A stretch of 64,000 nt of DNA, taken from NCBI RefSeq assembly GCF_016908635.1, contig NZ_JAFBEG010000002.1, forward strand, positions 1-64,000, given 5' to 3'. Of the stretch, positions 1-64,000 are shown one piece after another. This stretch comes from Sporohalobacter salinus (GTDB lineage Bacteria; Bacillota; Halanaerobiia; Halobacteroidales; Acetohalobiaceae). The position numbers and the translations under genes are program-made. Each line of letters begins with the position of its first letter. The stretch's first letter is position 1. Below the pieces are notes generated by a model. It had not been told where the DNA came from. It searched no databases and saw nothing but the letters and a program-made list of their open reading frames with translations.

Positions 1-95
1 TCATAAGCATAAAATGCTCAAATAGGACTTCAAATCCGGCGGCGGGCCAGCCTTGAGCTGTCCGCGGTAGGTTCGATTCCTACACATTCCCGCCA
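1..95 (+). tRNA. selC: tRNA-Sec (UCA anticodon), 5' end outside the window
   Basis: This is the 3' two thirds or more of a selenocysteine tRNA. The anticodon loop CTTCAAA (TCA anticodon) lies near positions 28-34. A long variable arm follows, with paired GCGG/CCGC and CAGC/GCTG segments. The T arm GTAGGTTCGATTCCTAC comes next and the gene ends in a genomically encoded CCA at 93-95. The TCA anticodon with an extended variable arm is diagnostic of tRNA-Sec. The D arm (AGCATAAAATGCT) is visible but the 5' acceptor strand is cut off. It implies that the organism encodes selenoproteins, though none is evident in this window. Confidence 0.93.
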
Positions 96-171
96 AACGT
101 TTACTGTGATAGGATTTATAACTTCTTAAATAGCAACTCAAAATAGTAAATGAATATATGATTTTCTTTGA

Positions 172-220
172 ACTGTCTTACGGACTTTTTGATTAATTTT
201 AAAGTGGTCCGATGGACAGT
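172..220 (+). terminator. Hairpin downstream of tRNA-Sec
   Basis: ACTGTC and CGGAC on the left pair with GTCCG and GACAGT on the right, with a 3-nt internal loop (TTA/ATG) on each side. A TTTATTATTT run follows. It probably ends the tRNA-Sec transcript. Confidence 0.55.
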
Positions 221-331
221 CTTTATTATTTGGCAGTTTATTTTTGCTAATATTATAGTATTAAAAAATTAGATAGCAAAATTTTCTATTGTTATTGGGA
301 CTTTCTAATAAATTTTTCAGAAAAATATTAT

Positions 332-892
332 TTATTCTATTTCAATTAAAATTCTTGATTTTTCGTTATTAATTTCATCAGCCACATTCCATCCAGTAAT
401 TTGATAGATTCCAGGTTCTACTTGTTGACCTCTATTATTTTTTTGATTCCAATTTTCTTGATAGACTAAGGCTTCACTGGGAGCTAATTCAATGGTTTCA
501 ATTATTTGAGCAAATTTTCTATTTTGAGACCATTGCCATACTTGTTGCCCTAAACTACGAGCTATAAAATCTACGCGTTGGCTAGTACTATAAGTTAATT
601 CTATAGGTGAGTTACTAATATTTACTTTGATTAAATTTAGATTTACTATTTCACCTGATTGATAACTATTTTGATCAGTAAAGGATATTAGTAATAATCC
701 ATTTATTATTTGGTAATCAAAATTATTTACTTGTATCTTAATTTCTTCACCATCAGGGATTAGCAATATTTGTCCTACTTCCAAATAATCTGGATTTTCA
801 ATATCATTAATTTCAATTAAGTTTTGTATTGTAGTACCAAATTGATTTGAAATTTTGTAAAGAGTATCACCAGGCTTAACTCTATAAATCAT
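332..892 (-). CDS. LysM domain plus BsuPI-like domain protein
   Basis: This 186-residue protein starts directly with a LysM module (residues about 2-47: YRVKPGDTLYKISNQFGT and the closing VGQILLIPD). LysM modules bind peptidoglycan or spore cortex. Residues about 75-186 resemble the BsuPI family, an immunoglobulin-like fold named after a Bacillus intracellular proteinase inhibitor (QxVWQWSQNRKF, PGxYxITGW). There is no signal peptide, as in many spore-coat LysM proteins, which assemble from the mother-cell cytoplasm. A strong ribosome site (AGGGAGGAAAGAAT before ATG) fixes the start. A sigma-K-like promoter sits 30-60 bases upstream, supporting a spore envelope role. The domain calls are by eye; whether it inhibits a protease is unknown. 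Confidence 0.8.
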   Translation of the reverse strand: MIYRVKPGDTLYKISNQFGTTIQNLIEINDIENPDYLEVGQILLIPDGEEIKIQVNNFDYQIINGLLLISFTDQNSYQSGEIVNLNLIKVNISNSPIELTYSTSQRVDFIARSLGQQVWQWSQNRKFAQIIETIELAPSEALVYQENWNQKNNRGQQVEPGIYQITGWNVADEINNEKSRILIEIE

Positions 893-923
893 ATTCTTTC
901 CTCCCTTCTATTCCTTGTTTTGT

Positions 924-952
924 TATTATATTCAATTAGAATTTATTAAGTG
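924..952 (-). promoter_or_regulatory. Sigma-K-like promoter of the LysM-BsuPI gene
   Basis: On the minus strand a CAC box is followed after 17 bases by AATATAATA. This differs from CATANNNTA by one base (A for the first C). The spacing is the same as in the promoters of the island at 20.5-27.1 kb. Confidence 0.5.
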
Positions 953-1070
953 AAAATAATTTTTTATTGTGATTATTTTGTAATAGAAGGTTATGTAATG
1001 TCTCCAATGATTATTGGACAATGTGTTAGTTAATATTTTTAATAGTATTAAAAGGATAGAGTTTTATGAG

Positions 1071-1152
1071 GAAACATAATAAACTGCAATTTTGAATTTA
1101 AAATTACGGAGAATACCTCTTCAATTTCATACATATAAAATTTTATATGTAT
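1071..1152 (+). repeat. Direct repeat, copy A, ending in a perfect palindrome
   Basis: About 80 bases that recur in the same orientation at 3321-3398 with only a few differences (shared core GGAGAATACCTCTTCAATTT). The right end is a 24-base perfect AT-rich palindrome (ATACATATAAAA and its complement). In the other copy this palindrome sits just upstream of a ribosome binding site, so the element may be a gene leader. Here no gene follows. Confidence 0.8.
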
Positions 1153-1189
1153 GAACCTGTTAAGTAGTTAATAGTCAAGTTTTTCTTTG

Positions 1190-1280
1190 CTAATCAGTAT
1201 ATTTAATTCCTTCTACTTGAGCTGGAGTTAAGTTATTAAGTCCAGAATGTGGTCTGATGTAATTATAAAAGAGCATAAAC
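1190..1280 (-). pseudogene. C-terminal fragment of a DDE-type transposase
   Basis: The minus strand reads FMLFYNYIRPHSGLNNLTPA and a few more residues before a stop. This is the typical C-terminal end of rve/DDE transposases of the IS3 or IS6 type (YNxxRPHxxLNxxTPA). Everything upstream of these ~29 codons is missing, so this is a relic of an insertion sequence, not a functional element. Confidence 0.7.
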
Positions 1281-1506
1281 ATGGTAATTGGCAGAAGCAA
1301 AGGAATTAAATCCTCTGTGTTTTTTGGCTCAGCTTTTAAAGGTGCCAAAGAATGAATTAATGACATTATCTACAATCAAGATTTCTTTTTTTAATCATGA
1401 TGAAATATCTGTTGGTAATAATGATATTGTTGACCGTAAAGTTTATCTCCCAGATGATAAATAAATGATAGATGAAGTTGCTGATAAACTGGGATTAACA
1501 GATTAA
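1281..1506 (+). other. Degenerate coding debris
   Basis: The plus strand carries short open stretches broken by stops. One (AEAKELNPLCFLAQLLK, ~1283-1333) loosely resembles the C-terminal end of IS66-type transposases (LNPxxYLxxLL). Another (~1370-1505) reads VDRKVYLPDDK, a stop, then MIDEVADKLGLTD, and I do not recognise it. No ribosome site or intact gene is visible. The stretch lies between the copy-A repeat and the lipase and looks like an insertion graveyard. Confidence 0.4.
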
Positions 1507-1554
1507 TCGGAAATTCAGGGCCAACTGTTAGTACTAGTAGTTGTTAATAATTGG

Positions 1555-2814
1555 TTATTGGGTAGGTAGAGACATTAATCTATTACATAATTCACTATAA
1601 AATTTATATTCATTTACATTATCACCTTTTATTCCAATAATATCACAATGATCAACTGAATTTAATACAGGCATATGGTTCCATACTCCTGGTTCAAAAA
1701 CACTAGGTTCAGGTATATAATCCCAATTAATAATTTCAGAATGATCTGCTCCTATTTTGGGGCCGTTTTGGCTTATAGTATTTACAACTCCATCATTTGA
1801 CCACCAACTTTTGTCTATATTAGGTGAATCATGTCCCGTATAACTACCTATTACATAAGAATTTGGGTAAAACAAAGGATTCATAGCTGACACTTCAGGG
1901 ATTTTATGATCAGTAACTGGGCTAGTAGTAGTTGCTTCTGTAGTCCAAGAAAAATAGTACACATTGTCATGAGTTTTTACCCATTGATTTATTTTTTTGG
2001 CTCCTTTAGTACTTAAATCCCACAGAGCAATGTCTTTATTTTCTTTATTCCAAATTGAACTATTCCATACTTTGTCTGCATAATCAGAAAATGATTGTCC
2101 TGACTTTCTTTCTAACCCCCATTGATCAAGTTTAAAATCAAAAACTAAATTTTGACTGCCTCCTACAATTGCCCCTAAGGAACTAATAATGTCTTGAGCA
2201 AAAGAAATAATATGGTTACCTTCATTTGCAGCTGTTGTTCCATCATGAGGTGAAGAAATAGTTGTCACACTATGGACCCAACTATGATCTCCTTTAAATA
2301 ATGGTGATACATTACTATTGGTATTTGTTAGTTCTTCTACTCTTCCTTCTTCTAATAGTTGGACTAACATCCGAATTGTCTGTCCCCCCATACTGTGGCC
2401 AACTAGATGAATCTTATTCACCTTGCCAATTTTACTATTAATTTCTCCCCACTGAGGATATATTCCTGGATAAGTTCTTCCATATCTATCATGTCCATAC
2501 TTCTCTGCATGAGCCTTACCATAATCTACTGTTCCACCTTTGATATACGCATATAATTCACAAGCTCTATCCCAATTACTCGAAAAAGGACCAACTACAG
2601 CTGTCTTAACATTGTAACCTTCCTTAGATTTAAGCTCTTCTTGAAAATCACTAAATCCTCCCCAGTATTTAAAACCCAAAATTTCATCTCCACCCCAACC
2701 AGCAAATCCATGAACTAAAACTATCGGATAATCATTTCCTTTAGCCGCCACGACATTTAATGGTAGACATAATAATATTATACAAGCCAGCATAATTCCT
2801 GAAATTTTCTTCAT
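1555..2814 (-). CDS. Secreted lipase, family I.5-like (thermoalkaline lipase type)
   Basis: A 419-residue alpha/beta-hydrolase that should hydrolyse triacylglycerols outside the cell. Residues 1-24 form a signal peptide (MKKISG, hydrophobic core, VVAA). The oxyanion motif PIVLVHGFAGWGGDE is followed by the nucleophile elbow GHSMGG (Ser near 141). The acid appears in WWSNDGVVNT and the histidine in SVDHCDIIG. Residues that bind structural zinc in Geobacillus-type lipases are kept: NWDRACE, AHAEKYGHDR and DFKLDQWGL. I chose the internal ATG, with AGGGGG eight bases upstream, over an ATG 75 bases earlier that would spoil the signal peptide. Flanking insertion debris and direct repeats suggest a mobile or rearranged locus. 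Function is clear; the natural lipid is not. Confidence 0.92.
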   Translation of the reverse strand: MKKISGIMLACIILLCLPLNVVAAKGNDYPIVLVHGFAGWGGDEILGFKYWGGFSDFQEELKSKEGYNVKTAVVGPFSSNWDRACELYAYIKGGTVDYGKAHAEKYGHDRYGRTYPGIYPQWGEINSKIGKVNKIHLVGHSMGGQTIRMLVQLLEEGRVEELTNTNSNVSPLFKGDHSWVHSVTTISSPHDGTTAANEGNHIISFAQDIISSLGAIVGGSQNLVFDFKLDQWGLERKSGQSFSDYADKVWNSSIWNKENKDIALWDLSTKGAKKINQWVKTHDNVYYFSWTTEATTTSPVTDHKIPEVSAMNPLFYPNSYVIGSYTGHDSPNIDKSWWSNDGVVNTISQNGPKIGADHSEIINWDYIPEPSVFEPGVWNHMPVLNSVDHCDIIGIKGDNVNEYKFYSELCNRLMSLPTQ

Positions 2815-3320
2815 TTTAAAGCCCCCTAATATTTTTATCCAAGAAAAGGATTTCTTTCCTCTCCAGTAACTGAATGCTAGTACCACCATTTTATTTTTAT
2901 ATTACTATTTTTATGATTTTGCTTGGTTAATTATTCCATTTATATAATATTTTTTATTTTTGGGAGAGGAAATAAATTTTTAATTTCAGCTAACTTTGCA
3001 GAGCTACCTACTTCTTGTAAAGAATTGGCTGATTTGTCCTTCATAATTTCTCAATATCTTTCCTTTCCAGGTTAGCTTAACATCCTTTATAAATATATTC
3101 TTTTCTAAAATTATAAATTATTCGGTATTTGTATTTTTTAATAGAGAATTCAAGTTTTTACTTTACATTAACAGGTTGATCAATATTTCCATAAGTGGAT
3201 TTATTAACGCTTATATGAGGGAGTTTATCACCAATATCGGAGGTTTGAAATTGTTGATAAGGGTAAATTGATTTATTCTAGTTATTACTTCCTTAAGCTC
3301 TACTTTATTAAGGGGGGAAG
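2815..3320. other. Gene-free AT-rich interval
   Basis: I see no ribosome site followed by a sustained reading frame. Short stretches around 3195-3300 (plus strand) could be read as a decayed protein fragment, but they have no start or recognisable motif. Confidence 0.4.
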
Positions 3321-3398
3321 GAACATAATAACTGCAATTCTGAATTTGAAATTATGGAGAATACCTCTTCAATTTTATACATATAATTTTATATGTAT
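3321..3398 (+). repeat. Direct repeat, copy B: leader of the amidase gene
   Basis: Second copy of the ~80-base element at 1071-1152. Its terminal palindrome (ATACATATAA, TT, TTATATGTAT) ends about 16 bases before the start codon of the amidase gene, immediately before the TTTTGGAGGGG ribosome site. The position suits an operator or a leader hairpin. The two copies flank the lipase and the transposase fragment. Confidence 0.75.
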
Positions 3399-3414
3399 AT
3401 TTTGGAGGGGAAAT

Positions 3415-4535
3415 ATGATTATTTTAATTAAATCAAAGAGGAAAATGATATTATCAGCGGTTGTGGCCTGCTTAATAATTTGTGGTTCGGGAGTTTATTT
3501 ACATAATCTATTTACAGATGATTCTGCTGTACCTGTAAATGAAGACATAAAAGATACGTTAACTACAAAGGTACAACAAATATTTAAGATGCGGAATAAA
3601 GCCTTGCTAAAAGAAAAGATATGTTAGAAAGATTATACAGTAAAGAAACTAAAGCAAGATGGGCTTATGAGCATGAGCTTAAAAGAATGAAGTACCTACA
3701 TAAGTGGTCAGATAAACAAGGGATAGAATTTAAAGAAATTGAATCTCAAATTATTATAAACCGTATTAAAAAGAAGGAGAATGGATTTTCAGTAAATTTA
3801 TCTGTTTCTACAGAATATCAATATGTATATGAAGATACACCAGAGACATATAATTCTTTTAGAACTGGAAGTTATCATGTTTTAAACTTAGCCTTTCGAG
3901 AAGAAAGATTAGTTATTGCGAAGGAATGGTATAGAGATCCTTTTGCGGATTCTTTAAACTTAGAGACAATTGAAAACCAAAAGGTTAAAGAATTGATTCT
4001 TTCAGGAAAAGCTAAAGATTTATCAGATCTTGCTGAGAAAAGGGTAAAGGCTTTGGAGTATGTAGATCAATATTGTGGTGCTGCTAGCCCGCCTAAATAT
4101 GGTTTTAAATATAATGCTAAATATAAAAATTATAATTATCAAGGAGGAGACTGCACAAACTTTATTTCTCAAGTGTTATATGAAGCAGGTGGGTTTACAA
4201 AAAATCGTATCTGGAATTATAAACAGGGAAGTGGGAGTAAGGCTTGGGTAAATGCTCATGCTTTTAATAAATATATGCTTAATAGTGGTAGAGCTTCTTT
4301 AATTGCCCGCGGTACTTATGATGAGGTATTAGAAGCTTCTTATAAATTATTGCCTGGAGATTATATAGCTTACGAAAAGAAGGGAAAAGTTGCTCATGTA
4401 TCTATTGTTACTGGAATAGATTCCAAGGGATATATTTTAGTTAGCTCTCACAATGCAGATCGGTATAGAGTTCCCTGGGATTTAGGATGGAGTAATAAAG
4501 GAATAAAGTTTTGGATAGTGCGTGTTCATTATTAA
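3415..4535 (+). pseudogene. Membrane-anchored Amidase_6-type protein, broken by a one-base frameshift
   Basis: The first frame starts at ATG with a good ribosome site (GGAGGGGAAAT). It encodes a membrane anchor or signal segment (KMILSAVVACLIICGSGVYL) and reaches KALLKEKIC before TAG at 3625-3627. A -1 shift at AAG/ATA near 3618 gives KALLKEKDMLERLYSKETK and continues to a conserved C-terminal domain. That domain has the NlpC/P60-like Amidase_6 signature (GGDCTNFISQVLYEAGG with the catalytic Cys, VAHVSIVTG with the His). Such proteins probably act on peptidoglycan. The second frame alone has only a weak internal ATG. Real mutation, sequencing error and programmed slippage on AAAAGAAAAG are all possible. 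The two frames together give about 370 residues, close to family length. Confidence 0.8.
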
Positions 4536-4682
4536 TAGCACGGTCTCTTTAGCATCTAAAATATATAAGGTTATTTTGTTATGTAATGAGATAATTAATT
4601 TTGGGTTTTTGCAAATTTTATGAAAGTTAATTAAGTTATTTAAATTATTTTGGATAGTAGGAATTTAAAGGCTGCAATTTTA

Positions 4683-4710
4683 AAAGCCGTTCTCTCTAGA
4701 GAACGGCTTT
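4683..4710. terminator. Bidirectional terminator
   Basis: AAAGCCGTTCTCT and AGAGAACGGCTTT form a 13-bp perfect stem with a CT loop, followed by GTTGTTT. It lies between convergent genes (amidase on plus, LysM protein on minus). Confidence 0.85.
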
Positions 4711-4760
4711 GTTGTTTATAGTTAGAATTTTTTCATTTGGCAAGATTTATAATGATATAT

Positions 4761-5093
4761 TTAACGTAGAGAAACTGGAACTACTAATTTTTGACCAGGT
4801 TTAATTAAATCAGGATTAGAAATATAATTAAATTCTATAATAGTATCTATTTGTGTACCATATTCTTGGGCTATTGAATAAAGAGTATCATTAGGTTGGA
4901 CCGTATAAATAATAGCTTCTGGAGGAGATTCAGGGATAACAATCTTTTGTCCAACAGAAATAATATCTGGATCAGGAATAGAATTAAAAGCTAATATATT
5001 TGATACTGTTGTATTATATCTTTGAGCAATTTTAGATAAAGTATCCCTGGGTTTTACAGTATAGGGAAAAGTTCCTAATGGAGCAGTAGGCAT
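4761..5093 (-). CDS. Double LysM protein
   Basis: A 110-residue protein made of little more than two LysM modules. Repeat one is at about residues 9-53 (YTVKPRDTLSKIAQRYNTT to VGQKIVIPE) and repeat two at about 60-106 (YTVQPNDTLYSIAQEYGTQ to PGQKLVVPV). LysM modules bind N-acetylglucosamine-containing glycan. The short MPTAPLGTFP leader is not a signal peptide, so the protein is either cytosolic or enters the spore envelope from the mother cell. The ribosome site AGGGAGGAAATAAT fixes the start. A weak sigma-K-like promoter lies upstream and the related LysM-BsuPI gene is 4 kb away. Confidence 0.85.
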   Translation of the reverse strand: MPTAPLGTFPYTVKPRDTLSKIAQRYNTTVSNILAFNSIPDPDIISVGQKIVIPESPPEAIIYTVQPNDTLYSIAQEYGTQIDTIIEFNYISNPDLIKPGQKLVVPVSLR

Positions 5094-5133
5094 ATTATTT
5101 CCTCCCTTCTGAACCGAATTAAAGCTTCATTAA

Positions 5134-5163
5134 TATAATATTCATTATAGGGAGGAATAAGTG
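5134..5163 (-). promoter_or_regulatory. Possible sigma-K-like promoter of the double LysM gene
   Basis: A minus-strand CAC is followed after 18 bases by AATATTATA. The -10 box has one mismatch to CATANNNTA and the spacer is one base longer than in the sporulation island, so this is weaker than the others. Confidence 0.35.
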
Positions 5164-5316
5164 ATAGTGATTTTTTATATTTTTATACTTTTTGGAAATG
5201 GGACATTCATGTTTCTTGAGGAGAGAAAGGTTCAGGTTATATAGAATTAACAGTATAAAAATATGAAGACGTCATGGTGTTACAATGTAGTCAGATTTAT
5301 CAATTGTAAGATTTAA

Positions 5317-6090
5317 TTATGTTTTTAGATTTTTTATTTTAGTCTTGATTAAATCGCTTTTAATTTTGATTACTTTTGTAGTATCTTGTTTAACGGCAAT
5401 TTCTAAATCTTTGACTGCTTTATTTACTTCTTTTATCTTTTTCTTATTTTTGGTTTTAATTTTTACTTTTAGGTCTGATACTAAGTTCTTTAATTTATTG
5501 ATATCAGCTAACTTTTTATTCTTACTTTCATCTAACCAAGTTAGATAAACAATTTTCCTTGTATAAGCAATTATTTTCTTTTTTATTCCTATTTTGGCAT
5601 CGTATTTATTATATAGTTTAGCTAAATTCAAATGAAATTGATTAGCTTTCCAAAGAGAAATTAAAATTTTTTTCTGAGTGGCTACTTCAGTTAAGTCGTT
5701 TAATTTTTGTTCAATCTTATTTAGCTTTTTTCCATCAAGCTTACTTTCAGTTTCATAACTATTCCAGTCTTGGTGTATTTTCTTAATCTTTTTTTCAATT
5801 TTATTCCAAGTTTTTTCTTTCTTAGAAGGATTCTGTTTTTTATTTTTTTCTTTTTGCTTTTTTTTCTTTTGCTTCTCTTTTTTTTGCTTTTTTTTCTGAG
5901 TTTCTTTTTTTCTTTTTAAATAAAATTCTTCTAAATCGTTTATTGTTTGATTTGTATTAAGAACTACGCTAGTAAATTTAGATGGTATTTTGCTTTTCTT
6001 AGGTTTAGATTTAGGTTTTTGTTGACTACAACTTATGATTAACATAGAAATAATTGAAAGTAATATAATTAATTTAATTTTTTTTCTCAC
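5317..6090 (-). CDS. Lysine-rich lipoprotein of unknown function
   Basis: A 257-residue protein starting at GTG, preceded by AGGAG at eight bases; an upstream ATG is poorly placed. The N-terminus (VRKKIKLIILLSIISMLIISC) is a lipoprotein signal peptide with the lipobox IISC, so the mature protein should be lipid-anchored outside the membrane. It contains an almost pure Lys/Glu/Gln stretch (about residues 58-95, repeats of KKKQK and KEKQ). The remainder is strongly charged and probably helical or coiled-coil, with WLDESKNKK near the middle. I do not recognise a family. The low-complexity run is A/T homopolymer-rich in DNA and prone to slippage. Confidence 0.7.
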   Translation of the reverse strand: MRKKIKLIILLSIISMLIISCSQQKPKSKPKKSKIPSKFTSVVLNTNQTINDLEEFYLKRKKETQKKKQKKEKQKKKKQKEKNKKQNPSKKEKTWNKIEKKIKKIHQDWNSYETESKLDGKKLNKIEQKLNDLTEVATQKKILISLWKANQFHLNLAKLYNKYDAKIGIKKKIIAYTRKIVYLTWLDESKNKKLADINKLKNLVSDLKVKIKTKNKKKIKEVNKAVKDLEIAVKQDTTKVIKIKSDLIKTKIKNLKT

Positions 6091-6480
6091 ATTTGTCACT
6101 CCTAATAAACCATTTTTTCTATTATAAATCAAATCTATAATTGCTATTCAAAGCTTGAATCATTTGCAATGTATATAAATGAATATAAGCTATTTTTCAA
6201 GATTAATTATTAGTTAATGTGTTAACTAGAGTTTACATGGCTATATACATAGGATTGATAAAAATGCTAAACAGAGAATTAAAGAAGTTTTATGGATGTT
6301 TGAGTTAGTGCAAAGCTCAAAGATAAAGTGATTGTGCTAGTTTAGTATGGTTAATTGTTGATTTTTAATACAAACTATATTGTTTGTTTTCAGTTGTTTA
6401 TAATGATAAAATTGTATTTAAAAAGATAAAATGAAGTTTAAATTGTAAGTTGGCTGACTAATTAGGAGGGGAAAGATATC
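6091..6480. other. Upstream region of the two-component operon, no gene seen
   Basis: AT-rich, with no sustained frame carrying a ribosome site. Promoter-like TATAATGATAAAAT stretches near 6398-6412 could serve the response regulator gene, but no convincing -35 box is visible. Confidence 0.35.
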
Positions 6481-7173
6481 ATGCAAAATTCAATGATTTT
6501 AATTATAGATGATGATAAGAATATATGTCAAATATTAGAGGATTATCTTAAGTATGAAGGTTTTGAAACTGAAATAGCTTATACTGGAAAAGAAGGTTTG
6601 AAAAAAATTGAAGAGGAAAATCCTAATTTAATAATTTTAGATATTATGTTACCTGAAATGGATGGTTGGGAAGTTTGTCAGCAGTTGCGGCCAGAAAGTG
6701 ATATTCCTATATTGATGTTGAGTGCTAAGACTAAAGATACTGATAAAATTACTGGTTTGGAATTAGGGGCTGATGATTATGTTACTAAACCATTTAGTCC
6801 TAAAGAAGTAGTTTCAAGAGTAAAAGCAATTTTAAGAAGGGTCAAAGCAGATAAAGAAAAGGTTGCTGATAATATCTTGAATTTCTCTCAGCTTGTCATT
6901 AATAAGAAACATAGAACTGTAAAAGTTAATGGAGAAAATATTTCTTTAACTCCTAAAGAATTTAGTTTGTTATTAGCTTTAGCTTCTTCTCCTAGACAAG
7001 TATTTTCTAGAGAAAGTTTATTAAATAAGGTCTGGGGTTATGATTATTTTGGTGACATTAGAACTGTTGATACTCATATAAAATCTTTAAGAAATAAATT
7101 ACATAAGCCAGCTCAAGATTATATTAGAACTGTTTGGGGAGTTGGATATAAGTTTGAGGTGAAGAATGATTAG
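6481..7173 (+). CDS. OmpR-family response regulator (WalR/PhoP-like)
   Basis: A 230-residue DNA-binding regulator. The receiver domain (residues 1-118) has the acidic pair DDD near residue 11, the phosphorylated Asp in LIILDIMLPEMDG and the Lys in VTKPFSP. The C-terminal winged helix (about 130-227) has the family end motif RTVDTHIKSLRNKLHKP and VWGVGYKFE. The start has a strong AGGAGGGG site. It overlaps the following kinase gene by eight bases, so the two are co-translated. With an HtrA protease downstream and YycJ/HtrA/RlmH elsewhere in the window, a WalRK-type cell-wall control system is plausible. PhoP- or ResD-type identity cannot be excluded. Confidence 0.92.
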   Translation: MQNSMILIIDDDKNICQILEDYLKYEGFETEIAYTGKEGLKKIEEENPNLIILDIMLPEMDGWEVCQQLRPESDIPILMLSAKTKDTDKITGLELGADDYVTKPFSPKEVVSRVKAILRRVKADKEKVADNILNFSQLVINKKHRTVKVNGENISLTPKEFSLLLALASSPRQVFSRESLLNKVWGYDYFGDIRTVDTHIKSLRNKLHKPAQDYIRTVWGVGYKFEVKND

Positions 7174-8950
7174 AAATAATACTTTATTTAGAAGATTATT
7201 ATTTCGATTTATAGCTGTTATATTAATTATTTTAATTGTATTGGGGATTTCTATAGTGTATTTTTTTAAAGACTTTTATTTTAATAAAAGAAAACAGGAA
7301 ATTATTAGAGAGAGCCAAGTAATAATTGAATTTATATCTCGTTCTATAGCTAAAAATGATTTAGATAGTGCTTCTGAGTGGTTAAAATTGGAGTCTAAAT
7401 TAAATGCAAGTCAAGTATGGTTAGTAAATAAAGAAGGATATATAATTTTAAGTAAACCGGCTGATTTATCATCACAAGGAAAGAAGATTAATTCTTTTAA
7501 ATTAGATGAAATATTAGCAGGAAATGTGATTTCAGAGCGAATTGAATCATCTCGTTTTGAAAAGCCAATGTTATTAGTAGGAATACCAATTAATTTACCT
7601 CATTCTAAAGAAGTGACAGGTGGATTATTAGTTTTTACTTCAGTTGTTGGAATTAATTCTACCATTAATCAGATTCAAAAGATGATGTTTGTTTTTTTAT
7701 TATTAGCAGTATTTTTAGCTATAATAGTAGCTTATAGATGGTCAAAAACTCTAGCTACTCCCTTGAAACAAATGAGTGAAACAGCTATTGAATTAAGTGA
7801 GGGTAAGTTTGATAAAAGAATAGAGATAAATGATGATAGTGAAATTGGTACTTTAGCAGATAGTATGAATCATTTATCTAAGCGTTTAGAATCTACTATT
7901 GAAAATCTTACTCAAGAGCGTAATAAATTAAAGTATGTACTAACTGGTATGGAGGAAGGAGTATTGGTAATTGATAAGGATAAAAATATTATTTTATTTA
8001 ATGATTCTATTCAAGAGTTACTTCATATTGAAAAAGATGAGGTAATCGGCACTAAATTATTTAATGTGATAGAAACGGAAAAAATAAAGAAATTATTTAA
8101 GAAGGCTTTAATTGAGGAAGAATCTTATCAGGAAGAGTTTACTGTAGAATGCCCAAATGGTGAACACAGAATTTTAATTAATTGTACTCCTATTTATATT
8201 CATGATGATCAATTTTGGGGAGTAACGGGATTATTCAAAGATATAAGTGAAAGATGGAGATTTGAACAACTGCAAAAGGACTTTGTAGCTAATGTTTCTC
8301 ATGAATTAAAGACTCCCTTATCTTCAATTAAAGGCTCTACGGAAATTTTGCTGGATGGTATTATTGATTCATCTCAAAAAAGAAAGAATTATTTAAAAAC
8401 TATTCTTGAAGAAACAAATAGATTAACTACTTTAGTAGAAGAAGTACTTAATTTAGCCGAACTTGATACTACAAATTCAAATCCTAAAATAGAAAAGATA
8501 AATGTAAATGAGTTGATAAAACAAGTAGAGTCAATATTTCATCAAAGATTGAATCAGCCCCCCTTAAATACATTAATTTCTAGTGAAACTACATATGTGC
8601 AGGGAGATTTAGAAAAACTAAAGCAGGTTTTATTAAACTTATTAGATAATGCTGATAAATTTTCTCCTGAAAATAAGCCGTTAGAGCTTGGAGTAACCAA
8701 AGAAAAGGATTGGATTAAATTCTGGGTTAAGGATCAAGGAGTAGGAATTCCAAAAGATAAGCTAGATAATGTATGGAAAAGATTTTTTAAGGTTGATGAA
8801 GCCCGAACTCCTAATAAGAATGAAGGAAATGGATTAGGATTAGCCATTGTACAACAGATAATTGAACAGCATCAGGGAGAGGTTTTTGTAGAAAGTGAAG
8901 TTGGATCAGGATCTACATTTGGATTTTATTTAAAACGATATAAAGAATAG
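7166..8950 (+). CDS. Sensor histidine kinase (WalK/PhoR-like)
   Basis: A 594-residue membrane kinase, partner of the overlapping response regulator. It has TM1 (about 10-32), an extracytoplasmic sensor of about 135 residues, TM2 (about 170-190), HAMP (about 190-242), PAS (about 250-360), and a HisKA domain with the phospho-acceptor FVANVSHELKTPLSSIKGS near 375. The HATPase domain follows (N box LLDNADKFSPEN, G boxes KDQGVGIPKD and GNGLGLAIVQQI). This layout is that of WalK, PhoR or ResE kinases, so the stimulus is not predictable. A hairpin terminator follows directly, separating it from the downstream genes. Confidence 0.93.
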   Translation: MIRNNTLFRRLLFRFIAVILIILIVLGISIVYFFKDFYFNKRKQEIIRESQVIIEFISRSIAKNDLDSASEWLKLESKLNASQVWLVNKEGYIILSKPADLSSQGKKINSFKLDEILAGNVISERIESSRFEKPMLLVGIPINLPHSKEVTGGLLVFTSVVGINSTINQIQKMMFVFLLLAVFLAIIVAYRWSKTLATPLKQMSETAIELSEGKFDKRIEINDDSEIGTLADSMNHLSKRLESTIENLTQERNKLKYVLTGMEEGVLVIDKDKNIILFNDSIQELLHIEKDEVIGTKLFNVIETEKIKKLFKKALIEEESYQEEFTVECPNGEHRILINCTPIYIHDDQFWGVTGLFKDISERWRFEQLQKDFVANVSHELKTPLSSIKGSTEILLDGIIDSSQKRKNYLKTILEETNRLTTLVEEVLNLAELDTTNSNPKIEKINVNELIKQVESIFHQRLNQPPLNTLISSETTYVQGDLEKLKQVLLNLLDNADKFSPENKPLELGVTKEKDWIKFWVKDQGVGIPKDKLDNVWKRFFKVDEARTPNKNEGNGLGLAIVQQIIEQHQGEVFVESEVGSGSTFGFYLKRYKE

Positions 8951-8956
8951 ATTTTT

Positions 8957-8980
8957 AGGCTCCTTTTTGGAGCCTTTTTT
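8957..8980 (+). terminator. Rho-independent terminator of the two-component operon
   Basis: AGGCTCC-TTTTT-GGAGCCT followed by six T. Confidence 0.9.
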
Positions 8981-9094
8981 AATATTTTTTTAATTTTTTC
9001 TCACAATTTGATCAAAAAATAATTCTATATTGATAAATAGAAGTATGAATTTGAGAATTGACTAATGTAAATTAATGATCTGGAGGGGAATTTA

Positions 9095-9382
9095 ATGGAA
9101 TTTAAAATTGATTATTTTAGAAATGGCATGATGTTAAATAAAAATTTTGAAATAACAGCAACTAAGGCTAAATTAATAGAAGAAGTTATAGATCTTAAAA
9201 ATAAAGGAGCTAAAGTTGAGAAGCGGCCTTTTGGTACTGTGAATACGAAAGATTTGCGTAAACAGATAATTAGAATAGAATTTTGGGAGTCTATCACTGG
9301 AAGAAAGAAATTAATTTTTATTGTAGAGGACGGATCTAAAATAGTAGTTGAAGAGCCTATTAATGATAGAAGGATAGGCTAA
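9095..9382 (+). CDS. Small protein of unknown function between kinase and protease genes
   Basis: A 95-residue soluble, basic protein with a clear ribosome site (GGAGGGGAATTTA before ATG). It has no signal peptide, membrane segment or motif that I recognise. Composition is ordinary and looks like alternating beta strands around one helix (TATKAKLIEEVIDLKNKG). It lies 29 bases upstream of the HtrA gene on the same strand, so they are probably co-transcribed. Only the gene call is firm. Confidence 0.7.
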   Translation: MEFKIDYFRNGMMLNKNFEITATKAKLIEEVIDLKNKGAKVEKRPFGTVNTKDLRKQIIRIEFWESITGRKKLIFIVEDGSKIVVEEPINDRRIG

Positions 9383-9411
9383 AAGATAGATTTATAGAGG
9401 GGGAATAAATC

Positions 9412-10557
9412 ATGGAAAGAAATAAAAAGTTTTTAGTGTGCACCTGCATTGTAATGATAGCAATTTTACTCGGAGGTACTATGATTTCTTCTTCTGTAAA
9501 AGCCTTTTGGGGTGATGATGACCAAAATACAGATAATTCACAACAGAGTAAGAAAGAAGTTGTTGTTCCACAAGAAAAGGTAGTCAAAAACGTGGTTAAA
9601 AAGGTAGGACCAGCTGTAGTTAGTATTATAACTAAAGATATCGAGTTTATTGATAATCAAGTTTTTGCTCCAATACCACAACAGAAAAAGGGGATTGGTT
9701 CAGGGATTATTATTGATGAAGAAGGTTATATTTTGACTAATAATCATGTGATCCAAGATGCAGATAAGATTAAAGTTATGTTATCGAATGGGAAGAAATT
9801 GAAAGCTAAACTAATAGGGAGAGAGGTTAGAAATGATTTAGCAGTGATTAAAGTTGATAAGGATGATTTACCAGTAGCTCCTTTAGGTAATTCTAAAAAG
9901 TTAAAAGTAGGCGAATTAGCTATTGCAATTGGTAGTCCTTATGGTCTTGAATTTCGCAACACAGTAACTACAGGAGTTATTAGTGCTTTGGGGAGAGAAA
10001 TTAGAGCTCATAATCGAGATGGGCAGATTATGTTAGAAAATTTAATTCAAACTGATGCTTCAATTAATCCTGGCAATAGTGGAGGACCATTACTAAATAG
10101 TCAAGGAGAAGTAATTGGAATTAATACAGCAATGATGAATAATGCTCAAGGAATGGGCTTTTCGATTCCTATCAATAAAGCGAAAAAAATAGTAGATGAT
10201 TTAATTGAATATGGTAAAGTTAAACGGCCTTGGCTTGGAATTTATGGATCTAAATTAACTAAGAAGGTAGCTGCTTATTATAATCTCCCAGTCAATACTG
10301 GAGTAATAGTTGCTCGAGTTATTCCAGATAGTCCTGCAGCTAAAGCAGGGTTATCAAGTAAAGATATAATTACAGAGGCTAATCATCAAGAGGTGAGCGG
10401 GATGAACGATCTTAAAAAGATCATTAATGAAAAAGATATAGGAGATCAATTAAAATTATTAGTTTTCAAAGTAGATCAAGGTCAATTAACACCGTTTACA
10501 GTTACTTTAGGAGAAATGCCTACTAAAAAAGAAATGTTTACTAAAGAACAAAGATAA
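9412..10557 (+). CDS. HtrA/DegP-type serine protease
   Basis: A 381-residue envelope quality-control protease of family S1C. An N-terminal membrane anchor or signal (about residues 6-27) exposes the rest outside the cytoplasm. The trypsin-like domain carries the triad His (LTNNHVIQDA), Asp (RNDLAVIKV) and Ser (NPGNSGGPLL). One PDZ domain follows (about 280-365: GVIVARVIPDSPAAKAGLSSKD). The start follows GAGGGGGAATAAATC. Its position after a WalRK-like pair matches the classical wal locus neighbourhood. A second HtrA is encoded at 33.5-34.6 kb; this copy lacks the Asn/Gln-rich linker of that one. Confidence 0.93.
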   Translation: MERNKKFLVCTCIVMIAILLGGTMISSSVKAFWGDDDQNTDNSQQSKKEVVVPQEKVVKNVVKKVGPAVVSIITKDIEFIDNQVFAPIPQQKKGIGSGIIIDEEGYILTNNHVIQDADKIKVMLSNGKKLKAKLIGREVRNDLAVIKVDKDDLPVAPLGNSKKLKVGELAIAIGSPYGLEFRNTVTTGVISALGREIRAHNRDGQIMLENLIQTDASINPGNSGGPLLNSQGEVIGINTAMMNNAQGMGFSIPINKAKKIVDDLIEYGKVKRPWLGIYGSKLTKKVAAYYNLPVNTGVIVARVIPDSPAAKAGLSSKDIITEANHQEVSGMNDLKKIINEKDIGDQLKLLVFKVDQGQLTPFTVTLGEMPTKKEMFTKEQR

Positions 10558-10674
10558 AGCTTGAATAAATTAAAGTAGTTAAGACTACTATTATGCTAAT
10601 TATAACTAGTTATATTTTCCTAACTTTTGGCTAAGTTAGTGTTGGGGATTATTATTTATATTTTAGAGATTAGT

Positions 10675-10705
10675 AAGCCTAGTACTTTTAAAAGTGCTAG
10701 GCTTT
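10675..10705 (+). terminator. Rho-independent terminator after the HtrA gene
   Basis: AAGCCTAG-T-ACTTTT pairs with AAAAGT-G-CTAGGCTT, followed by TAATTTATTT. The 330-base interval between the protease and the CsgG-like genes holds this hairpin and no gene. Confidence 0.8.
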
Positions 10706-10891
10706 AATTTATTTATGGGGAGTTTTTGCAGGTTTATTTTTAACAGAAATTTAGATTAATAAGTTATTTTTTAGAGGAAAATTATTCCTCATGTTGTAAT
10801 AAAGTAATGGGGTGATTTTAAAGTGGCTTCTTAATCAAGAGATAATAGTTTCATATAACTTAACAGAACTTATATTATTATGAGGAGGTAA

Positions 10892-11725
10892 ATGATGAAA
10901 ATTAAAAAAGTAAGTATTTTATTTATGATTATCTGTGTTATTATGTTTTTTACTCAGATAGGTTTTTGTGCGAAGAAAACGGTAGCTGTAGTTGATTTTA
11001 CGAATAATACTAATTATCGGATACCTAATATTGGAAATACAGCTGGAACGAATCTTTCTACTTTATTAGTAAATGAAGGACAGTTTAGAATTGTTGAAAG
11101 AACAAAGTTAAAAGATATTATGCAAGAGCAAGAATTTTCACAATCAGGTTTGGTTAACCAAAATGCTACAGCTATAAAATTAGGTAAACTTTTAGGGGCT
11201 CAATATATAGTTACTGGTTCTATAACTAATCTGGATATAGAAGAGAAGACATTTGAGGGTTATGATATTGAGAGTACTAAATTAAAAATAAGACTTGAAA
11301 GTAATATTAAAATGATTAATGTTAATACAGGAGTAATTGAATTAGCTAATATTTATTCTACTGAAAAAAGTTATCAGGTGGCAGATACTCATTCGATAAA
11401 TGTAAATAGTAAAGCTAGAATTTTACTCAAAGATGTTTTACAAAAATGTGCAACAGACATTAGTAAAATAGGAAGTTCCCAAAAGGAAAAAGCAAAAGAA
11501 GTTACAGTAAAGTTTACTTCCGATCCTTCTGGAGCTAGCATTGAGGTTGATGGAATATATGTAGGCAGTACTTCTGCAGAAATTCCAGTGAAAAAAGGAA
11601 TTCATGTAGTAAAGATTTCTATGGGAGGATATGAATCTTGGAAGAAAAAAGTGAAATTTTATGACGGTTTTAAAGTTAAAGCTAACTTAGGGAAGAAGTC
11701 TAAGAAAGAAAGTGAGGATAAGTAA
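10892..11725 (+). CDS. CsgG-like secreted protein with C-terminal PEGA domain
   Basis: A 277-residue exported protein. A signal peptide (residues about 1-26, ending GFCA) is followed by a CsgG-type domain (about 28-195). The tell-tale phrases are VAVVDFTNN, FRIVERTKLKDIMQEQEFSQSG and LGKLLGAQYIVTGSITN. Residues about 205-265 form a PEGA domain (VKFTSDPSGASIEVDGIYVGST, GIHVVKISMGGYESW), a surface-associated beta fold. CsgG is an outer-membrane curli exporter in Proteobacteria. In Gram-positive-type or clostridial genomes such proteins are of unknown role. The stop overlaps the start of the next gene (ATGAG context), so the pair is coupled. AGGAGG precedes the start; a second ATG three bases on is equally possible. 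Confidence 0.85.
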   Translation: MMKIKKVSILFMIICVIMFFTQIGFCAKKTVAVVDFTNNTNYRIPNIGNTAGTNLSTLLVNEGQFRIVERTKLKDIMQEQEFSQSGLVNQNATAIKLGKLLGAQYIVTGSITNLDIEEKTFEGYDIESTKLKIRLESNIKMINVNTGVIELANIYSTEKSYQVADTHSINVNSKARILLKDVLQKCATDISKIGSSQKEKAKEVTVKFTSDPSGASIEVDGIYVGSTSAEIPVKKGIHVVKISMGGYESWKKKVKFYDGFKVKANLGKKSKKESEDK

Positions 11726-12639
11726 TGAGGAAAAATAAAATTTTGTTATATTTAGTATTATTTTTTACACTGATTATTTTATTTACTTCAATTAATTCAT
11801 ATCCTACAATTGCCAAAGAACAATTAGTAGCAGTAATGAAATTTGAAGAAGGAGATCTTAAATGGAAATGGTTTAGAGAGGATGAAATTCTTAATGGAAT
11901 TACTCAGCAGGTAACTGATAGATTAGTAGAAATTGATGGAATAAGAGTTGTAGAAAGATCTAGGATTGATGAAGTTATTAAAGAACAGAATTTTGGTCAA
12001 TCTGGAAGATTAGATAATAGTAGTGTGGCTAAACTAGGAAAAGTATTAGGGGTTGATTTTTTAATTGTAGGAACTTTAACTCGTATGGAAATAAAAGAAA
12101 AAGAAGGTATTTCAGTTGGTCCTTTCAACATGTCAGGGACAGAAGCCAAAGTAGCACTTAGTGGGAGAATAGTAGATGTTGAAACTGCAGAAATTAAAGA
12201 ATCTTTTAAAGGGGAAGGGAAGGCATCGGATACTTCAATTAGCATTTCTGATTTGCGAGGGCTTTCCTTTGGTAGTGAGTCTTTTTCAGATTCTGTGTTG
12301 GGTAAGAGTATAGAGAAGACAGTTAATAAATTTGTAAGTAATATTGAAGATGATATTACAAAATTGTCAAATTCAAAAAAAGAAGTATTAAAAGGGAGAG
12401 TTGTAAAAGTATTAAGAAATAAATTAATTATTAATATAGGTAAAGAAAAGGCGTTAGAAAAAGGACAAAAAGGCAAGTTAATTAGACTCATTAAAGCTAA
12501 AGAATTAGATAGATCAGTAGAGTTACCTATAGGTGAAATTGAAGTATTCAGTGTAGATAATGGAGCTTCTGTTGTTAAGGTTTTAAAATCTGAAAGATCT
12601 CCTAAAAAAGGAGATATAATTAAATTTATAAATGAATAA
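11725..12639 (+). CDS. CsgG-like secreted protein with FlgT_C-like domain
   Basis: A 304-residue exported paralogue of the preceding gene. It has an N-terminal signal segment (about 6-29), then a CsgG-type domain with VAVMKFEEGD, IRVVERSRIDEVIKEQNFGQ and LGKVLGVDFLIVGTLTR. The C-terminal part (about 220-300: GRVVKVLRNKLIINIGKEKA, KGQKGKLIR, IGEIEV, GASVVKVL) looks like a FlgT C-terminal-type beta barrel, often attached to CsgG-like domains. The start overlaps the previous stop by one base, which suggests the two products act together, perhaps in an envelope complex. Substrate and partner are unknown. Confidence 0.85.
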   Translation: MRKNKILLYLVLFFTLIILFTSINSYPTIAKEQLVAVMKFEEGDLKWKWFREDEILNGITQQVTDRLVEIDGIRVVERSRIDEVIKEQNFGQSGRLDNSSVAKLGKVLGVDFLIVGTLTRMEIKEKEGISVGPFNMSGTEAKVALSGRIVDVETAEIKESFKGEGKASDTSISISDLRGLSFGSESFSDSVLGKSIEKTVNKFVSNIEDDITKLSNSKKEVLKGRVVKVLRNKLIINIGKEKALEKGQKGKLIRLIKAKELDRSVELPIGEIEVFSVDNGASVVKVLKSERSPKKGDIIKFINE

Positions 12640-12720
12640 TAAATTTATCAGTATATTGAATATTTTAAAAGGCTAAAATATTAGAAAAATAACTATAATT
12701 AAATTATACTTTTGTAATGA

Positions 12721-12750
12721 GATAGGTGGGATTAATCCCACCTATCTTTA
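12721..12750. terminator. Terminator after the CsgG-like pair
   Basis: GATAGGTGGGATT and its complement AATCCCACCTATC form a 13-bp perfect stem, then TTTAATTTG. Confidence 0.85.
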
Positions 12751-12811
12751 ATTTGTTAAATTATTATAATAAATTAAATTTTGTAGAAATATTATCTTAT
12801 TTATATTTTTA

Positions 12812-12840
12812 TTTACAAATCAGTATTATTATGGTATAAT
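12812..12840 (+). promoter_or_regulatory. Sigma-A-type promoter of the Spo0E-like gene
   Basis: TTTACA, 17 bases, TATAAT. It is placed about 55 bases upstream of the start codon. Confidence 0.65.
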
Positions 12841-12893
12841 ATTAACAATATTCATTAGTATTAGCAATATAATTAAGAAAAAGGGGGGGTAAT

Positions 12894-13235
12894 ATGTTAT
12901 GTAGTTGTAATTTTTTGAAAATTTGTTTAATTTATGATGGGGACTCAAAGAACAAGAAAATTTATTGTAATAATAATTACTCTGAAAGTGGTAAATGTAA
13001 GGTGGTTCCTACTATAAAAAGCTTACCTAATTCAAAGGATTTGTTAGCTAATCAATATGATGAGGTAGAGGAGATAATAAAGAAAGATTTAGAGAAAGCT
13101 TACTATGAACTAAAAAAAGAACTGCAGGATAAAGCAGAAAATTTCCCTCTTAATTCACTTGAGGTAGTAGAGGTTAGTCATGAAATGGATGAATATATTA
13201 TACAAGCTATGAAAGAATTAAATTCTAATGATTAG
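12894..13235 (+). CDS. Spo0E-like aspartyl-phosphate phosphatase family protein
   Basis: A 113-residue protein whose C-terminal half matches the Spo0E family pattern: a helix EEIIKKDLEKAYYELKKELQ, a loop, then LEVVEVSHEMDEYIIQAMKE (family core S-x-E-h-D-x-x-I). Spo0E proteins dephosphorylate Spo0A~P and restrain entry into sporulation. The N-terminal 45 residues are unusual for the family: they contain five cysteines (MLCSCNFLKIC, YCNN, GKCK) and may bind metal or be a separate module. The start follows AAGGGGGGGTAAT. A vegetative-type promoter upstream fits a regulator made before sporulation. The family call rests on the short motif only. Confidence 0.7.
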   Translation: MLCSCNFLKICLIYDGDSKNKKIYCNNNYSESGKCKVVPTIKSLPNSKDLLANQYDEVEEIIKKDLEKAYYELKKELQDKAENFPLNSLEVVEVSHEMDEYIIQAMKELNSND

Positions 13236-13983
13236 ATAATTTTTAAAGCAAATTGATATAAGACATGAATATGAATTTTAAAAAATATTATTTTTTTATC
13301 TGTAATATTTCATTATAGTAAAAAATTAAAGGATTAAAATATTTATTTTTAAAATTTCTTTAGGTCCTTCTTATATGACATATGAAGGTGGAACAATTTA
13401 TTTCAAATTTTCTGGTGTTAATTTAGTTGATTTCATTATTGGTTAAGAACTTATAGGAAATTTCATTGTTAGTAATATGAATATTGTTAGTTTGAATTTA
13501 CACGAATTAGAACTACAATTAAATGTGATAATTTAAATAAAGTCGTCCTTTTAGTTGGTTGCTTGAATCGTGTTCAGTTATAGCGCCAAAAATGGACGAC
13601 TTTTTATTTATATTAGATGTAGTTGGAGAATAACCTGAATTTATATTTTAATTTAGGTAAATAAAGGGAATAACACAAAGTTATAGAATTTTATATAATA
13701 ATGACAGTTTAATTTTATGAGATTAATTATTACCGCATAACATTTGGTTTTAATGACTTTCTAACCTAGTCTATAGCTGTGATTTTATAAGCTTTTCCAA
13801 CGAGAATATCTTTTTTTATTGAAGTTGAATGATAATTTTTATTTTTTATCTATTCTTTACAAATGAGGTGAAATAGATTAAAAAGTTTAAAAATTATTAA
13901 ATAATAAGCCTCATATTTATAAAATTCTCTTAACTAATAATTAAGATATTTATTTTATAAGTTAGATTTTATGGGGGATAAAT
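13236..13983. other. Long gene-free interval
   Basis: About 750 bases with no sustained frame carrying a ribosome site. One broken stretch near 13373-13445 reads SYMTYEGGTIYFKFSG before stops and may be a relic. An orphan terminator-like hairpin sits at 13539-13607. I looked for a cyclic-di-GMP riboswitch ahead of the next gene and did not see its conserved sequence. Confidence 0.5.
13539..13607 (+). terminator. Orphan terminator-like hairpin
   Basis: AAAGTCGTCC pairs with GGACGACTTT across a 45-base loop that contains a further TTGG/CCAA pairing. TTATTT follows. No gene ends nearby, so it may close a small RNA or a vanished gene. Confidence 0.5.
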
Positions 13984-16185
13984 ATGGATATAAAAGGAAG
14001 CTTTAAGATTAAACTAATTTTTATTTTATTTATAGTATTGTTATTGCCAATTTTAATAGTTGGGGTTATTTCTAGTAACCATAATATTTCTTATATTAGA
14101 GAAACTGTTAATAATAATAATATGAGATTAGCTAAAAGACTAAAGGATAGCATTACTATTACTATTGAAAGTACTCAATCGATCATGAAAATATTATCTA
14201 AAAGAAATATAATTCAAAATATGAATTCTAACGAACAAGTTGATGATCTATTAACGGGAATTGTTAAGGAATATCCGACTATTAATCAGATTTACATTAT
14301 GCGTAAAGATGGCATGCAAATTTATAAGACATCAGGTGAGTTGGAGGATAGATCAGATCGAAGTTATTTCCAAAAGGCATTTGAAGGAGAGCTAAATTAT
14401 TCCAAAGTTATTGTTTCTCGCAGTCAAGAAATTCCAATTGTGGTTTTAGCAGTTCCTATAAAAGAAGCAGGAGAAGTTAAAGGTGTAATTGGAGCTAGTT
14501 TAGATTTATTATTTTTGAATCAGTTAATTAGTGAAATTAAGTCGGATGTGAATGGCTATGGCTATATAGTAGATAGGAAAGGAAAAGTAATTGCTCATCC
14601 TAATGATAAATTTGTAAGTAATATGAAAGATTTATCTAACTTAAAGCCAGTGAAAAAAGTGATTAATGGTAAACATGGTACATTAAAATATACTTTTAAG
14701 GGGACAAAAAGATTAGTATCTTTTCAACCAATTAATAAAACTGATTGGGGAGTATTAGTGGAAGTTCCTTATGAGGAAGCTTTTTCCAAAATAAAACAAG
14801 AAAAGTTATTTATTGGAATTATACTTATAATATCAATTCTTATGGCTATAGGACTTGCTTTTAGAATAACAAAACCTATTATTAAACTTTCGCAAGATAT
14901 GGAATCATTTACTATTGGCGATAAAGTTAATTTAGAAAATGACAATACACATATACAAGAGGTAGAGAAAATTAAAGAAAGTTATTTAAATATGGCTGAG
15001 GAAATTAATAGCAGTTATGAACAGCTTAAAGCTTATAATCAAGAAGTAACAGCTATGAATGAAGAATTATCGAAAACAATAGAAAAAACGAAAGAACTTA
15101 ATGACCAATTTAATGAAATGGCAAGTTTAATTTCTAATTTGGTTATAGCTACTCATAATGATAGAGAAGACTTTCTGAGCAACTTATTGAATACAGCAAT
15201 AAAAATTCTACCTAAAGCAGATTATGGATGTGTTTATACTTATGAAGAAGGAAAGGTTAACTTTATAGATTCTATAGGTCATGATTTAGATACTTTACAG
15301 CAGTTGTCTATACCTGAAGATAGTTTTTATAATGCAGATCAGGATATTGAAGTCATCAATGTAAAAAAAGCAGAGAAATTAGATAAAGAAGCTATGGATG
15401 AAAAGAATTTTATAATTTTAAGTAAAGCTTTGAAACCTATAAGGGAAATAATAAATTGTGATTTAACAGTAAATGGAGAGAAAAAAGCCGGAATTAATGT
15501 TAGCATAGCTAAGAATAGTAAGCAGTCATTTAACAAAGAATCAATAAAACTTTTCAAGGCGTTCCATAATATAGCATCTGCATTTTTCAAATTAGAGGAA
15601 TATAATAAACTACAAGGCCAATTTACTAAAGAGTTAATTACTTCAATGATTAAAATATTAGAAGTATATGATAAGTATACAAGCGGTCATTCGGAAAATG
15701 TAGCTGAAGTAGCTGCTGATATCGCTATTGAAATGAACTTAGCTCAATCAGAAATTAACGATGCTTATTGGGCAGGAATGGTACATGATATTGGAAAGTT
15801 ATTGGTGCCTTTAGAAATCTTAAATAAAGAAGGAGTTCTTACTGATGATGAATATGATATAATTAAAAACCACCCTCGGTGGGGATATGAAGCCTTACAT
15901 AAATCCGAATCTTTAGGACATATTGCCGAATATGTTCTATACCACCATGAAAAGTGGGACGGTAGTGGTTATCCTGAAGGTCTTAAACATAATGAGATCC
16001 CCTTAATATCACAAATATTATCAGTAGCTGATGCTTGGGATGCTATGACATCAAAAAGAGCTTATCGTGATCCACTATCTGAGAAAAAAGCTTTACAGGA
16101 AATTAAAGAAAATAAAGAAACTCAATTTGCTCCTAAAGTAGTAGATGCGTTTTTAAGGAAGCGAGGGGATAATCATGAAGGATAA
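13984..16185 (+). CDS. Cache-HAMP-HD-GYP membrane receptor (cyclic-di-GMP phosphodiesterase)
   Basis: A 733-residue membrane protein that should degrade cyclic-di-GMP in response to an external ligand. TM1 (about 11-31) is followed by a dCache-type extracytoplasmic sensor (about 35-270), TM2 (about 275-295), HAMP (about 296-345), a coiled coil and a GAF-like region (about 375-530). The HD-GYP domain follows (about 545-733) with GHSENVAEVA, the metal motif VHDIGK and the signature HHEKWDGSGYPEGL, all intact. The start follows GGGGGATAAAT. Its stop overlaps the start of a GGDEF gene by 11 bases, coupling opposite activities. Confidence 0.92.
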   Translation: MDIKGSFKIKLIFILFIVLLLPILIVGVISSNHNISYIRETVNNNNMRLAKRLKDSITITIESTQSIMKILSKRNIIQNMNSNEQVDDLLTGIVKEYPTINQIYIMRKDGMQIYKTSGELEDRSDRSYFQKAFEGELNYSKVIVSRSQEIPIVVLAVPIKEAGEVKGVIGASLDLLFLNQLISEIKSDVNGYGYIVDRKGKVIAHPNDKFVSNMKDLSNLKPVKKVINGKHGTLKYTFKGTKRLVSFQPINKTDWGVLVEVPYEEAFSKIKQEKLFIGIILIISILMAIGLAFRITKPIIKLSQDMESFTIGDKVNLENDNTHIQEVEKIKESYLNMAEEINSSYEQLKAYNQEVTAMNEELSKTIEKTKELNDQFNEMASLISNLVIATHNDREDFLSNLLNTAIKILPKADYGCVYTYEEGKVNFIDSIGHDLDTLQQLSIPEDSFYNADQDIEVINVKKAEKLDKEAMDEKNFIILSKALKPIREIINCDLTVNGEKKAGINVSIAKNSKQSFNKESIKLFKAFHNIASAFFKLEEYNKLQGQFTKELITSMIKILEVYDKYTSGHSENVAEVAADIAIEMNLAQSEINDAYWAGMVHDIGKLLVPLEILNKEGVLTDDEYDIIKNHPRWGYEALHKSESLGHIAEYVLYHHEKWDGSGYPEGLKHNEIPLISQILSVADAWDAMTSKRAYRDPLSEKKALQEIKENKETQFAPKVVDAFLRKRGDNHEG

Positions 16186-17797
16186 AAAGAGTAGTGATTA
16201 TTTTAGATCTATTATTAGTGCTATACCGGAATTGATTATTTTATTTGATAAGAAAGGTAATTATCTTAATATTTGGACTTCAAAAATGGAAGACTTAGGG
16301 GCTCCAAAAAATGAGGTTATCGGTAAAAATGTTGATGAAGTTTTACCTGAGAAAATTGCAAATGATTTTAAGAAATATTGTTTTATTACAATTAATAATA
16401 ATGAAATCCAGACTTATGAATATAGTTTAGATTTTAAGGAAGAAAAGAAGTATTTTGAAGCACACCTAGCTCCTGTGAATGCAAAAGAAGATAATGAAGT
16501 TTTAACTGTGATTAGGAATATTACAGAACGGAAAAGAGCCCAAATTGAATTAGAACGTGCATTAAATAGATTAGAAGTAACAATAAAAGGAGCTAAACTC
16601 GGATTGTGGGACTGGAATATAAAAAATAATGTACTGGAAACAAGTAAACAATGTTCAGAAGTATTAGGATATGAACCAACTAATTCTTTTACTCATTGGA
16701 AAGAACGAATACATGACGAGGATAAAGCAAGAATATCAAAAATAATCGAAAGGGTTTTAAATGGAGAAGTTTCTTATAGTAAAATGGAATATAGAATTAA
16801 GACTAAAGAAGGTAATTATAAATGGATTCAGACTATAGGAAAAGTATTTAAGTGGGATGAGAAAGGTAATCCTATCAGGGTTGTAGGTATCTTTAAAGAC
16901 ATTGATGAAAGAAAAAAAGTAGAGCTTCAACTGAAGCGGCAAAAAGCATATTCTCAACAATTATTCAATGAATCGCCAGAGAGTATAGTACTTTTGGATA
17001 ACGAAGATAGAGTAATTAAAATTAATAATAGCTTTAGAGAGCTCTTTAAATATAAACAGGATAATATTGTAGGAGAGAAGATAAATGACTTAATTGTACC
17101 TAAAGAGAGTAAAAAAGAAGCTGTAGAAAAATCATCAAAAGTAAAAAATGGGGAGGAAACTTCGGCTGAAGTTATTAGAAAGACAAAATATGGTGAGAGA
17201 ATTAATGTTGAAATTAAGGCCTTTCCAATAAAATTAGATAAAGGACAGATAGGAATTTATAGTATATATCGAGATATTAGTAAAAGAAAAAAAGAAGAAA
17301 AACGAATCAAATATTTGTCTTTTCATGATGAGATGACAGATATTTATAATAGGAGATATTTTGAGAATGAAATTGAGAGACTAAATAATTCAAAAAAGTT
17401 ACCTATTAGTATAATTATTGGTGATATGGATGAACTTAAATATATTAATGATAATTATGGTCATAAAATGGGAGATAGATTTATAAAAAAAGTAGCCAAA
17501 ATATTTAAAGGAGCTACCAGAAAGAAAGATATTGCAGCTCGTATAGGAGGTGATGAATTTGCTATGATGCTTCCCGGAGCTGATTCTAGAGTAGCTCAAA
17601 AAGTATGTAAACGCATTCGAATTAATACTAAACAATATAATGAGAAAAAGGAATTACCTGAACAGTTAAAAATTTCTTTAGGTTATGCTGTTAAGATGAC
17701 CCAAGATCAAAGTTTAGATGAAATCTTTAATAAGGCAGATCAGAGAATGTATAAAAATAAAAAAACTAGAGGATGTAGTAGAAGTATGGATTATTAA
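16175..17797 (+). CDS. Multi-PAS diguanylate cyclase (GGDEF)
   Basis: A 540-residue soluble protein with three PAS modules (about 10-120, 135-250 and 265-375; each ends in a (D/N)I(S/T/D)(E/K)RK-type PAC motif) and a C-terminal GGDEF domain (about 380-538). The active-site motif RIGGDEFAMM is intact. RKKD, five residues upstream of GGDEF, fits the inhibitory I-site RxxD. It should make cyclic-di-GMP from GTP, controlled by small ligands, redox state or partner proteins sensed by the PAS modules. There is no EAL domain. Overlap with the HD-GYP gene suggests an opposing synthesis/degradation pair. Confidence 0.92.
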   Translation: MKDKKSSDYFRSIISAIPELIILFDKKGNYLNIWTSKMEDLGAPKNEVIGKNVDEVLPEKIANDFKKYCFITINNNEIQTYEYSLDFKEEKKYFEAHLAPVNAKEDNEVLTVIRNITERKRAQIELERALNRLEVTIKGAKLGLWDWNIKNNVLETSKQCSEVLGYEPTNSFTHWKERIHDEDKARISKIIERVLNGEVSYSKMEYRIKTKEGNYKWIQTIGKVFKWDEKGNPIRVVGIFKDIDERKKVELQLKRQKAYSQQLFNESPESIVLLDNEDRVIKINNSFRELFKYKQDNIVGEKINDLIVPKESKKEAVEKSSKVKNGEETSAEVIRKTKYGERINVEIKAFPIKLDKGQIGIYSIYRDISKRKKEEKRIKYLSFHDEMTDIYNRRYFENEIERLNNSKKLPISIIIGDMDELKYINDNYGHKMGDRFIKKVAKIFKGATRKKDIAARIGGDEFAMMLPGADSRVAQKVCKRIRINTKQYNEKKELPEQLKISLGYAVKMTQDQSLDEIFNKADQRMYKNKKTRGCSRSMDY

Positions 17798-17956
17798 AAG
17801 AGTTGAACTAAATAGAATTATCTATTTAAAGTGGTCATAGTATATAGAGAAGTATTTTAAATAGATGAGTATTTAAATAATAACTATTACTGACAGGAAA
17901 AATGTCAAAGATATAGAATACATTATATAGAGATAATAACAAAAGGGGGTAGTAAG

Positions 17957-19639
17957 ATGAAGTTGAATTTAGTTGTTGGAGGTGCAGCAGGACAAGGATT
18001 AAAAACACTGAATTATATTTTAAGTAAGACTTTTTTTAGAAAAGGTTTTAGTATTTATTCTAGCAAGGATTATATGTCTCGAGTTCGAGGTGGGCATAAT
18101 TTTATGAGTATTAGAATTGGGGATGAAGAGATTACAGGGCCAACTACAGAAGAAGATATTTTGTTGGCATTAAATGAAGAAACAATTGAATTGCATCAGG
18201 ATAAGTTAGTAGATGATAGTACTATTTTGTATGATGGTGAATTAGAAGATAGGCGAAGTGTTAATTTATCAGCAAGTGAGATAGCTAAAGAAATTGGTAA
18301 TTCTAAGGTAGCGAGTACAGTCTTTATTGGAGGAGTACTTAAGATATTAGGTTTAGATTTAGCAGAGACCAAAGAAGTATTGGATGAATATTTTGAAGAT
18401 GAAGAGATTAAGGAAATTAACTATAAAGCTTTAGAAGCAGGTTATCAAGAAGTAGAAACTGACTATCAATTACCTTCTGTTTCTAAAACAGATAATCAAA
18501 TTTTAATTGATGGGAATCAGGCAGTTGGTTTAGGGGCAGTAATGGCAGGAGTTCAATTTTATTCTGCTTATCCAATGACTCCTTCTACTGGTGTTATGAA
18601 CTATATAGCTAATCAAGAAAATAAATTAGGAATTGTAGTGGAACAGGCTGAAGATGAGATAGCTGCTATTAATATGGCTATAGGAGCATCTTATAGTGGA
18701 GTTCGAGCTATGACAGGTACTTCTGGTGGTGGTTTTGCTTTAATGAATGAAGGTTTAGGGCTAGCTGGAGTAGCAGAAACTCCATTAGTAATTGCTGAGG
18801 TACAACGCCCTGGACCGGCTACTGGATTACCTACTCGGACTGAACAAAGTGATTTATCTTTTGTAATTAATTCTTCCCAGGGAGAATTTCCATTAGTAGT
18901 ATTGGCTCCAAAGGATGCTCAAGATGCTTTTCATCAAACCTTTAGAGCTTTTAATTTAGCTGAGAAATATCAATTACCAGTTATTATCCTAAGTGATCAG
19001 TTCTTAGCAGATTCTAAAAAGAATATAACTGAATTTGATCTTGATTCGTTAACTATTAAGCGGAGCATTATGTCAGATGAAGAAGCTGAAAAAATAGAAG
19101 ATTATAAACGCTATCAGCTGACTGAAGATGGTATTTCGCCATTGGCTTATCCAGGGCAGCTAGAAGATGAAGTGGTAGTTTTTGATAGTGATGAGCATGA
19201 TCAAGAAGGCCATATTACTGAGGATGCTGATACAAGAGTAAAGATGGTTGACAAACGAGCTAAAAAAATAGAAAAATTAATTGATGAAGATCTAGCTGAA
19301 CCAGAGTATATTGGGCCAGAAAAGATTGATTACTTATTAGTTGGTTGGGGTTCTACATATGGCCCGCTATTAGAAGCACGAGAGAAGTTAGCCCAGGACG
19401 ATTGTCAGGTGGGTGTACTTAGCTTTAGTGATGTTTGGCCTTTACCTACAGCAAAGTTAGAGGAGAAAGCAGAAAATATAGAGTTAATTGTAGTTGAAAA
19501 CAATTCTACTGGTCAGTTTTCTAAATTAATTAGAAGTGAAACAGGAATTAAAGCTAGCGAGAAAATTCTTAAGTATGATGGCCGACCATTTACTGGATTT
19601 GAATTATATAATGCAATTAAAGAAGAGGTGATGTTCTAA
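17957..19639 (+). CDS. korA: 2-oxoacid:ferredoxin oxidoreductase, fused gamma-alpha subunit
   Basis: A 560-residue subunit of an enzyme that oxidatively decarboxylates a 2-oxoacid (probably 2-oxoglutarate) to its acyl-CoA with ferredoxin as acceptor. Residues about 1-170 are the gamma domain (VVGGAAGQGLKTL near the start, SRVRGGHNF). Residues about 185-560 are the alpha (pyrimidine-binding) domain, including EQAEDEIAAINMAIGASYSG and SGGGFALMNEGLGLAG. The gamma-alpha fusion is common in KorA. The start follows AAAGGGGGTAGTAAG. The last base overlaps the beta-subunit start, so the two are translationally coupled. No delta (ferredoxin) subunit is next to it, so the partner ferredoxin is separate. 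The precise oxoacid is inferred. Confidence 0.9.
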   Translation: MKLNLVVGGAAGQGLKTLNYILSKTFFRKGFSIYSSKDYMSRVRGGHNFMSIRIGDEEITGPTTEEDILLALNEETIELHQDKLVDDSTILYDGELEDRRSVNLSASEIAKEIGNSKVASTVFIGGVLKILGLDLAETKEVLDEYFEDEEIKEINYKALEAGYQEVETDYQLPSVSKTDNQILIDGNQAVGLGAVMAGVQFYSAYPMTPSTGVMNYIANQENKLGIVVEQAEDEIAAINMAIGASYSGVRAMTGTSGGGFALMNEGLGLAGVAETPLVIAEVQRPGPATGLPTRTEQSDLSFVINSSQGEFPLVVLAPKDAQDAFHQTFRAFNLAEKYQLPVIILSDQFLADSKKNITEFDLDSLTIKRSIMSDEEAEKIEDYKRYQLTEDGISPLAYPGQLEDEVVVFDSDEHDQEGHITEDADTRVKMVDKRAKKIEKLIDEDLAEPEYIGPEKIDYLLVGWGSTYGPLLEAREKLAQDDCQVGVLSFSDVWPLPTAKLEEKAENIELIVVENNSTGQFSKLIRSETGIKASEKILKYDGRPFTGFELYNAIKEEVMF

Positions 19640-20496
19640 TGTTAAATAAAGAGATTTACCAAGCAGACCAGGATACAGCATGGTGTCCTGGATGTGGAAA
19701 CCTTCCATTACGGAATGTATTGGCTGATGTATTGGCAGAGTTAGAACTTAGTCCGACTGATGTAGCAATGTTTACAGGAATTGGTCAGGCAGCTAAGATG
19801 GTTCATTACATTAAAGTCAATGGTTTGAATGGTCTACATGGTCGAGCTTTACCTCCAGCTTTAGGTATGAGAATTGCCAATCATAAATTAAAGGTGATTG
19901 TAGAATCTGGTGATGGTGATACATATGGAGAAGGAGGTAATCATCTTCTTCATAATATAAGACGTAATCCAGATATTGCTCATTTTGTACATAATAATCA
20001 GATTTATGGTTTAACAAAAGGGCAAGCCTCACCAACTACTGAAGAGGGAACAACAACTACAGTGCAGCCTAATGGTATTACAGCGAAACCTTTTAATCCT
20101 ATTAAATTTGCAGTAGCTATGGAAGCTAGTTTTGTAGCTAGAGGTTTTGTTGGTAACCAGGAGCAACTTAAAGAATTAATGAAAGAGGCACTAAACCATC
20201 GTGGCTATGCCTTAATAGATATTTTACAGCCTTGTGTTTCATTTAATAAATTGAATACTTATCAATGGTATAGCAAACGCGTTTATCAGTTGGATGAACA
20301 ATATGATCCAACTGACTATCAAGCAGCTTTACAGAAAGCAGAAGAGTGGGGAGATAATATTCCAACTGGAGTTATCTATAGGAATGAAAGACCAATTTTT
20401 AGGGATAAATTTCCTCAGTTAGATGATAATACTCCTTTGGTAGAGAAAGAAATAAATCCAAAAGAGTTATCAGAATTAGTAGATGAATTTAAATAA
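19639..20496 (+). CDS. korB: 2-oxoacid:ferredoxin oxidoreductase beta subunit
   Basis: A 285-residue thiamine-diphosphate-binding subunit. The N-terminal WCPGCGN motif supplies iron-sulfur ligands. The TPP-binding stretch is ESGDGDTYGEGGNHLLHNIR with its downstream NN (VHNNQIYGLTKGQ). It partners the fused gamma-alpha subunit encoded just before it. Together they give the electron-bifurcation-era, CoA-dependent oxoacid route typical of anaerobes. A perfect palindromic terminator follows. Confidence 0.93.
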   Translation: MLNKEIYQADQDTAWCPGCGNLPLRNVLADVLAELELSPTDVAMFTGIGQAAKMVHYIKVNGLNGLHGRALPPALGMRIANHKLKVIVESGDGDTYGEGGNHLLHNIRRNPDIAHFVHNNQIYGLTKGQASPTTEEGTTTTVQPNGITAKPFNPIKFAVAMEASFVARGFVGNQEQLKELMKEALNHRGYALIDILQPCVSFNKLNTYQWYSKRVYQLDEQYDPTDYQAALQKAEEWGDNIPTGVIYRNERPIFRDKFPQLDDNTPLVEKEINPKELSELVDEFK

Positions 20497-20502
20497 ATTT
20501 TA

Positions 20503-20524
20503 CCCGGGCTAAGCTTAGCCCGGG
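20503..20524. terminator. Terminator between korB and the sporulation island
   Basis: CCCGGGCTAAG/CTTAGCCCGGG is a perfect 22-base palindrome in an AT-rich context, then ATTATTTAT. Confidence 0.7.
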
Positions 20525-20542
20525 ATTATTTATATAGTACTG

Positions 20543-20728
20543 TTATTCTTCTCCAAATAACCCACCAAATCCACCGCCGCTAAATAATAGAAAGACAACT
20601 AAAATGATTAGAATCCATTCAAATTTAATGCCACCAAAACTACCAAATCCTCCAAACCCTTCTGTGGATTCATCTTCGATTCGATCAGTAGTTGGCTGAG
20701 CCATACCTTCTGTTGTTGGTTCTTCCAT
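20543..20728 (-). CDS. Sporulation-type micro-protein, 61 residues, Gly/Phe-rich end
   Basis: An acidic, Thr/Glu-rich N-terminus (METPTTEG-like, residues 1-25) is followed by GFGGFGSFGG, a hydrophobic helix (FEWILIILVVFLLFSGG) and the end GGGFGGLFGEE. The end matches that of the 47-residue protein at 24278-24421 (GGGFGGLFNE). It should sit in or on a membrane. A sigma-K-like promoter with 17-base spacing precedes it. AAAGGGGG is the ribosome site, placed rather far (about 12 bases) from ATG. It belongs to the micro-protein set of this island; no known family is assignable, though it recalls YjcZ-type small sporulation proteins. Confidence 0.75.
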   Translation of the reverse strand: MEEPTTEGMAQPTTDRIEDESTEGFGGFGSFGGIKFEWILIILVVFLLFSGGGFGGLFGEE

Positions 20729-20764
20729 TTTATTATGTACCCCCTTTATTAATTTGCTCTACAA

Positions 20765-20793
20765 CATCATATGTTACTAACAGGGTAATTGTG
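20765..20793 (-). promoter_or_regulatory. Sigma-K-like promoter
   Basis: Minus strand CAC, 17 bases, CATATGATG. The last base departs from CATANNNTA; the rest fits. It belongs to the 61-residue micro-protein gene and is homologous to the promoter at 23683-23711. Confidence 0.7.
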
Positions 20794-20810
20794 AAAGTTT
20801 ATGAGAATAA

Positions 20811-20843
20811 ATAGTTAGGGTTAGGTTTTCTAACCCTAACTAT
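20811..20843 (-). terminator. Terminator of micro-protein cassette 1
   Basis: ATAGTTAGGGTTAG / CTAACCCTAACTAT, a 14-bp perfect stem with loop GTTTT; minus-strand T-rich tail TTATTCTC. Confidence 0.85.
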
Positions 20844-20850
20844 TTATCTC

Positions 20851-20967
20851 TTAGTCTGCATCAAAGAATCCAAATACTCCTCCATTACAGAGGCAACTAA
20901 TTAAGAAGACTACCAAAATTAATTCAATATAACAACTGTCACAGAAATCATAGTCACAATCAGGCAT
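20851..20967 (-). CDS. Cys-rich sporulation-type micro-protein (38 residues), copy 1
   Basis: The peptide has an acidic, Cys-bearing N-terminus (MPDCDYDFCDSCY), a hydrophobic segment ELILVVFLISCLC and the end GGVFGFFDAD. It is 38 residues long with five cysteines and follows an AGGAGGTTAAGAAAG ribosome site. The same gene recurs at 23774-23893 with about 80 percent identical residues and conserved C-terminus, which shows that this short frame is real. It lies 42 bases after a 34-residue gene and shares its promoter. The Cys pattern could bind metal or form disulfide cross-links in a coat. No family is recognised. Confidence 0.82.
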   Translation of the reverse strand: MPDCDYDFCDSCYIELILVVFLISCLCNGGVFGFFDAD

Positions 20968-21009
20968 CTTTCTTAACCTCCTTTCGTTTTGAAAAATATT
21001 AATTTAGAA

Positions 21010-21114
21010 TTAATAATCATAGCGGAAGATACCATTTCCAATTTGTTGTAAGATTAGAATAACGATTAGAATTACAACAGGATCAGCTTCAAAATAATCA
21101 AAACCTCCTGGCAT
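21010..21114 (-). CDS. Sporulation-type micro-protein with ADP...LILQQI segment (34 residues), copy 1
   Basis: The peptide begins MPGGFDYFEADPVVIL and its core is ADPVVILIVILILQQI, ending in a short polar tail with Tyr (RYDY). It is a single hydrophobic helix capped by acidic residues. The ribosome site GAAAGGAGGTATCTTCA is strong. A near-identical copy lies at 24011-24115 (28 of 34 residues the same), and the N-terminus of the subtilisin-like protease at 25028 carries a similar core (ADPIETLITILILQQI). It is the first gene after a sigma-K-like promoter. Function is unknown; a role in spore coat or membrane assembly is inferred. Confidence 0.83.
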   Translation of the reverse strand: MPGGFDYFEADPVVILIVILILQQIGNGIFRYDY

Positions 21115-21180
21115 TGAAGATACCTCCTTTCTTTTTGTTTCGAAAGTATTAATTTGTTTTTTCTTTATATGATTTTGGAA

Positions 21181-21209
21181 TATAATATGTCTGTAAAGCT
21201 AGAACTGTG
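21181..21209 (-). promoter_or_regulatory. Sigma-K-like promoter of cassette 1
   Basis: Minus strand CAC, 17 bases, CATATTATA: a full match to CATANNNTA. About 70 bases upstream of the 34-residue gene. Confidence 0.75.
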
Positions 21210-21423
21210 AGGAATGAATTTAGTTTTTGAAGTAGGACAAAACAATTTATTTAGTTATTTTTCTATAATTTGGAATTTGCTTATTTTCCAAGTAATCTGC
21301 TAAAATTATCACTAACTCTTCTTTTTTATAAATGTTTTTTAATCAATAATATAGTATGTGAGTCGTACTTTAATTGTGTAGATTAGTTTTTAATATAAAA
21401 TAAAAATATTAAAGGGAACAACT

Positions 21424-22780
21424 TTGATATTAAAAATGAAATTTAAGTTATGTATTTATAAATCTAATTTTACTATTATGCAAAAATTAAGTCCGAAAGC
21501 AATTATAGAAGCAGGAATGCGGGCTGAATCTGGTAAGCCAATTGAACGGCCGCTAGGTAGTCCTAATATTCAATCTGAATGGCAGAAGCTCTTTTTAAAT
21601 CCAGTTTATTTATTTAAATTGCCGATACAGGATGGAGTACAGATTCAAACTACGACAACCTATTGGGGCACAAGCCAAAAAACCTCTTAAATTGGAACTG
21701 CCGATTTTATTAGCTGGGATGTCCTATGGTGGAGCTTTAAGTTTAAATGCTAAAGTAGCTTTGGCTAGAGCTTCTGCTAGGGCAGGAACAGCTACTAACT
21801 CTGGTGAGGCTCCATTAGTTGATGAAGAGTGCGAGGAAGCAAAGTACTTTATTGGTCAGTATAATCGCGGTGGATGGATGAATCAACCCGAACAATTAAG
21901 TCAACTGGATGCAATCGAAATTCAGTTAGGACAAGGTGCTCAAGCTGCAGCTCCTATGGGAATGTCATCACATCAGATTGGAAAGGATTTACGTCAAGCT
22001 AAAAATTTGAAACCTGGCGAAGATGCAGTTATTCATACTCGCTTGTCAGAAATGAAGCAGCCATCTGATTTTTTTGAGATTGTCCAACAGCTTAGAGATG
22101 ATTATGGAGTGCCGGTGGGGCTGAAATTCTGTGCAACCCACTATTTAGAACAAGAACTGGAGATGGCTATTAAAGCCGAAATTGATTATGTAGTAGTTGA
22201 TGGCGCTGAAGCTGGAACACATGGAGGACCTACAACTTTACAAGATGATGTTGGTTTACCCATACTTCATGCTTTATCAAGAACAGTAAAATTTTTAGAA
22301 AAAAAAGAAGTCAAAGATCAGATTTCGGTTATTGCTTCTGGAGGTTTGACAACACCAGGCCATTTTCTAAAAGCTCTGGCTTTAGGGGCAGATGCTGTTT
22401 ATATCGGTTCGATTGCTTTAATGGCTCTTTTACAGACGCAGATGACTAAGGCTTTGCCTCAGGAACCGCCGCCTCAAATCCCCTTATATTTAGGGAAGTT
22501 TAAGGAAAATTTAGATGTAGAGGAATTAACAGAGCATCTGGCTAAATTCTTGAAGTCATGTTTAGAAGAGATGAAATTGACTGTTTATTCTTTAGGAAAG
22601 ACTGATTTAGCTCAGTTAAACCGAAAAGATCTTGTATGTGTAGACCAGGAATTAGCTAAAGTATTAGGAATAGATTATGCTGGATATCCACAATTGGACT
22701 CAACTTCAGTGTTAGAGTCTAATATTGAATCTGAATTATTTAAAAAAGATAATGAAAAGCCACAACCGACTAGACATTAG
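21424..22780 (+). pseudogene. Glutamate-synthase-like FMN protein, broken by a one-base frameshift
   Basis: The reading frame begins at TTG with AAAGGG seven bases upstream and encodes MQKLSPKAIIEAGMRAESGK and ERPLGSPN, typical of the FMN domain family (PF01645-like). It runs into TAA at 21688-21690. One extra base near 21660 (ACC-T-ATTGGG) restores the frame: the product then reads TTTTIGAQAKKPLKLELPILLAGM. It continues through FMN-site phrases (VVVDGAEAGTHGGPTT, VIASGGLTTPGHFLKALALGADAVYIGS). The combined product is about 450 residues, as expected. The family makes glutamate or an unknown amino-transfer product; the frame break makes function doubtful unless it is a sequencing error. The gene sits between the two copies of the micro-protein cassette. 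Confidence 0.85.
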
Positions 22781-22854
22781 AATTATTAGTATCTTGTAAA
22801 ATAATTAGATTTGGTTTTTCTAAGGTAATTGATGTAGAGTAATTTTTTATAGAG

Positions 22855-23463
22855 TTAACTATTTTTAAATAAGGTAACTGTAAAATCTTCTGACAGATAG
22901 CTACAGTCAATAATTAATTTTTTAGTTATTGATTTACAAAATTCTCCTATTTCAAAAGGATTGAAATAGTAATAATTCTTTTTAGTCTTAGGATAAAAGG
23001 AACTTATCATATTAAAAGAAAAGCCATGATATGATGTATTGTAAAGTCTTTTAATCATATCTTTAACTTGTTTACGATGATTCCTCCCCCATGATAATGT
23101 AAAGACACCGCTTGCAACTATAAAACCATATTTTTGTGAGTTATTGAAAAAGGATTCTGAATTGATAAATTCAAACTCAGGAAATCTTTTTCTATTTTCT
23201 TGTAAAAATTCTTCCATAATGTCCACTCCTGTATAGCCTGCTGCAAGTCCTTTTTTCTGTAACCAAGGTAGTAGATCTGCTAATCCACAACCAAAATCTA
23301 CAATACGTTCTTTTTTAAGTAACTTCTTATCAAAATTTTTAATTAAAGCTTTAAATCTCTGATGTTGTTTCTGTTTAGAAGCCCAACCTACTGCTCTATA
23401 TGACCTATCAGAATGTGAGTATCGTTTGCGATAAAAGTTTTTAAGTTGATTATAATTTGACAA
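22855..23463 (-). CDS. SAM-dependent methyltransferase with sporulation-type promoter
   Basis: About 202 residues, starting at TTG with AAAGGAGAG five to six bases upstream. The longer ATG start would begin inside the ribosome site. It is a class I methyltransferase fold: motif I is VDFGCGLADLLPWL, then YTGVDIMEEFL, and IVASGVFTLSW at motif IV. The C-terminal part (KKNYYYFNPFEIGEFCKS) is family-specific. Substrate unknown. Its promoter (CAC-N16-CATAACATA) links it to the sigma-K-like set, so it may modify a coat component or small metabolite in the mother cell. It is divergent from the relic and next to the second cassette. Confidence 0.8.
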   Translation of the reverse strand: MSNYNQLKNFYRKRYSHSDRSYRAVGWASKQKQHQRFKALIKNFDKKLLKKERIVDFGCGLADLLPWLQKKGLAAGYTGVDIMEEFLQENRKRFPEFEFINSESFFNNSQKYGFIVASGVFTLSWGRNHRKQVKDMIKRLYNTSYHGFSFNMISSFYPKTKKNYYYFNPFEIGEFCKSITKKLIIDCSYLSEDFTVTLFKNS

Positions 23464-23491
23464 AATAATCTCTCCTTTCAATTATTTACTA

Positions 23492-23519
23492 TATGTTATG
23501 TAAATAATGAAAAAATGTG
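23492..23519 (-). promoter_or_regulatory. Sigma-K-like promoter of the methyltransferase gene
   Basis: Minus strand CAC, 16 bases, CATAACATA. The -10 box matches CATANNNTA fully; the spacer is one base shorter than in neighbours. Confidence 0.55.
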
Positions 23520-23530
23520 TTAACTGAAAA

Positions 23531-23558
23531 ATCAGAGCTACAGTAAAGTAGCTCTGAT
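23531..23558. terminator. Terminator after the micro-protein relic
   Basis: ATCAGAGCTAC-AGTAAA-GTAGCTCTGAT, an 11-bp perfect stem. On the minus strand a TTTTCAG tail follows. Confidence 0.8.
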
Positions 23559-23594
23559 TAAAAAATAGTTTAAGTGGATTAAAAATATATATTT

Positions 23595-23690
23595 TTAATA
23601 TCTTCTAAAGAAACGTCTGAAGAAGAAAAAGAAAAGGAATGGAAGTATACTACTTAAAAGCAGTTCAATATTGATTTGACCATATAATAT
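23595..23690 (-). pseudogene. Micro-protein relic without start codon
   Basis: The minus strand reads GQINIELLLSSILPFLFFFF then RRFFRRY and a stop. It is an amphipathic, Phe-rich hydrophobic helix like those of the other micro-proteins. The frame has no ATG, GTG or TTG and no ribosome site; its upstream end runs into the -10 box of a sigma-K-like promoter. A deletion has probably removed the leader and N-terminus. The promoter and terminator remain intact. Possibly a novel leaderless gene starts in the overlapping frame, but that frame stops after nine codons. Confidence 0.5.
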
Positions 23691-23711
23691 GTTACTAATA
23701 GACTAATCGTG
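23683..23711 (-). promoter_or_regulatory. Sigma-K-like promoter in front of the relic
   Basis: Minus strand CAC, 17 bases, CATATTATA. Homologous to the promoter at 20765-20793 (shared GTTACTAA element). Confidence 0.65.
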
Positions 23712-23719
23712 AAGAATTT

Positions 23720-23752
23720 ATAGTTAGGATTAGTTCCTCTAATCCTAACTAT
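23720..23752 (-). terminator. Terminator of micro-protein cassette 2
   Basis: ATAGTTAGGATTAG / CTAATCCTAACTAT, loop TTCCT. Both arms have changed together relative to copy 1 (GGG/CCC to GGA/TCC), so pairing is conserved. Confidence 0.85.
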
Positions 23753-23773
23753 TTTAATTTAATTATTTATTAC

Positions 23774-23893
23774 TTAGTCTGCATCAAAGAATCCAAATAC
23801 TCCTCCACTGCAGAGACAGCTAATTAAAAAGACTACCAGAATTAATTCAACATAGCAACTGCAGCCACAGAAGTCATGATCAAAATCAGGCAT
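23774..23893 (-). CDS. Cys-rich sporulation-type micro-protein (39 residues), copy 2
   Basis: Second copy of the 38-residue peptide. N-terminus MPDFDHDFCGCSCYV, hydrophobic segment ELILVVFLISCLC, end GGVFGFFDAD. The hydrophobic and C-terminal parts are nearly unchanged, while the N-terminus has shifted its cysteines from CxxxxCxxC (copy 1) to CGCSC. AGGAGGCTAAGAAAG precedes the start. It probably shares a transcript with the upstream 34-residue gene, since no good promoter box of its own is seen within the 117-base gap. Confidence 0.82.
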   Translation of the reverse strand: MPDFDHDFCGCSCYVELILVVFLISCLCSGGVFGFFDAD

Positions 23894-24010
23894 CTTTCTT
23901 AGCCTCCTTTCTATTTGAAAAATATCAATTTAGAATTAACGAGTTATTTTTTAGATTAAGTTTCATAATATAATTCGTTGTTTATTATGGTTAAATGAAG
24001 TGTTGTAAAG

Positions 24011-24115
24011 TTAATAGTCATAACTAAAGACCCCTTTTCCAACTTGTTGTAAGATTAAGATGACAATTAAGATTACAACAGGATCAGCGTCGAAATAATC
24101 AAATCCCCCTGGCAT
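24011..24115 (-). CDS. Sporulation-type micro-protein with ADP...LILQQ segment (34 residues), copy 2
   Basis: MPGGFDYFDADPVVIL, core DADPVVILIVILILQQV and a C-terminal SYDY. Same length and design as copy 1, with mostly conservative changes (E/D, I/V, R/S). Purifying-type differences between copies suggest that both were or are expressed as protein. Strong ribosome site AAAGGAGGTATTCTCA. First gene after the promoter at 24196-24224. Confidence 0.83.
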   Translation of the reverse strand: MPGGFDYFDADPVVILIVILILQQVGKGVFSYDY

Positions 24116-24195
24116 TGAGAATACCTCCTTTCTTCTAGTTTGAAAGTATTGAGGTGATAAATTTAAACTTATTTCTGATTAATAATTTTCATAAT

Positions 24196-24224
24196 ATAAT
24201 ATGTCTTTATAGTTGGAATTGTGA
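24196..24224 (-). promoter_or_regulatory. Sigma-K-like promoter of cassette 2
   Basis: Minus strand CAC, 17 bases, CATATTATA; full match to CATANNNTA. Confidence 0.75.
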
Positions 24225-24277
24225 ATAAGGCTTTTGAAGTCTTGGATAGATCAAAAATTGATTCATCTATAATTTGA

Positions 24278-24421
24278 TTATTCATTAAATAATCCGCCAA
24301 AGCCTCCACCGAAGTGATCAAAAATAATTATAAAAGCAAAGATCCAGATGAGTATTTCAAAGAAACTATCAAAGTAGCCCTCTAATTCAGCAGACTCAAA
24401 ATCAAAAAAATCTTCTTGCAT
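24278..24421 (-). CDS. Sporulation-type micro-protein (47 residues), Gly/Phe end
   Basis: Acidic N-terminus (MQEDFFDFESAELEGYFD), hydrophobic helix (FFEILIWIFAFIIIF), end DHFGGGFGGLFNE. The end matches the 61-residue protein at 20543-20728, so the two are diverged members of one type. AAAGGAGGAATAATA precedes ATG, and a sigma-K-like promoter with 17-base spacer lies 40 bases further upstream. No family recognised. Confidence 0.8.
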   Translation of the reverse strand: MQEDFFDFESAELEGYFDSFFEILIWIFAFIIIFDHFGGGFGGLFNE

Positions 24422-24460
24422 TATTATTCCTCCTTTAAACATTTTTAATTTTAGTCAATA

Positions 24461-24489
24461 TATAATATGGAAGTTTTGCTTTAGTCGTG
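24461..24489 (-). promoter_or_regulatory. Sigma-K-like promoter of the 47-residue gene
   Basis: Minus strand CAC, 17 bases, CATATTATA. Confidence 0.75.
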
Positions 24490-24515
24490 TAAGACAGTTA
24501 TTCATATAAAATAAA

Positions 24516-24546
24516 AAGATTAGGGACTATTTCTCCCCTAATCTTA
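24516..24546 (-). terminator. Terminator of the 68-residue gene
   Basis: Minus strand AAGATTAGGG-loop-CCCTAATCTT followed by TTTATTTTAT. Confidence 0.85.
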
Positions 24547-24568
24547 AAAAGCAAGTTTTAAGTTATCT

Positions 24569-24775
24569 TTATAACTGAGATTGATCAATATTATTTTGAT
24601 TAATTAACTGAGATAGTAGTTTTTTCATTTTATCTTGGTTTATTTCAGATTCATCATCTGTATTATCCAGTTCATTTACCATTCTAGTCATTACTTCATG
24701 ATTATTATCTGATAAAAAGTCGTCAAATTGACTAATTAAGGCTTTAATATCTTTTAAAGATGTTTCATCTTCCAT
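24569..24775 (-). CDS. Small acidic protein (68 residues) with sporulation-type promoter
   Basis: A soluble, strongly acidic, helical protein (MEDETSLKDIKALIS, NELDNTDDESEINQD, LLSQLINQNN). I chose the second ATG, eight bases after AGGAGG, instead of one 24 bases earlier inside the ribosome-site region. Unlike the other micro-proteins it has no hydrophobic helix. Sigma-K-like promoter with 17-base spacer upstream and its own terminator. Function unknown; coordinate expression with the neighbouring coat-type genes is inferred. Confidence 0.78.
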   Translation of the reverse strand: MEDETSLKDIKALISQFDDFLSDNNHEVMTRMVNELDNTDDESEINQDKMKKLLSQLINQNNIDQSQL

Positions 24776-24824
24776 TACCTCTACCTCCTTTATGTACATA
24801 ATTTAAGCCAGCCTTACTTCTTAA

Positions 24825-24853
24825 TATATTATGTTGTTATTACTAGAAAAGTG
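24825..24853 (-). promoter_or_regulatory. Sigma-K-like promoter of the 68-residue gene
   Basis: Minus strand CAC, 17 bases, CATAATATA. Confidence 0.75.
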
Positions 24854-24957
24854 AAAAAACTTATTTAATAATCCCTGACTTAAATTTAGATTTATCTTAT
24901 TGTTTAAAATTTGGTCCTTTAATTATGTCTTTTAATATACTTCACGACAAAATCATT

Positions 24958-24986
24958 CCCGATTTAGTTATGGGTAACATATTATG
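24958..24986 (+). promoter_or_regulatory. Sigma-K-like promoter of the subtilisin-like protease gene
   Basis: Plus strand CCC, 17 bases, CATATTATG. The -10 box differs at the last base; the -35 is CCC rather than CAC. It is the only plus-strand member of the set, divergent from the 68-residue gene. Confidence 0.5.
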
Positions 24987-25027
24987 TACTAGATTTTATT
25001 TTAAGAGGGAAGGAGGTGTATAAATAG

Positions 25028-26359
25028 ATGTATTCAGCTGACCCGATAGAGACTTTAATTACAATTCTTATTTTACAACAAATAACTATCAAAGTTAGTG
25101 ATTTTAATTCTGGGGGTTACTCTGGTCAAAGGAAAGATGGGATCCATCGCCCAAAAGGAGGTTCTCATGATAATTTAGTTAAAGAACAGCCAAACCAAGA
25201 ATATAATAAACCTAATCAAAGCAAAAAAGATACTAACAAAAATGATTTTCCATCTAATCAACAAAATAAAGACCTTAAAAGTGAACCATCAGACTATATA
25301 ATAATTTATGACCGGTATTTAAATGAAGATGAATTACAAGAGAAGGTAGAATTACAGAGAGAAAATGGGCAGGTTAGAAAAAAATTGCCTTTAATTAATG
25401 GAGTTGCTTGTCAATTAGAAGATGGAGACCATAGAGCTGAAGTTGAATCTATTAGCGGAGTAAAAAGAGTAGATGAAGACTTAACTTTAGAGATTAAGTC
25501 ACCAGAATTTAAATTAGAATCCGAGCAATCATTATCAGGAGATGTTGTTCCTTGGGGAGTAGAAACAATTAATACTCTAGATGCCTGGTCCAATTTAAAA
25601 GTAAAAGTGGGAATTATCGATACAGGCATAGATTTAAATCATTTTGATCTATTACCTATAAATTCAGGTTATAACACTATTGAACCTGACCAACAACCTT
25701 ATGATCCAAATGGTCATGGTACTCATGTTGCTGGCACAATAGCTGCCCGAAAGAATAATAAAGGAGTAGTAGGAGTAGCTCCTAATATTGAATTATATCC
25801 AATTAAAGTATTTGATAAAGACGGTTCTGCGAAGATGTCTTCTTTAATTGAAGCTTTACAATGGAGTATTGACAATAATATTCGGGTTTTAAATATGAGT
25901 TTTGGAGTTGATAAAAATAATAATTCTTTACGAGAAGCAATTGCTAAAGCTCATCAGGCTGGAATTTTAATGGTAGCAGCTGCAGGTAATGATAGTACTG
26001 CTACAGTTGATTTTCCAGCCCATTATTCAGAAGTAATTTCTGTTGGAGCAATAAATGAAGACAAAAAAATTGCTGATTTCAGTAATTATGGTACTGGTTT
26101 AGATGTTGTTGCTCCTGGCGTAAATGTTGAATCTACCTGGAAAGATGGACAATTTAATAAACTTAATGGTACTTCAATGGCTACTCCTCATGTAACAGGT
26201 ATTGCTGCTTTAATACTTGGGAAATTTAATAATCTAACCCCATCTAAAATTAAAAGAGCTATAAAAAGAGGAGCTACTCCACTACAATCTATTGATCCAG
26301 CTAAACAAGGAGCAGGTTTAATTGATGCAGCCCAAACAATAAAATTATTAAAACAGTAA
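25028..26359 (+). CDS. Subtilisin-like serine protease with micro-protein-like N-terminus
   Basis: A 443-residue S8 protease. Catalytic domain about 165-440: Asp (VGIIDTGID), His (NGHGTHVAGTIAA), oxyanion Asn (AAAGNDS) and Ser (NGTSMATPHVTG), all present. Residues about 85-155 resemble an inhibitor I9-type propeptide (DYIIIYDRYL, VRKKLPLINGVACQL), and residues 35-85 are a Gln/Asn/Lys-rich linker. There is no classical signal peptide. Instead residues 4-19 (ADPIETLITILILQQI) are close to the core of the 34-residue micro-proteins nearby. AGGAGGTG precedes the start. The likely site of action is the spore or the mother cell; B. subtilis also has sporulation subtilisins. Confidence 0.92.
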   Translation: MYSADPIETLITILILQQITIKVSDFNSGGYSGQRKDGIHRPKGGSHDNLVKEQPNQEYNKPNQSKKDTNKNDFPSNQQNKDLKSEPSDYIIIYDRYLNEDELQEKVELQRENGQVRKKLPLINGVACQLEDGDHRAEVESISGVKRVDEDLTLEIKSPEFKLESEQSLSGDVVPWGVETINTLDAWSNLKVKVGIIDTGIDLNHFDLLPINSGYNTIEPDQQPYDPNGHGTHVAGTIAARKNNKGVVGVAPNIELYPIKVFDKDGSAKMSSLIEALQWSIDNNIRVLNMSFGVDKNNNSLREAIAKAHQAGILMVAAAGNDSTATVDFPAHYSEVISVGAINEDKKIADFSNYGTGLDVVAPGVNVESTWKDGQFNKLNGTSMATPHVTGIAALILGKFNNLTPSKIKRAIKRGATPLQSIDPAKQGAGLIDAAQTIKLLKQ

Positions 26360-26372
26360 AATTAAAACTCTT

Positions 26373-26404
26373 TAGCGGTAAGGTTAACTCAAACCTTACC
26401 GCTA
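26373..26404. terminator. Bidirectional terminator
   Basis: TAGCGGTAAGGTT-AACTCA-AACCTTACCGCTA between the convergent protease and the 205-residue gene. Confidence 0.88.
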
Positions 26405-26461
26405 TTTAATATAAATTATATTTGATTGATTCTATTTTTATTACTAGTTATTCAGTTAAGA

Positions 26462-27079
26462 TTATTCCGATAATTTTTTAGATAATACTTCTGCAAGGAT
26501 ATCACTTAATTCTGATTTATCAATTTCGCTGGATTTAGAACTTTTATCTTCTTGTTCATCAGAACTGTTGTTATTAGATTGAAGATTACGTGATTTTAAT
26601 TTCTCCGTTTTATTTTGATTATGTGAATTTTGTTCATTAGATTCTGATTTTATATTTGATAGGCTGAGATTAGTGTGAGCTAATATAGTTTCTAGATCTA
26701 AGTCACCGTCAGATTGAGCTTGTATTTTATTTAATTGTTTGATAAGTGGTCCCATCTGTTCGATTGTATTTACTAGATTGATTATCTGTTCTATATTATC
26801 TGTAAAGGTGCGTAAATCAGATATACTTTCTTTTAGACTGGATTTCATTGTATTTACTAGATTGGTGTTAGCAGAAGTATTATTAGGGGAAGTCTTTTTT
26901 TGTAAATTGTTTTGATTTTCAGTTGTTTTTAGTTGGGTTTTATTTTTTGAAGCTGTCTTTTCTGTTTGGGGTTTAGATTTTTGATTATTTTGTGATTGCT
27001 TAACTTGGTTAGTATTAGATTCTTTTTTATCTTCTGCTGAATCTTTTTTTGAGCGCCGGTTTCGTCTTCGTGTAACCAT
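26462..27079 (-). CDS. Low-complexity 205-residue protein with sporulation-type promoter
   Basis: The first 75 residues are basic and Asn/Gln/Lys/Thr-rich (MVTRRRNRRSKKD). A central helical part (about 78-125: SISDLRTFTDNIEQIINLVN, IEQMGPLIKQLNKI) looks like the central helix of YqfQ-like (VrrA) proteins of Bacillus, with QxxPxxxQxGPLIKxLP as its usual form. The C-terminal 70 residues are again Asn/Ser/Glu-rich. AGGAGGAAAAAT precedes ATG. The sigma-K-like promoter (AAC-N17-CATATACTT) supports a spore role. The YqfQ comparison is tentative; such disordered composition aligns by chance easily. Confidence 0.7.
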   Translation of the reverse strand: MVTRRRNRRSKKDSAEDKKESNTNQVKQSQNNQKSKPQTEKTASKNKTQLKTTENQNNLQKKTSPNNTSANTNLVNTMKSSLKESISDLRTFTDNIEQIINLVNTIEQMGPLIKQLNKIQAQSDGDLDLETILAHTNLSLSNIKSESNEQNSHNQNKTEKLKSRNLQSNNNSSDEQEDKSSKSSEIDKSELSDILAEVLSKKLSE

Positions 27080-27121
27080 ATTTTTCCTCCTTGTTGGCTG
27101 AGATTAGCTATTCTATATTAT

Positions 27122-27150
27122 AAGTATATGTAGTTACTTTTCAGAATGTT
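27122..27150 (-). promoter_or_regulatory. Possible sigma-K-like promoter of the 205-residue gene
   Basis: Minus strand AAC, 17 bases, CATATACTT (consensus CATANNNTA missed at the last base). Confidence 0.5.
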
Positions 27151-27380
27151 AGTATATTTTATAAATAATTCCAATTAATATCTTAACATTAAAGGAGAAA
27201 AATAACATGGAACAGTTAACTCAAATGTAATTAAAGTAAGGATTAAATGGAGAATAAAATAGTTGCTGTATTTGATTAAAGCAAATAATAAATGATATGA
27301 TAAAGTAGAATAATTAATAGTGGAAATAAGAATATGGATTCTTTTAATTTAATGTTAGTTGAAGTATAGGGGGGGTCGAA

Positions 27381-28388
27381 TTGTTAAAGCTGTGGATTGT
27401 ATTTTTATTAACAGCAGTTGCTATTATTATAGCTGGAACTAAGTTGTCTGAATATGGTGATATTATAGCTATTAAGACTGGTTTAGGTCAAGCTTTAGTG
27501 GGTAGTATTCTAATAGCAGGAGCAACTTCTTTACCAGAAGTAGTAACTAGTTCTACTGCTGCTATTATTGGTGCACCTAATATTGCTATAGGTAATGTTT
27601 TTGGGAGTAATACCTTTAATTTAATGGTTTTAGCTTTGGTGGATTTAGTTCATGGGTCAGGACCTTTTATGTTAAAAGTACATTCGAAACATATTTTATC
27701 TGCATTATTAGGGATTTTATTATCAGTATTTGCAACTTTATTTATATTAGTAGCCCATTTAAGTGAATTTAATGTTGAATTTTTAGGAATGGGATTAGGA
27801 CCAATTCTTATTTTAATAATTTATCTAATTGGAGCTAGATTAATCTTTCGTTATGAAAAGAAGAATGAAGTTGATGATGAAGAAGAGGAATTATTAAATT
27901 TAGATATTTCTTTAAATAAAGCAGTAGGAGGCTTTGCTTTAGCTGCAGTTGTAATTATTATTTCAGGTATTTATTTATCATCGACAGCAGATAAGATTAC
28001 TAAGTTAAGTGGTTTAGATGAAAGTTTTATGGGTACTATATTGGTAGCTGCTGCAACTTCTTTGCCCGAGATGGTAGCTGCTTTAGCAGCAATTAGAATT
28101 AATGCTTATGATATGGCTGTAGGAAATGTATTTGGTAGTAATATATTTAATATGGTGATTATTGCTATTATTGATATAGCTTATAGGGAAGGTTCTGTAT
28201 TGACCGCTGTTTCCCTATCACATACTGTAACGGCTGTGGTAGGAGTAATTTTAAGTAGTATTGCGGTAATAGGACTTTTTTATCGTTCTAAGAAGACCTT
28301 TATAACTGTAGGTTGGGATTCTGTTTCAATCTCACTTACTTATCTTTTTGGAGCTTACTTATTATTTAGATTAGGTGTCAATTTTTAA
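27381..28388 (+). CDS. Na+/Ca2+ antiporter, CaCA family (YrbG-like)
   Basis: A 335-residue, about ten-helix membrane exchanger with the internal repeat typical of the family. Each half has the signature GxxxxSLPE followed by GNVFGSN: AGATSLPEVV with GNVFGSNTFNL, and AAATSLPEMV with GNVFGSNIFNM. The acidic residues and Asn line the cation site. A charged loop (KKNEVDDEEEEL) separates the halves. It should expel Ca2+ or import it against Na+ gradients. The start codon is TTG, preceded by AGGGGGGG at about seven bases. The neighbouring genes are not obviously related. Confidence 0.92.
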   Translation: MLKLWIVFLLTAVAIIIAGTKLSEYGDIIAIKTGLGQALVGSILIAGATSLPEVVTSSTAAIIGAPNIAIGNVFGSNTFNLMVLALVDLVHGSGPFMLKVHSKHILSALLGILLSVFATLFILVAHLSEFNVEFLGMGLGPILILIIYLIGARLIFRYEKKNEVDDEEEELLNLDISLNKAVGGFALAAVVIIISGIYLSSTADKITKLSGLDESFMGTILVAAATSLPEMVAALAAIRINAYDMAVGNVFGSNIFNMVIIAIIDIAYREGSVLTAVSLSHTVTAVVGVILSSIAVIGLFYRSKKTFITVGWDSVSISLTYLFGAYLLFRLGVNF

Positions 28389-28483
28389 AAGTCAAACAAG
28401 ACTTTTTATTTTTTATGTTATACTTAAAGAGAAAAGTATCTAATAATATATTAATGATTACATTAAAAAGGCTGTGAATTATA

Positions 28484-29314
28484 TTGAAGATAAAATCACT
28501 TGTGGAAGATACTGTTTACAAATCAGGGTTTTTAGCAGAACATGGGCTTGCTTTATGGATAAAATATAATAAAGAGAAATTTTTATTTGATACAGGTCAA
28601 GGAAATATTATACTACATAATGCGGATAAGTTAAATGTTGATCTAAATTCTATAACTAAAATATTTTTAAGTCACGGTCATTATGATCATACTGGAGGTC
28701 TGGATAAAGTATTGAGTGTCAATGCTGAGGCTGATGTCTATGGACATCCAGAACTTTTTATCCCCAAATATAAATATAATAGCCAGAATGGAGACTTAGA
28801 GAAGAAAGAGTGCAAAATAGCTGAAAGTGATATTAAAAACTTTATTCCTATAACAAATGCTGTCGAAGTTGTAGATGGAGCTTGGATTACTGGTGAAGTT
28901 CCAAGGAGCTTAGAATTTGAAAAAACTAATCCAAATCACAGAAGGAATGTAGATAAAAGGAATGATGAATTGATAATTGATAAATTTAAAGATGATCAGA
29001 CAGTATTTTTTGAGACCTCGCAGGGATTAGTAATTTTACTAGGTTGTAGTCATGCTGGAGTGGGGAATATACTAGAGTATATAAAAGACTTAACTAACGG
29101 TCGAAAGATTCATGCAATCATTGGAGGAATGCATCTTATTTCAGCTACTGAAGAACGAATTAAAAAGACGATTGATTATCTAGCTACATTAAATTTTGAT
29201 TTTTTAGTTCCGCTTCACTGCACTGGTTTTACAGCAGTTAAAGAGATGAAAGAAGCCTTTGGAAAGAAAGTTTTAATCAAACAAACAGGTGATGAAATAG
29301 AACTTGTTGATTAG
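28484..29314 (+). CDS. MBL-fold metallo-hydrolase (DHPPS-like)
   Basis: A 276-residue metallo-beta-lactamase-fold enzyme starting at TTG. Metal ligands: LSHGHYDHTGG (HxHxDH), GCSHAGVGN, GGMHLI and LHCTG. The order of motifs, including ETSQGLVILLGCSHAG, matches the family of archaeal 7,8-dihydropterin-6-methyl-4-phosphate-forming DHPPS and related MBL proteins. The true substrate is not known. No strong ribosome site precedes the start. It is 29 bases upstream of an ECF-type membrane gene on the same strand, so co-transcription is likely. Confidence 0.85.
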   Translation: MKIKSLVEDTVYKSGFLAEHGLALWIKYNKEKFLFDTGQGNIILHNADKLNVDLNSITKIFLSHGHYDHTGGLDKVLSVNAEADVYGHPELFIPKYKYNSQNGDLEKKECKIAESDIKNFIPITNAVEVVDGAWITGEVPRSLEFEKTNPNHRRNVDKRNDELIIDKFKDDQTVFFETSQGLVILLGCSHAGVGNILEYIKDLTNGRKIHAIIGGMHLISATEERIKKTIDYLATLNFDFLVPLHCTGFTAVKEMKEAFGKKVLIKQTGDEIELVD

Positions 29315-29343
29315 AAAATGTATTTTGAGTAGGGAGGGTAACG

Positions 29344-29832
29344 ATGAATTATACAAAGTGGATAACAAGAACAGGATTATTATTAGCTTTAACTTTAGTA
29401 ATTCAAATGATGGGTTTCCCTTCTGTTGTGACAGGGCCCTTGGTGAATATGATGCTTTTTACTGCTGTGCATTTAGTTGGTTGGTTGGGAGCTAGCTTAA
29501 TTGGGGGAGTAACTCCCTGGTTAGCTTTAGTTAGAGGAATTCTACCGCCGCCTTTAGCTCCTTTAATTCCGTTTATTATTGCTGGTAATATTATTTTGGT
29601 ATCTGCTTATTATTTTATGCTAGGGCGGAATAATTATTTAGGGATTGGATTGGCAGCATTATTGAAATTTGCTATTTTATCATCAGGAGTAAGATTTTTA
29701 GTTAAGCTTCCGCCTAAAGTGGCTCAAATGATGCAGATGCCACAGTTATTAACAGCATTGACAGGTGGTTTTTTGGCTTTGGTTTTAGTTAAACTTCTTG
29801 ACCGGATTTTTACTAAGCAGAATACTGGTTAA
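29344..29832 (+). CDS. ECF transporter S-component-like membrane protein
   Basis: A 162-residue protein with about five membrane segments. The N-terminal RTGLLLALTLVIQ segment, the GPLVNMMLFTAVHLVG stretch and the loop TPWLALVRGILPPPLAPLIP resemble S components of energy-coupling-factor transporters. These bind vitamins or other small substrates. No ATPase or T-unit gene is near, so it would have to use a shared ECF module encoded elsewhere. GGGAGGGTAACG precedes the start. The substrate cannot be predicted. Confidence 0.7.
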   Translation: MNYTKWITRTGLLLALTLVIQMMGFPSVVTGPLVNMMLFTAVHLVGWLGASLIGGVTPWLALVRGILPPPLAPLIPFIIAGNIILVSAYYFMLGRNNYLGIGLAALLKFAILSSGVRFLVKLPPKVAQMMQMPQLLTALTGGFLALVLVKLLDRIFTKQNTG

Positions 29833-29897
29833 TCCTTTATCTGAAAGTTAACTCATGATACAATAGGATAAAGTATTATTAAATAATCGAGGTGATT

Positions 29898-31712
29898 TTG
29901 ATTACCGAGTTAAGTGGAGACTTGTCAGGCATTAAAGATCATTATATTGAAAAATTAGAAATGATGTTAGATAATATATTTTCTAGTAGTGAACTAGTAT
30001 CTATTGATTTTTTACAACAGCTTAGTGATATAGCTTCTGTTATTGGAAAGAACTTAGCAGTTTTAATTAATCGCCGAGGTGAAGTTTTAAGAATTAAAGT
30101 AGGAGAGTTAACTGAAGATTTTTTTGCTGGGGTTCAGCAACGGCGAAGTGTCAAGCGTTTAAGTGGGTTAAGATGTATCTATCTTACATTTAACTCTGGG
30201 TTAGATCGAAAGAGTAAAATATTTCTGAAAGAATATAGATTAGATTTGTTATTACATTTGTCATTTTCAAATAAGCAGTCTGGAATTAAAGCTATGTTAC
30301 ATTATCCCAAATTGAATGAGGGGAAGTTAATAATAGGCAGTAAAACAGTTGGCCCTTTTTCTTTAGAAGAATTGGTTGATATCGATTATCTAGCAGAGAT
30401 AGAAAGTATTGAAGATAAATTACAGACTGTTGAAACAGTTAAGGTAACAGGGGCTGAATCTGAAAAGGCTATTTTAGTCGGCTTAATGACTGAAAGTGAT
30501 ACTAAATATAAGCAAGATGAATTATTAAATGAATTGGAGAGCTTAGTACAGACAGCAGGTATTGAAGTATGTGGAAAAGAAGTACAGCATCGAAAACATC
30601 CGGATCATAGTTATTATATAGGCTATGGAAAAGTACAAGAATTAAAAGAGTTAAAGTATCAATTTGGAGTTAATGTTATTATCTTTAATGATGAATTAAG
30701 TCCGGCTCAACAGCGGAATTTAGAAGAGGAGTTGGAGTTGAAAGTAATTGATCGTACAGAAGTAATTTTAGACATTTTTGCCCAACATGCTAATAGTAAG
30801 GAAGGTAAATTACAGGTAGAATTAGCTCAATTGAATTATCTTCTTCCTAGACTTACAGGTAAAGGAAAGGACTTGTCAAGACTGGCAGGAGGTATTGGAA
30901 CTAGAGGTCCTGGCGAAAGCAAATTAGAAATTGACCGCCGGAGAATAAGAAAGAGAATTGATAATTTAGAGGCTGAGATTAATCGTGTACAGCAGACTAG
31001 GGCTACACAGCGATCGCGGCGTAAATTACCTACAGTATCAGTAGTAGGTTATACTAATGCTGGTAAGTCGACTCTGCTTAACAGATTAACTGAGGCTACT
31101 GCTGTAGTTAAAGATGAATTATTTGCTACTTTGGATTCTAATACTTGTAGACTTAAGCTGCCGATTGGGAGGAAAGTTTTAATCAGTGATACTGTTGGTT
31201 TTATTCGCAAGTTACCTCACCAACTAATCGCTGCTTTTAGAGCAACTTTAGAAGAAGTTACTGAAGCTGATGTTTTATTACATGTAGTTGATATTACTCA
31301 GCATGATTATAAAGCTAAGATGGATGCTGTATTAGAAGTTTTGGCTGAACTGGATGTATTGGACAAACCAATTATTACTATTTTGAATAAAGCTGATTTA
31401 ATTGAAGAACAAGAGAAAATTGAATTAATAGAGCAGGAATTAGAGAATTCTTTGGTCTTGTCGGCTAAAAATGGACGAGGAATAGATGATTTATTGGCTG
31501 AAATATCAAATTTTCTGTTAGATACAATGGTAGAATTGGAGCTGCTTTTACCATACTCTGATGCTGGTGCTTTAGAATTGATACATAAACGTGGTAAGGT
31601 CTTTACAGAGGAGTATAGTAATGAGGGAATCTTCATCAGAGCAAGAATTAGCCAAGAAATAGCTAATCAAGTTGATGAAGATTATATTATTTCCCGAAAA
31701 TCACTAGCTTAA
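29898..31712 (+). CDS. hflX: GTPase HflX, long form
   Basis: A ribosome-associated GTPase that splits stalled or hibernating 70S ribosomes in other bacteria. The G domain (about 365-535) has G1 GYTNAGKSTLLN, G3 DTVGFIRKLPHQL, G4 NKAD and G5 LSAKNG. The HflX-specific glycine-rich motif RLAGGIGTRGPGESKLE lies before it. At about 604 residues it is longer than the ~430 of E. coli, because of an extra N-terminal domain (about 1-190) seen in clostridial relatives. I prefer TTG at 29898, with GAGG five bases upstream; GTG at 29892 would overlap its own ribosome site. The extra domain is of unknown role. Confidence 0.93.
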   Translation: MITELSGDLSGIKDHYIEKLEMMLDNIFSSSELVSIDFLQQLSDIASVIGKNLAVLINRRGEVLRIKVGELTEDFFAGVQQRRSVKRLSGLRCIYLTFNSGLDRKSKIFLKEYRLDLLLHLSFSNKQSGIKAMLHYPKLNEGKLIIGSKTVGPFSLEELVDIDYLAEIESIEDKLQTVETVKVTGAESEKAILVGLMTESDTKYKQDELLNELESLVQTAGIEVCGKEVQHRKHPDHSYYIGYGKVQELKELKYQFGVNVIIFNDELSPAQQRNLEEELELKVIDRTEVILDIFAQHANSKEGKLQVELAQLNYLLPRLTGKGKDLSRLAGGIGTRGPGESKLEIDRRRIRKRIDNLEAEINRVQQTRATQRSRRKLPTVSVVGYTNAGKSTLLNRLTEATAVVKDELFATLDSNTCRLKLPIGRKVLISDTVGFIRKLPHQLIAAFRATLEEVTEADVLLHVVDITQHDYKAKMDAVLEVLAELDVLDKPIITILNKADLIEEQEKIELIEQELENSLVLSAKNGRGIDDLLAEISNFLLDTMVELELLLPYSDAGALELIHKRGKVFTEEYSNEGIFIRARISQEIANQVDEDYIISRKSLA

Positions 31713-31715
31713 TTT

Positions 31716-32495
31716 TTATTTTTGCCGACGATAGAAAGAAGTATGTTCCTTTGTTAGATCATATTTGCTAGGTTTTAGAAGATATTCAGTATTACCTAAA
31801 AAGAGAAACCCGTCTTTAGCTAGAGCATTACTGAGTTTTTGTGTAATTTGTTCTTTAACCTCTTTAGTAAAGTAAATAAAGACATTGCGGCATAGGATTA
31901 GATTCCAGTTAGAACGATAAGAATCAGTTAAGAGATTATGATGTTTGAATTTAACCCTATTCTTGATACTTGAAGAGAGAACATATTTGTCATCTTGTTC
32001 TGTAAAGTATTTGTTGAGAATATTTTCTTCTATTTTTTTAACGGAGTTTTCATTATAGATACCTTGTTTAGCTTTTTTTAGAATTTCACGGTCTATATCT
32101 GTAGCTAAGATTTCAAATCTTCTGGAGTTAATGCCTAGTTCATTTAGCATAATTGCTAAGGTATAAGGTTCAGAACCATTTGAGCAAGCAGCGCTCCAGA
32201 TTTTAATTTTGTTATTGTGATCAAATAATTCTGGGAATACTTCTTCTTTTAAGTAGTTGAAGTTTTGGGGATTTCGAAAGAATTCTGAAGTATTAATGGT
32301 AAAATGATCTAAAAATTCTTTTTTAAAGTTTTTATTAGTTTTTAATAAATTTAAACATTGATTATAATCTTCAATATCATTCTTATCCATTAAGCTATTA
32401 ATGCGTCGTTTAACTCGTTTTGCTTTATAACTACTAAGATCAATATTTATATTTCGAGAAGCTTTTTTCCTAAATTCAGTAAAATTAAGGGTCAT
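31716..32495 (-). CDS. cheR: Chemotaxis methyltransferase CheR
   Basis: A 259-residue protein that methylates glutamates of chemoreceptors with SAM. N-terminal helical domain (about 1-75) with KRVKRRINSLMDKNDI, then the methyltransferase domain. The latter has WSAACSNGSEPYTLAIML (SAM site), LATDIDREIL and LILCRNVFIYFT. Ribosome site AAAGGAGCACGTTC precedes ATG. It is convergent with hflX with only three bases between stops. No other chemotaxis gene is in this window, so its receptors are encoded elsewhere. Confidence 0.93.
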   Translation of the reverse strand: MTLNFTEFRKKASRNINIDLSSYKAKRVKRRINSLMDKNDIEDYNQCLNLLKTNKNFKKEFLDHFTINTSEFFRNPQNFNYLKEEVFPELFDHNNKIKIWSAACSNGSEPYTLAIMLNELGINSRRFEILATDIDREILKKAKQGIYNENSVKKIEENILNKYFTEQDDKYVLSSSIKNRVKFKHHNLLTDSYRSNWNLILCRNVFIYFTKEVKEQITQKLSNALAKDGFLFLGNTEYLLKPSKYDLTKEHTSFYRRQK

Positions 32496-32656
32496 GAACG
32501 TGCTCCTTTCTTTTTAATTTAAATATTATTTTATTAATTGTTTTACTATATTTAATAATTCCGCTTTTTTTGTAAAAGTCCTGCATTGAAGGGGAACATA
32601 GAATAAGCTAAGATACTTTATAATTAGCAAATATGGAAAATGTTTCTTACAAGGAG

Positions 32657-33460
32657 ATGATTAAGATTAGTTTAGAGGTTTGTTCTTTAGCTAGTGGTAG
32701 TTCTGGGAATTCTATTTATATTGCTACAGATAAAAGAAAGATTTTAATAGATGCCGGTTTGAGCGGCAAAAGAATTTCAGAAAGATTAGATAAACTTAGT
32801 GTAGATGGTAGTGAATTAGATGCTATATTAGTTACTCATGAACATCGAGATCATATCAAAGGGGTGGGGGTTTTATCTCGTCGGTTTAATCTTCCCATCT
32901 ATGCTACTGAAAAAACATGGGCAGTTGCTGAAGAAGATTTAGGAAAGATTAAACCTAATCATAGGTGTATAATTAATAAAGAAGGATTAACATTAGGAGA
33001 TTTAGAAATAGAGTCTTTTGAGATTCCGCATGATGCTGTAGATCCTGTTGGTTTTACTCTTAAAAACCAGAGTAAGAAGGTTTCAGTTGCAACTGATATC
33101 GGTTATATGACAGAAGAAATCATGTCTAATTTAAAGAACTCGGAATTAGTTATTTTAGAATCAAATCATGATCTGGAGATGCTGAAAGCAGGTCCTTATC
33201 CCTGGTCATTAAAGAAAAGGATTATGAGTAAAGAAGGACATCTTTCAAATGATGATGCAGCAGCAACAGTAGTAGAGCTAGTAAAGAATTCAGTGGAGCG
33301 TATATTGTTAGCTCATCTTAGCAAAGATAATAATGTGCCAGAATTAGCCCATTTGACAATTAAGAATATGGTAATAGATGCCGGAATGGAGTTAGGGCGT
33401 GACTTACAACTAAATTTTGCCTATCGGGATGAAGTCAGTAAATTATTTCAAGTAGGCTAA
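32657..33460 (+). CDS. yycJ: MBL-fold hydrolase YycJ/WalJ-like
   Basis: A metallo-beta-lactamase-fold protein of about 267 residues. Motifs: CSLASGSSGNSIYI at the start, VTHEHRDHIKG (HxHxDH), VATDIGYM, ESNHDLEML and LAHLSKDNN. This is the pattern of YycJ (WalJ), a 5'-exonuclease-like protein of the wal locus. The start is uncertain. GGAG abuts the ATG chosen here; an ATG 24 bases upstream has no ribosome site, and an ATT nine bases after GGAG fits best by spacing. With the following HtrA and RlmH genes it forms the typical yycJ-htrA-rlmH block, separated from the regulator and kinase genes by 24 kb. Confidence 0.88.
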   Translation: MIKISLEVCSLASGSSGNSIYIATDKRKILIDAGLSGKRISERLDKLSVDGSELDAILVTHEHRDHIKGVGVLSRRFNLPIYATEKTWAVAEEDLGKIKPNHRCIINKEGLTLGDLEIESFEIPHDAVDPVGFTLKNQSKKVSVATDIGYMTEEIMSNLKNSELVILESNHDLEMLKAGPYPWSLKKRIMSKEGHLSNDDAAATVVELVKNSVERILLAHLSKDNNVPELAHLTIKNMVIDAGMELGRDLQLNFAYRDEVSKLFQVG

Positions 33461-33479
33461 AAAAGGAGGTAGCTAAGAG

Positions 33480-34631
33480 ATGAGTCCTTTCTTTGATAAT
33501 AATGGATATCGAGAATCTAATTTCTTTTCCTATTTTTTAGTAGCTTTAGTTGGTGCAGTTATCGGAGGATTGTTGGTAGCTTTTTTAGTTCCCGGCTTAA
33601 TTGCTGAAACTAACCACCAGAAATTAGAAACTAATCCTCCAGAGCAGATAGACCAATCTAAAAACCAGAACTTAGATACTAATGCTTCTGTAGCAGAGGT
33701 GGTTAGTCAAGTGGGACCGGCTGTAGTTAAGATTACTACTGTTGAAAATAGATTGATTTATGACTTTTTTTATGGACGTAGAAATAAACGAGTGACTGGA
33801 GAAGGATCAGGAGTTATCTTTGATAAACGCGGCTACATATTAACCAATAATCATGTAGTAGCAGAGGCAGATCGGATTAAGGTATTATTAACTTTAGATC
33901 AGAAGAAACAGCAGGAATTTGCTGGAAAAGTAGTAGGCAAAGATCCTGTGACAGATTTAGCAGTAGTTAGGATTGAAGGAAAGGATTTACCAGTAGCAAA
34001 ATTAGGTAATTCTGATGATTTGCAGGCAGGACAACAGGTTATTGCTATCGGAAATCCCTTTGGTTTTTCTAATACAGTAACTACCGGGGTGATTAGCGCC
34101 GTTGGTAGAAAATTAGAAATTCAAAAGGGAACTGAATTAACTGATATGATTCAGACTGATGCGGCTATCAATCCTGGGAATAGTGGGGGAGCATTGTTGG
34201 ATAGAAAAGGTCGTGTAATTGGAATTAATACTGCCATTATTCAGGGGGCTCAGGGCCTTGGTTTTGCAATACCAATTAATACTGCCAAAGATATAGCTAA
34301 AGAAATAATTGAGAAAGGTAAGGTTATTAGACCATGGCTTGGGATTTATGGTATTACTCTTAATTCTAATTTAGCTGAAGAATATGAACTTTCTCGAAAA
34401 AAAGGAGTATTTATTGCTAAAGTAGTTGAAAATAGTCCTGCTCATAAAGCTGGGCTTAAACAAGGGGATATAATTTCTAAAATTAATGGTAATACAATTG
34501 AGACTATGACTAAACTACGTAATTATTTAAAAGAATTACAGGTAGGACAAGAGATTCAGATAGGATTTTATCGAAAAGGTGACTTAGAGAAAGTTACTGT
34601 GAAGTTAGGGACACATCCTAAATCGAAATAA
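33480..34631 (+). CDS. htrA: HtrA/DegP-type serine protease, second copy
   Basis: A 383-residue S1C protease. A short cytosolic tail, one membrane helix (about 16-38), an Asn/Gln-rich linker, a trypsin-like domain and a PDZ domain (about 283-370). Triad: His in LTNNHVVAEA, Asp in VTDLAVVRI, Ser in NPGNSGGALL. It should degrade or refold damaged envelope proteins. It is encoded 19 bases after yycJ and followed by a terminator and rlmH, the usual order of the wal block. The paralogue at 9.4-10.6 kb shares the same architecture. Confidence 0.94.
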   Translation: MSPFFDNNGYRESNFFSYFLVALVGAVIGGLLVAFLVPGLIAETNHQKLETNPPEQIDQSKNQNLDTNASVAEVVSQVGPAVVKITTVENRLIYDFFYGRRNKRVTGEGSGVIFDKRGYILTNNHVVAEADRIKVLLTLDQKKQQEFAGKVVGKDPVTDLAVVRIEGKDLPVAKLGNSDDLQAGQQVIAIGNPFGFSNTVTTGVISAVGRKLEIQKGTELTDMIQTDAAINPGNSGGALLDRKGRVIGINTAIIQGAQGLGFAIPINTAKDIAKEIIEKGKVIRPWLGIYGITLNSNLAEEYELSRKKGVFIAKVVENSPAHKAGLKQGDIISKINGNTIETMTKLRNYLKELQVGQEIQIGFYRKGDLEKVTVKLGTHPKSK

Positions 34632-34645
34632 GTAGATTTTTTATC

Positions 34646-34672
34646 AAAAAGGCTAGTTAAACTAGCCTTTTT
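34646..34672 (+). terminator. Terminator between htrA and rlmH
   Basis: AAAAAGGCTAGTT-A-AACTAGCCTTTTT, 13-bp stem with T tail. The downstream gene starts 22 bases later, so rlmH probably has partial readthrough or an internal promoter. Confidence 0.85.
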
Positions 34673-34693
34673 GATTATGAAGGAGTAGATAAT

Positions 34694-35173
34694 ATGCAAG
34701 TTAATTTAATAACTGTTGGTAGTTTAAAAACAGATTACATTCAAAGAGGAAGTGATGAATTTAGAAAACGATTAAGTAGGTATAGTGATTTAGATATAAT
34801 TGAAGTCAAGGCCGAGAAATTAGGCAGTAATTTAAGCGAGGGCCAAAAGGATAAAATCAAAAAGCAAGAAGCTGAACGTATTATAGATAAGATGAATAAT
34901 TCTGCTTATAGTATAGCTCTTGATTATCAAGGTAAGCATATGACTTCAAAAGGCTTAGCTAAATCCATTAGTAATTTACAGGTGCAGGGTTATAGTAAGC
35001 TGGAGTTTATTATTGGTGGTACTTTAGGACTACATGATCAGATTAGAAAAGAGGCGGATTATGTGTTAGCTCTGTCGAATATGACCTTTACCCATGAAAT
35101 GGCGCGTTTAATTTTATTAGAGCAAATTTACCGTGCTTTCAAAATTTTGAATGGCGAAAATTATCATCGATAA
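34694..35173 (+). CDS. rlmH: 23S rRNA pseudouridine-1915 N3-methyltransferase RlmH
   Basis: A 159-residue SPOUT enzyme that methylates pseudouridine 1915 in helix 69 of 23S rRNA. Diagnostic phrases: IALDYQGKHMTSKGLA, FIIGGTLGLHDQIR and the C-terminal SNMTFTHEMARLILLEQIYRAFKILNGENYHR-type end, which makes the trefoil knot. Full length. AAGGAGTAGATAAT precedes the start. The clearly conserved end and size make this one of the safest calls here. Confidence 0.96.
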   Translation: MQVNLITVGSLKTDYIQRGSDEFRKRLSRYSDLDIIEVKAEKLGSNLSEGQKDKIKKQEAERIIDKMNNSAYSIALDYQGKHMTSKGLAKSISNLQVQGYSKLEFIIGGTLGLHDQIRKEADYVLALSNMTFTHEMARLILLEQIYRAFKILNGENYHR

Positions 35174-35285
35174 ATTTAATTATAAAGGCTTATTTGCAAA
35201 AAACTTTATTTTTATTCTTTAAAGGAAATTTTAAAGTTAAATTGAAAGATTGTAATAGGTCGTTAATTTATAAGGGGGAGGTATT

Positions 35286-37454
35286 GTGGGGGATAACAAA
35301 GAACTCATTTTTGCTTTAGATATTGGGACTAGAACTGTAGTTGGAGTTATATTTAAGCAGCAGGAAGATAAATTAATTGTTGAAGAGTCAGAGATAGTAG
35401 AACATGAGCGGCGTTCAATGTTAGATGGTCAGATCCATAATGTTTCTGAAGTTACAGCTCAGGTACAGAAGCTTAAAACTAGATTAGAAGAGAAAGTAGA
35501 TATAGAGTTAGATAAAGTGGCTATTGCAGCAGCTGGGCGAGCATTGAAGACGGTAAAGGGATCATTTGAACTTCAATTTAAGAATAATAAGGAAGTAACT
35601 AAAGAAGATGTTAAAACTCTACAGTTTACTGCAGTTCAAAAAGCCCAGGAAGAGTTAGTAGCTAAAAGTGATAAAAAATCAGCAGCAGGTTATCACTTTG
35701 TAGGCTATAGTGTAATTCAGAGTAAATTAGATGGAATGGAAATCACAGATTTAGTAGGCCAGCGGGGTTCTAGAATAGAGGTAGAAGTAGTAGCTACCTT
35801 TTTACCACGAGTAGTAGTAGACTCTCTGTTAACAGTGATTAGACAAGCTGATCTAGAAGTAGAACATTTGACTTTAGAGCCGATTGCTGCTTCTAATCTA
35901 TTAATTCCTCAGCAGATGCATGATTTCAATTTAGCTTTAATAGATATTGGAGCAGGTACTTCCGATATTGCTGTAACTAGAGAGGGAACTATCATTGGTT
36001 ATGATATGGTTCCTGTAGCAGGAGATGAAATAACTGAAGTAATCTGTGATAAATATATGTTGGATTATCATAGCGCTGAAGAAATTAAGCGTGGATTAGC
36101 TGATAAAGAGAAGTTTATGATTAAAGATATATTGGATCAGGATGTGGAACTACCGGCTCAGGAGGTTTTAGAAGAGATAGAGCCTAAAGCAGAGGAATTG
36201 GCAAATTTAATTGGAGAGAGAATTATTGAATTGAATCAAAAACAACCTCAGGCAGTTATCTGTTTTGGGGGAGGAAGTTTAGCTCCTTTATTAAAAGATA
36301 AATTAGCTCAAAGCTTAGAATTACCGAGTAATCGAGTGGGAATTAAGAATAAGCAGGATTCAAATCAGATTGAAGGTGAAATTGAAGGGGTCACAATAAC
36401 CCAGGGAATTACTCCACTAGGTATCGGTTTAAGTACTTATCTTAATCAAAACCAGGCTAACTTTTTAGATGTGACTGTTAATGATGATTTAATTCATCTT
36501 TTTACTTTAACAGAACCTAAAGTATCAGATGCACTTTTAGCAGCAGAAATTGATTTTAAAGAATTAGAACCTAATCTCGGCTTAGCTTTGACCGTAGAAG
36601 TGAATGATGAAATTAAAGTTATTCCTGGTGAACCAGGAACAGCTGGTGAAGTCAGGTTAAACGGTGAAGAGGTAGGGATTGATGCCGGAATTAGTAATGG
36701 GGATGAGATTGAAGTAGAGTTTGGAGAGCAAGGACAGACTGGAGAAGGTACTATAGCAGATGTAGTACCAAGATTAGAAAGTAAAGAAATTATTGCTAAT
36801 GGAGAAAAAATAGAGCTGAAGCCTCAGTATTATCTAGATGATGAATTGGTAACATTAGATACTCCACTTCATGATAGAGCTGAAATTACTTATCAGGAAA
36901 TATTAACCGTAGGAGAGGCTATAGAAGAGATTTGGGATATAAAATTAGTTAATCTTAAAGAGCGAATAATAGAATATGAAGTTAACGGAAATAGAAGAAA
37001 AAAGAGATATAGTAATTATTATGTTGAATTAAATGGTAATCAAGTTAGTTTAGATACCGAGATCCAGTCCGAAGATGAACTATTTTTTGAGCAGCTAGAT
37101 CAGAATGCAGATGAAAAGTTAACAGTTGATGAGGCTCTAGAAGGAGTGGATATTGCTTCTAGTTTAGAGATAGTAATGAATAATCGACCTTTAGAAATAC
37201 CTGATGCCGGTTTCGAATTATTGAAAAATGGGACCGAAACTACCTTAGATGCTGAAGTAAATTCTGGAGATGAAATCACTTATCAACCAGGAGAAATGAC
37301 TATTAAAGATGTCTTAGATTATATTAATTATAAATTATCTGATGATGATTTAGAAAAGGTAGAGATCAAGAAAAATGGTGTCAGTGCGCAGCTGCATAAT
37401 AAAGTAGCTGATGGGGATCAGATTAATGTCTTTTTATCTACATTATCTCAATAA
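35286..37454 (+). CDS. FtsA/PilM-like actin-fold ATPase with beta-grasp-like tail
   Basis: A 722-residue cytosolic protein. Residues about 5-390 are an actin/FtsA-type ATPase (phosphate motif ALDIGTRTVVGV, ALIDIGAGTSDIAVTREG, CFGGGSLAPLL). The remainder, about 400-720, contains four or so repeats of small beta domains, each with a GDEI-type turn (EVNDEIKVIPGE, ISNGDEIEVEFGE, VNSGDEITYQPGE, VADGDQINVFLS). These recall SLBB or thiamine-S-like beta-grasp modules. It starts at GTG after GGGGGAGG. Proteins of this kind are annotated as cell division FtsA-like in clostridia; the role is not established. It may organise a membrane or envelope complex. Confidence 0.78.
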   Translation: MGDNKELIFALDIGTRTVVGVIFKQQEDKLIVEESEIVEHERRSMLDGQIHNVSEVTAQVQKLKTRLEEKVDIELDKVAIAAAGRALKTVKGSFELQFKNNKEVTKEDVKTLQFTAVQKAQEELVAKSDKKSAAGYHFVGYSVIQSKLDGMEITDLVGQRGSRIEVEVVATFLPRVVVDSLLTVIRQADLEVEHLTLEPIAASNLLIPQQMHDFNLALIDIGAGTSDIAVTREGTIIGYDMVPVAGDEITEVICDKYMLDYHSAEEIKRGLADKEKFMIKDILDQDVELPAQEVLEEIEPKAEELANLIGERIIELNQKQPQAVICFGGGSLAPLLKDKLAQSLELPSNRVGIKNKQDSNQIEGEIEGVTITQGITPLGIGLSTYLNQNQANFLDVTVNDDLIHLFTLTEPKVSDALLAAEIDFKELEPNLGLALTVEVNDEIKVIPGEPGTAGEVRLNGEEVGIDAGISNGDEIEVEFGEQGQTGEGTIADVVPRLESKEIIANGEKIELKPQYYLDDELVTLDTPLHDRAEITYQEILTVGEAIEEIWDIKLVNLKERIIEYEVNGNRRKKRYSNYYVELNGNQVSLDTEIQSEDELFFEQLDQNADEKLTVDEALEGVDIASSLEIVMNNRPLEIPDAGFELLKNGTETTLDAEVNSGDEITYQPGEMTIKDVLDYINYKLSDDDLEKVEIKKNGVSAQLHNKVADGDQINVFLSTLSQ

Positions 37455-37532
37455 GTAGGTGTGAATACATGAAAAAGCAGCGCGTCATATGTTAGAAAGC
37501 TTGTAGCATTGAGATCGAAAGGAGATGGAAGG

Positions 37533-38798
37533 ATGCCTTCCTTTTTAAATATTGATGAAGAGCTACATTTAACAGATTTAATAGATATTAACATTTTACA
37601 GCAGATTCAGGATAGATTTTCTGAAGCAACCGGTTTGGCAGCTATTATAATTGATGATCAGGGAGAACCGGTGACTGAACCAAGTAATTTTTCTGACATT
37701 TGTTCGTTAGTCTTATCTACTGACCGGGGAATGAAAAATTGCTTTGATTATAATTTCTCTGAGGGTGATTTTGAATCCAAAGAAGAACCATTAGTTTTTC
37801 ATTGTCACATGGGATTTGTAGATCTTGTAGTTCCTATTATTGTAGCTGATGAATGTTTTGGAGTAGTAAAGTGTGGACAGATTCTACCTGAAGAATCTAA
37901 AGTTGAGATGGTTGATAAGGTGAAATCTCGCTTAAAGAGTTTAGATATTAATGATGTAGAGGTTAAAAAATTACTTCAACAGATGAAACAGATACCGCGT
38001 CCTAAGATCAATGCTGCAGCTAATTTATTATCTTTATTGGCCAATTATATTGTAGAAATGAGCGCTACTACTTTAATTCAAAAGCAGCTTCATTTTAAAA
38101 ATTATCAATTAATGCAAGAAGTTAATAATAGAATGGAAGTAGAGACGAACTTACAGCAAGCAGAATTGAAAGCTTTGCAGTCCCAGATGAATCCTCATTT
38201 TTTATTTAACAGCTTAAATATTATAGCTCGTCTAGCACTTTTAGAGGGAGCAGAGGAAACCCAGGAGATGGTTCATTCTCTTTCTGATCTATTGCGTTAT
38301 AGTCTTCGTAAAGAAGAGATAGTTACTTTAAGTGAAGAATTAAATTATATTAAAGATTATATTAAAATTCAAAAGGCTAGATTTGGAGAACAAATAAAAT
38401 TTGTTATTGATGTAAATGAGGAATTATTAAGTTATAAGATTCCTTTTATGAGTTTGCAACCGCTAGTAGAGAATGCTATTATTCATGGCTTAGAACCTAA
38501 AGATACTTCGGGGAAAATTGAAATTTTAAGTGAAGAAACAGAAGATAAGTTGATTATTAAAGTGATGGATGATGGAGTAGGGATTGAACAGGATAAAATT
38601 AGAGAAATCATTGAAGCGCGTGAAAGAGAAGTAACAGAAACCCATACCTCAAGTATGGGGATTAATAATGTTCATCAAAGATTAAAGCATTATTATGGAT
38701 CTAAATATGGTGTGAAAATTTATAGTGACAAAGGTGAAGGAACGGAAGTTAGAATTTCATTTCCCAAATTAGAAACTGGGAGTGATAATGATGTATAG
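37533..38798 (+). CDS. PocR-domain sensor histidine kinase (LytS/YesM type)
   Basis: A 421-residue soluble sensor kinase. The N-terminal PocR domain (about 5-175: TDLIDINILQQIQDRFSEAT, CFGVVKCGQI) binds a small ligand in relatives. The His_kinase domain has QSQMNPHFLFNSLNIIARL with the phospho-acceptor His, then a HATPase with PLVENAIIHGL and DDGVGIEQDK. The internal ATG chosen follows AAGGAG by eight bases; an ATG 24 bases earlier has no such site. No membrane segments. It overlaps the AraC-type regulator gene, forming a two-component system. In relatives PocR responds to small diols and fermentation products; the ligand here is unknown. Confidence 0.9.
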   Translation: MPSFLNIDEELHLTDLIDINILQQIQDRFSEATGLAAIIIDDQGEPVTEPSNFSDICSLVLSTDRGMKNCFDYNFSEGDFESKEEPLVFHCHMGFVDLVVPIIVADECFGVVKCGQILPEESKVEMVDKVKSRLKSLDINDVEVKKLLQQMKQIPRPKINAAANLLSLLANYIVEMSATTLIQKQLHFKNYQLMQEVNNRMEVETNLQQAELKALQSQMNPHFLFNSLNIIARLALLEGAEETQEMVHSLSDLLRYSLRKEEIVTLSEELNYIKDYIKIQKARFGEQIKFVIDVNEELLSYKIPFMSLQPLVENAIIHGLEPKDTSGKIEILSEETEDKLIIKVMDDGVGIEQDKIREIIEAREREVTETHTSSMGINNVHQRLKHYYGSKYGVKIYSDKGEGTEVRISFPKLETGSDNDV

Positions 38799-39882
38799 AG
38801 TATTAATTGTAGATGATGAACCGCTAGAGAGAAAGGCCATGAGAAAAGTGATTACTGAACGAGTTAAGGAATTGCGGTTAATTGGTGAAGCTACTAACGG
38901 AGAAGAAGCCTTAGAAATTACTAAAGCTGAGAATCCAGATTTAATTTTAATGGACATTAAGATGCCAAAAGTTGATGGCTTAGAAGCGACTAAGAAGATT
39001 ATAGACTCATATCCAGGAACTAAAATAGTGATAATTACAGCTTATAATGAATTTAATTATGCTCAACAAGCAATTAAATATGGAGCAGTAGATTATCTAT
39101 TAAAACCGGTTAAACCAGATAAGATAGTTGATATTTTTATGGAATTAATAACTGAAATCGAAGAGGAACGGCTTTATAATCAATTATTAAGCCATTGTTA
39201 TAATGATTCAGAAGAGAGTATTGAGTTTCATCAGGAGTTTTTTGATAGAGAAAAGAAATTGTATGAATTAGTAAAAAAAGGAAATATACAAGAGGTTGAA
39301 AGTTTCATAGATCGTTCTTTATCTCTTATTAGGAGAAAAAAAGATTATTCTTTAGTTAAATTAAAGATAAGGATTATAGAATATTTAGTTTCATTATCCC
39401 GGACTATTAATCAGGAAGCAGAGATAAATATTTGTCACTTTTATTTTGAAGAGTTATTAAGTGAAGCAACAGAATTGAATACAGTTTTACAGTTTGTTAA
39501 TTGGGTAAAGAATAAGTTAAAAGAGGTAATAAAGAAGATAGAAGATGCATATGATGAAATAGATGATGATGTAGTTAAAAGTGCAATTAATTATATTCAG
39601 AAGAATTTTAATCAAGACTTAACTTTAGAAGAGGTAGCGAAAGAAGTTCACTTAAATTCTTCTTATTTAAGCCATATATTTAAAGAAGAGACAGGAAGTG
39701 GCTTTAATGATTATTTAACAGAAATTAGACTGGATAAGGCTCAGGAATTACTGAGAAATTCTAATCAAAACATTACTACTATTGCTAATCAAGTTGGTTA
39801 TAAAAATGCTAATTATTTTAGTCAGGTGTTTAAAAAGGAATTTAACTTGACGCCAACCGAATATCGCAAAAAGAACAATTAA
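38791..39882 (+). CDS. AraC-type response regulator (YesN-like)
   Basis: A 363-residue regulator. The receiver domain has VLIVDDEPLER, the acceptor Asp in LILMDIKMPKVDG and Lys in DYLLKPVKP. A linker leads to a C-terminal AraC helix-turn-helix (about 265-363: LTLEEVAKEVHLNSSYLSHI and IANQVGYKNANYFSQVFKKE). It pairs with the PocR kinase, whose stop it overlaps by eight bases. I chose ATG 38791, eight bases after GGGAG, although ATG at 38788 works equally well. Target genes are not visible, but the divergent-terminated neighbourhood leaves the peptide importer as a speculative candidate. Confidence 0.92.
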   Translation: MYRVLIVDDEPLERKAMRKVITERVKELRLIGEATNGEEALEITKAENPDLILMDIKMPKVDGLEATKKIIDSYPGTKIVIITAYNEFNYAQQAIKYGAVDYLLKPVKPDKIVDIFMELITEIEEERLYNQLLSHCYNDSEESIEFHQEFFDREKKLYELVKKGNIQEVESFIDRSLSLIRRKKDYSLVKLKIRIIEYLVSLSRTINQEAEINICHFYFEELLSEATELNTVLQFVNWVKNKLKEVIKKIEDAYDEIDDDVVKSAINYIQKNFNQDLTLEEVAKEVHLNSSYLSHIFKEETGSGFNDYLTEIRLDKAQELLRNSNQNITTIANQVGYKNANYFSQVFKKEFNLTPTEYRKKNN

Positions 39883-39910
39883 AAAAGCCTGAGTTAACTC
39901 AGGCTTTTTT
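39881..39910. terminator. Bidirectional terminator
   Basis: AAAAAAGCCTGAGTT/AACTCAGGCTTTTTT, perfect palindrome between convergent genes. The stop codon region of the Xaa-Pro peptidase gene overlaps its right arm. Confidence 0.9.
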
Positions 39911-41095
39911 AATTGTAATCAGTTCTTCGGAAGCAGTAGTTAATTTTTCTGGTTTATCTTTAGTAACTAAATATGTGTTTTCGATTCCAATGGCTCCAAT
40001 GTCAGGGACTACTAATTTAGGTTCTAAAGCTATAGTCATACCTGGTTTTAATTTAAGATCTAAACCTGAAGCTAAAAATGGAAATTCATTCAATTCGACA
40101 CCTACCCCATGACCGACAAACTTTTCCTTGTTATTGCCGTAGCCAAGATAATATTCAGCTACTTCTAATTCTTCAGCTAATTTTTTTCCTTCTTCATAGA
40201 TATCTTGCCAACTATACTCAGGAGTTAAATATTTACTTAATCTAGTTTGCAGTTGTACCATCTTGTCATATGTTTTTTGAAGATAAGCACTTGGTTTGCC
40301 TATTATAGCCATGCGAGTTTGATCAGCATGATAACCATGGTGAGTAGCAACATAATCAAGTATAATGGGACTATTATCTTTGATTGTGCTTTTTGAAGCT
40401 CCTACTCCGGCACTAGAATGAACACCTGTGCCAGCACAGATAGAATCAACTTTTATATTAGTTGTAGATTTCTTTCCAGCTGTACAGACACCTAAAGGCA
40501 GTTCGTTATTTAATCCTCTCATTCTAATAAAACCGGTATGGCCTTTTTGGCGCAGATCTTTCTCTATAATAGCAGATAATTCGAGTTCACTAATGTCTGG
40601 TGTTAGGTTTTTCTTAATTAACTGTGGTATTGATTTTAATTTATTAGCAGCACGTTTGATTAATTTGATTTCAGAATCTGATTTGATCATTCTTGTCTGA
40701 CGAATCTGGGGTGTAATATTGATAACTTTATCAGTTGCAAATATTTGTTGGAGTTTAGTTACCGTTTTATAAGGAAGAATATCTAACTCTAATCCTAATT
40801 TTGTTGGTAAGTCAATATTTTCTTTTTTAAGAATATCGATTAGTTCTTTTGAACTTTTAAATTCAATAACATTTTCTAAACCTGTTTCTTTTTTAGCTCT
40901 TTTATTGTCGCTACGGACTAATAATATCGGTTTACCGTTGCTTGGAATATAAAGATATTCACCTTGAATAGTACCACTAAAGTAAAATAGATCTGCATTT
41001 TGTATAATTATACCTGCTTCTATATTTTGTTTACTTAATTTTTGCTGGAATTTTGTTATTCGTGACTCTAATTTTTCTTTGGATATAGATATCAT
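39899..41095 (-). CDS. Xaa-Pro aminopeptidase-like M24 peptidase
   Basis: A 398-residue cytosolic pita-bread metalloprotease. The creatinase-N domain (about 10-140) precedes the M24 domain. Metal ligands are present: ILDYVATHHGYHADQTR (two Asp), FVGHGVGVELNE (His), ALEPKLVVPD (Glu) and IGIENTYLV (Glu). It should cleave the first residue from Xaa-Pro peptides, in line with the peptide importer encoded next to it. AGGAGGAAAGATAA precedes ATG. It is divergent from the dpp operon. The exact specificity is inferred. Confidence 0.88.
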   Translation of the reverse strand: MISISKEKLESRITKFQQKLSKQNIEAGIIIQNADLFYFSGTIQGEYLYIPSNGKPILLVRSDNKRAKKETGLENVIEFKSSKELIDILKKENIDLPTKLGLELDILPYKTVTKLQQIFATDKVINITPQIRQTRMIKSDSEIKLIKRAANKLKSIPQLIKKNLTPDISELELSAIIEKDLRQKGHTGFIRMRGLNNELPLGVCTAGKKSTTNIKVDSICAGTGVHSSAGVGASKSTIKDNSPIILDYVATHHGYHADQTRMAIIGKPSAYLQKTYDKMVQLQTRLSKYLTPEYSWQDIYEEGKKLAEELEVAEYYLGYGNNKEKFVGHGVGVELNEFPFLASGLDLKLKPGMTIALEPKLVVPDIGAIGIENTYLVTKDKPEKLTTASEELITIKKA

Positions 41096-41204
41096 TTATC
41101 TTTCCTCCTTACTTGATACTTTAAAAGTAGTATACCATAGTTTAGTTAATATTAAAATTATTATTGAGTAGTTTAAAACCAATCCAGTAATTATATTACT
41201 AATT

Positions 41205-41232
41205 TGACAAAACTTTCAAAAAATAATATACT
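41205..41232 (+). promoter_or_regulatory. Sigma-A-type promoter and leader of the peptide importer operon
   Basis: TTGACA, 16 bases, TATACT. The start codon of dppB is about 230 bases downstream, leaving a long leader with a small hairpin AAACCATTTTATGGTTT (about 41264-41280). The whole interval 41096-41463 holds no gene. Confidence 0.75.
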
Positions 41233-41463
41233 TACAATGTAAGACTCCATTTAATGTTATTTTAAACCATTTTATGGTTTGAATTATACAGAAGAATTTT
41301 GTGTCTTCGACATCAGAAGTAATTTTAAAGTTTATATTAATTATGAAAGATAATAAGATTTTTAAGGGGGGAAGTTTTTGCTTGCTTATAGAGAATTTAC
41401 CTGACTTACATTTGTCATAATATTTTGATACTTTGCTTAAAATTAAGAAAAGGAGGGAAAATA

Positions 41464-42387
41464 GTGCTGACATATATAATTAGGAGAACTTTGATGATTA
41501 TACCTATTTTAATTGGTGTTGCTACGATAACTTTTTTACTTAATTTTGTTCTAGTTCCTGGTGACCCAGTGAGGATCGCTATGGGTCAACATGCGGACCC
41601 AGAAACGATAAAAATGATTAGAGAGGAGATGGGGTTAAATGATCCCTTATATGTTCAATATTTTAGATTTGTAGGTAGGATGTTTAAATTTGATTTTGGT
41701 AAATCATTTACTAATGATCGGCCAGTAATAGATATTATCATAGAACGAGTTCCCGCTACAGCTAAATTAACTTTTGGGGCTATGGCTTTTGCTATTATAG
41801 TGGGAGTAAGTGCTGGTGTTGTTTCGGCTATTTTTCCGAATAGTATTTGGGATTATTTATTTATGTTGTTTGCGATGGTAGGAATATCTGTGCCAGTTTA
41901 TTTTCTAGGGATGATTTTAATTTGGATTTTTGCTTTAAATTTAGACATATTGCCAGTTGGAGGATATGGTAGTTGGCAGCATTTAATATTACCCAGCATA
42001 GCTTTGGGTAGCCTCCAAGCAGCTAGAATTGCTCGGATGACTAGGTCGAGCATGTTAGAAGTAATTAATAAAAATTACATCAAAACAGCTCGGGCCAAAG
42101 GTTTAGCTGAAAAGGTAGTGATTTTAAAGCATGGTTTGCGTAATGCTTTAATCCCAGTAATAACAGTAATTGGGACACAATTGGGTTTCTTATTAGGGGG
42201 AGCTGTATTAACAGAAACTACTTTTTCTTGGCCGGGTCTTGGTCGACTAGCTGTAAATGCTGTAATGAAACGTGATTTTCCATTAATTCAAGGAACAGTT
42301 TTATTTTTGGCTTTTGTATTTATCATAGTCAACTTGTTAGTTGATTTAAGTTATGGCTTTTTAGATCCACGAATACGGTACGATTAG
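41464..42387 (+). CDS. dppB: Peptide ABC importer permease 1 (DppB/OppB)
   Basis: A 307-residue membrane permease with about six helices. It starts at GTG, with AGGAGGGAAAATA seven bases before it; a longer ATG frame would run through the ribosome site. N-terminal TYIIRRTLMIIPILIGVATI and the periplasmic-side motif GDPVRIAMGQHADPETI are typical of the DppB/OppB family. The EAA loop AKGLAEKVVILKHGLRNALIPVI contacts the ATPases. It begins the five-gene importer operon. Confidence 0.93.
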   Translation: MLTYIIRRTLMIIPILIGVATITFLLNFVLVPGDPVRIAMGQHADPETIKMIREEMGLNDPLYVQYFRFVGRMFKFDFGKSFTNDRPVIDIIIERVPATAKLTFGAMAFAIIVGVSAGVVSAIFPNSIWDYLFMLFAMVGISVPVYFLGMILIWIFALNLDILPVGGYGSWQHLILPSIALGSLQAARIARMTRSSMLEVINKNYIKTARAKGLAEKVVILKHGLRNALIPVITVIGTQLGFLLGGAVLTETTFSWPGLGRLAVNAVMKRDFPLIQGTVLFLAFVFIIVNLLVDLSYGFLDPRIRYD

Positions 42388-42412
42388 AATTAACCAAAGG
42401 GAGGTATTGACA

Positions 42413-43339
42413 GTGGCTCAAACAGAAACGAAACAAGAGCCCAGTAATTTACAAGAGCAAGAAGAGGATGTAGAAGTTTATAGTGTTTGGCGAGATGCTT
42501 GGAAGAGACTTAAGAAAAATAAATTAGCAATGTTTGGTTTAAGTACCACTATTCTTTTATTTATAGTGGCGATTTTAGCTCCTTTAATTGCTCCTTATAG
42601 CCCCTATTATTCGCCAGTTATGGAAGATGGAAAAGTAGAATTATCATTACAAGATCCAACTTGGGATCATCCATTTGGTACAGATAAGCTAGGACGAGAT
42701 ATTTTTAGTAGAATTATTTATGGTGCCCGAATCTCTTTATTTGTTGGATTTGCTACGCAAGCGATTGCTTTAATTATCGGCATTCCTTTAGGGGCTATTG
42801 CTGGTTATTATGGTGGAGTAGTTGATGATATTGTTTCTTATTTGATTAATGTATTTTTAGCTTTTCCCTTTCTATTATTTGTAATTGCTGTTATGGCTAT
42901 TTTTCAGGATCCCGGAATAGACAAAGTAGTATTGGCTTTAGGAATTCTTGGTTGGCCGAGATTGGCAAGGATTGTTAGAGGTCAAGTTATGTCTCTAAAA
43001 GAGGAAGAGTATATTGAAGCAGCTCAATCCTTAGGGGCATCAGATTTTAGAATAATCTCTAAGCATGTAATCCCTAATTGTTTAGCGCCAATTATTGTAA
43101 CTGTTACGTTAGGAATAGCTGGAGCAATTCTATCTGAAGCGGGCTTGAGTTTTTTAGGCATAGGAGCTCAACCACCACAGCCAAGTTGGGGGTTGATGAT
43201 AAGTACAGGAAAAGAGTTTTTACGAGGTGAACCTAGAATGATGTTAATTCCAGGAGCAGCAATTATGATTACAGTATTAGGGTTTAATTTGTTTGGAGAT
43301 GGTCTAAGGGATGCATTGGATCCTAAGATGAAAGATTAG
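42413..43339 (+). CDS. dppC: Peptide ABC importer permease 2 (DppC/OppC)
   Basis: A 308-residue membrane permease starting at GTG, eight bases after GGGAGG; the TTG six bases earlier is too close to the site. The N-terminal cytosolic tail (Glu/Gln-rich) precedes WKRLKKNKLAMFGLSTTILL. HPFGTDKLGRDIFSRIIYG is the family signature. The EAA loop AAQSLGASDFRIISKHVIPNCLAPIIV interacts with the ATPases. It forms the heterodimeric pore with DppB. Confidence 0.93.
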   Translation: MAQTETKQEPSNLQEQEEDVEVYSVWRDAWKRLKKNKLAMFGLSTTILLFIVAILAPLIAPYSPYYSPVMEDGKVELSLQDPTWDHPFGTDKLGRDIFSRIIYGARISLFVGFATQAIALIIGIPLGAIAGYYGGVVDDIVSYLINVFLAFPFLLFVIAVMAIFQDPGIDKVVLALGILGWPRLARIVRGQVMSLKEEEYIEAAQSLGASDFRIISKHVIPNCLAPIIVTVTLGIAGAILSEAGLSFLGIGAQPPQPSWGLMISTGKEFLRGEPRMMLIPGAAIMITVLGFNLFGDGLRDALDPKMKD

Positions 43340-43350
43340 GGGGAGAGAAG

Positions 43351-44340
43351 ATGTCAGATAGAATTTTAAAAATAAATAATTTAAAAACCTATTTTCATAT
43401 TGATAGAGGGACGGTAAAAGCAGTAGATGGAGTAGATTTAGGTATTAAAGAAGGAGAAACATTAGGAGTAGTTGGAGAGTCAGGCTCGGGGAAGAGTGTA
43501 ACTGCTTCATCAATTATGCAATTAATTCCTATCCCACCAGGGGAGATAGTTCAGGGAGAAATTATATTTAAAAATGAGAACTTATTAGGAAAATCAATTG
43601 AAAAAATTCGAAATATTCGCGGAAATCAAATTTCTATGATTTTTCAGGAACCTATGACTTCTTTAAATCCAGTATATACTATTGGAGATCAAATTGTGGA
43701 AGTATTAGAGTTACATCAAGATATGAATAAAGAGGAAGCTTTAGAAGAAGCAGTTGAGATGTTAGAGAAGGTTGGGATTCCTTCTCCAGAAGAAAGAGTT
43801 ACTGAATATCCCCATCAATTAAGTGGGGGGATGAGACAGAGAGTAATGATAGCTATGGCCTTAGCCTGTAATCCTGAATTATTAATAGCAGATGAACCAA
43901 CTACAGCTTTGGATGTAACAATTCAGGCTCAGATTTTAGAATTAATGCAAGAGTTAAAAGACGAGTTTAATACAGCTATTATGTTAATTACCCATGATTT
44001 AGGGGTAATAGCTGAGGCAGCAGATAAAGTAGCGGTAATGTATGGAGGAAGAATTGTAGAACAGGGGGAGGTAAGAACTGTATTTAAAGATCCAGAACAT
44101 CCATATACAAAGGGATTAATTAATTCTATTCCTAACGTAGAAGAACGAAATGATCGTTTAGAACCAATAAAAGGAATAGTTCCTGACCCATTTAGTTTTC
44201 CTGAAGGATGCAGATTTGCTAATCGTTGTGATTATGTGATAGATAAATGTTGGTCTCAAAAACCTAAATTAGAAAATATCGATTCAGGTCATGTAGTTAG
44301 ATGTTGGAGATGGAAGGAATTAAATCAAAAGAATAATTAG
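43351..44340 (+). CDS. dppD: Peptide ABC importer ATPase 1 (DppD/OppD)
   Basis: A 329-residue ABC ATPase. Walker A GESGSGKSVT, Q loop MIFQEPMTSLNPV, signature LSGGMRQR and Walker B LLIADEPTTALD are intact. The C-terminal extension (about 270-329) has the oligopeptide-type Cys motif (PEGCRFANRCDYVIDKCW, later VVRCW), which binds a [4Fe-4S] cluster in relatives. Works as a heterodimer with the next gene product and powers peptide import. Confidence 0.94.
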   Translation: MSDRILKINNLKTYFHIDRGTVKAVDGVDLGIKEGETLGVVGESGSGKSVTASSIMQLIPIPPGEIVQGEIIFKNENLLGKSIEKIRNIRGNQISMIFQEPMTSLNPVYTIGDQIVEVLELHQDMNKEEALEEAVEMLEKVGIPSPEERVTEYPHQLSGGMRQRVMIAMALACNPELLIADEPTTALDVTIQAQILELMQELKDEFNTAIMLITHDLGVIAEAADKVAVMYGGRIVEQGEVRTVFKDPEHPYTKGLINSIPNVEERNDRLEPIKGIVPDPFSFPEGCRFANRCDYVIDKCWSQKPKLENIDSGHVVRCWRWKELNQKNN

Positions 44341-44353
44341 GGGGTGATAGAAA

Positions 44354-45322
44354 ATGGAAAAGAAGATTTTAAAAGTAACCAACTTAAAAAAATATTTTCC
44401 AGTTACCGGCGGGGTTTTTAATAGACGTATTAATGATGTAAAAGCAGTTGATGGATTAGATTTTACAGTAAAACAAGGAGAAACTTTAGGTTTAGTAGGA
44501 GAATCAGGATGTGGAAAATCAACAACAGGTAAAGTATTACTGCGTTTATTGGATGCTACAGAAGGGAAAGTAGTTTTTAAAGACCAAAATATATATGATT
44601 TAGATAAAAAGGCAATGTGTAGTTTGCGTAAAGAAATGCAAATGATTTTTCAAGATCCAGATGCTTCTTTAAATCCTAGAATGACAGTAGGAGAAATAAT
44701 TGGAGAGCCAATGGAAATTCATAATTTAGCTACAGGAAATGAAAAAGAAAGAAAGGTTAAGAAATTACTAGATAAAGTAGGATTACAACCTAATTATTCC
44801 GAAAGATACCCCCATGAATTTAGTGGAGGCCAAAGACAGAGAGTTGGAATTGCTAGAGCACTAGCAGTAGATCCTAAAATTATTATTTGTGATGAACCAG
44901 TTTCAGCTTTAGATGTATCCATTCAGGCTCAGGTACTTAATTTATTAAAAGATCTACAAGAAGAATTAGATTTAACTTATATTTTTATTGCTCATGATCT
45001 AAGTGTAGTTCGCCATATAAGTGATCGAGTAGCCGTAATGTATTTAGGAAGAATAGTTGAATTGGCAGAAAAAGATGAATTATACAATAATCCTTTACAT
45101 CCTTATACTAAAGCATTGTTATCAGCGATTCCAGTACCTGACCCAGATATTAAACGAGATAGAATAATTTTAAAAGGAGAGGTACCTAGTCCAATAGATC
45201 CGCCTAGCGGCTGTAATTTTCATACTCGATGTCCATTTGGCAATGATATTTGTAAAGAAGAAAAGCCAAAATTTGAAGATAAAGAAGAGAATCACTTCGT
45301 TGCTTGTCATATAGTTGATTAA
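44354..45322 (+). CDS. dppF: Peptide ABC importer ATPase 2 (DppF/OppF)
   Basis: A 322-residue ABC ATPase. Walker [12 protein letters not shown] loop [12 protein letters not shown], signature FSGGQRQR and Walker [13 protein letters not shown] are intact. A C-terminal Cys motif ([21 protein letters not shown], with VACHIV at the end) again fits a [4Fe-4S] cluster-binding tail. It pairs with DppD. A gap of about 150 bases with no gene leads to the binding protein gene. Confidence 0.94.
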
Positions 45323-45476
45323 AGAGTAGTAATATTTAAATGATGAATCTAGTTTATAATATATTTATATAAGTATGTATAAATATATAAGTGTATTAAC
45401 TAGTAGTAAACTATTTTTTTATAATTTAATTTAGAGCAACAAATATACTTAAGAAATAAAGGGGGAATAAATAAGT

Positions 45477-47141
45477 ATGTTGAAAAGATCACTAAGTGTG
45501 TTGTTAGTGTTGGCTTTAGTATCATTTGCTATAGTTGGTTGTGCTAGTAATAAGCAGGTAAACCAGAAAGCTAAAGAAGAGAAGAAATCAAAAACAAAGA
45601 AGGTAACAGAAGAAGAGAAATATGGGGGAACATTTAAAGCTCGTGTAGCATCTGATCCTCCGACATTAGATCCAGCTCATTCTACAGATACTACTTCTAG
45701 TAGAGTAATTAGAAATATTTTTGATGGATTGGTTCAATACAATGAAAAATTAGAAGTGGTACCTGCAATAGCTAAAAGTTGGGATGTAGGTGATAAAGGT
45801 TTAGAATGGACTTTCCATCTAAGAAAGGGAGCTAAGTTTCATAATGGAAGAGAAATAACAGCTGATGATGTTGTTTATTCTTTTACTAGACTTTTAGATC
45901 CGGACACACAATCTGAACGAGCTTGGTTATTTGAAAGGGTAAAAGGTTCCAAAGCTTTTCAGGAAGGTAAAACAGATCAAGTTAAGGGATTAAAGGCTGT
46001 TGACAAGTATACTGTGAAGATTATTCTAAAAAAACCATTTACTCCTTTTTTATCTATGCTATGCATGGGGAACGCAAGCATTGTTCCTAAAGAAGTAGTT
46101 AAAGAAAAAGGAGATCATTTTGCTCAAGCTCCTGTAGGATCTGGACCATTTAAATTTGTTAGTTGGCAACATGATAATAAAGTTGTTTTAAAGAAAAATG
46201 AAGATTATTATGTAGATGGGCGACCATATTTAGATCAGGTCGTTTATCGAGTGATTAAAGAAGGTACTGCTGCATTTGCAGAGTATGAGCAAGGTAATAT
46301 TCATGTTATGATTCAGGGAGACATTCCTTCAGGACAGATTGATAGAGTGACAGATCCTAATGGTGAATTTGCTGATGAATATGCTTTAAAGAATAGATTG
46401 GGAATTTATTATATTGGTTTCAATACTCAAAAAGAGCCATTTACTAATAAGAAGGTAAGGCAAGCAATTAATTATGCTATTAATAAGAAGGCAATTACTC
46501 AAGTGGTTAAAGATGGGCTTGCTAAGTCAGCTATTGGTATTTTGCCGCCAGGAATGCCAGGTTATAATGAAAATTTAAAAGGATATTCATATAATATAGA
46601 AAAAGCTAAAAAATTATTAAAAGAAGCGGGATATTCAGATGGATTACCTGGAACCTATGAATTGACTTATAATACTAGTAAGAATCATCAAAGAGTTGCT
46701 GAAGCGGTTCAAAGTAATTTAAAGAAAATTGGAGTTAATGTCAAGTTAAATAATATGGACTGGGGTACTTATATTCAAAAACTTGATAAAGGTGAAACAG
46801 AAATGTATAGATTTGGCTGGATTGGTGATTATCCTGATCCAGATAACTTTTTGCGTGTATTATTTCATTCTGATAATGCAGGGCCTGGTGGGAATGCATC
46901 TTTTTATAAAAATCCTGAAGTTGATAAAATGTTAGAAGAAGCTGCAAAGATGAATCCTGGGCAAAAGCGACTGAATTTATATCAGAAGATTGAAAAGAAA
47001 ATTATGGATGATGCACCATGGATTCCTGTTTATTATTACGCTACTCCTTATTTAGAAAAAATATTTGTTAATGATTACATATATACTCCACAAAATGTAT
47101 TACCATTAACAAGTGTTTGGTTAGATCCTGATAAACAATAG
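45477..47141 (+). CDS. dppA: Peptide-binding lipoprotein (DppA/OppA)
   Basis: A 554-residue extracytoplasmic substrate-binding lipoprotein, family 5. Signal peptide with lipobox IVGC (Cys 22), then a Lys-rich spacer (about 25-47) and the SBP_bac_5 fold. Typical phrases are LDPAHSTDTTSSRVIRNIFDGLV, WTFHLRKGAKFHNGREITADDVVYS and YIGFNTQKEPFTNKKVRQAINYAI. Downstream of the ATPases with its own AAGGGGGAATAAATA site. It captures peptides or nickel-type ligands; the peptide reading is favoured by gene context. An Xaa-Pro peptidase gene is encoded nearby. A terminator follows. Confidence 0.93.
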   Translation: MLKRSLSVLLVLALVSFAIVGCASNKQVNQKAKEEKKSKTKKVTEEEKYGGTFKARVASDPPTLDPAHSTDTTSSRVIRNIFDGLVQYNEKLEVVPAIAKSWDVGDKGLEWTFHLRKGAKFHNGREITADDVVYSFTRLLDPDTQSERAWLFERVKGSKAFQEGKTDQVKGLKAVDKYTVKIILKKPFTPFLSMLCMGNASIVPKEVVKEKGDHFAQAPVGSGPFKFVSWQHDNKVVLKKNEDYYVDGRPYLDQVVYRVIKEGTAAFAEYEQGNIHVMIQGDIPSGQIDRVTDPNGEFADEYALKNRLGIYYIGFNTQKEPFTNKKVRQAINYAINKKAITQVVKDGLAKSAIGILPPGMPGYNENLKGYSYNIEKAKKLLKEAGYSDGLPGTYELTYNTSKNHQRVAEAVQSNLKKIGVNVKLNNMDWGTYIQKLDKGETEMYRFGWIGDYPDPDNFLRVLFHSDNAGPGGNASFYKNPEVDKMLEEAAKMNPGQKRLNLYQKIEKKIMDDAPWIPVYYYATPYLEKIFVNDYIYTPQNVLPLTSVWLDPDKQ

Positions 47142-47150
47142 GTATTAATT

Positions 47151-47185
47151 AAGACAGCTAGCAATTATGCTGGCTGTCTTTTTAT
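47151..47185 (+). terminator. Terminator of the importer operon
   Basis: AAGACAGCTAGC-AATTAT-GCTGGCTGTCTT followed by TTTATAT. Confidence 0.88.
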
Positions 47186-47244
47186 ATAGGAATCTTTAAT
47201 TTTAAGGGATTTATGGTATAATAATCAATAAGGGAGGTGCTGTA

Positions 47245-47970
47245 ATGCGATATTATGATGAGTTAAGTGAAAAATTAATTCAGTGGATCAAAAATCAGGT
47301 TATGGAAGCTGGATGTAAAGGAACTGTGGTAGGCTTGAGTGGAGGAATAGATTCAGCGGTAACTGCAGTTTTGTGTAATAGGGCTTTTCCGAATGCTACT
47401 TTAGGCTTAATTATGCCTTGTTACAGTAGCCCTCAAGATGAGAAAGATGCTAAATTAGTAGCAGATAAGTTTGGGATTGAAACTGATATAATAGATTTAA
47501 ATAAAACCTTTGATACATTTTGTGCAGAATTAGAAAATGATAGTGATGCGGAAAATAGTATGGCGGTTGCCAATATCAAACCTCGATTACGAATGACTGC
47601 TCTTTATTATCATGCTGCTAAATTAAATCGCTTAGTGGTTGGAACTGATAACCGTAGTGAATTAAAAGTAGGTTATTTTACTAAGCATGGTGATGGTGGA
47701 GTTGATATTGCTCCTCTGGGTAATCTAGTTAAGACAGAAGTACGCCAACTGGCAAAGTATTTGGAGATTCCAAAAAAGATAATTACTAAACCGCCGACAG
47801 CTGGGCTTTGGTCTGACCAGACTGATGAAGATGAATTAGGGCTTACCTATGAAGAATTAGATCGATATATTCTTGCTGGAGAAGCTAAACCGGAGGTTAA
47901 GGAAAGAATAGAGAATTTAGCAGCTCAGAATGAACATAAATTGGGTTATCCACCGGTGCCGAAGTTTTAG
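47245..47970 (+). CDS. nadE: NH3-dependent NAD+ synthetase
   Basis: A 241-residue enzyme that amidates nicotinate adenine dinucleotide to NAD+ with ATP and ammonia. P-loop-like SGGIDSAV, then RLRMTALYYHAAKLNRLVVG with GTDNRSELKVGYFTKHGDGG and the C-terminal PTAGLWSDQTDEDELGLTYE. There is no glutaminase domain, so ammonia is used directly. GGGAGGTGCTGTA precedes ATG. Confidence 0.95.
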   Translation: MRYYDELSEKLIQWIKNQVMEAGCKGTVVGLSGGIDSAVTAVLCNRAFPNATLGLIMPCYSSPQDEKDAKLVADKFGIETDIIDLNKTFDTFCAELENDSDAENSMAVANIKPRLRMTALYYHAAKLNRLVVGTDNRSELKVGYFTKHGDGGVDIAPLGNLVKTEVRQLAKYLEIPKKIITKPPTAGLWSDQTDEDELGLTYEELDRYILAGEAKPEVKERIENLAAQNEHKLGYPPVPKF

Positions 47971-48043
47971 AAGTATTGTATAATTTCACTGCCTAATTTG
48001 AATACTAAACCAAAGAAGATAACCTAGATTAGGGAGTGAGAAT

Positions 48044-49423
48044 ATGGCAAAGGATGAAAACGATAAAATAGATAAAGATGAAAGGTTAAGTGCTAATGAA
48101 TTAACCTTAGTAGGCCTAGGAGCTATTATCGGAGCCGGATTTTTTCTAGCCAGTAGTATTTCGATTTTAAATGCTGGGCCGTCAGTGTTGCTTGGATTTT
48201 TCTTTGGAGCGTTGATTATGTGGCAGGTTTTTTCAGCTTTAGCAGAGATGTCAGTTGCCCATCCTACTAGCGGTTCCTTTCGAGTTTATGCTGAAGAAGC
48301 TTTAGGACATTTTTTTGGTTACTTAAGCGGGTGGATGTACTGGGTAGCTGGAGTTTTAGTTATGTCCAGCGAGGTAACTGCTTCAGCTATTTTTACCCAA
48401 TGGTGGTTTCCTAACACTTCACTTTGGATTTTTGTAGCTATTTATTCATTGTTAATTATTGGGGTTAATAGTTTAGGGGTTAAAGATTTTGGTAAGATTG
48501 AATCATTTTTAGCTATAATTAAGGTTACAGCTTTGATTTTATTTATAGTGTTAGGCGGTTTGGTATTTGCAGGTATTTTTACAGAAATTAAAGATATCGG
48601 TATTCAGAATTACTTTCGACATGGAGGATTTTTTCCTAACGGATTTACTGGACTATTTAGTTCAATGATGATAATTTTACTTTCTTTTGGTGGAGTAGTA
48701 GTGGTGGGTATGACATCTAGTGAAACAGAAGAGCCTGCCTATGATATTCCCCAAGCAATTAAAAGAATAGTCTTCACCTTGCTTTTTCTTTATATCACAT
48801 CATTATCATTGTTATTGGCTTTAGTACCCTGGAACCAAATCAGTACTGATGCTAGCCCATTTACTTTAGTATTTAGATTAGTTAATTTTCCTTATGCTGG
48901 TTCTATAATGAATTTTGTAATCTTAGTTGCTGCTTTATCAGCGATGAATGCTGCAATGTATGCTGTAACTCGCGTTTTGGCTTCTTTGGCAGAAGCAGAA
49001 GAAGCACCTGCAATTTTAGCAGATAAGAACGAAGATGGAGTCCCCTTCTATGCTTTATTAGCTAGTAGTGGGGGATTAGTATTAGCAGTTATTATGTCTT
49101 TTTTATTGCCTGAAAAAGTTTATGAGTATATTACTAGTGCTGCTGGATTTATTCTCTTCTTTAATTGGATAATTATCCTGTTTAGCCAGCTTAAATACCG
49201 TCCAATTTTAGAGAAAAAGTTTAGAGATAATTTCAAATTCAAGATGAAGGGATATCCATATTCTACTTGGGCAACTATTATTGTAATTATTGCTATTCTA
49301 CTTGGTTCTGCTCAAAATTTTGAGCAATTAGTTGGTTTACTTGGTGGAATTATAATTATTTTAATTTTAACTGTGTTTTACTTTATTCTCTATAGCTCAG
49401 TTCAGATAAGAGATTATTTATAG
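48044..49423 (+). CDS. APC-superfamily amino-acid permease
   Basis: A 459-residue integral membrane protein with about twelve helices. Starts with a charged tail, then LTLVGLGAIIGAGFFLASSIS, the typical APC TM1 motif (GxGIGxGxF-like). It contains VTASAIFTQWWFPN, SSETEEPAYDIPQAIKRIVF and later helices of the AAT type. It should import an amino acid by cation symport or exchange. The substrate cannot be predicted. GGGAGTGAGAAT precedes ATG. Confidence 0.88.
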   Translation: MAKDENDKIDKDERLSANELTLVGLGAIIGAGFFLASSISILNAGPSVLLGFFFGALIMWQVFSALAEMSVAHPTSGSFRVYAEEALGHFFGYLSGWMYWVAGVLVMSSEVTASAIFTQWWFPNTSLWIFVAIYSLLIIGVNSLGVKDFGKIESFLAIIKVTALILFIVLGGLVFAGIFTEIKDIGIQNYFRHGGFFPNGFTGLFSSMMIILLSFGGVVVVGMTSSETEEPAYDIPQAIKRIVFTLLFLYITSLSLLLALVPWNQISTDASPFTLVFRLVNFPYAGSIMNFVILVAALSAMNAAMYAVTRVLASLAEAEEAPAILADKNEDGVPFYALLASSGGLVLAVIMSFLLPEKVYEYITSAAGFILFFNWIIILFSQLKYRPILEKKFRDNFKFKMKGYPYSTWATIIVIIAILLGSAQNFEQLVGLLGGIIIILILTVFYFILYSSVQIRDYL

Positions 49424-49425
49424 AT

Positions 49426-49788
49426 CTAATCTCTTTTTGAAGTTTTAGATTTAAGTTCTGACAGAGTTTTATATGTGATTTTTTCTTTAAGTTGTGGACT
49501 GTAATTCAAACTAATTATTCGATCTAGATTATAAAGTTCTTCTTTTTTTGGTTTTTCACTATCTTGATTATAAGTGATTTTTAAGTATTCTAACTTGTTA
49601 TCTTTATCTTTAAAGATAATAATCTTTCCAATATTATATCTAATTACTTTTCCTCCGCCTTCAACAGTTATTGCCAATTTGATATTTTGATTAATATCTG
49701 TTTCTTCCTCATTTAATTGATAAGCTAAGATTAGAGTTGAAATTAAAATAAGAGTAAGAAATAAAATAAGTGGTAGATTTTTCTTCAT
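49426..49788 (-). CDS. Membrane-anchored small protein, unknown
   Basis: A 120-residue protein with one N-terminal membrane helix (about 4-24) and a short extracytoplasmic domain of mixed beta strands (KLAITVEGGGKVIRYNIGKI, IIFKDKDNKLEYLKITYN). I do not recognise the family. It is convergent with the permease gene, with two bases between the stops. AGGAGGCGAATTAA precedes ATG, so the gene is probably real. Confidence 0.65.
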   Translation of the reverse strand: MKKNLPLILFLTLILISTLILAYQLNEEETDINQNIKLAITVEGGGKVIRYNIGKIIIFKDKDNKLEYLKITYNQDSEKPKKEELYNLDRIISLNYSPQLKEKITYKTLSELKSKTSKRD

Positions 49789-49911
49789 TTAATTCGCCTC
49801 CTGATTTTAACTTCTAGATTTGAAGTATATATCCTTTAATAAAAAGTAGGAGTCTATCCTGAAGATCTAGAATTAAATTATAGACTACAATGATAAAAAG
49901 GAGTATTTATT

Positions 49912-50820
49912 ATGCAGACAGTAGTTACAATTTTTATTGATGGATTAGGATTAGGAGGCGATGAATTTGATACTAATCCTTTAGTAGCGGCGAAGACGCC
50001 TGGAATTAATTCAATTTTAGGAGGCAATAATTTAATTAAACAAGTAGGCGAGTATGAGTCAGAATTAACAGCACTAATTCCTACTGATAGTTTATTAGGG
50101 GTAGACGGTCTACCGCAGAGTGCGACAGGTCAAACAGCAATTTTAACAGGAGTGAATGCAAGTGAGATTGTAGGAAGACATGTTAGCGGTTTTCCAGGTA
50201 AGAAATTAAATCAAATTATTAAAGAGGAGAGTATATTTAAAAAAATAACTAATATAGGACTAACTCCTTATTTTATTAATACATATACTGATGAGTACTT
50301 TAATTCTAGTGATAAGCATCATTATTCTACTACTACTTTAGCTACTATGGCAGCAAATTTAGAATTTAATTATATTGATGATTTATTGGCTGAGAGATCA
50401 ATTTATCATGATCTTACTCAGCAAATATTAGTAAAACGAGGATTTAATGTTCCGTTAATTACTCCTCAACAGGCAGCGCAGCGGTTAGGTAAGGCTGTCA
50501 ATAACTATGATTTCATATTATTTGAATATTTTCTAACAGATATGATTGGACATAAACAGGATTTAGGAGAAGCAATTGAAGTTATTGAAAATTTAGATCA
50601 GTTTTTATCAACTTTAGTAAATGAACTTGATTTAACTGAGACTTTATTAGCAATAGTTAGTGATCATGGAAATATTGAAAATATAAGTATTAAATCACAT
50701 ACTTACAATCCTGTACCGACTATTTTGATTGGGGCAGGAAAAGATATGATTAAGGATTCAATTACTGATCTAACCGATTTGACTCCAGCTTTAGTTAAGT
50801 TGTTGGCAGATCCAATGTAA
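49912..50820 (+). CDS. Alkaline-phosphatase-superfamily metalloenzyme
   Basis: A 302-residue enzyme of the phosphopentomutase / phosphoglycerate mutase / alkaline phosphatase superfamily. Metal ligands: FIDGLGLGG near the start (Asp), PQSATGQTAILTG (likely nucleophile Ser or Thr), YFLTDMIGHKQD (Asp, His) and IVSDHGNIE (Asp, His) with KSHTYNPVPTILIG. It lacks the large insert of iPGM, so it is a short family member of unknown substrate. AAAAGGAGTATTTATT precedes ATG. It is followed by the glnA promoter. Confidence 0.8.
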   Translation: MQTVVTIFIDGLGLGGDEFDTNPLVAAKTPGINSILGGNNLIKQVGEYESELTALIPTDSLLGVDGLPQSATGQTAILTGVNASEIVGRHVSGFPGKKLNQIIKEESIFKKITNIGLTPYFINTYTDEYFNSSDKHHYSTTTLATMAANLEFNYIDDLLAERSIYHDLTQQILVKRGFNVPLITPQQAAQRLGKAVNNYDFILFEYFLTDMIGHKQDLGEAIEVIENLDQFLSTLVNELDLTETLLAIVSDHGNIENISIKSHTYNPVPTILIGAGKDMIKDSITDLTDLTPALVKLLADPM

Positions 50821-50848
50821 ATTAGATGTTAAAAAACCTAACATGATC

Positions 50849-50877
50849 TTGACATGAATTATAGTTTTTGTTAAAAT
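50849..50877 (+). promoter_or_regulatory. Sigma-A-type promoter of glnA
   Basis: TTGACA, 17 bases, TAAAAT, 35 bases upstream of the ATG. Confidence 0.75.
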
Positions 50878-50911
50878 GGATGTAGCAAATAAATTTAGGA
50901 GGAATTATTAT

Positions 50912-52243
50912 ATGTCATTAACTAAAGATGATATTTTACACAAGGCAGAAAAGTTAAATGTAAAGTTTATTAGAATGCAGTTTACAGATATTTTAGGGAT
51001 TACTAAAAATGTAGCTATTACAGTAGAACAATTAGAGGAAGCTTTAGAAGGTAACACTATGTTTGACGGTTCATCAATTGAAGGTTTTACTAGAATTCAA
51101 GAATCTGATATGTATTTAGAACCTGATTATGATACATTTGCAATCTTTCCTTGGCGACCTACTGAAGGGGGAACAGTTGCTCGGTTAATCTGTGATGTAT
51201 ATGATGCTGATGGTAATCCATTTTCTGGAGGGCCTAGAAACATTCTAAAAAAAGTTATTAAAGAAGCAGAAGAAATGGGATATGAAATGTATGTTGGTCC
51301 TGAACCAGAGTTTTTCCTATTTGAAACAGACGAAAATGGAGAACCAACTACTAAGACTCATGATAAAGGCGGTTATTTCGATTTATCACCAGTAGATTTG
51401 GGCTATAATACTCGACGAGATATTTCTTTAGCTTTAGAAGAAATGGGGTTTGAAGTAGAGGCGTCCCATCATGAGGTAGCTCCTGGACAGCATGAAATTG
51501 ATTTTAAGTATACAGATGCTTTAAGAACAGCAGATAATATAGTTACATTTAAGTTTGTCACTAAAGCTATAGCTAAAAAACATGGCTTGCATGCTACATT
51601 TATGCCAAAGCCTATCTTTGGTGAAAATGGTTCAGGAATGCATATGAATCAATCATTATTCAAAGATGGTGAAAATGCATTTTATGATCCAGAGGATGAG
51701 CTTGGCTTAAGTAAAATTGCTTATCATTACATTGGAGGATTATTAAAACATTCTAAGGCAATTGCTGCAATTACTAATCCAACAGTTAATTCTTATAAGA
51801 GATTAGTACCTGGATATGAAGCACCGGTTTATATTTCTTGGTCTAGTGCTAACCGCAGTGCTTTAGTTAGAATTCCTGCTTCTAGAGGGAAAGGAACTAG
51901 AGTTGAACTTAGAAATCCTGATCCTTCAGCTAATCCTTATTTAGCCATGGCAGTTATGTTAAAGGCAGGATTAGATGGGATTAAAAATGAAATTGATCCA
52001 GGAGAAGAGACATTAGATAATATTTATGATATGACAGATGCTGAGAGAAAAGATGCAGGAATAGATAGTCTACCTGGAGATTTAATGACTGCTTTAGGAG
52101 AATTAAAGCAGAATGAAGTAATTAAATCTGCTTTAGGAGATCATGCTTATACTCATTTTGTCAAAGGGAAAACAATTGAGTGGAATGTCTACCGTAATCA
52201 GGTTCATCAGTGGGAATTAGATCAGTATCTAGAAACATTTTAA
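50912..52243 (+). CDS. glnA: Glutamine synthetase, type I
   Basis: A 443-residue GSI-alpha-type glutamine synthetase, which makes glutamine from glutamate, ammonia and ATP. Signatures: [20 protein letters not shown], the ATP-binding EPEFFLF, and [18 protein letters not shown] with [20 protein letters not shown]. The GSI-beta adenylylation site is not present. I chose the internal ATG after AGGAGGAATTATT rather than the one 36 bases upstream. A dedicated promoter and terminator make it a single-gene unit; regulation by a GlnR-type factor is not visible. Confidence 0.95.
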
Positions 52244-52272
52244 TTTTAATAATTGAATTATACTTTATTCTT

Positions 52273-52305
52273 AAACCAGACATTCAAATTTGAATGTCTG
52301 GTTTT
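52273..52305 (+). terminator. Terminator of glnA
   Basis: AAACCAGACATTCAAA-TTTGAATGTCTGGTTT, followed by TAAATT. Perfect palindrome. Confidence 0.9.
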
Positions 52306-52454
52306 AAATTATTTAACTGAAAAATATTAATATTATCGGCAGGAAAATTGATAATTAATGCTGAAAAGCATATTATATAGTTAGATAATAATCAGATACA
52401 TATAAAGTTTATTTTAAGTTATGAAGTGATCTTAGATTAAAAGGGGGAAGAAAA

Positions 52455-53438
52455 ATGTCAGTTAAGATAGGTATCCCCAAAACATTATCTTATTATGTCT
52501 ATTATCCGTTATGGCATAAGTTTTTTACTGAATTAGGAGCAGAAGTAGTAACTTCTAATAATACTTCACGTTATATAGTTGATGGTGGAGTTAAAGAGAC
52601 AGTTAATGATGCTTGTGTTCCTATTAAATTATTCCACGGTCATGTTTTAAACTTAAAAGATAGAGTTGATTATCTTTTTTTGCCTCGATTAGTTAGTACT
52701 AATGGTTGTCAGGTTTATTGTCCGAAATTTTTAGGACTGCCGGATATGATCCGTAATACTTTAGATGGATTGCCTAAGATAATTGAACCTAAAGTAGATT
52801 TGAGAAAAGGCAAGTTTGAATTCATTAAATTAATTTATCAGGCAGGATCTATATTGACTAAGAATCCTTTTAAGATATATTCTGCTTTCTTTAAAGCAAA
52901 AGATTATTTTAATGACTTTCAATCTTTATTACAGCAAGGATATACTGTAAATGAAGCAATTAAAGAATTGAATGGAGAAGAAGTGAAGGGGAATTTAAGC
53001 AAAACTAAGGATACATTGAAAGTTGCAGTTTTAGGTTATCCATATATTATTTATGATCCCTATGTTTCAGTTAATATGATTAAAAAGTTGCGAGACCTGG
53101 ATGTAGAAATAGTTACTAGTGATATGGTTTCAGAAGAAGAATTAGCAGTTCAAAGTTCAAAATTAAAAAAAGATCTTTTCTGGACTTTAAGTGATAAAAA
53201 GATTAAAGCTGGGTATCATTATTATGAAAAGGGAGAGATAGATGGGTTAGTTCATGTTAGTGCTTTTGGTTGTGGTCCTGATTTTATAGTAGACAAATTA
53301 CTTGAGTTGAAAGCTAAAGATAAAGATGATATATCTTTTATGACTTTAACAGTTGATGAGCATACTGGTGAAGCTGGAATAGTTACTAGATTAGAAGCAT
53401 TCATCGATATGCTGCATTTGAGGGGGAGAAAGCAATGA
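52455..53438 (+). CDS. Activase-associated Cys protein (COG3580/DUF2229-like)
   Basis: A 327-residue soluble protein of the acyl-CoA dehydratase activase-related group. It starts VKIGIPKTLSYYVYYPLWHK. Conserved cysteines occur as VNDACVPIKLFHGH, TNGCQVYCPKFLG and AFGCGPDFIVDKLL. The C-terminal phrase FMTLTVDEHTGEAGIVTRLE is shared with the two related proteins downstream. These features suggest an iron-sulfur or double-cubane-type cluster protein. It is the first of a four-gene unit and overlaps the next gene by four bases. A hydratase partner is not visible. The biological substrate is unknown. AAGGGGGAAGAAAA precedes ATG. Confidence 0.8.
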   Translation: MSVKIGIPKTLSYYVYYPLWHKFFTELGAEVVTSNNTSRYIVDGGVKETVNDACVPIKLFHGHVLNLKDRVDYLFLPRLVSTNGCQVYCPKFLGLPDMIRNTLDGLPKIIEPKVDLRKGKFEFIKLIYQAGSILTKNPFKIYSAFFKAKDYFNDFQSLLQQGYTVNEAIKELNGEEVKGNLSKTKDTLKVAVLGYPYIIYDPYVSVNMIKKLRDLDVEIVTSDMVSEEELAVQSSKLKKDLFWTLSDKKIKAGYHYYEKGEIDGLVHVSAFGCGPDFIVDKLLELKAKDKDDISFMTLTVDEHTGEAGIVTRLEAFIDMLHLRGRKQ

Positions 53439-54520
53439 AGGTAAGCTTTCCATATATGGGGACTTCTCAAATTGCCTTTCGGGCTTTGCTGGAAGATTTA
53501 GGTCATGAAGTAGTTGTTAGCTCTCCAGGTAAACGGACTCTGACTTTAGGAACAAAGCATGCACCAGAGTTTGCTTGTATTCCTTTTAAAATTTTATTAG
53601 GAACTTATATAGAAGCGCTAGAAGAAGGAAGTGATATGATTATTACTTCTGGCGGTCACGGGCCTTGTAGAGCAGGCCATTATGGCCAGTTGCATGAAGA
53701 AATTTTACGTGATCTGGGATATGATTTTGAAATGGTAGTTTTTGAGTCATTAACAGATGACTTCAGAGATTTCTTTACTAATATTAGAAAGGTAACTGGA
53801 GATGAAATATCCTGGTGGCAGATATTGAGGTTGCTAAGAAAAGGTTGGGCTCGGTTAAAGGCTTTGGATGCAGTAGAGAAACTAAGTCATAAAGTACGTC
53901 CTCGTGAATTGAAACAAGGTGCTACGACAGAGGCTTTTTATAAAGCCCAAAAGATGATTGGGGAGGCAGAAACAACAGCTGAAGTTAAAGAAGCTAAGAA
54001 AGCAGGAATCAAATTGCTTCAGCATGTTGAACAGGATGAAGATTATGTGCCGTTAAAGATCGGACTTGTAGGTGAGATATATGTTGTTCTTGAACCATCA
54101 GCTAATTTGGAAATAGAGAAGACTTTAGGGGAGATGGGAGTTGAAGTAGATCGTTCTATTTATTTAACAGAGTGGACAACAGATCATACCTTTTTCATGC
54201 CTAATGAAGAAACAGTAGAAGAAGCAGCTCGGCCTTACTTAAATCAGTTAGTAGGAGGTCATGGGCAAGAATCTATTGGTAATACTGTGCTTTATGCTCA
54301 AGATGGTTTTGATGGCGTAATTCAGTTAGCTCCCTTTACCTGTATTCCGGAAATAGTTGCTAAAAGTATTCTGCCTCAAGTAAGCAAAGATTATAATATT
54401 CCATTTTTGACTTTGTTTTTAGATGAAAAGACGGGTAAAGCTGGGACTATTACTCGTTTAGAGGCCTTTGTAGATCTTTTGGCTAGAAGGAGAGATATTG
54501 AGAGGGGGGAGCTTTCATGA
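53435..54520 (+). CDS. Activase-associated Cys protein (COG3581-like), copy 1
   Basis: A 361-residue soluble protein with the general fold signature of 2-hydroxyacyl-CoA dehydratase-like components. Cysteine-bearing phrases are EFACIPFKILLGTYIEAL, SGGHGPCRAGHYGQLHEE and APFTCIPEIVAKSI. The C-terminal FLDEKTGKAGTITRLEAFVDLL parallels the first protein of the cluster. It is paralogous to the protein encoded at 55537-56601. Its four-base overlaps with both neighbours mean tight translational coupling and likely complex formation with the ATPase. It is probably the cluster-bearing acceptor of electrons from the activase, by family analogy. Confidence 0.8.
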   Translation: MKVSFPYMGTSQIAFRALLEDLGHEVVVSSPGKRTLTLGTKHAPEFACIPFKILLGTYIEALEEGSDMIITSGGHGPCRAGHYGQLHEEILRDLGYDFEMVVFESLTDDFRDFFTNIRKVTGDEISWWQILRLLRKGWARLKALDAVEKLSHKVRPRELKQGATTEAFYKAQKMIGEAETTAEVKEAKKAGIKLLQHVEQDEDYVPLKIGLVGEIYVVLEPSANLEIEKTLGEMGVEVDRSIYLTEWTTDHTFFMPNEETVEEAARPYLNQLVGGHGQESIGNTVLYAQDGFDGVIQLAPFTCIPEIVAKSILPQVSKDYNIPFLTLFLDEKTGKAGTITRLEAFVDLLARRRDIERGELS

Positions 54521-55473
54521 AGGGATATTTAGGAATAGATGTTGGATCAGTTAGCATAAATATAGTAATTCTTGATACTGATGGTGAGGTAATGAAGAAA
54601 TTATACCTACGAACTAAAGGACAGCCTATTAAAATTGTACAGCAAGGGTTGAAAGATTTAAGTCAAGACTTACCAGAGAATTTAGAAATTAAAGGAGTAG
54701 GGACTACTGGCAGTGGTCGGAATTTAATTGGAGTTATTGTGGGAGCAGATACTATTAAAAATGAAATTACAGCCCACGCTGTTGCTGCCTCTCATATTGT
54801 ACCTAAGGTACAAACTGTATTAGAAATTGGTGGACAGGATTCTAAAATCACTATTTTAAGAAATGGAATAGTAGTTGATTTTGCTATGAATACTGTTTGT
54901 GCAGCAGGAACTGGTTCATTTTTAGATCAGCAGGCTTCTAGATTGGGAATTCCTATTGAAAACTTTGGTAAATTAGCTCTTAAGTCAGAAAATAAAGTTC
55001 GGATTGCGGGGCGCTGTTCTGTTTTTGCTGAATCTGATATGATTCATAAACAACAGATGGGACATAACATAGAAGATATCATTGCTGGTTTATGTGAAGC
55101 TTTAGTACGAAATTACTTAAATAATGTAGGACAGGGAAAAGATATTCTGGATCCGATTGTTTTTCAAGGAGGAGTTGCTGCTAATAAGGGGATTAAAAAG
55201 GCTTTTGAAGATGCTTTAGAAACTGAAGTAACTGTTCCTGAACATCATGATGTTATGGGAGCTATTGGAGCAGGATTGTTAGCTAAAGAAAAAATAGAGC
55301 AAAGTGGCGAAGAAACTAGTTTTAAAGGCTGGGAAATAACTGATGTAGATTATACTCCTTCTAGTTTTGAATGTGATGGATGCTCTAATTTGTGCGAAGT
55401 AATTGAAATTAGAATGGAAGGGGAACTAATAGCTCGTTGGGGTTATAGGTGTAATAAATGGGATTTAACTTAA
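54517..55473 (+). CDS. ATP-dependent CoA-dehydratase-type activase (BcrAD/BadFG/HgdC family)
   Basis: A 318-residue actin-fold ATPase (COG1924). Phosphate motif LGIDVGSVSINIVI, TVLEIGGQDSKI and QGGVAANKGI. The two cysteines that hold the shared [4Fe-4S] cluster of HgdC are kept: NTVCAAGTGSFLDQQ and AGRCSVFAESDMIHKQQ. Such proteins drive low-potential electrons into dehydratases, benzoyl-CoA reductases or double-cubane cluster proteins with ATP hydrolysis. It has a C-terminal extension with more cysteines (CDGCSNLCEV, GYRCNKW). It lies in the middle of the cluster of COG3580/3581-like genes, pointing to a dedicated partner set. Confidence 0.9.
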   Translation: MKGYLGIDVGSVSINIVILDTDGEVMKKLYLRTKGQPIKIVQQGLKDLSQDLPENLEIKGVGTTGSGRNLIGVIVGADTIKNEITAHAVAASHIVPKVQTVLEIGGQDSKITILRNGIVVDFAMNTVCAAGTGSFLDQQASRLGIPIENFGKLALKSENKVRIAGRCSVFAESDMIHKQQMGHNIEDIIAGLCEALVRNYLNNVGQGKDILDPIVFQGGVAANKGIKKAFEDALETEVTVPEHHDVMGAIGAGLLAKEKIEQSGEETSFKGWEITDVDYTPSSFECDGCSNLCEVIEIRMEGELIARWGYRCNKWDLT

Positions 55474-55536
55474 GGATACATACTCCTCTAATTAGTTGTT
55501 TATAATAAAGGTAAAATTAATTGGAGGAAAAGGATA

Positions 55537-56601
55537 ATGCTAGTAGCCTTTCCACAAATGGGAGATTTTAATATTCCATTAGAAAGCTTATTTAATAATT
55601 TTGAAATAGATACTTTATCATCACCGCCTTTAACTAAAAAGACTCTTGATTTGGGAGTTCAGTATGCTCCCGAATCATCTTGTTTACCATTTAAGCTAGT
55701 TTTGGGAAGTTTTATTGAATCTTTAGAAGAAGGGGCAGAAGCATTGATTATAGCCGGTGGTAATGGCCCCTGTCGTTTTGGTCATTTTGGAGAATTGGCT
55801 AAAGAGGTTTTAGAGAGTCTAGGTTATGAGTTTGAATTTTATATTTTAGAACCACCTGTAAGTTCTATTATAGAGACTATAACGGAATTATCTTCTGATT
55901 TTAGTTGGTTTAAAGCTTTACCTGCTTTATGGTTGGCTTGGAAGAAGCTAATAATAATTGAAGAATTAAAGAAGTATAGATTAAAGGCTGGAATTGGATT
56001 AAATAGAGAAAGAAGTCATAAGCTGGATAACAAATATTTGCAGTTAGTTTCAAAGGCAGAAACTAGTAGAGAACTAACTAGAATAAAAGAAAAATTTCAA
56101 TTGGAATTAGATAAATTAGTTTCTGTACAGGATTCAGCTGGTGTAAAAATAGGTTTAGTTGGTGATATTTATACTATATTAGAACCATTTGCTAATTTGG
56201 ATATAGAACGTAGATTAAATCATTTAGGTGCTGTAGTTAATCGCGGAGTTTTTTTAAGCGACTGGATAAAAGAAAATATTATCTATAGTGGATTAGGTTT
56301 AAGTAAGAATCATAACGTAGCCGAAGCAGCTAAAGACTACCTTAAAGTAAAAGTTGGAGGATTAGGTTTTGAAACTGTAGGTAAGACTGTGTTATATGGG
56401 CGTCAGGGTTATGATGGTATAATACAGTTATCTCCCTTTGGTTGTATGCCCGAAATAGTTGCCAAAAGTGCTTTGGATGAGGTTGAACAGGACTTAGAAC
56501 TTCCAGTTTTAAATTTAGTTGTAGATGAACATTCTAGTGCTACTGGAGTGCAGACTCGCTTAGAAGCTTTTGTTGATTTATTACAGCGGAAAAAAGGATA
56601 G
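55537..56601 (+). CDS. Activase-associated Cys protein (COG3581-like), copy 2
   Basis: A 354-residue paralogue of the protein at 53435-54520. Corresponding phrases are ESSCLPFKLVLGSFIESL, GGNGPCRFGHFGELAKE and SPFGCMPEIVAKSAL, with LNLVVDEHSSATGVQTRLEA at the end. The cysteines are conserved in position. It has its own GGAGGAAAAGGATA site, 63 bases after the activase stop. Two paralogous COG3581-type subunits next to one activase may mean a heteromeric protein or two alternate substrates. Confidence 0.78.
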   Translation: MLVAFPQMGDFNIPLESLFNNFEIDTLSSPPLTKKTLDLGVQYAPESSCLPFKLVLGSFIESLEEGAEALIIAGGNGPCRFGHFGELAKEVLESLGYEFEFYILEPPVSSIIETITELSSDFSWFKALPALWLAWKKLIIIEELKKYRLKAGIGLNRERSHKLDNKYLQLVSKAETSRELTRIKEKFQLELDKLVSVQDSAGVKIGLVGDIYTILEPFANLDIERRLNHLGAVVNRGVFLSDWIKENIIYSGLGLSKNHNVAEAAKDYLKVKVGGLGFETVGKTVLYGRQGYDGIIQLSPFGCMPEIVAKSALDEVEQDLELPVLNLVVDEHSSATGVQTRLEAFVDLLQRKKG

Positions 56602-56646
56602 ATCTACTTTTAATTATGTTGTGAACTATGGAGGAGGATTAATTTA

Positions 56647-57102
56647 ATGTCACAAATCAATATAATATTAATTATTTTATTTGTTTTAGGTTTATTATCA
56701 AAGAATAATGCTTTAGTTATTTCCTCTTTGATTTTATTTGGACTACGAAACTTAAAATTGGATCAATGGCTGTCGATAATTGAGCAGTATAGTGTTAAAG
56801 TAGGTATTATGTTAATTATGTTAGGAATTTTAACTCCAGTAGCCACAGGAGAATTGGATTTGCTGCAGATTAAAGAAACAGTTCAGACACCTTTAGGTAT
56901 ACTTGGAATTGGCATGGGAATTTTGGTTACTATTTTTACTAGAGATGGTTTGGTTTTAATGGATACAACTCCTGAAGTAGTTCCTAATTTAGTTGTAGGA
57001 ATTATTCTCGGAATTGCTTTTTTTGGTGGAGTACCCAGCGGTCCAATTATTGCTAGTGGTATTACGGCTTTTTTAATTAAAATTTTTAGAGTTTTAAGTT
57101 AA
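56647..57102 (+). CDS. DUF441-family membrane protein
   Basis: A 151-residue protein with four hydrophobic helices and the sequence pattern of the DUF441 (YtwI-like) family: IIEQYSVKVGIMLIMLGILTPVATG, LGILGIGMGILVTIFTRDGL, PNLVVGIILGIAFFGGVPSG. Function is unknown in all members. AGGAGGATTAATTTA precedes ATG. Context (activase cluster before, DUF1934 and argS after) gives no clear hint. Confidence 0.85.
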   Translation: MSQINIILIILFVLGLLSKNNALVISSLILFGLRNLKLDQWLSIIEQYSVKVGIMLIMLGILTPVATGELDLLQIKETVQTPLGILGIGMGILVTIFTRDGLVLMDTTPEVVPNLVVGIILGIAFFGGVPSGPIIASGITAFLIKIFRVLS

Positions 57103-57190
57103 GAATAAGTAGAGATTTGATAAATCTCTTGCAAAAAGATAATTAACCCGATATAATTTAATGATGTGAACTAAGCTGGAGGTAGGTACT

Positions 57191-57616
57191 TTGCAGTCAG
57201 TAGTAGTTAATGTTGAAAGTATTCAGATTGATGAAGCAGGTAAGCGAGAAGAAATATCTTTTACTACTAATGGTAAGCTTTATCAAAAAAAATTTGGTTA
57301 TTATTTGCGATATGATGAAGAAATGGGAATTGATCAAGAAACAACTACTACGCTTAAGATTAAAGATGAAGTTTTAACCTTGATTCGTGAGGGCGCAGTT
57401 AGAATGAAGCAGGAGTTTGAAGTAGGGAAAGTTGATTCTTTTAGTTATCAGACCCCTTATGGCAGATTAGACTTTAATTTAATAGTAGAAGAAGTCTATA
57501 TTAAAACAGAAGCTAAAAAGGGTAGAATTAAATTAGATTATAATTTAAAAGATAAAGATAAATTAGTTAGTCAGAATCAGTTAACTATTACTTATAAGGA
57601 GGTTTCTAATGTCTAA
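57191..57616 (+). CDS. DUF1934 (YwiB-like) beta-barrel protein
   Basis: A 141-residue soluble protein starting at TTG after GGAGGTAGGTACT. It follows the YwiB pattern: VNVESIQIDEAGKREEISFT, KLYQKKFGYYLRYDEE, VRMKQEFEVGKVDSFSYQTPYGRLDF, which forms a calycin-like barrel in B. subtilis. Its stop overlaps the argS start by eight bases. YwiB and ArgS are also neighbours in Bacillus. The barrel may bind a small ligand, but the function is unknown. Confidence 0.85.
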   Translation: MQSVVVNVESIQIDEAGKREEISFTTNGKLYQKKFGYYLRYDEEMGIDQETTTTLKIKDEVLTLIREGAVRMKQEFEVGKVDSFSYQTPYGRLDFNLIVEEVYIKTEAKKGRIKLDYNLKDKDKLVSQNQLTITYKEVSNV

Positions 57617-59291
57617 TATAGTTACTGAGATTAGAGAAAATTTAATTAGCGAAATTAGAGAAGCGATCAAGTGTGCTATAGAGGAAGGCGCTTTAGATTT
57701 AGAGACAATTCCAGATATTATGCTAGAGGTTCCTCGGGAAGAAGATCATGGTGATTATGCTACTAATATCGCTATGGTATTAGCTGGACAAGCTGGAATG
57801 GCACCTAGAGATATTGCTCAGATTATAGTTGATAATTTAGCAGAGATAAATTTAGTTTCTAAAATAGAGATAGCTGGGCCAGGTTTTATTAATTTTTATT
57901 TAATTGATGAATGGTTATATCAGATTATTGAGACTATTCTAGAGAAAGAAGAGGATTATGGCAAGAGTGATTTTGGTAATGGGAAAAAGGTGCAAATAGA
58001 GTTTGTTAGTGCCAATCCTACAGGGCCATTACATGTAGGACATGGTCGCGGAGCAGTTGTTGGAGATGTATTAGGGAATATTATGTCGGAAGCTGGTTTT
58101 GATGTATCGAAGGAATATTATATTAATGATGCTGGTAATCAGATGGAGCTTTTAGGAAAGTCAGTTGCTTTGCGTTATCAAGAATTATTAGGTGCAAATA
58201 TTGAAATGCCCGAGAATTCTTATCAAGGAGATTATATTAAAGAGATAGCAGCTGAAATTAGAGATGAATATGGAGATGAGTATTTAACTGCTGCTGAAAA
58301 TGAAAACTATGAATCCTTTAGGGAATTTGCTTATGAGCAGTTATTAGCTAATATCGAGGCTGACCTACAGGACTTTGGAATTGAATTTGATAATTGGTTC
58401 AGTGAACGAAAGCTGCATCGAGAAGATAAGATTGAAGAAGTAGTTGCTCAATTAAAAGAAGACGGATACTTATATGAAGAAGAAGGAGCCTTATGGCTTA
58501 AGTCTACGGAGTTTGGTGATGATAAGGATCGAGTTGTGATTAAGGATGATGGTGTACCTACTTATTTAGCTGCTGATATAGCTTATCATGACAATAAGTA
58601 TCAGCGGGGATTTGAAGAGGTTATCAATGTTTGGGGAGCAGATCACCACGGCTATATTGCTCGAATGAAAGCAGTGGTTGAAGCTTTAGGATATAAGCCT
58701 GAGATGTTGAAAGTGATTATAGTACAAATGATTACTCTCCTGCGGGAAGGCAAGCAGGTTTCAATGTCTAAACGGGCGGGAAATTTCATTACTTTAAAAG
58801 ATGTAGTTGAGGAAGTAGGTTGTGATGCTGCCCGTTATTTTTATGTAATGCGCAGTACTGATAGTCATTTGGACTTTGATCTTGATTTAGCTAAAGAAGA
58901 GTCTTCTGAAAATCCTGTTTATTATATTCAGTATGCTCATGCTCGAATCTGTAGTATCTTAAAGCAGGTGAAAAAAGAAGGAATTACTATTAAGGATATA
59001 GCAGCAGTAGATTTAGAAAAACTTGATACTGAAGTAGAATTAGATTTGATTCAGAAATTAGGAGATTATCCTGAAGAGTTGGCTGAAAGTGCTGAGAGTA
59101 GAGAACCTCATCATATGGCTAGATATGCCTACGAATTAGCAGCTAACTTTCATAGCTTCTATAATAAATGTCATGTTTTAATTGAAGATGAGGAATTGAT
59201 GCAGGCTAGATTACAGTTAGTTTTAGCTGTAAAACAAGTATTATGTAATTTATTAGATATCTTGGGAGTTTCTGCGCCAGATAGTATGTAA
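57609..59291 (+). CDS. argS: Arginyl-tRNA synthetase
   Basis: A 560-residue class I synthetase charging tRNA-Arg. The HIGH motif reads HVGHGRGA within SANPTGPLHVGHGRGAVVGD, and KMSKS appears as VSMSKRAG. The additional N-terminal domain (about 1-110) that recognises the tRNA D-loop is present, and the anticodon-binding C-terminal helical bundle ends the protein. Full length. AAGGAGGTTTCTA precedes ATG. Confidence 0.96.
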   Translation: MSNIVTEIRENLISEIREAIKCAIEEGALDLETIPDIMLEVPREEDHGDYATNIAMVLAGQAGMAPRDIAQIIVDNLAEINLVSKIEIAGPGFINFYLIDEWLYQIIETILEKEEDYGKSDFGNGKKVQIEFVSANPTGPLHVGHGRGAVVGDVLGNIMSEAGFDVSKEYYINDAGNQMELLGKSVALRYQELLGANIEMPENSYQGDYIKEIAAEIRDEYGDEYLTAAENENYESFREFAYEQLLANIEADLQDFGIEFDNWFSERKLHREDKIEEVVAQLKEDGYLYEEEGALWLKSTEFGDDKDRVVIKDDGVPTYLAADIAYHDNKYQRGFEEVINVWGADHHGYIARMKAVVEALGYKPEMLKVIIVQMITLLREGKQVSMSKRAGNFITLKDVVEEVGCDAARYFYVMRSTDSHLDFDLDLAKEESSENPVYYIQYAHARICSILKQVKKEGITIKDIAAVDLEKLDTEVELDLIQKLGDYPEELAESAESREPHHMARYAYELAANFHSFYNKCHVLIEDEELMQARLQLVLAVKQVLCNLLDILGVSAPDSM

Positions 59292-59315
59292 AAATCAAAA
59301 ATTATAGAATAGTAA

Positions 59316-60935
<1,620 letters not shown>

Positions 60936-60963
60936 TGAAAAATAAAGATTGAAGATTGATTAA

Positions 60964-61034
60964 AAGTCCCCTCCATGTATATTTTGGTTTTTTTTGGAAA
61001 CCATAGTAATAAACCAGATAAATGGAGGGGACTT
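60964..61034 (+). promoter_or_regulatory. Hairpin that covers the ribosome site of the next gene
   Basis: AAGTCCCCTCCAT at 60964-60976 pairs perfectly (13 bp) with ATGGAGGGGACTT at 61022-61034, which includes the GGAGGGG ribosome site four to seven bases upstream of the start codon at 61038. The 45-base loop holds a second small GGTTT/AAACC hairpin. No T run follows, so it is not a normal terminator. It would block translation unless opened. Confidence 0.7.
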
Positions 61035-61037
61035 ATT

Positions 61038-61592
61038 ATGCATGCATTTATTAAATTATCAATTATTACTTTGATTATTATAATAGTTTTGTTTCAGGTT
61101 AATATTGTTGCTGGTGCTCAGAGAATATTAAAAGGTGAAATAGTAGCTGTTAATAGTCAGCAAGGAGCTTTCTTATTTAAAAGTAATGGAGATCTTAAGC
61201 AGTATCAAATTAATTTACATACTAAACTTTTTCAAAATAATTCTCAAGTAAAATTAAAATCTTTAAGACCAATTACTGAAGAAGATTTTCAACCTGCTGT
61301 AATAAAATTTAATAATCAGGGTAAATTAGTAGAAGTAAGGGCAGAGTATGATGCTTCACCTATAGAGATTAAATCTATTAATAAAGATGAAGCTAAATTA
61401 AAAGTAAAAATTTTAAATTCTGAACGAATATTGAATATTAATTATCATAAAGGAATAAATTTAGTTCGTAACGGAAAGAAGGTTAAAATAGATCAATTAC
61501 AGTCTGGAGATCAGGGATTAATTATTTTAGGTTTGGAAGATAGAATTCGAAAAATTAAAGTTAAACACTATCAATATAAGGGAGAATTTTAA
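61038..61592 (+). CDS. Secreted protein of unknown function, hairpin-controlled
   Basis: A 184-residue protein starting MHAFIKLSIITLIIIIVLFQ, a signal peptide or anchor (to about residue 27, VVAGA-like). The rest is beta-rich with LKGEIVAVNSQQGAFLF, IEIKSINKDEAKLKVKIL and LQSGDQGLIILGLED, perhaps small repeated OB-like domains. I do not recognise a family. The upstream 13-bp stem encloses its ribosome site. The longer frame starting 63 bases earlier would run through that stem and is not used. Confidence 0.65.
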   Translation: MHAFIKLSIITLIIIIVLFQVNIVAGAQRILKGEIVAVNSQQGAFLFKSNGDLKQYQINLHTKLFQNNSQVKLKSLRPITEEDFQPAVIKFNNQGKLVEVRAEYDASPIEIKSINKDEAKLKVKILNSERILNINYHKGINLVRNGKKVKIDQLQSGDQGLIILGLEDRIRKIKVKHYQYKGEF

Positions 61593-61666
61593 TAATTAAT
61601 ATTTCAAGTTGTCTAAAGGGATTTTTTATCTAGTAAAGAATAATATACTAGGGGAGGTTAAAATAG

Positions 61667-62302
61667 ATGGTGATTGACTACAGAGCTACTCTGGCTTTAC
61701 AGTGTCCTATCTGTGGTGAAATAGAATCACATTCATTTACTGTATTTGGATTTTCAGGGCAGGATAGTTTGGAGATGAAATGTAGTTGCGGATTTAATAA
61801 AATGACTATTACAACTAATAAGCACAAACAATACTGGCTACAATTTGCTTGTGTAGTTTGTGAAACTGAACATGTAATTACATATAAAAATAATGAATTA
61901 TGGAGCCCAGAGGTCAAAGAGATTTCTTGTCTGGAAAATGAGTTACAGCTTGGTTACTTAGGAACAGAAGCCAAGGTGCGAGAATTAATTGAAGAAGAGG
62001 GGAAATTAAGTTCTATCTTTTCAGAAGTTGGTATTGAAAATTACTTCAGTAGTCCGGATATTATGTTATCAGCCCTAAATTCTCTTTATGATATTGCTGA
62101 AAGTGGCGGTCTTTTCTGTCAGTGTGGTAATAAGGATATTGAAATAGATATGCTTCCCGGTAAAATAGAACTTTCTTGTAAGGAATGTGATGGATTGATT
62201 ACTATTAATGCCGAAACTCAAGAAGATTTAACCTTTTTAAAAAACATAAAGAAAATTGAAATGTTAGAAGGAGTAGTTAGTGCTTTAGAAAAGAAAAATT
62301 AA
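61667..62302 (+). CDS. Cys-rich (zinc-ribbon-type) protein, unknown
   Basis: A 211-residue soluble protein with five CxxC-like pairs: LQCPICGE, MKCSCGF, FACVVCETEH, FCQCGNKD and LSCKECDG. This spacing suggests three or so zinc ribbons; the middle region (VREL IEEEGKLSS) is helical. The start is ATG after AGGGGAGGTTAAAATAG. Not assigned to a family; perhaps nucleic-acid or protein binding. It lies between the secreted protein and the aldolase gene, all on one strand. Confidence 0.7.
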   Translation: MVIDYRATLALQCPICGEIESHSFTVFGFSGQDSLEMKCSCGFNKMTITTNKHKQYWLQFACVVCETEHVITYKNNELWSPEVKEISCLENELQLGYLGTEAKVRELIEEEGKLSSIFSEVGIENYFSSPDIMLSALNSLYDIAESGGLFCQCGNKDIEIDMLPGKIELSCKECDGLITINAETQEDLTFLKNIKKIEMLEGVVSALEKKN

Positions 62303-62338
62303 GATTAACTCTATAACTAATATAGAGGGGGATAAAAA

Positions 62339-63190
62339 ATGTCATTAGTACCAATGAGTGATATTCTAGAAAAAGCAAATGAAGAGGGATATGCTGTTGG
62401 CGGATTCAATATGAATAATTTAGAAGCATTACAGGCAATTATTGAAGCAGCTGAAGAAGAAAATTCACCAGTTATTCTACAGGCTAGCGAAGGAGCAATT
62501 CGCTATATTGATATGGAATATGCTGTAGCTATGGCTAAGGCAGCTGGTGAAAAAGCTTCAGTTCCAGTAGCACTTCACTTAGATCACGGCGGAAGTTTTG
62601 AAAAGGTAGTCCAATGTATTAGAAATGGTTTTTCTTCAGTAATGATTGATGGTTCTGAATTACCTTTTGAAGAAAATATAGCCTTAACTAATAAAGTTAT
62701 TGAGGCAGCTTCAGCTGTGGGAGTAAGTGTTGAAGCAGAATTAGGTATGCTAGGTGGAGCTGAAGATGATAAGCAAGTAGAAGAGGAAGATGCTACTTTG
62801 ACGAAACCTGATGAGGCAGTAGAATTTATAGATAAGACAGGAGTTGATGCTCTAGCTGTTGCTATAGGAACGGCACACGGTGTTTATAAAGGAGAACCAG
62901 ACCTGGATTTTGAGCGTTTGGATAATATTAATCAGAAAGTAGATGTTCCGTTGGTTTTACATGGTGCTTCTGGAGTATCTGATGCGGATATCACTGAAGC
63001 TATTAATTTAGGAATTAATAAAATCAATGTCAATACAGCTTTTCAGCAGGCATTTACTGCTAAAATGCGGAAAGTGTTAGAGGATCCTGATGTTTATGAT
63101 CCGCGTAAAATTTGTGGACCATCTAGAGAAGCAATGAAAGAAAAAGTAATAGAAAAAATAAGATTATTTGGTAGTGATAATAAAGCATAA
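62339..63190 (+). CDS. fba: Class II fructose-bisphosphate aldolase
   Basis: A 283-residue zinc aldolase of glycolysis and gluconeogenesis. Metal ligands and active site: ALHLDHGG, VEAELGMLGG, AIGTAHGVYKGEP and LVLHGASGV, with NVNTAFQQAF near the end. Length and motifs fit the GatY/FbaA group; tagatose-bisphosphate activity cannot be excluded. GAGGGGGATAAAA precedes ATG. A terminator follows. Confidence 0.94.
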   Translation: MSLVPMSDILEKANEEGYAVGGFNMNNLEALQAIIEAAEEENSPVILQASEGAIRYIDMEYAVAMAKAAGEKASVPVALHLDHGGSFEKVVQCIRNGFSSVMIDGSELPFEENIALTNKVIEAASAVGVSVEAELGMLGGAEDDKQVEEEDATLTKPDEAVEFIDKTGVDALAVAIGTAHGVYKGEPDLDFERLDNINQKVDVPLVLHGASGVSDADITEAINLGINKINVNTAFQQAFTAKMRKVLEDPDVYDPRKICGPSREAMKEKVIEKIRLFGSDNKA

Positions 63191-63213
63191 TATTTATAAA
63201 TAAGTTTGAATTT

Positions 63214-63240
63214 GGGGCAGAAGATGATTCTGTCCTTTTT
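63214..63240 (+). terminator. Terminator of the aldolase gene
   Basis: GGGGCAGAA-GATGA-TTCTGTCC (one G-U pair) followed by TTTTT. Confidence 0.82.
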
Positions 63241-63274
63241 CATTTGATTTGTGTGTTTCGTAAATTACATTGTG

Positions 63275-63320
63275 AATAAGTGAACCAAAGGTACCATTTA
63301 ACTTTAATGGTCCACTTATT
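63275..63320. other. Long inverted repeat in a gene-free stretch
   Basis: AATAAGTG-A-ACCAAAG pairs with CTTT-AA-TGGT-C-CACTTATT. It could be a structural remnant of the nearby intron or an orphan terminator. Confidence 0.5.
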
Positions 63321-63351
63321 AAATTCTTGAGCTTAAGATTGGTAAGTTGTG

Positions 63352-63531
63352 AAGCAAGGAATATCACCGGTAGGAGTAATCCCTCCTTTCTTAGTTAATA
63401 TTTATTTTCATCAACTAGATATAAGATAATGATTAAACGAGGATATAAAATAGGCAGATTTGCAGATGATCTTGTAATACTTACGAAATCTAAAAAGAAA
63501 GAAAATATAGTTGATAAACTAATTTTGGTGA
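63352..63531 (+). pseudogene. Group II intron reverse-transcriptase relic
   Basis: Two short pieces in different frames. The first reads KQGISPVGVIPPFLVNIYFH, matching the QGGxISPLLANIYLH motif of intron-encoded reverse transcriptases. The second reads YKIGRFADDLVILTKSKKKE, matching the catalytic YADD box (here FADD) followed by the typical VILxKSKxE. About 15 or more codons between them are missing and stops intervene. The rest of the protein and the intron RNA ends are absent. Confidence 0.75.
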
Positions 63532-63793
63532 TCACAAAGCGGTTACCAATTTTTTATTGTCAATAATAATTTTATTTAGTTTAGTAATTGACTTTTGTTT
63601 GACGCAGTTAGTTTATAATAAAAATAAACTAACTAAAAATAAAAAGAAAGGTGAGTGATTTAAGTAATAAAATCGAGATTAAGTTATGAGTCCGATAAAG
63701 AGAAGATGATCAATGATGATAGTAAGCTAATTTAAGTTAAAAATAAAAATTAATGCAGAGGTTTGTTTGGAGTATAATTTAAGGAGGGATAGT

Positions 63794-64000
63794 ATGAAAA
63801 AGAAGAAATTATTAAGTCCAGATGAAATAACAGATGCTTTAATCGAAGTTGGAATTAAAAAGGTTAGAAGAAGTAATTTACAGATGTTATTTTTAGGAAT
63901 TTTAGCAGGTGCATTTATTGCTTTAGGGGCATATGCTTCTAATATGGTAATTCATGATATGAATGGTAATTATGGTTTATTAAAATTTGTTCAAGGAGCA
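63794..64000 (+). CDS. Formate/nitrite-transporter-type channel, 3' end beyond the window
   Basis: The first 69 residues of a FocA/NirC-family pentameric channel. N-terminus MKKKKLLSPDEITDALIEVG, then TM1 with LFLGILAGAFIALGAYASNM and the following loop GNYGLLKFVQGA, all characteristic of the family. AAGGAGGGATAGT precedes ATG. It exports or imports formate, nitrite or a similar anion; the substrate needs the missing part. Confidence 0.88.
   Translation, partial: MKKKKLLSPDEITDALIEVGIKKVRRSNLQMLFLGILAGAFIALGAYASNMVIHDMNGNYGLLKFVQGA

Follow-up and report, generated by a model that had tools for sequence, protein, structure and literature searches.

Introduction

The exosporium leader of BclA, also called the F-Anchor (TIGR03720), docks onto ExsF (BxpB) (PMC11952670, PMC10470788). 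In Bacillus thuringiensis, the N-terminal motif of F-BclA resembles the hook of the F-ENA subunit, and docking onto the fibre has been proposed (PMC11952670). Motifs of 21-40 aa that are common to the products of linked genes, one of them an effector, are described as BASS (PMC12261475). The tiny-protein gene yjcZ belongs to the sigma-K regulon of B. subtilis (PMC517825), and CspB, a spore subtilase of Clostridium, keeps its prodomain bound after autoprocessing (PMC3567191). Tiny proteins of the spore surface are mostly without an assigned role, and a tag shared between such proteins and an enzyme would be a direct handle on them.

Here we describe a candidate for such a tag in the salt-loving, spore-gene-bearing bacterium Sporohalobacter salinus, within a stretch of 64,000 nucleotides called the window throughout. 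Judged from its sequence, the tag appears to follow a logic closest to that of the BclA leader and the F-ENA/F-BclA hooks, and to be a member of neither. The evidence supports reading it as a variant of the short docking tags on spore-surface proteins and extends the idea of a module that an earlier note on this DNA had put forward; the mechanism by which it would act is one that we infer.

The likeness to the BclA leader lies in a short N-terminal segment on otherwise unrelated, here putative, spore-surface proteins and in docking into a layer made by the mother cell. The BclA leader, unlike the tag, is proline-rich and binds a folded trimer, and stand-alone micro-protein copies do not feature in its descriptions (PMC11952670, PMC10470788); the TIGR03720 model gave no match to the protease among NCBIfam matches up to E 1. 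With F-ENA and F-BclA the tag shares a like-for-like logic, the passenger's N-terminal motif resembling a segment of its partner, but the F-ENA subunit is a 10-kDa DUF4183 protein, whereas the segment here makes up most of a peptide of about 34 aa and has no folded domain; no cluster protein has a Pfam match to DUF4183. As in BASS, a short motif is common to the products of linked genes, one of which is an enzyme or effector. BASS is tied to NLR proteins, none of which was recognised among the ORFs around the tag genes, whereas the present motif is nearly pure Ile/Leu/Val and is preceded by sporulation-type promoters. The micro-proteins are like YjcZ-type proteins in being tiny and hydrophobic and in having putative mother-cell promoters; none of them matches the YjcZ profiles of Pfam or NCBIfam, and we know of no YjcZ-type protein that is fused to an enzyme. 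The Csp germination proteases are also subtilases with a role in the spore, which is putative here. Csp models stay far under their cut-offs for the protease (CspBA 46.2 of 1250 bits, CspC 29.5 of 675 bits), whose 443 aa hold no insert of jellyroll size, in contrast to Csp.

A protease that begins with a micro-protein-like sequence

The window encodes, on the forward strand, a subtilisin-like protease of 443 aa (25028..26359) that belongs to the S8 subtilases by its match to PF00082 (E=1e-68) and its conserved D198/H230/S383 triad. D198, H230, N321 and S383 are invariant in this protease and two sister-genus orthologues, and the catalytic domain (residues ~175-433, 25550..26326, delimited by PF00082 and the 3whi alignment) is intact. 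The best solved relative is pro-subtilisin E (3whi), which phmmer aligned to query residues 90-432; because this alignment begins at residue 90, we read residues ~89-157 (25292..25498) as a subtilisin-type (I9-like) prodomain. It lies directly ahead of the catalytic domain, as in I9 pre-pro-subtilisins, with a moderate match; the Pfam I9 model itself gave no match to this region. A low-confidence structure model (three-sequence alignment, mean pLDDT 41) draws the expected beta-alpha-beta-beta...beta order there. Upstream, a hydrophilic, low-complexity linker (residues ~24-88, 25097..25291; pLDDT 20-30 in the same model) varies in length in an alignment of seven orthologues and paralogues, and ahead of it stands the tag, residues 4-19, ADPIETLITILILQQI (25037..25084). 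A strong Shine-Dalgarno sequence, AAGGAGGT, occupies 25010-25017, and since the first 100 codons of the ORF contain no alternative in-frame ATG, GTG or TTG, the tag segment is co-translated with the enzyme.

The order along the gene is tag, linker, prodomain and catalytic domain. Because the linker and prodomain separate the tag from the catalytic domain, self-cleavage should part the tag from the mature enzyme. With self-processing of the kind known from subtilisins, the tag would remain with the prodomain and would anchor the zymogen or its prodomain, not the mature enzyme, a point that is new relative to the earlier note.

That note had pointed to a near match between residues 4-19 and two 34-residue micro-proteins within 4 kb. 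Both micro-proteins are encoded on the reverse strand, at 24011..24115 (core 24041-24088) and 21010..21114 (core 21040-21087), each as an ORF with profile matches and a Shine-Dalgarno sequence, at most 4 kb from the protease. The core of the second reads ADPVVILIVILILQQI, that of the first ends in QQV, not QQI, and both contain ADPVVILIVILILQQ[IV]. The likeness holds up quantitatively: 12 of 16 residues are identical between tag and core (BLOSUM62 score 55), the best unrelated frame among the 2,075 stop-to-stop frames of the 64-kb window scores 32, and none of 200,000 shuffles of protease residues 4-23 reached 55. Profile A1, built from seven micro-proteins of two species only and from no protease, found three proteases (E 9e-6, 3e-5 and 7e-5), with the fourth at 0.1. 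Conversely, profile A8, built from four protease N-termini only, matched all seven micro-proteins (E 2.5e-7 to 4.9e-4). The best non-genus match among 13 genomes reached E 0.33 with A1 and 0.02 with A8. A chance or generic hydrophobic resemblance could appeal to the single-sequence E-value, only 0.09 over one genome, but is contradicted by the shuffles, the reciprocal profiles, the recurrence in two species and four proteases, and the physical linkage, and we consider it extremely unlikely. A degenerate ILILQ pattern was uninformative alone, with 45 matches in the organism's own genome against 42 for the reversed control.

At the DNA level, tag and core are identical at only 33 of 48 positions, so neither a recent copy nor an assembly artefact accounts for their likeness. 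Five of the 16 codons are identical, seven differ synonymously and four non-synonymously; with so few codons identical and seven differing silently, the similarity dates far back and has been maintained by selection. The divergence of silent sites rules out that gene conversion has recently joined tag and micro-protein. Neither the tag nor the micro-proteins matched a Pfam or NCBIfam family, open-access literature searches returned no description of either, and the tag had no significant similarity to the Cys-rich and Gly-rich micro-proteins of the cluster.

The tag occurs in three settings within one genus

A joint profile searched against 398 Bacillota genomes gave 7 + 6 matches within the genus, one count for each of its two species. 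Outside it, the best match had E 9e-4, and 86 other genomes had one at E <= 0.5, against ~200 matches expected. Non-genus matches with E 9e-4 to 0.02, inspected where practical, were set aside as chance, having no convincing start or ribosome site or lying antisense to conserved genes. Within the order, 11 further genomes lack the exact tag sequence. The micro-protein alignment was also scanned against 84,980 GTDB species genomes, a set that may omit the window's own genome or near relatives, and of its 153 pattern matches there none was confirmed. Among the 398 Bacillota genomes, convincing cases of the exact motif are confined to this genus.

In the window's genome and the sister species, presumably Acetohalobium arabaticum, the tag has three settings: stand-alone (4+3 genes), at the N-terminus of a protease (2+2) and as the C-terminal end of a hydrophilic protein (1+1). 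Two of the stand-alone genes of the window's genome are in the window, one is on contig C4 and one on contig C26. That genome's second tagged protease, protease b, is encoded at L013:10512-11741, and those of the sister species at L011:10787-12058 and L011:5673-6887; each of the four lies near stand-alone tag genes. The hydrophilic protein is 94 aa long at L013:9282-9566 and 98 aa long at L105:6315-6611; it ends in ...SRLIVILIVILILQKITVGTDLFG, and this tag is kept in both species while the remainder of the protein diverges. On C26, all three settings occur inside 3.3 kb, represented by protease b, a micro-protein and the protein tagged at its C-terminus. Synonymous and non-synonymous changes between the species number 6/1 in the protease tags, 11/3 in the micro-proteins and 6/4 in the C-terminal tag.

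The reciprocal profiles, the 398-genome search and the fused and stand-alone copies in the sister species answer the worry, raised in the earlier note, that relatives might be lacking or that generic hydrophobic helices might score as well. Its proposal of a spore-assembly tag that exists both alone and fused gains from the module's two forms, the sister species, the third protein type, and the promoters and neighbours, which bear on the module and its sporulation context and not on the membrane recruitment, scaffolding or regulation that the note also suggested. A sequence restricted to one genus is not a general tag of spore-formers, and no enzyme type other than the protease was found to carry it.

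The segment L013:8518-11741 of C26 forms a compact second cluster, with a tag micro-protein, a small acidic protein, the C-terminally tagged protein, a basic protein and protease b.

Promoters suggest a mother-cell context

The sigma-K consensus is AC-N16/17-CATANNNTA. Ahead of each of the seven stand-alone tag genes, and of the genes with a C-terminal tag, C-A-C stands at -35 (mostly as TTCAC, also as CTCAC or TGCAC), followed after ~16-17 bases by CATATTATAT or a close variant, in agreement with that consensus. In the window, the sigma-K-like promoters of the micro-protein genes are TTCACAATTCCAACTATAAAGACATATTAT for 24011 (24196..24225, reverse strand) and CTCACAGTTCTAGCTTTACAGACATATTAT for 21010 (21182..21211, reverse strand), both of which agree with the consensus. 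The protease is preceded by the promoter-like TTCCCGATTTAGTTATGGGTAACATATTAT (24956..24985, forward strand), in which CC replaces the AC of the consensus and the -10 is CATATTATG; all seven protease genes, from four genera, have [TC]TCCC[AG] at the -35 position and CATANNNT as the -10. The strict promoter form occurs at four sites in the 64-kb window against 0.3 expected, all inside the cluster; for a looser form the figures are five and 1.3. The interval from 21.2 to 25.0 kb contains every one of these sites. A protease-specific -35 (TTCCC[AG], not TTCAC) with the -10 unchanged, kept in four genera, may reflect another mother-cell sigma factor or another timing.

Every one of the order's 13 genomes encodes SpoIVA. 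YabG, tried as a clue, is missing from all 13 and is uninformative, since its absence throughout the order leaves no contrast. A. arabaticum is described as a Spo0A-positive non-spore-former without bofA, gerM, sleC, sleL and others (PMC3533761), and Fuchsiella as spore-forming (PMC9387241); the missing SleC is a further difference from the Csp proteases. Promoter sequences and neighbouring genes support a putative mother-cell sporulation context for the tagged genes.

Like promoters and co-occurrence, together with several stand-alone copies per genome, would also suit micro-proteins that act as regulators or substrates, free tags competing with the protease or being cut by it and so timing its activity. 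Against this, the shared part lies outside the catalytic and prodomain regions, and a non-enzyme third carrier has no use for such control; we hold this explanation to be highly improbable.

Related loci in sister genera

Orthologues of the protease occur in three sister genera, Candidatus Frackibacter, Fuchsiella alkaliacetigena and genus g4. Their N-termini are differently worded (MNIGKLLELILATNLLKQLQ, MLSKKLLKTKFLANLFNFK and MNLNILLKLLLTTNLLSQLE), more or less hydrophobic, and followed by a linker. In all three, two low-complexity coat-like proteins flank the protease, as they do protease b on C26. Another hydrophobic micro-protein, NLINLIITIFIIQFLFEALGG and variants, has four copies around the protease in each of Frackibacter and g4. 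These members of a second micro-protein family (TIFIIQFLF) lie at L072:6249-6335, 9488-9613, 10385-10576 and 10856-10951 and at L074:4430-4555, 4815-5021, 5828-5917 and 8990-9076, and several are preceded by promoters of the TTCAC...CATATTATAT kind that the window also shows. A profile of this family aligns to the present tag without gaps and with Gln in register, though weakly (hhalign E 0.0016, probability 16%).

The Frackibacter protease shows a match between its own N-terminus and the C-terminus of the 189-aa protein that flanks it (NIGKLLELILATNLLKQLQPN / SLNNILMQVVMQSLLKQLMPN; shuffle p 4e-4, uncorrected for 22 comparisons). No partner segment significantly matched the protease N-terminus in g4 or Fuchsiella, and the C-termini of the own-genome flanking proteins of 205, 198 and 257 aa do not stand out against the protease tag; only that of Frackibacter does. 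Fuchsiella, in which neither micro-protein family was found, has the least hydrophobic protease N-terminus. By sequence and in a few genomes, these loci fit a lineage-specific tag that would be common to the protease and its neighbours.

Hydropathy and the signal-peptide question

The earlier note had stated that the protease lacks an ordinary signal peptide, and composition bears this out: no Sec signal peptide was recognised, as the basic n-region is absent and the hydrophobic stretch is interrupted, with at most eight residues between polar or charged breaks and a maximal 19-residue hydropathy of 1.25. The tag might still be a repurposed or decayed signal peptide, resembling the micro-proteins by their ancestry from a truncated protease gene and having no present role. 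It does stand ahead of linker and prodomain, as a signal peptide does in pre-pro-subtilisin, and the N-terminal segments at that place have diverged in the three sister genera. Yet the tag is kept in both paralogues with mostly synonymous change between species, lacks the basic n-region and recurs on the C-terminus of an unrelated protein, which makes such a relic improbable.

The main rival to docking is membrane attachment without partner contact, in which the segment would insert into or lie on the outer forespore (or cell) membrane and the micro-proteins would use the same sequence independently. The micro-proteins and the C-terminal tag have 19-residue hydropathies above 2.1, in the usual range of membrane segments, the other micro-proteins of the cluster are likewise highly hydrophobic, and the low-confidence structure model draws protease residues 6-28 as a helix. 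The protease tags, in contrast, reach only 1.24-1.68 and are broken by E, T and QQ, and the specific identity between tag and core (ADP, QQI and the I/L order) goes beyond what hydrophobicity requires. We hold membrane attachment to be rather unlikely.

Within the genus, Ile and Leu in the tags keep to opposite parities, with a single Ile as the exception, a pattern compatible with a beta-strand and in conflict with the helix of the low-confidence model. This counts for little because the tag sequences are related.

Proposed docking into a spore layer

Beyond the observed identity of the tag, its three architectures, its conservation and its shared promoters, the reading that we favour, at about an even chance, is that the tag docks the zymogen into a mother-cell-made spore layer containing the micro-proteins. 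In the mother cell, late in sporulation, like promoters would yield the protease zymogen together with the tiny hydrophobic tag proteins and the coat-like proteins, which are basic and of low complexity. Tag proteins that stand alone would form or enter a spore layer, into which the zymogen and the 94-98-aa hydrophilic protein would be docked by like-with-like contact between tags. After self-cleavage, tag and prodomain would stay behind in the layer to serve as anchor and inhibitor, and the mature enzyme would then be held non-covalently or be released to process coat proteins. The spore location, the like-with-like contact and the anchored-prodomain step are what we infer.

Docking is favoured by the reciprocal profiles, the specificity among 398 genomes, the linkage, the C-terminal tag that is kept while its protein diverges, the mostly synonymous change of the tag, the sigma-K-like promoters and SpoIVA. 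It is also favoured by the joint recurrence of protease, flanking basic proteins and hydrophobic micro-proteins in Frackibacter and g4, by the terminal match in Frackibacter, and by Fuchsiella, which has no such micro-proteins and the least hydrophobic protease N-terminus. The weak homology of the micro-proteins across genera, the lack of a partner match in g4 and Fuchsiella, the listing of A. arabaticum as a non-spore-former and the protease -35 of TTCCC, as opposed to TTCAC in the micro-protein genes, argue against it.

A more specific version, which we regard as rather doubtful, takes the Ile/Leu-alternating segment as a homotypic beta-strand (steric-zipper) module. The multi-copy micro-proteins would then polymerise into spore-surface material and use the same strand to recruit the zymogen and a further protein, with the pairing sequence renewed lineage by lineage. 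If true, the steric-zipper version would amount to an assembly code made of peptides only and distinct from the exosporium leader and ENA hook systems known so far.

Under the docking reading, a tag that occurs free, on the N-terminus of an enzyme and on the C-terminus of a third protein would predict which proteins share a layer, and would suggest a way of storing a protease zymogen in the spore through its prodomain. The case also illustrates that the address label of an enzyme which looks ordinary can be read from micro-proteins that automatic annotation is liable to overlook.

Neighbouring genes of the cluster

A partner micro-protein, Cys-rich and hydrophobic, adjoins the tag micro-protein at six of seven loci. 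In the window, these partners are encoded on the reverse strand downstream of micro-protein 24011 (39 aa, 23774..23893) and of micro-protein 21010 (38 aa, 20851..20967). They read ..CGCSCYxELILVVFLISCLCxGGVFGFFDAD and match no family. Also on the reverse strand are a Gly-rich hydrophobic protein of 61 aa that ends in GGGFGGLFGEE and has a TTCAC / CATATGATGT promoter (20543..20728), a second one that ends in GGGFGGLFNE (24278..24421; 47 aa from an ATG preceded by a Shine-Dalgarno sequence), and a small acidic protein ending in NDIDxSxL, conserved with the cluster across genera (24569..24775), with its sigma-K-like promoter at 24826-24855.

Convergent with the protease lies the gene of a 205-aa basic, low-complexity, coat-like protein (26462..27079, reverse strand), at whose place a related-looking protein sits in the sister genera. 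The flanking low-complexity coat-like proteins had no Pfam match. Relatives of the protein at 26462-27079 are encoded in L011, L013, L072, L073 and L074; in the sister genera, most of them close with an amphipathic-looking segment, for example LNNILMQVVMQSLLKQL, and they have a central stretch like LRTFADDLEQLVKTVEPM in common.

A remnant of a micro-protein gene is visible at ~23595-23713 on the reverse strand, where a sigma-K-like promoter (23684-23713) and the C-terminal half (..GQINIELLLSSILPFLFFFFFRRFFRRY) are left and the start codon and N-terminal part are gone; the sister species has an intact 37-aa ORF (L011:6977-7090). At 21424-22780 on the forward strand, a pair of ORFs overlap in different frames where the sister species has a single glutamate-synthase-like gene of 471 aa (L011:8660-10075), and because both match that single gene, the copy in the window looks frameshifted or affected by a sequence error.
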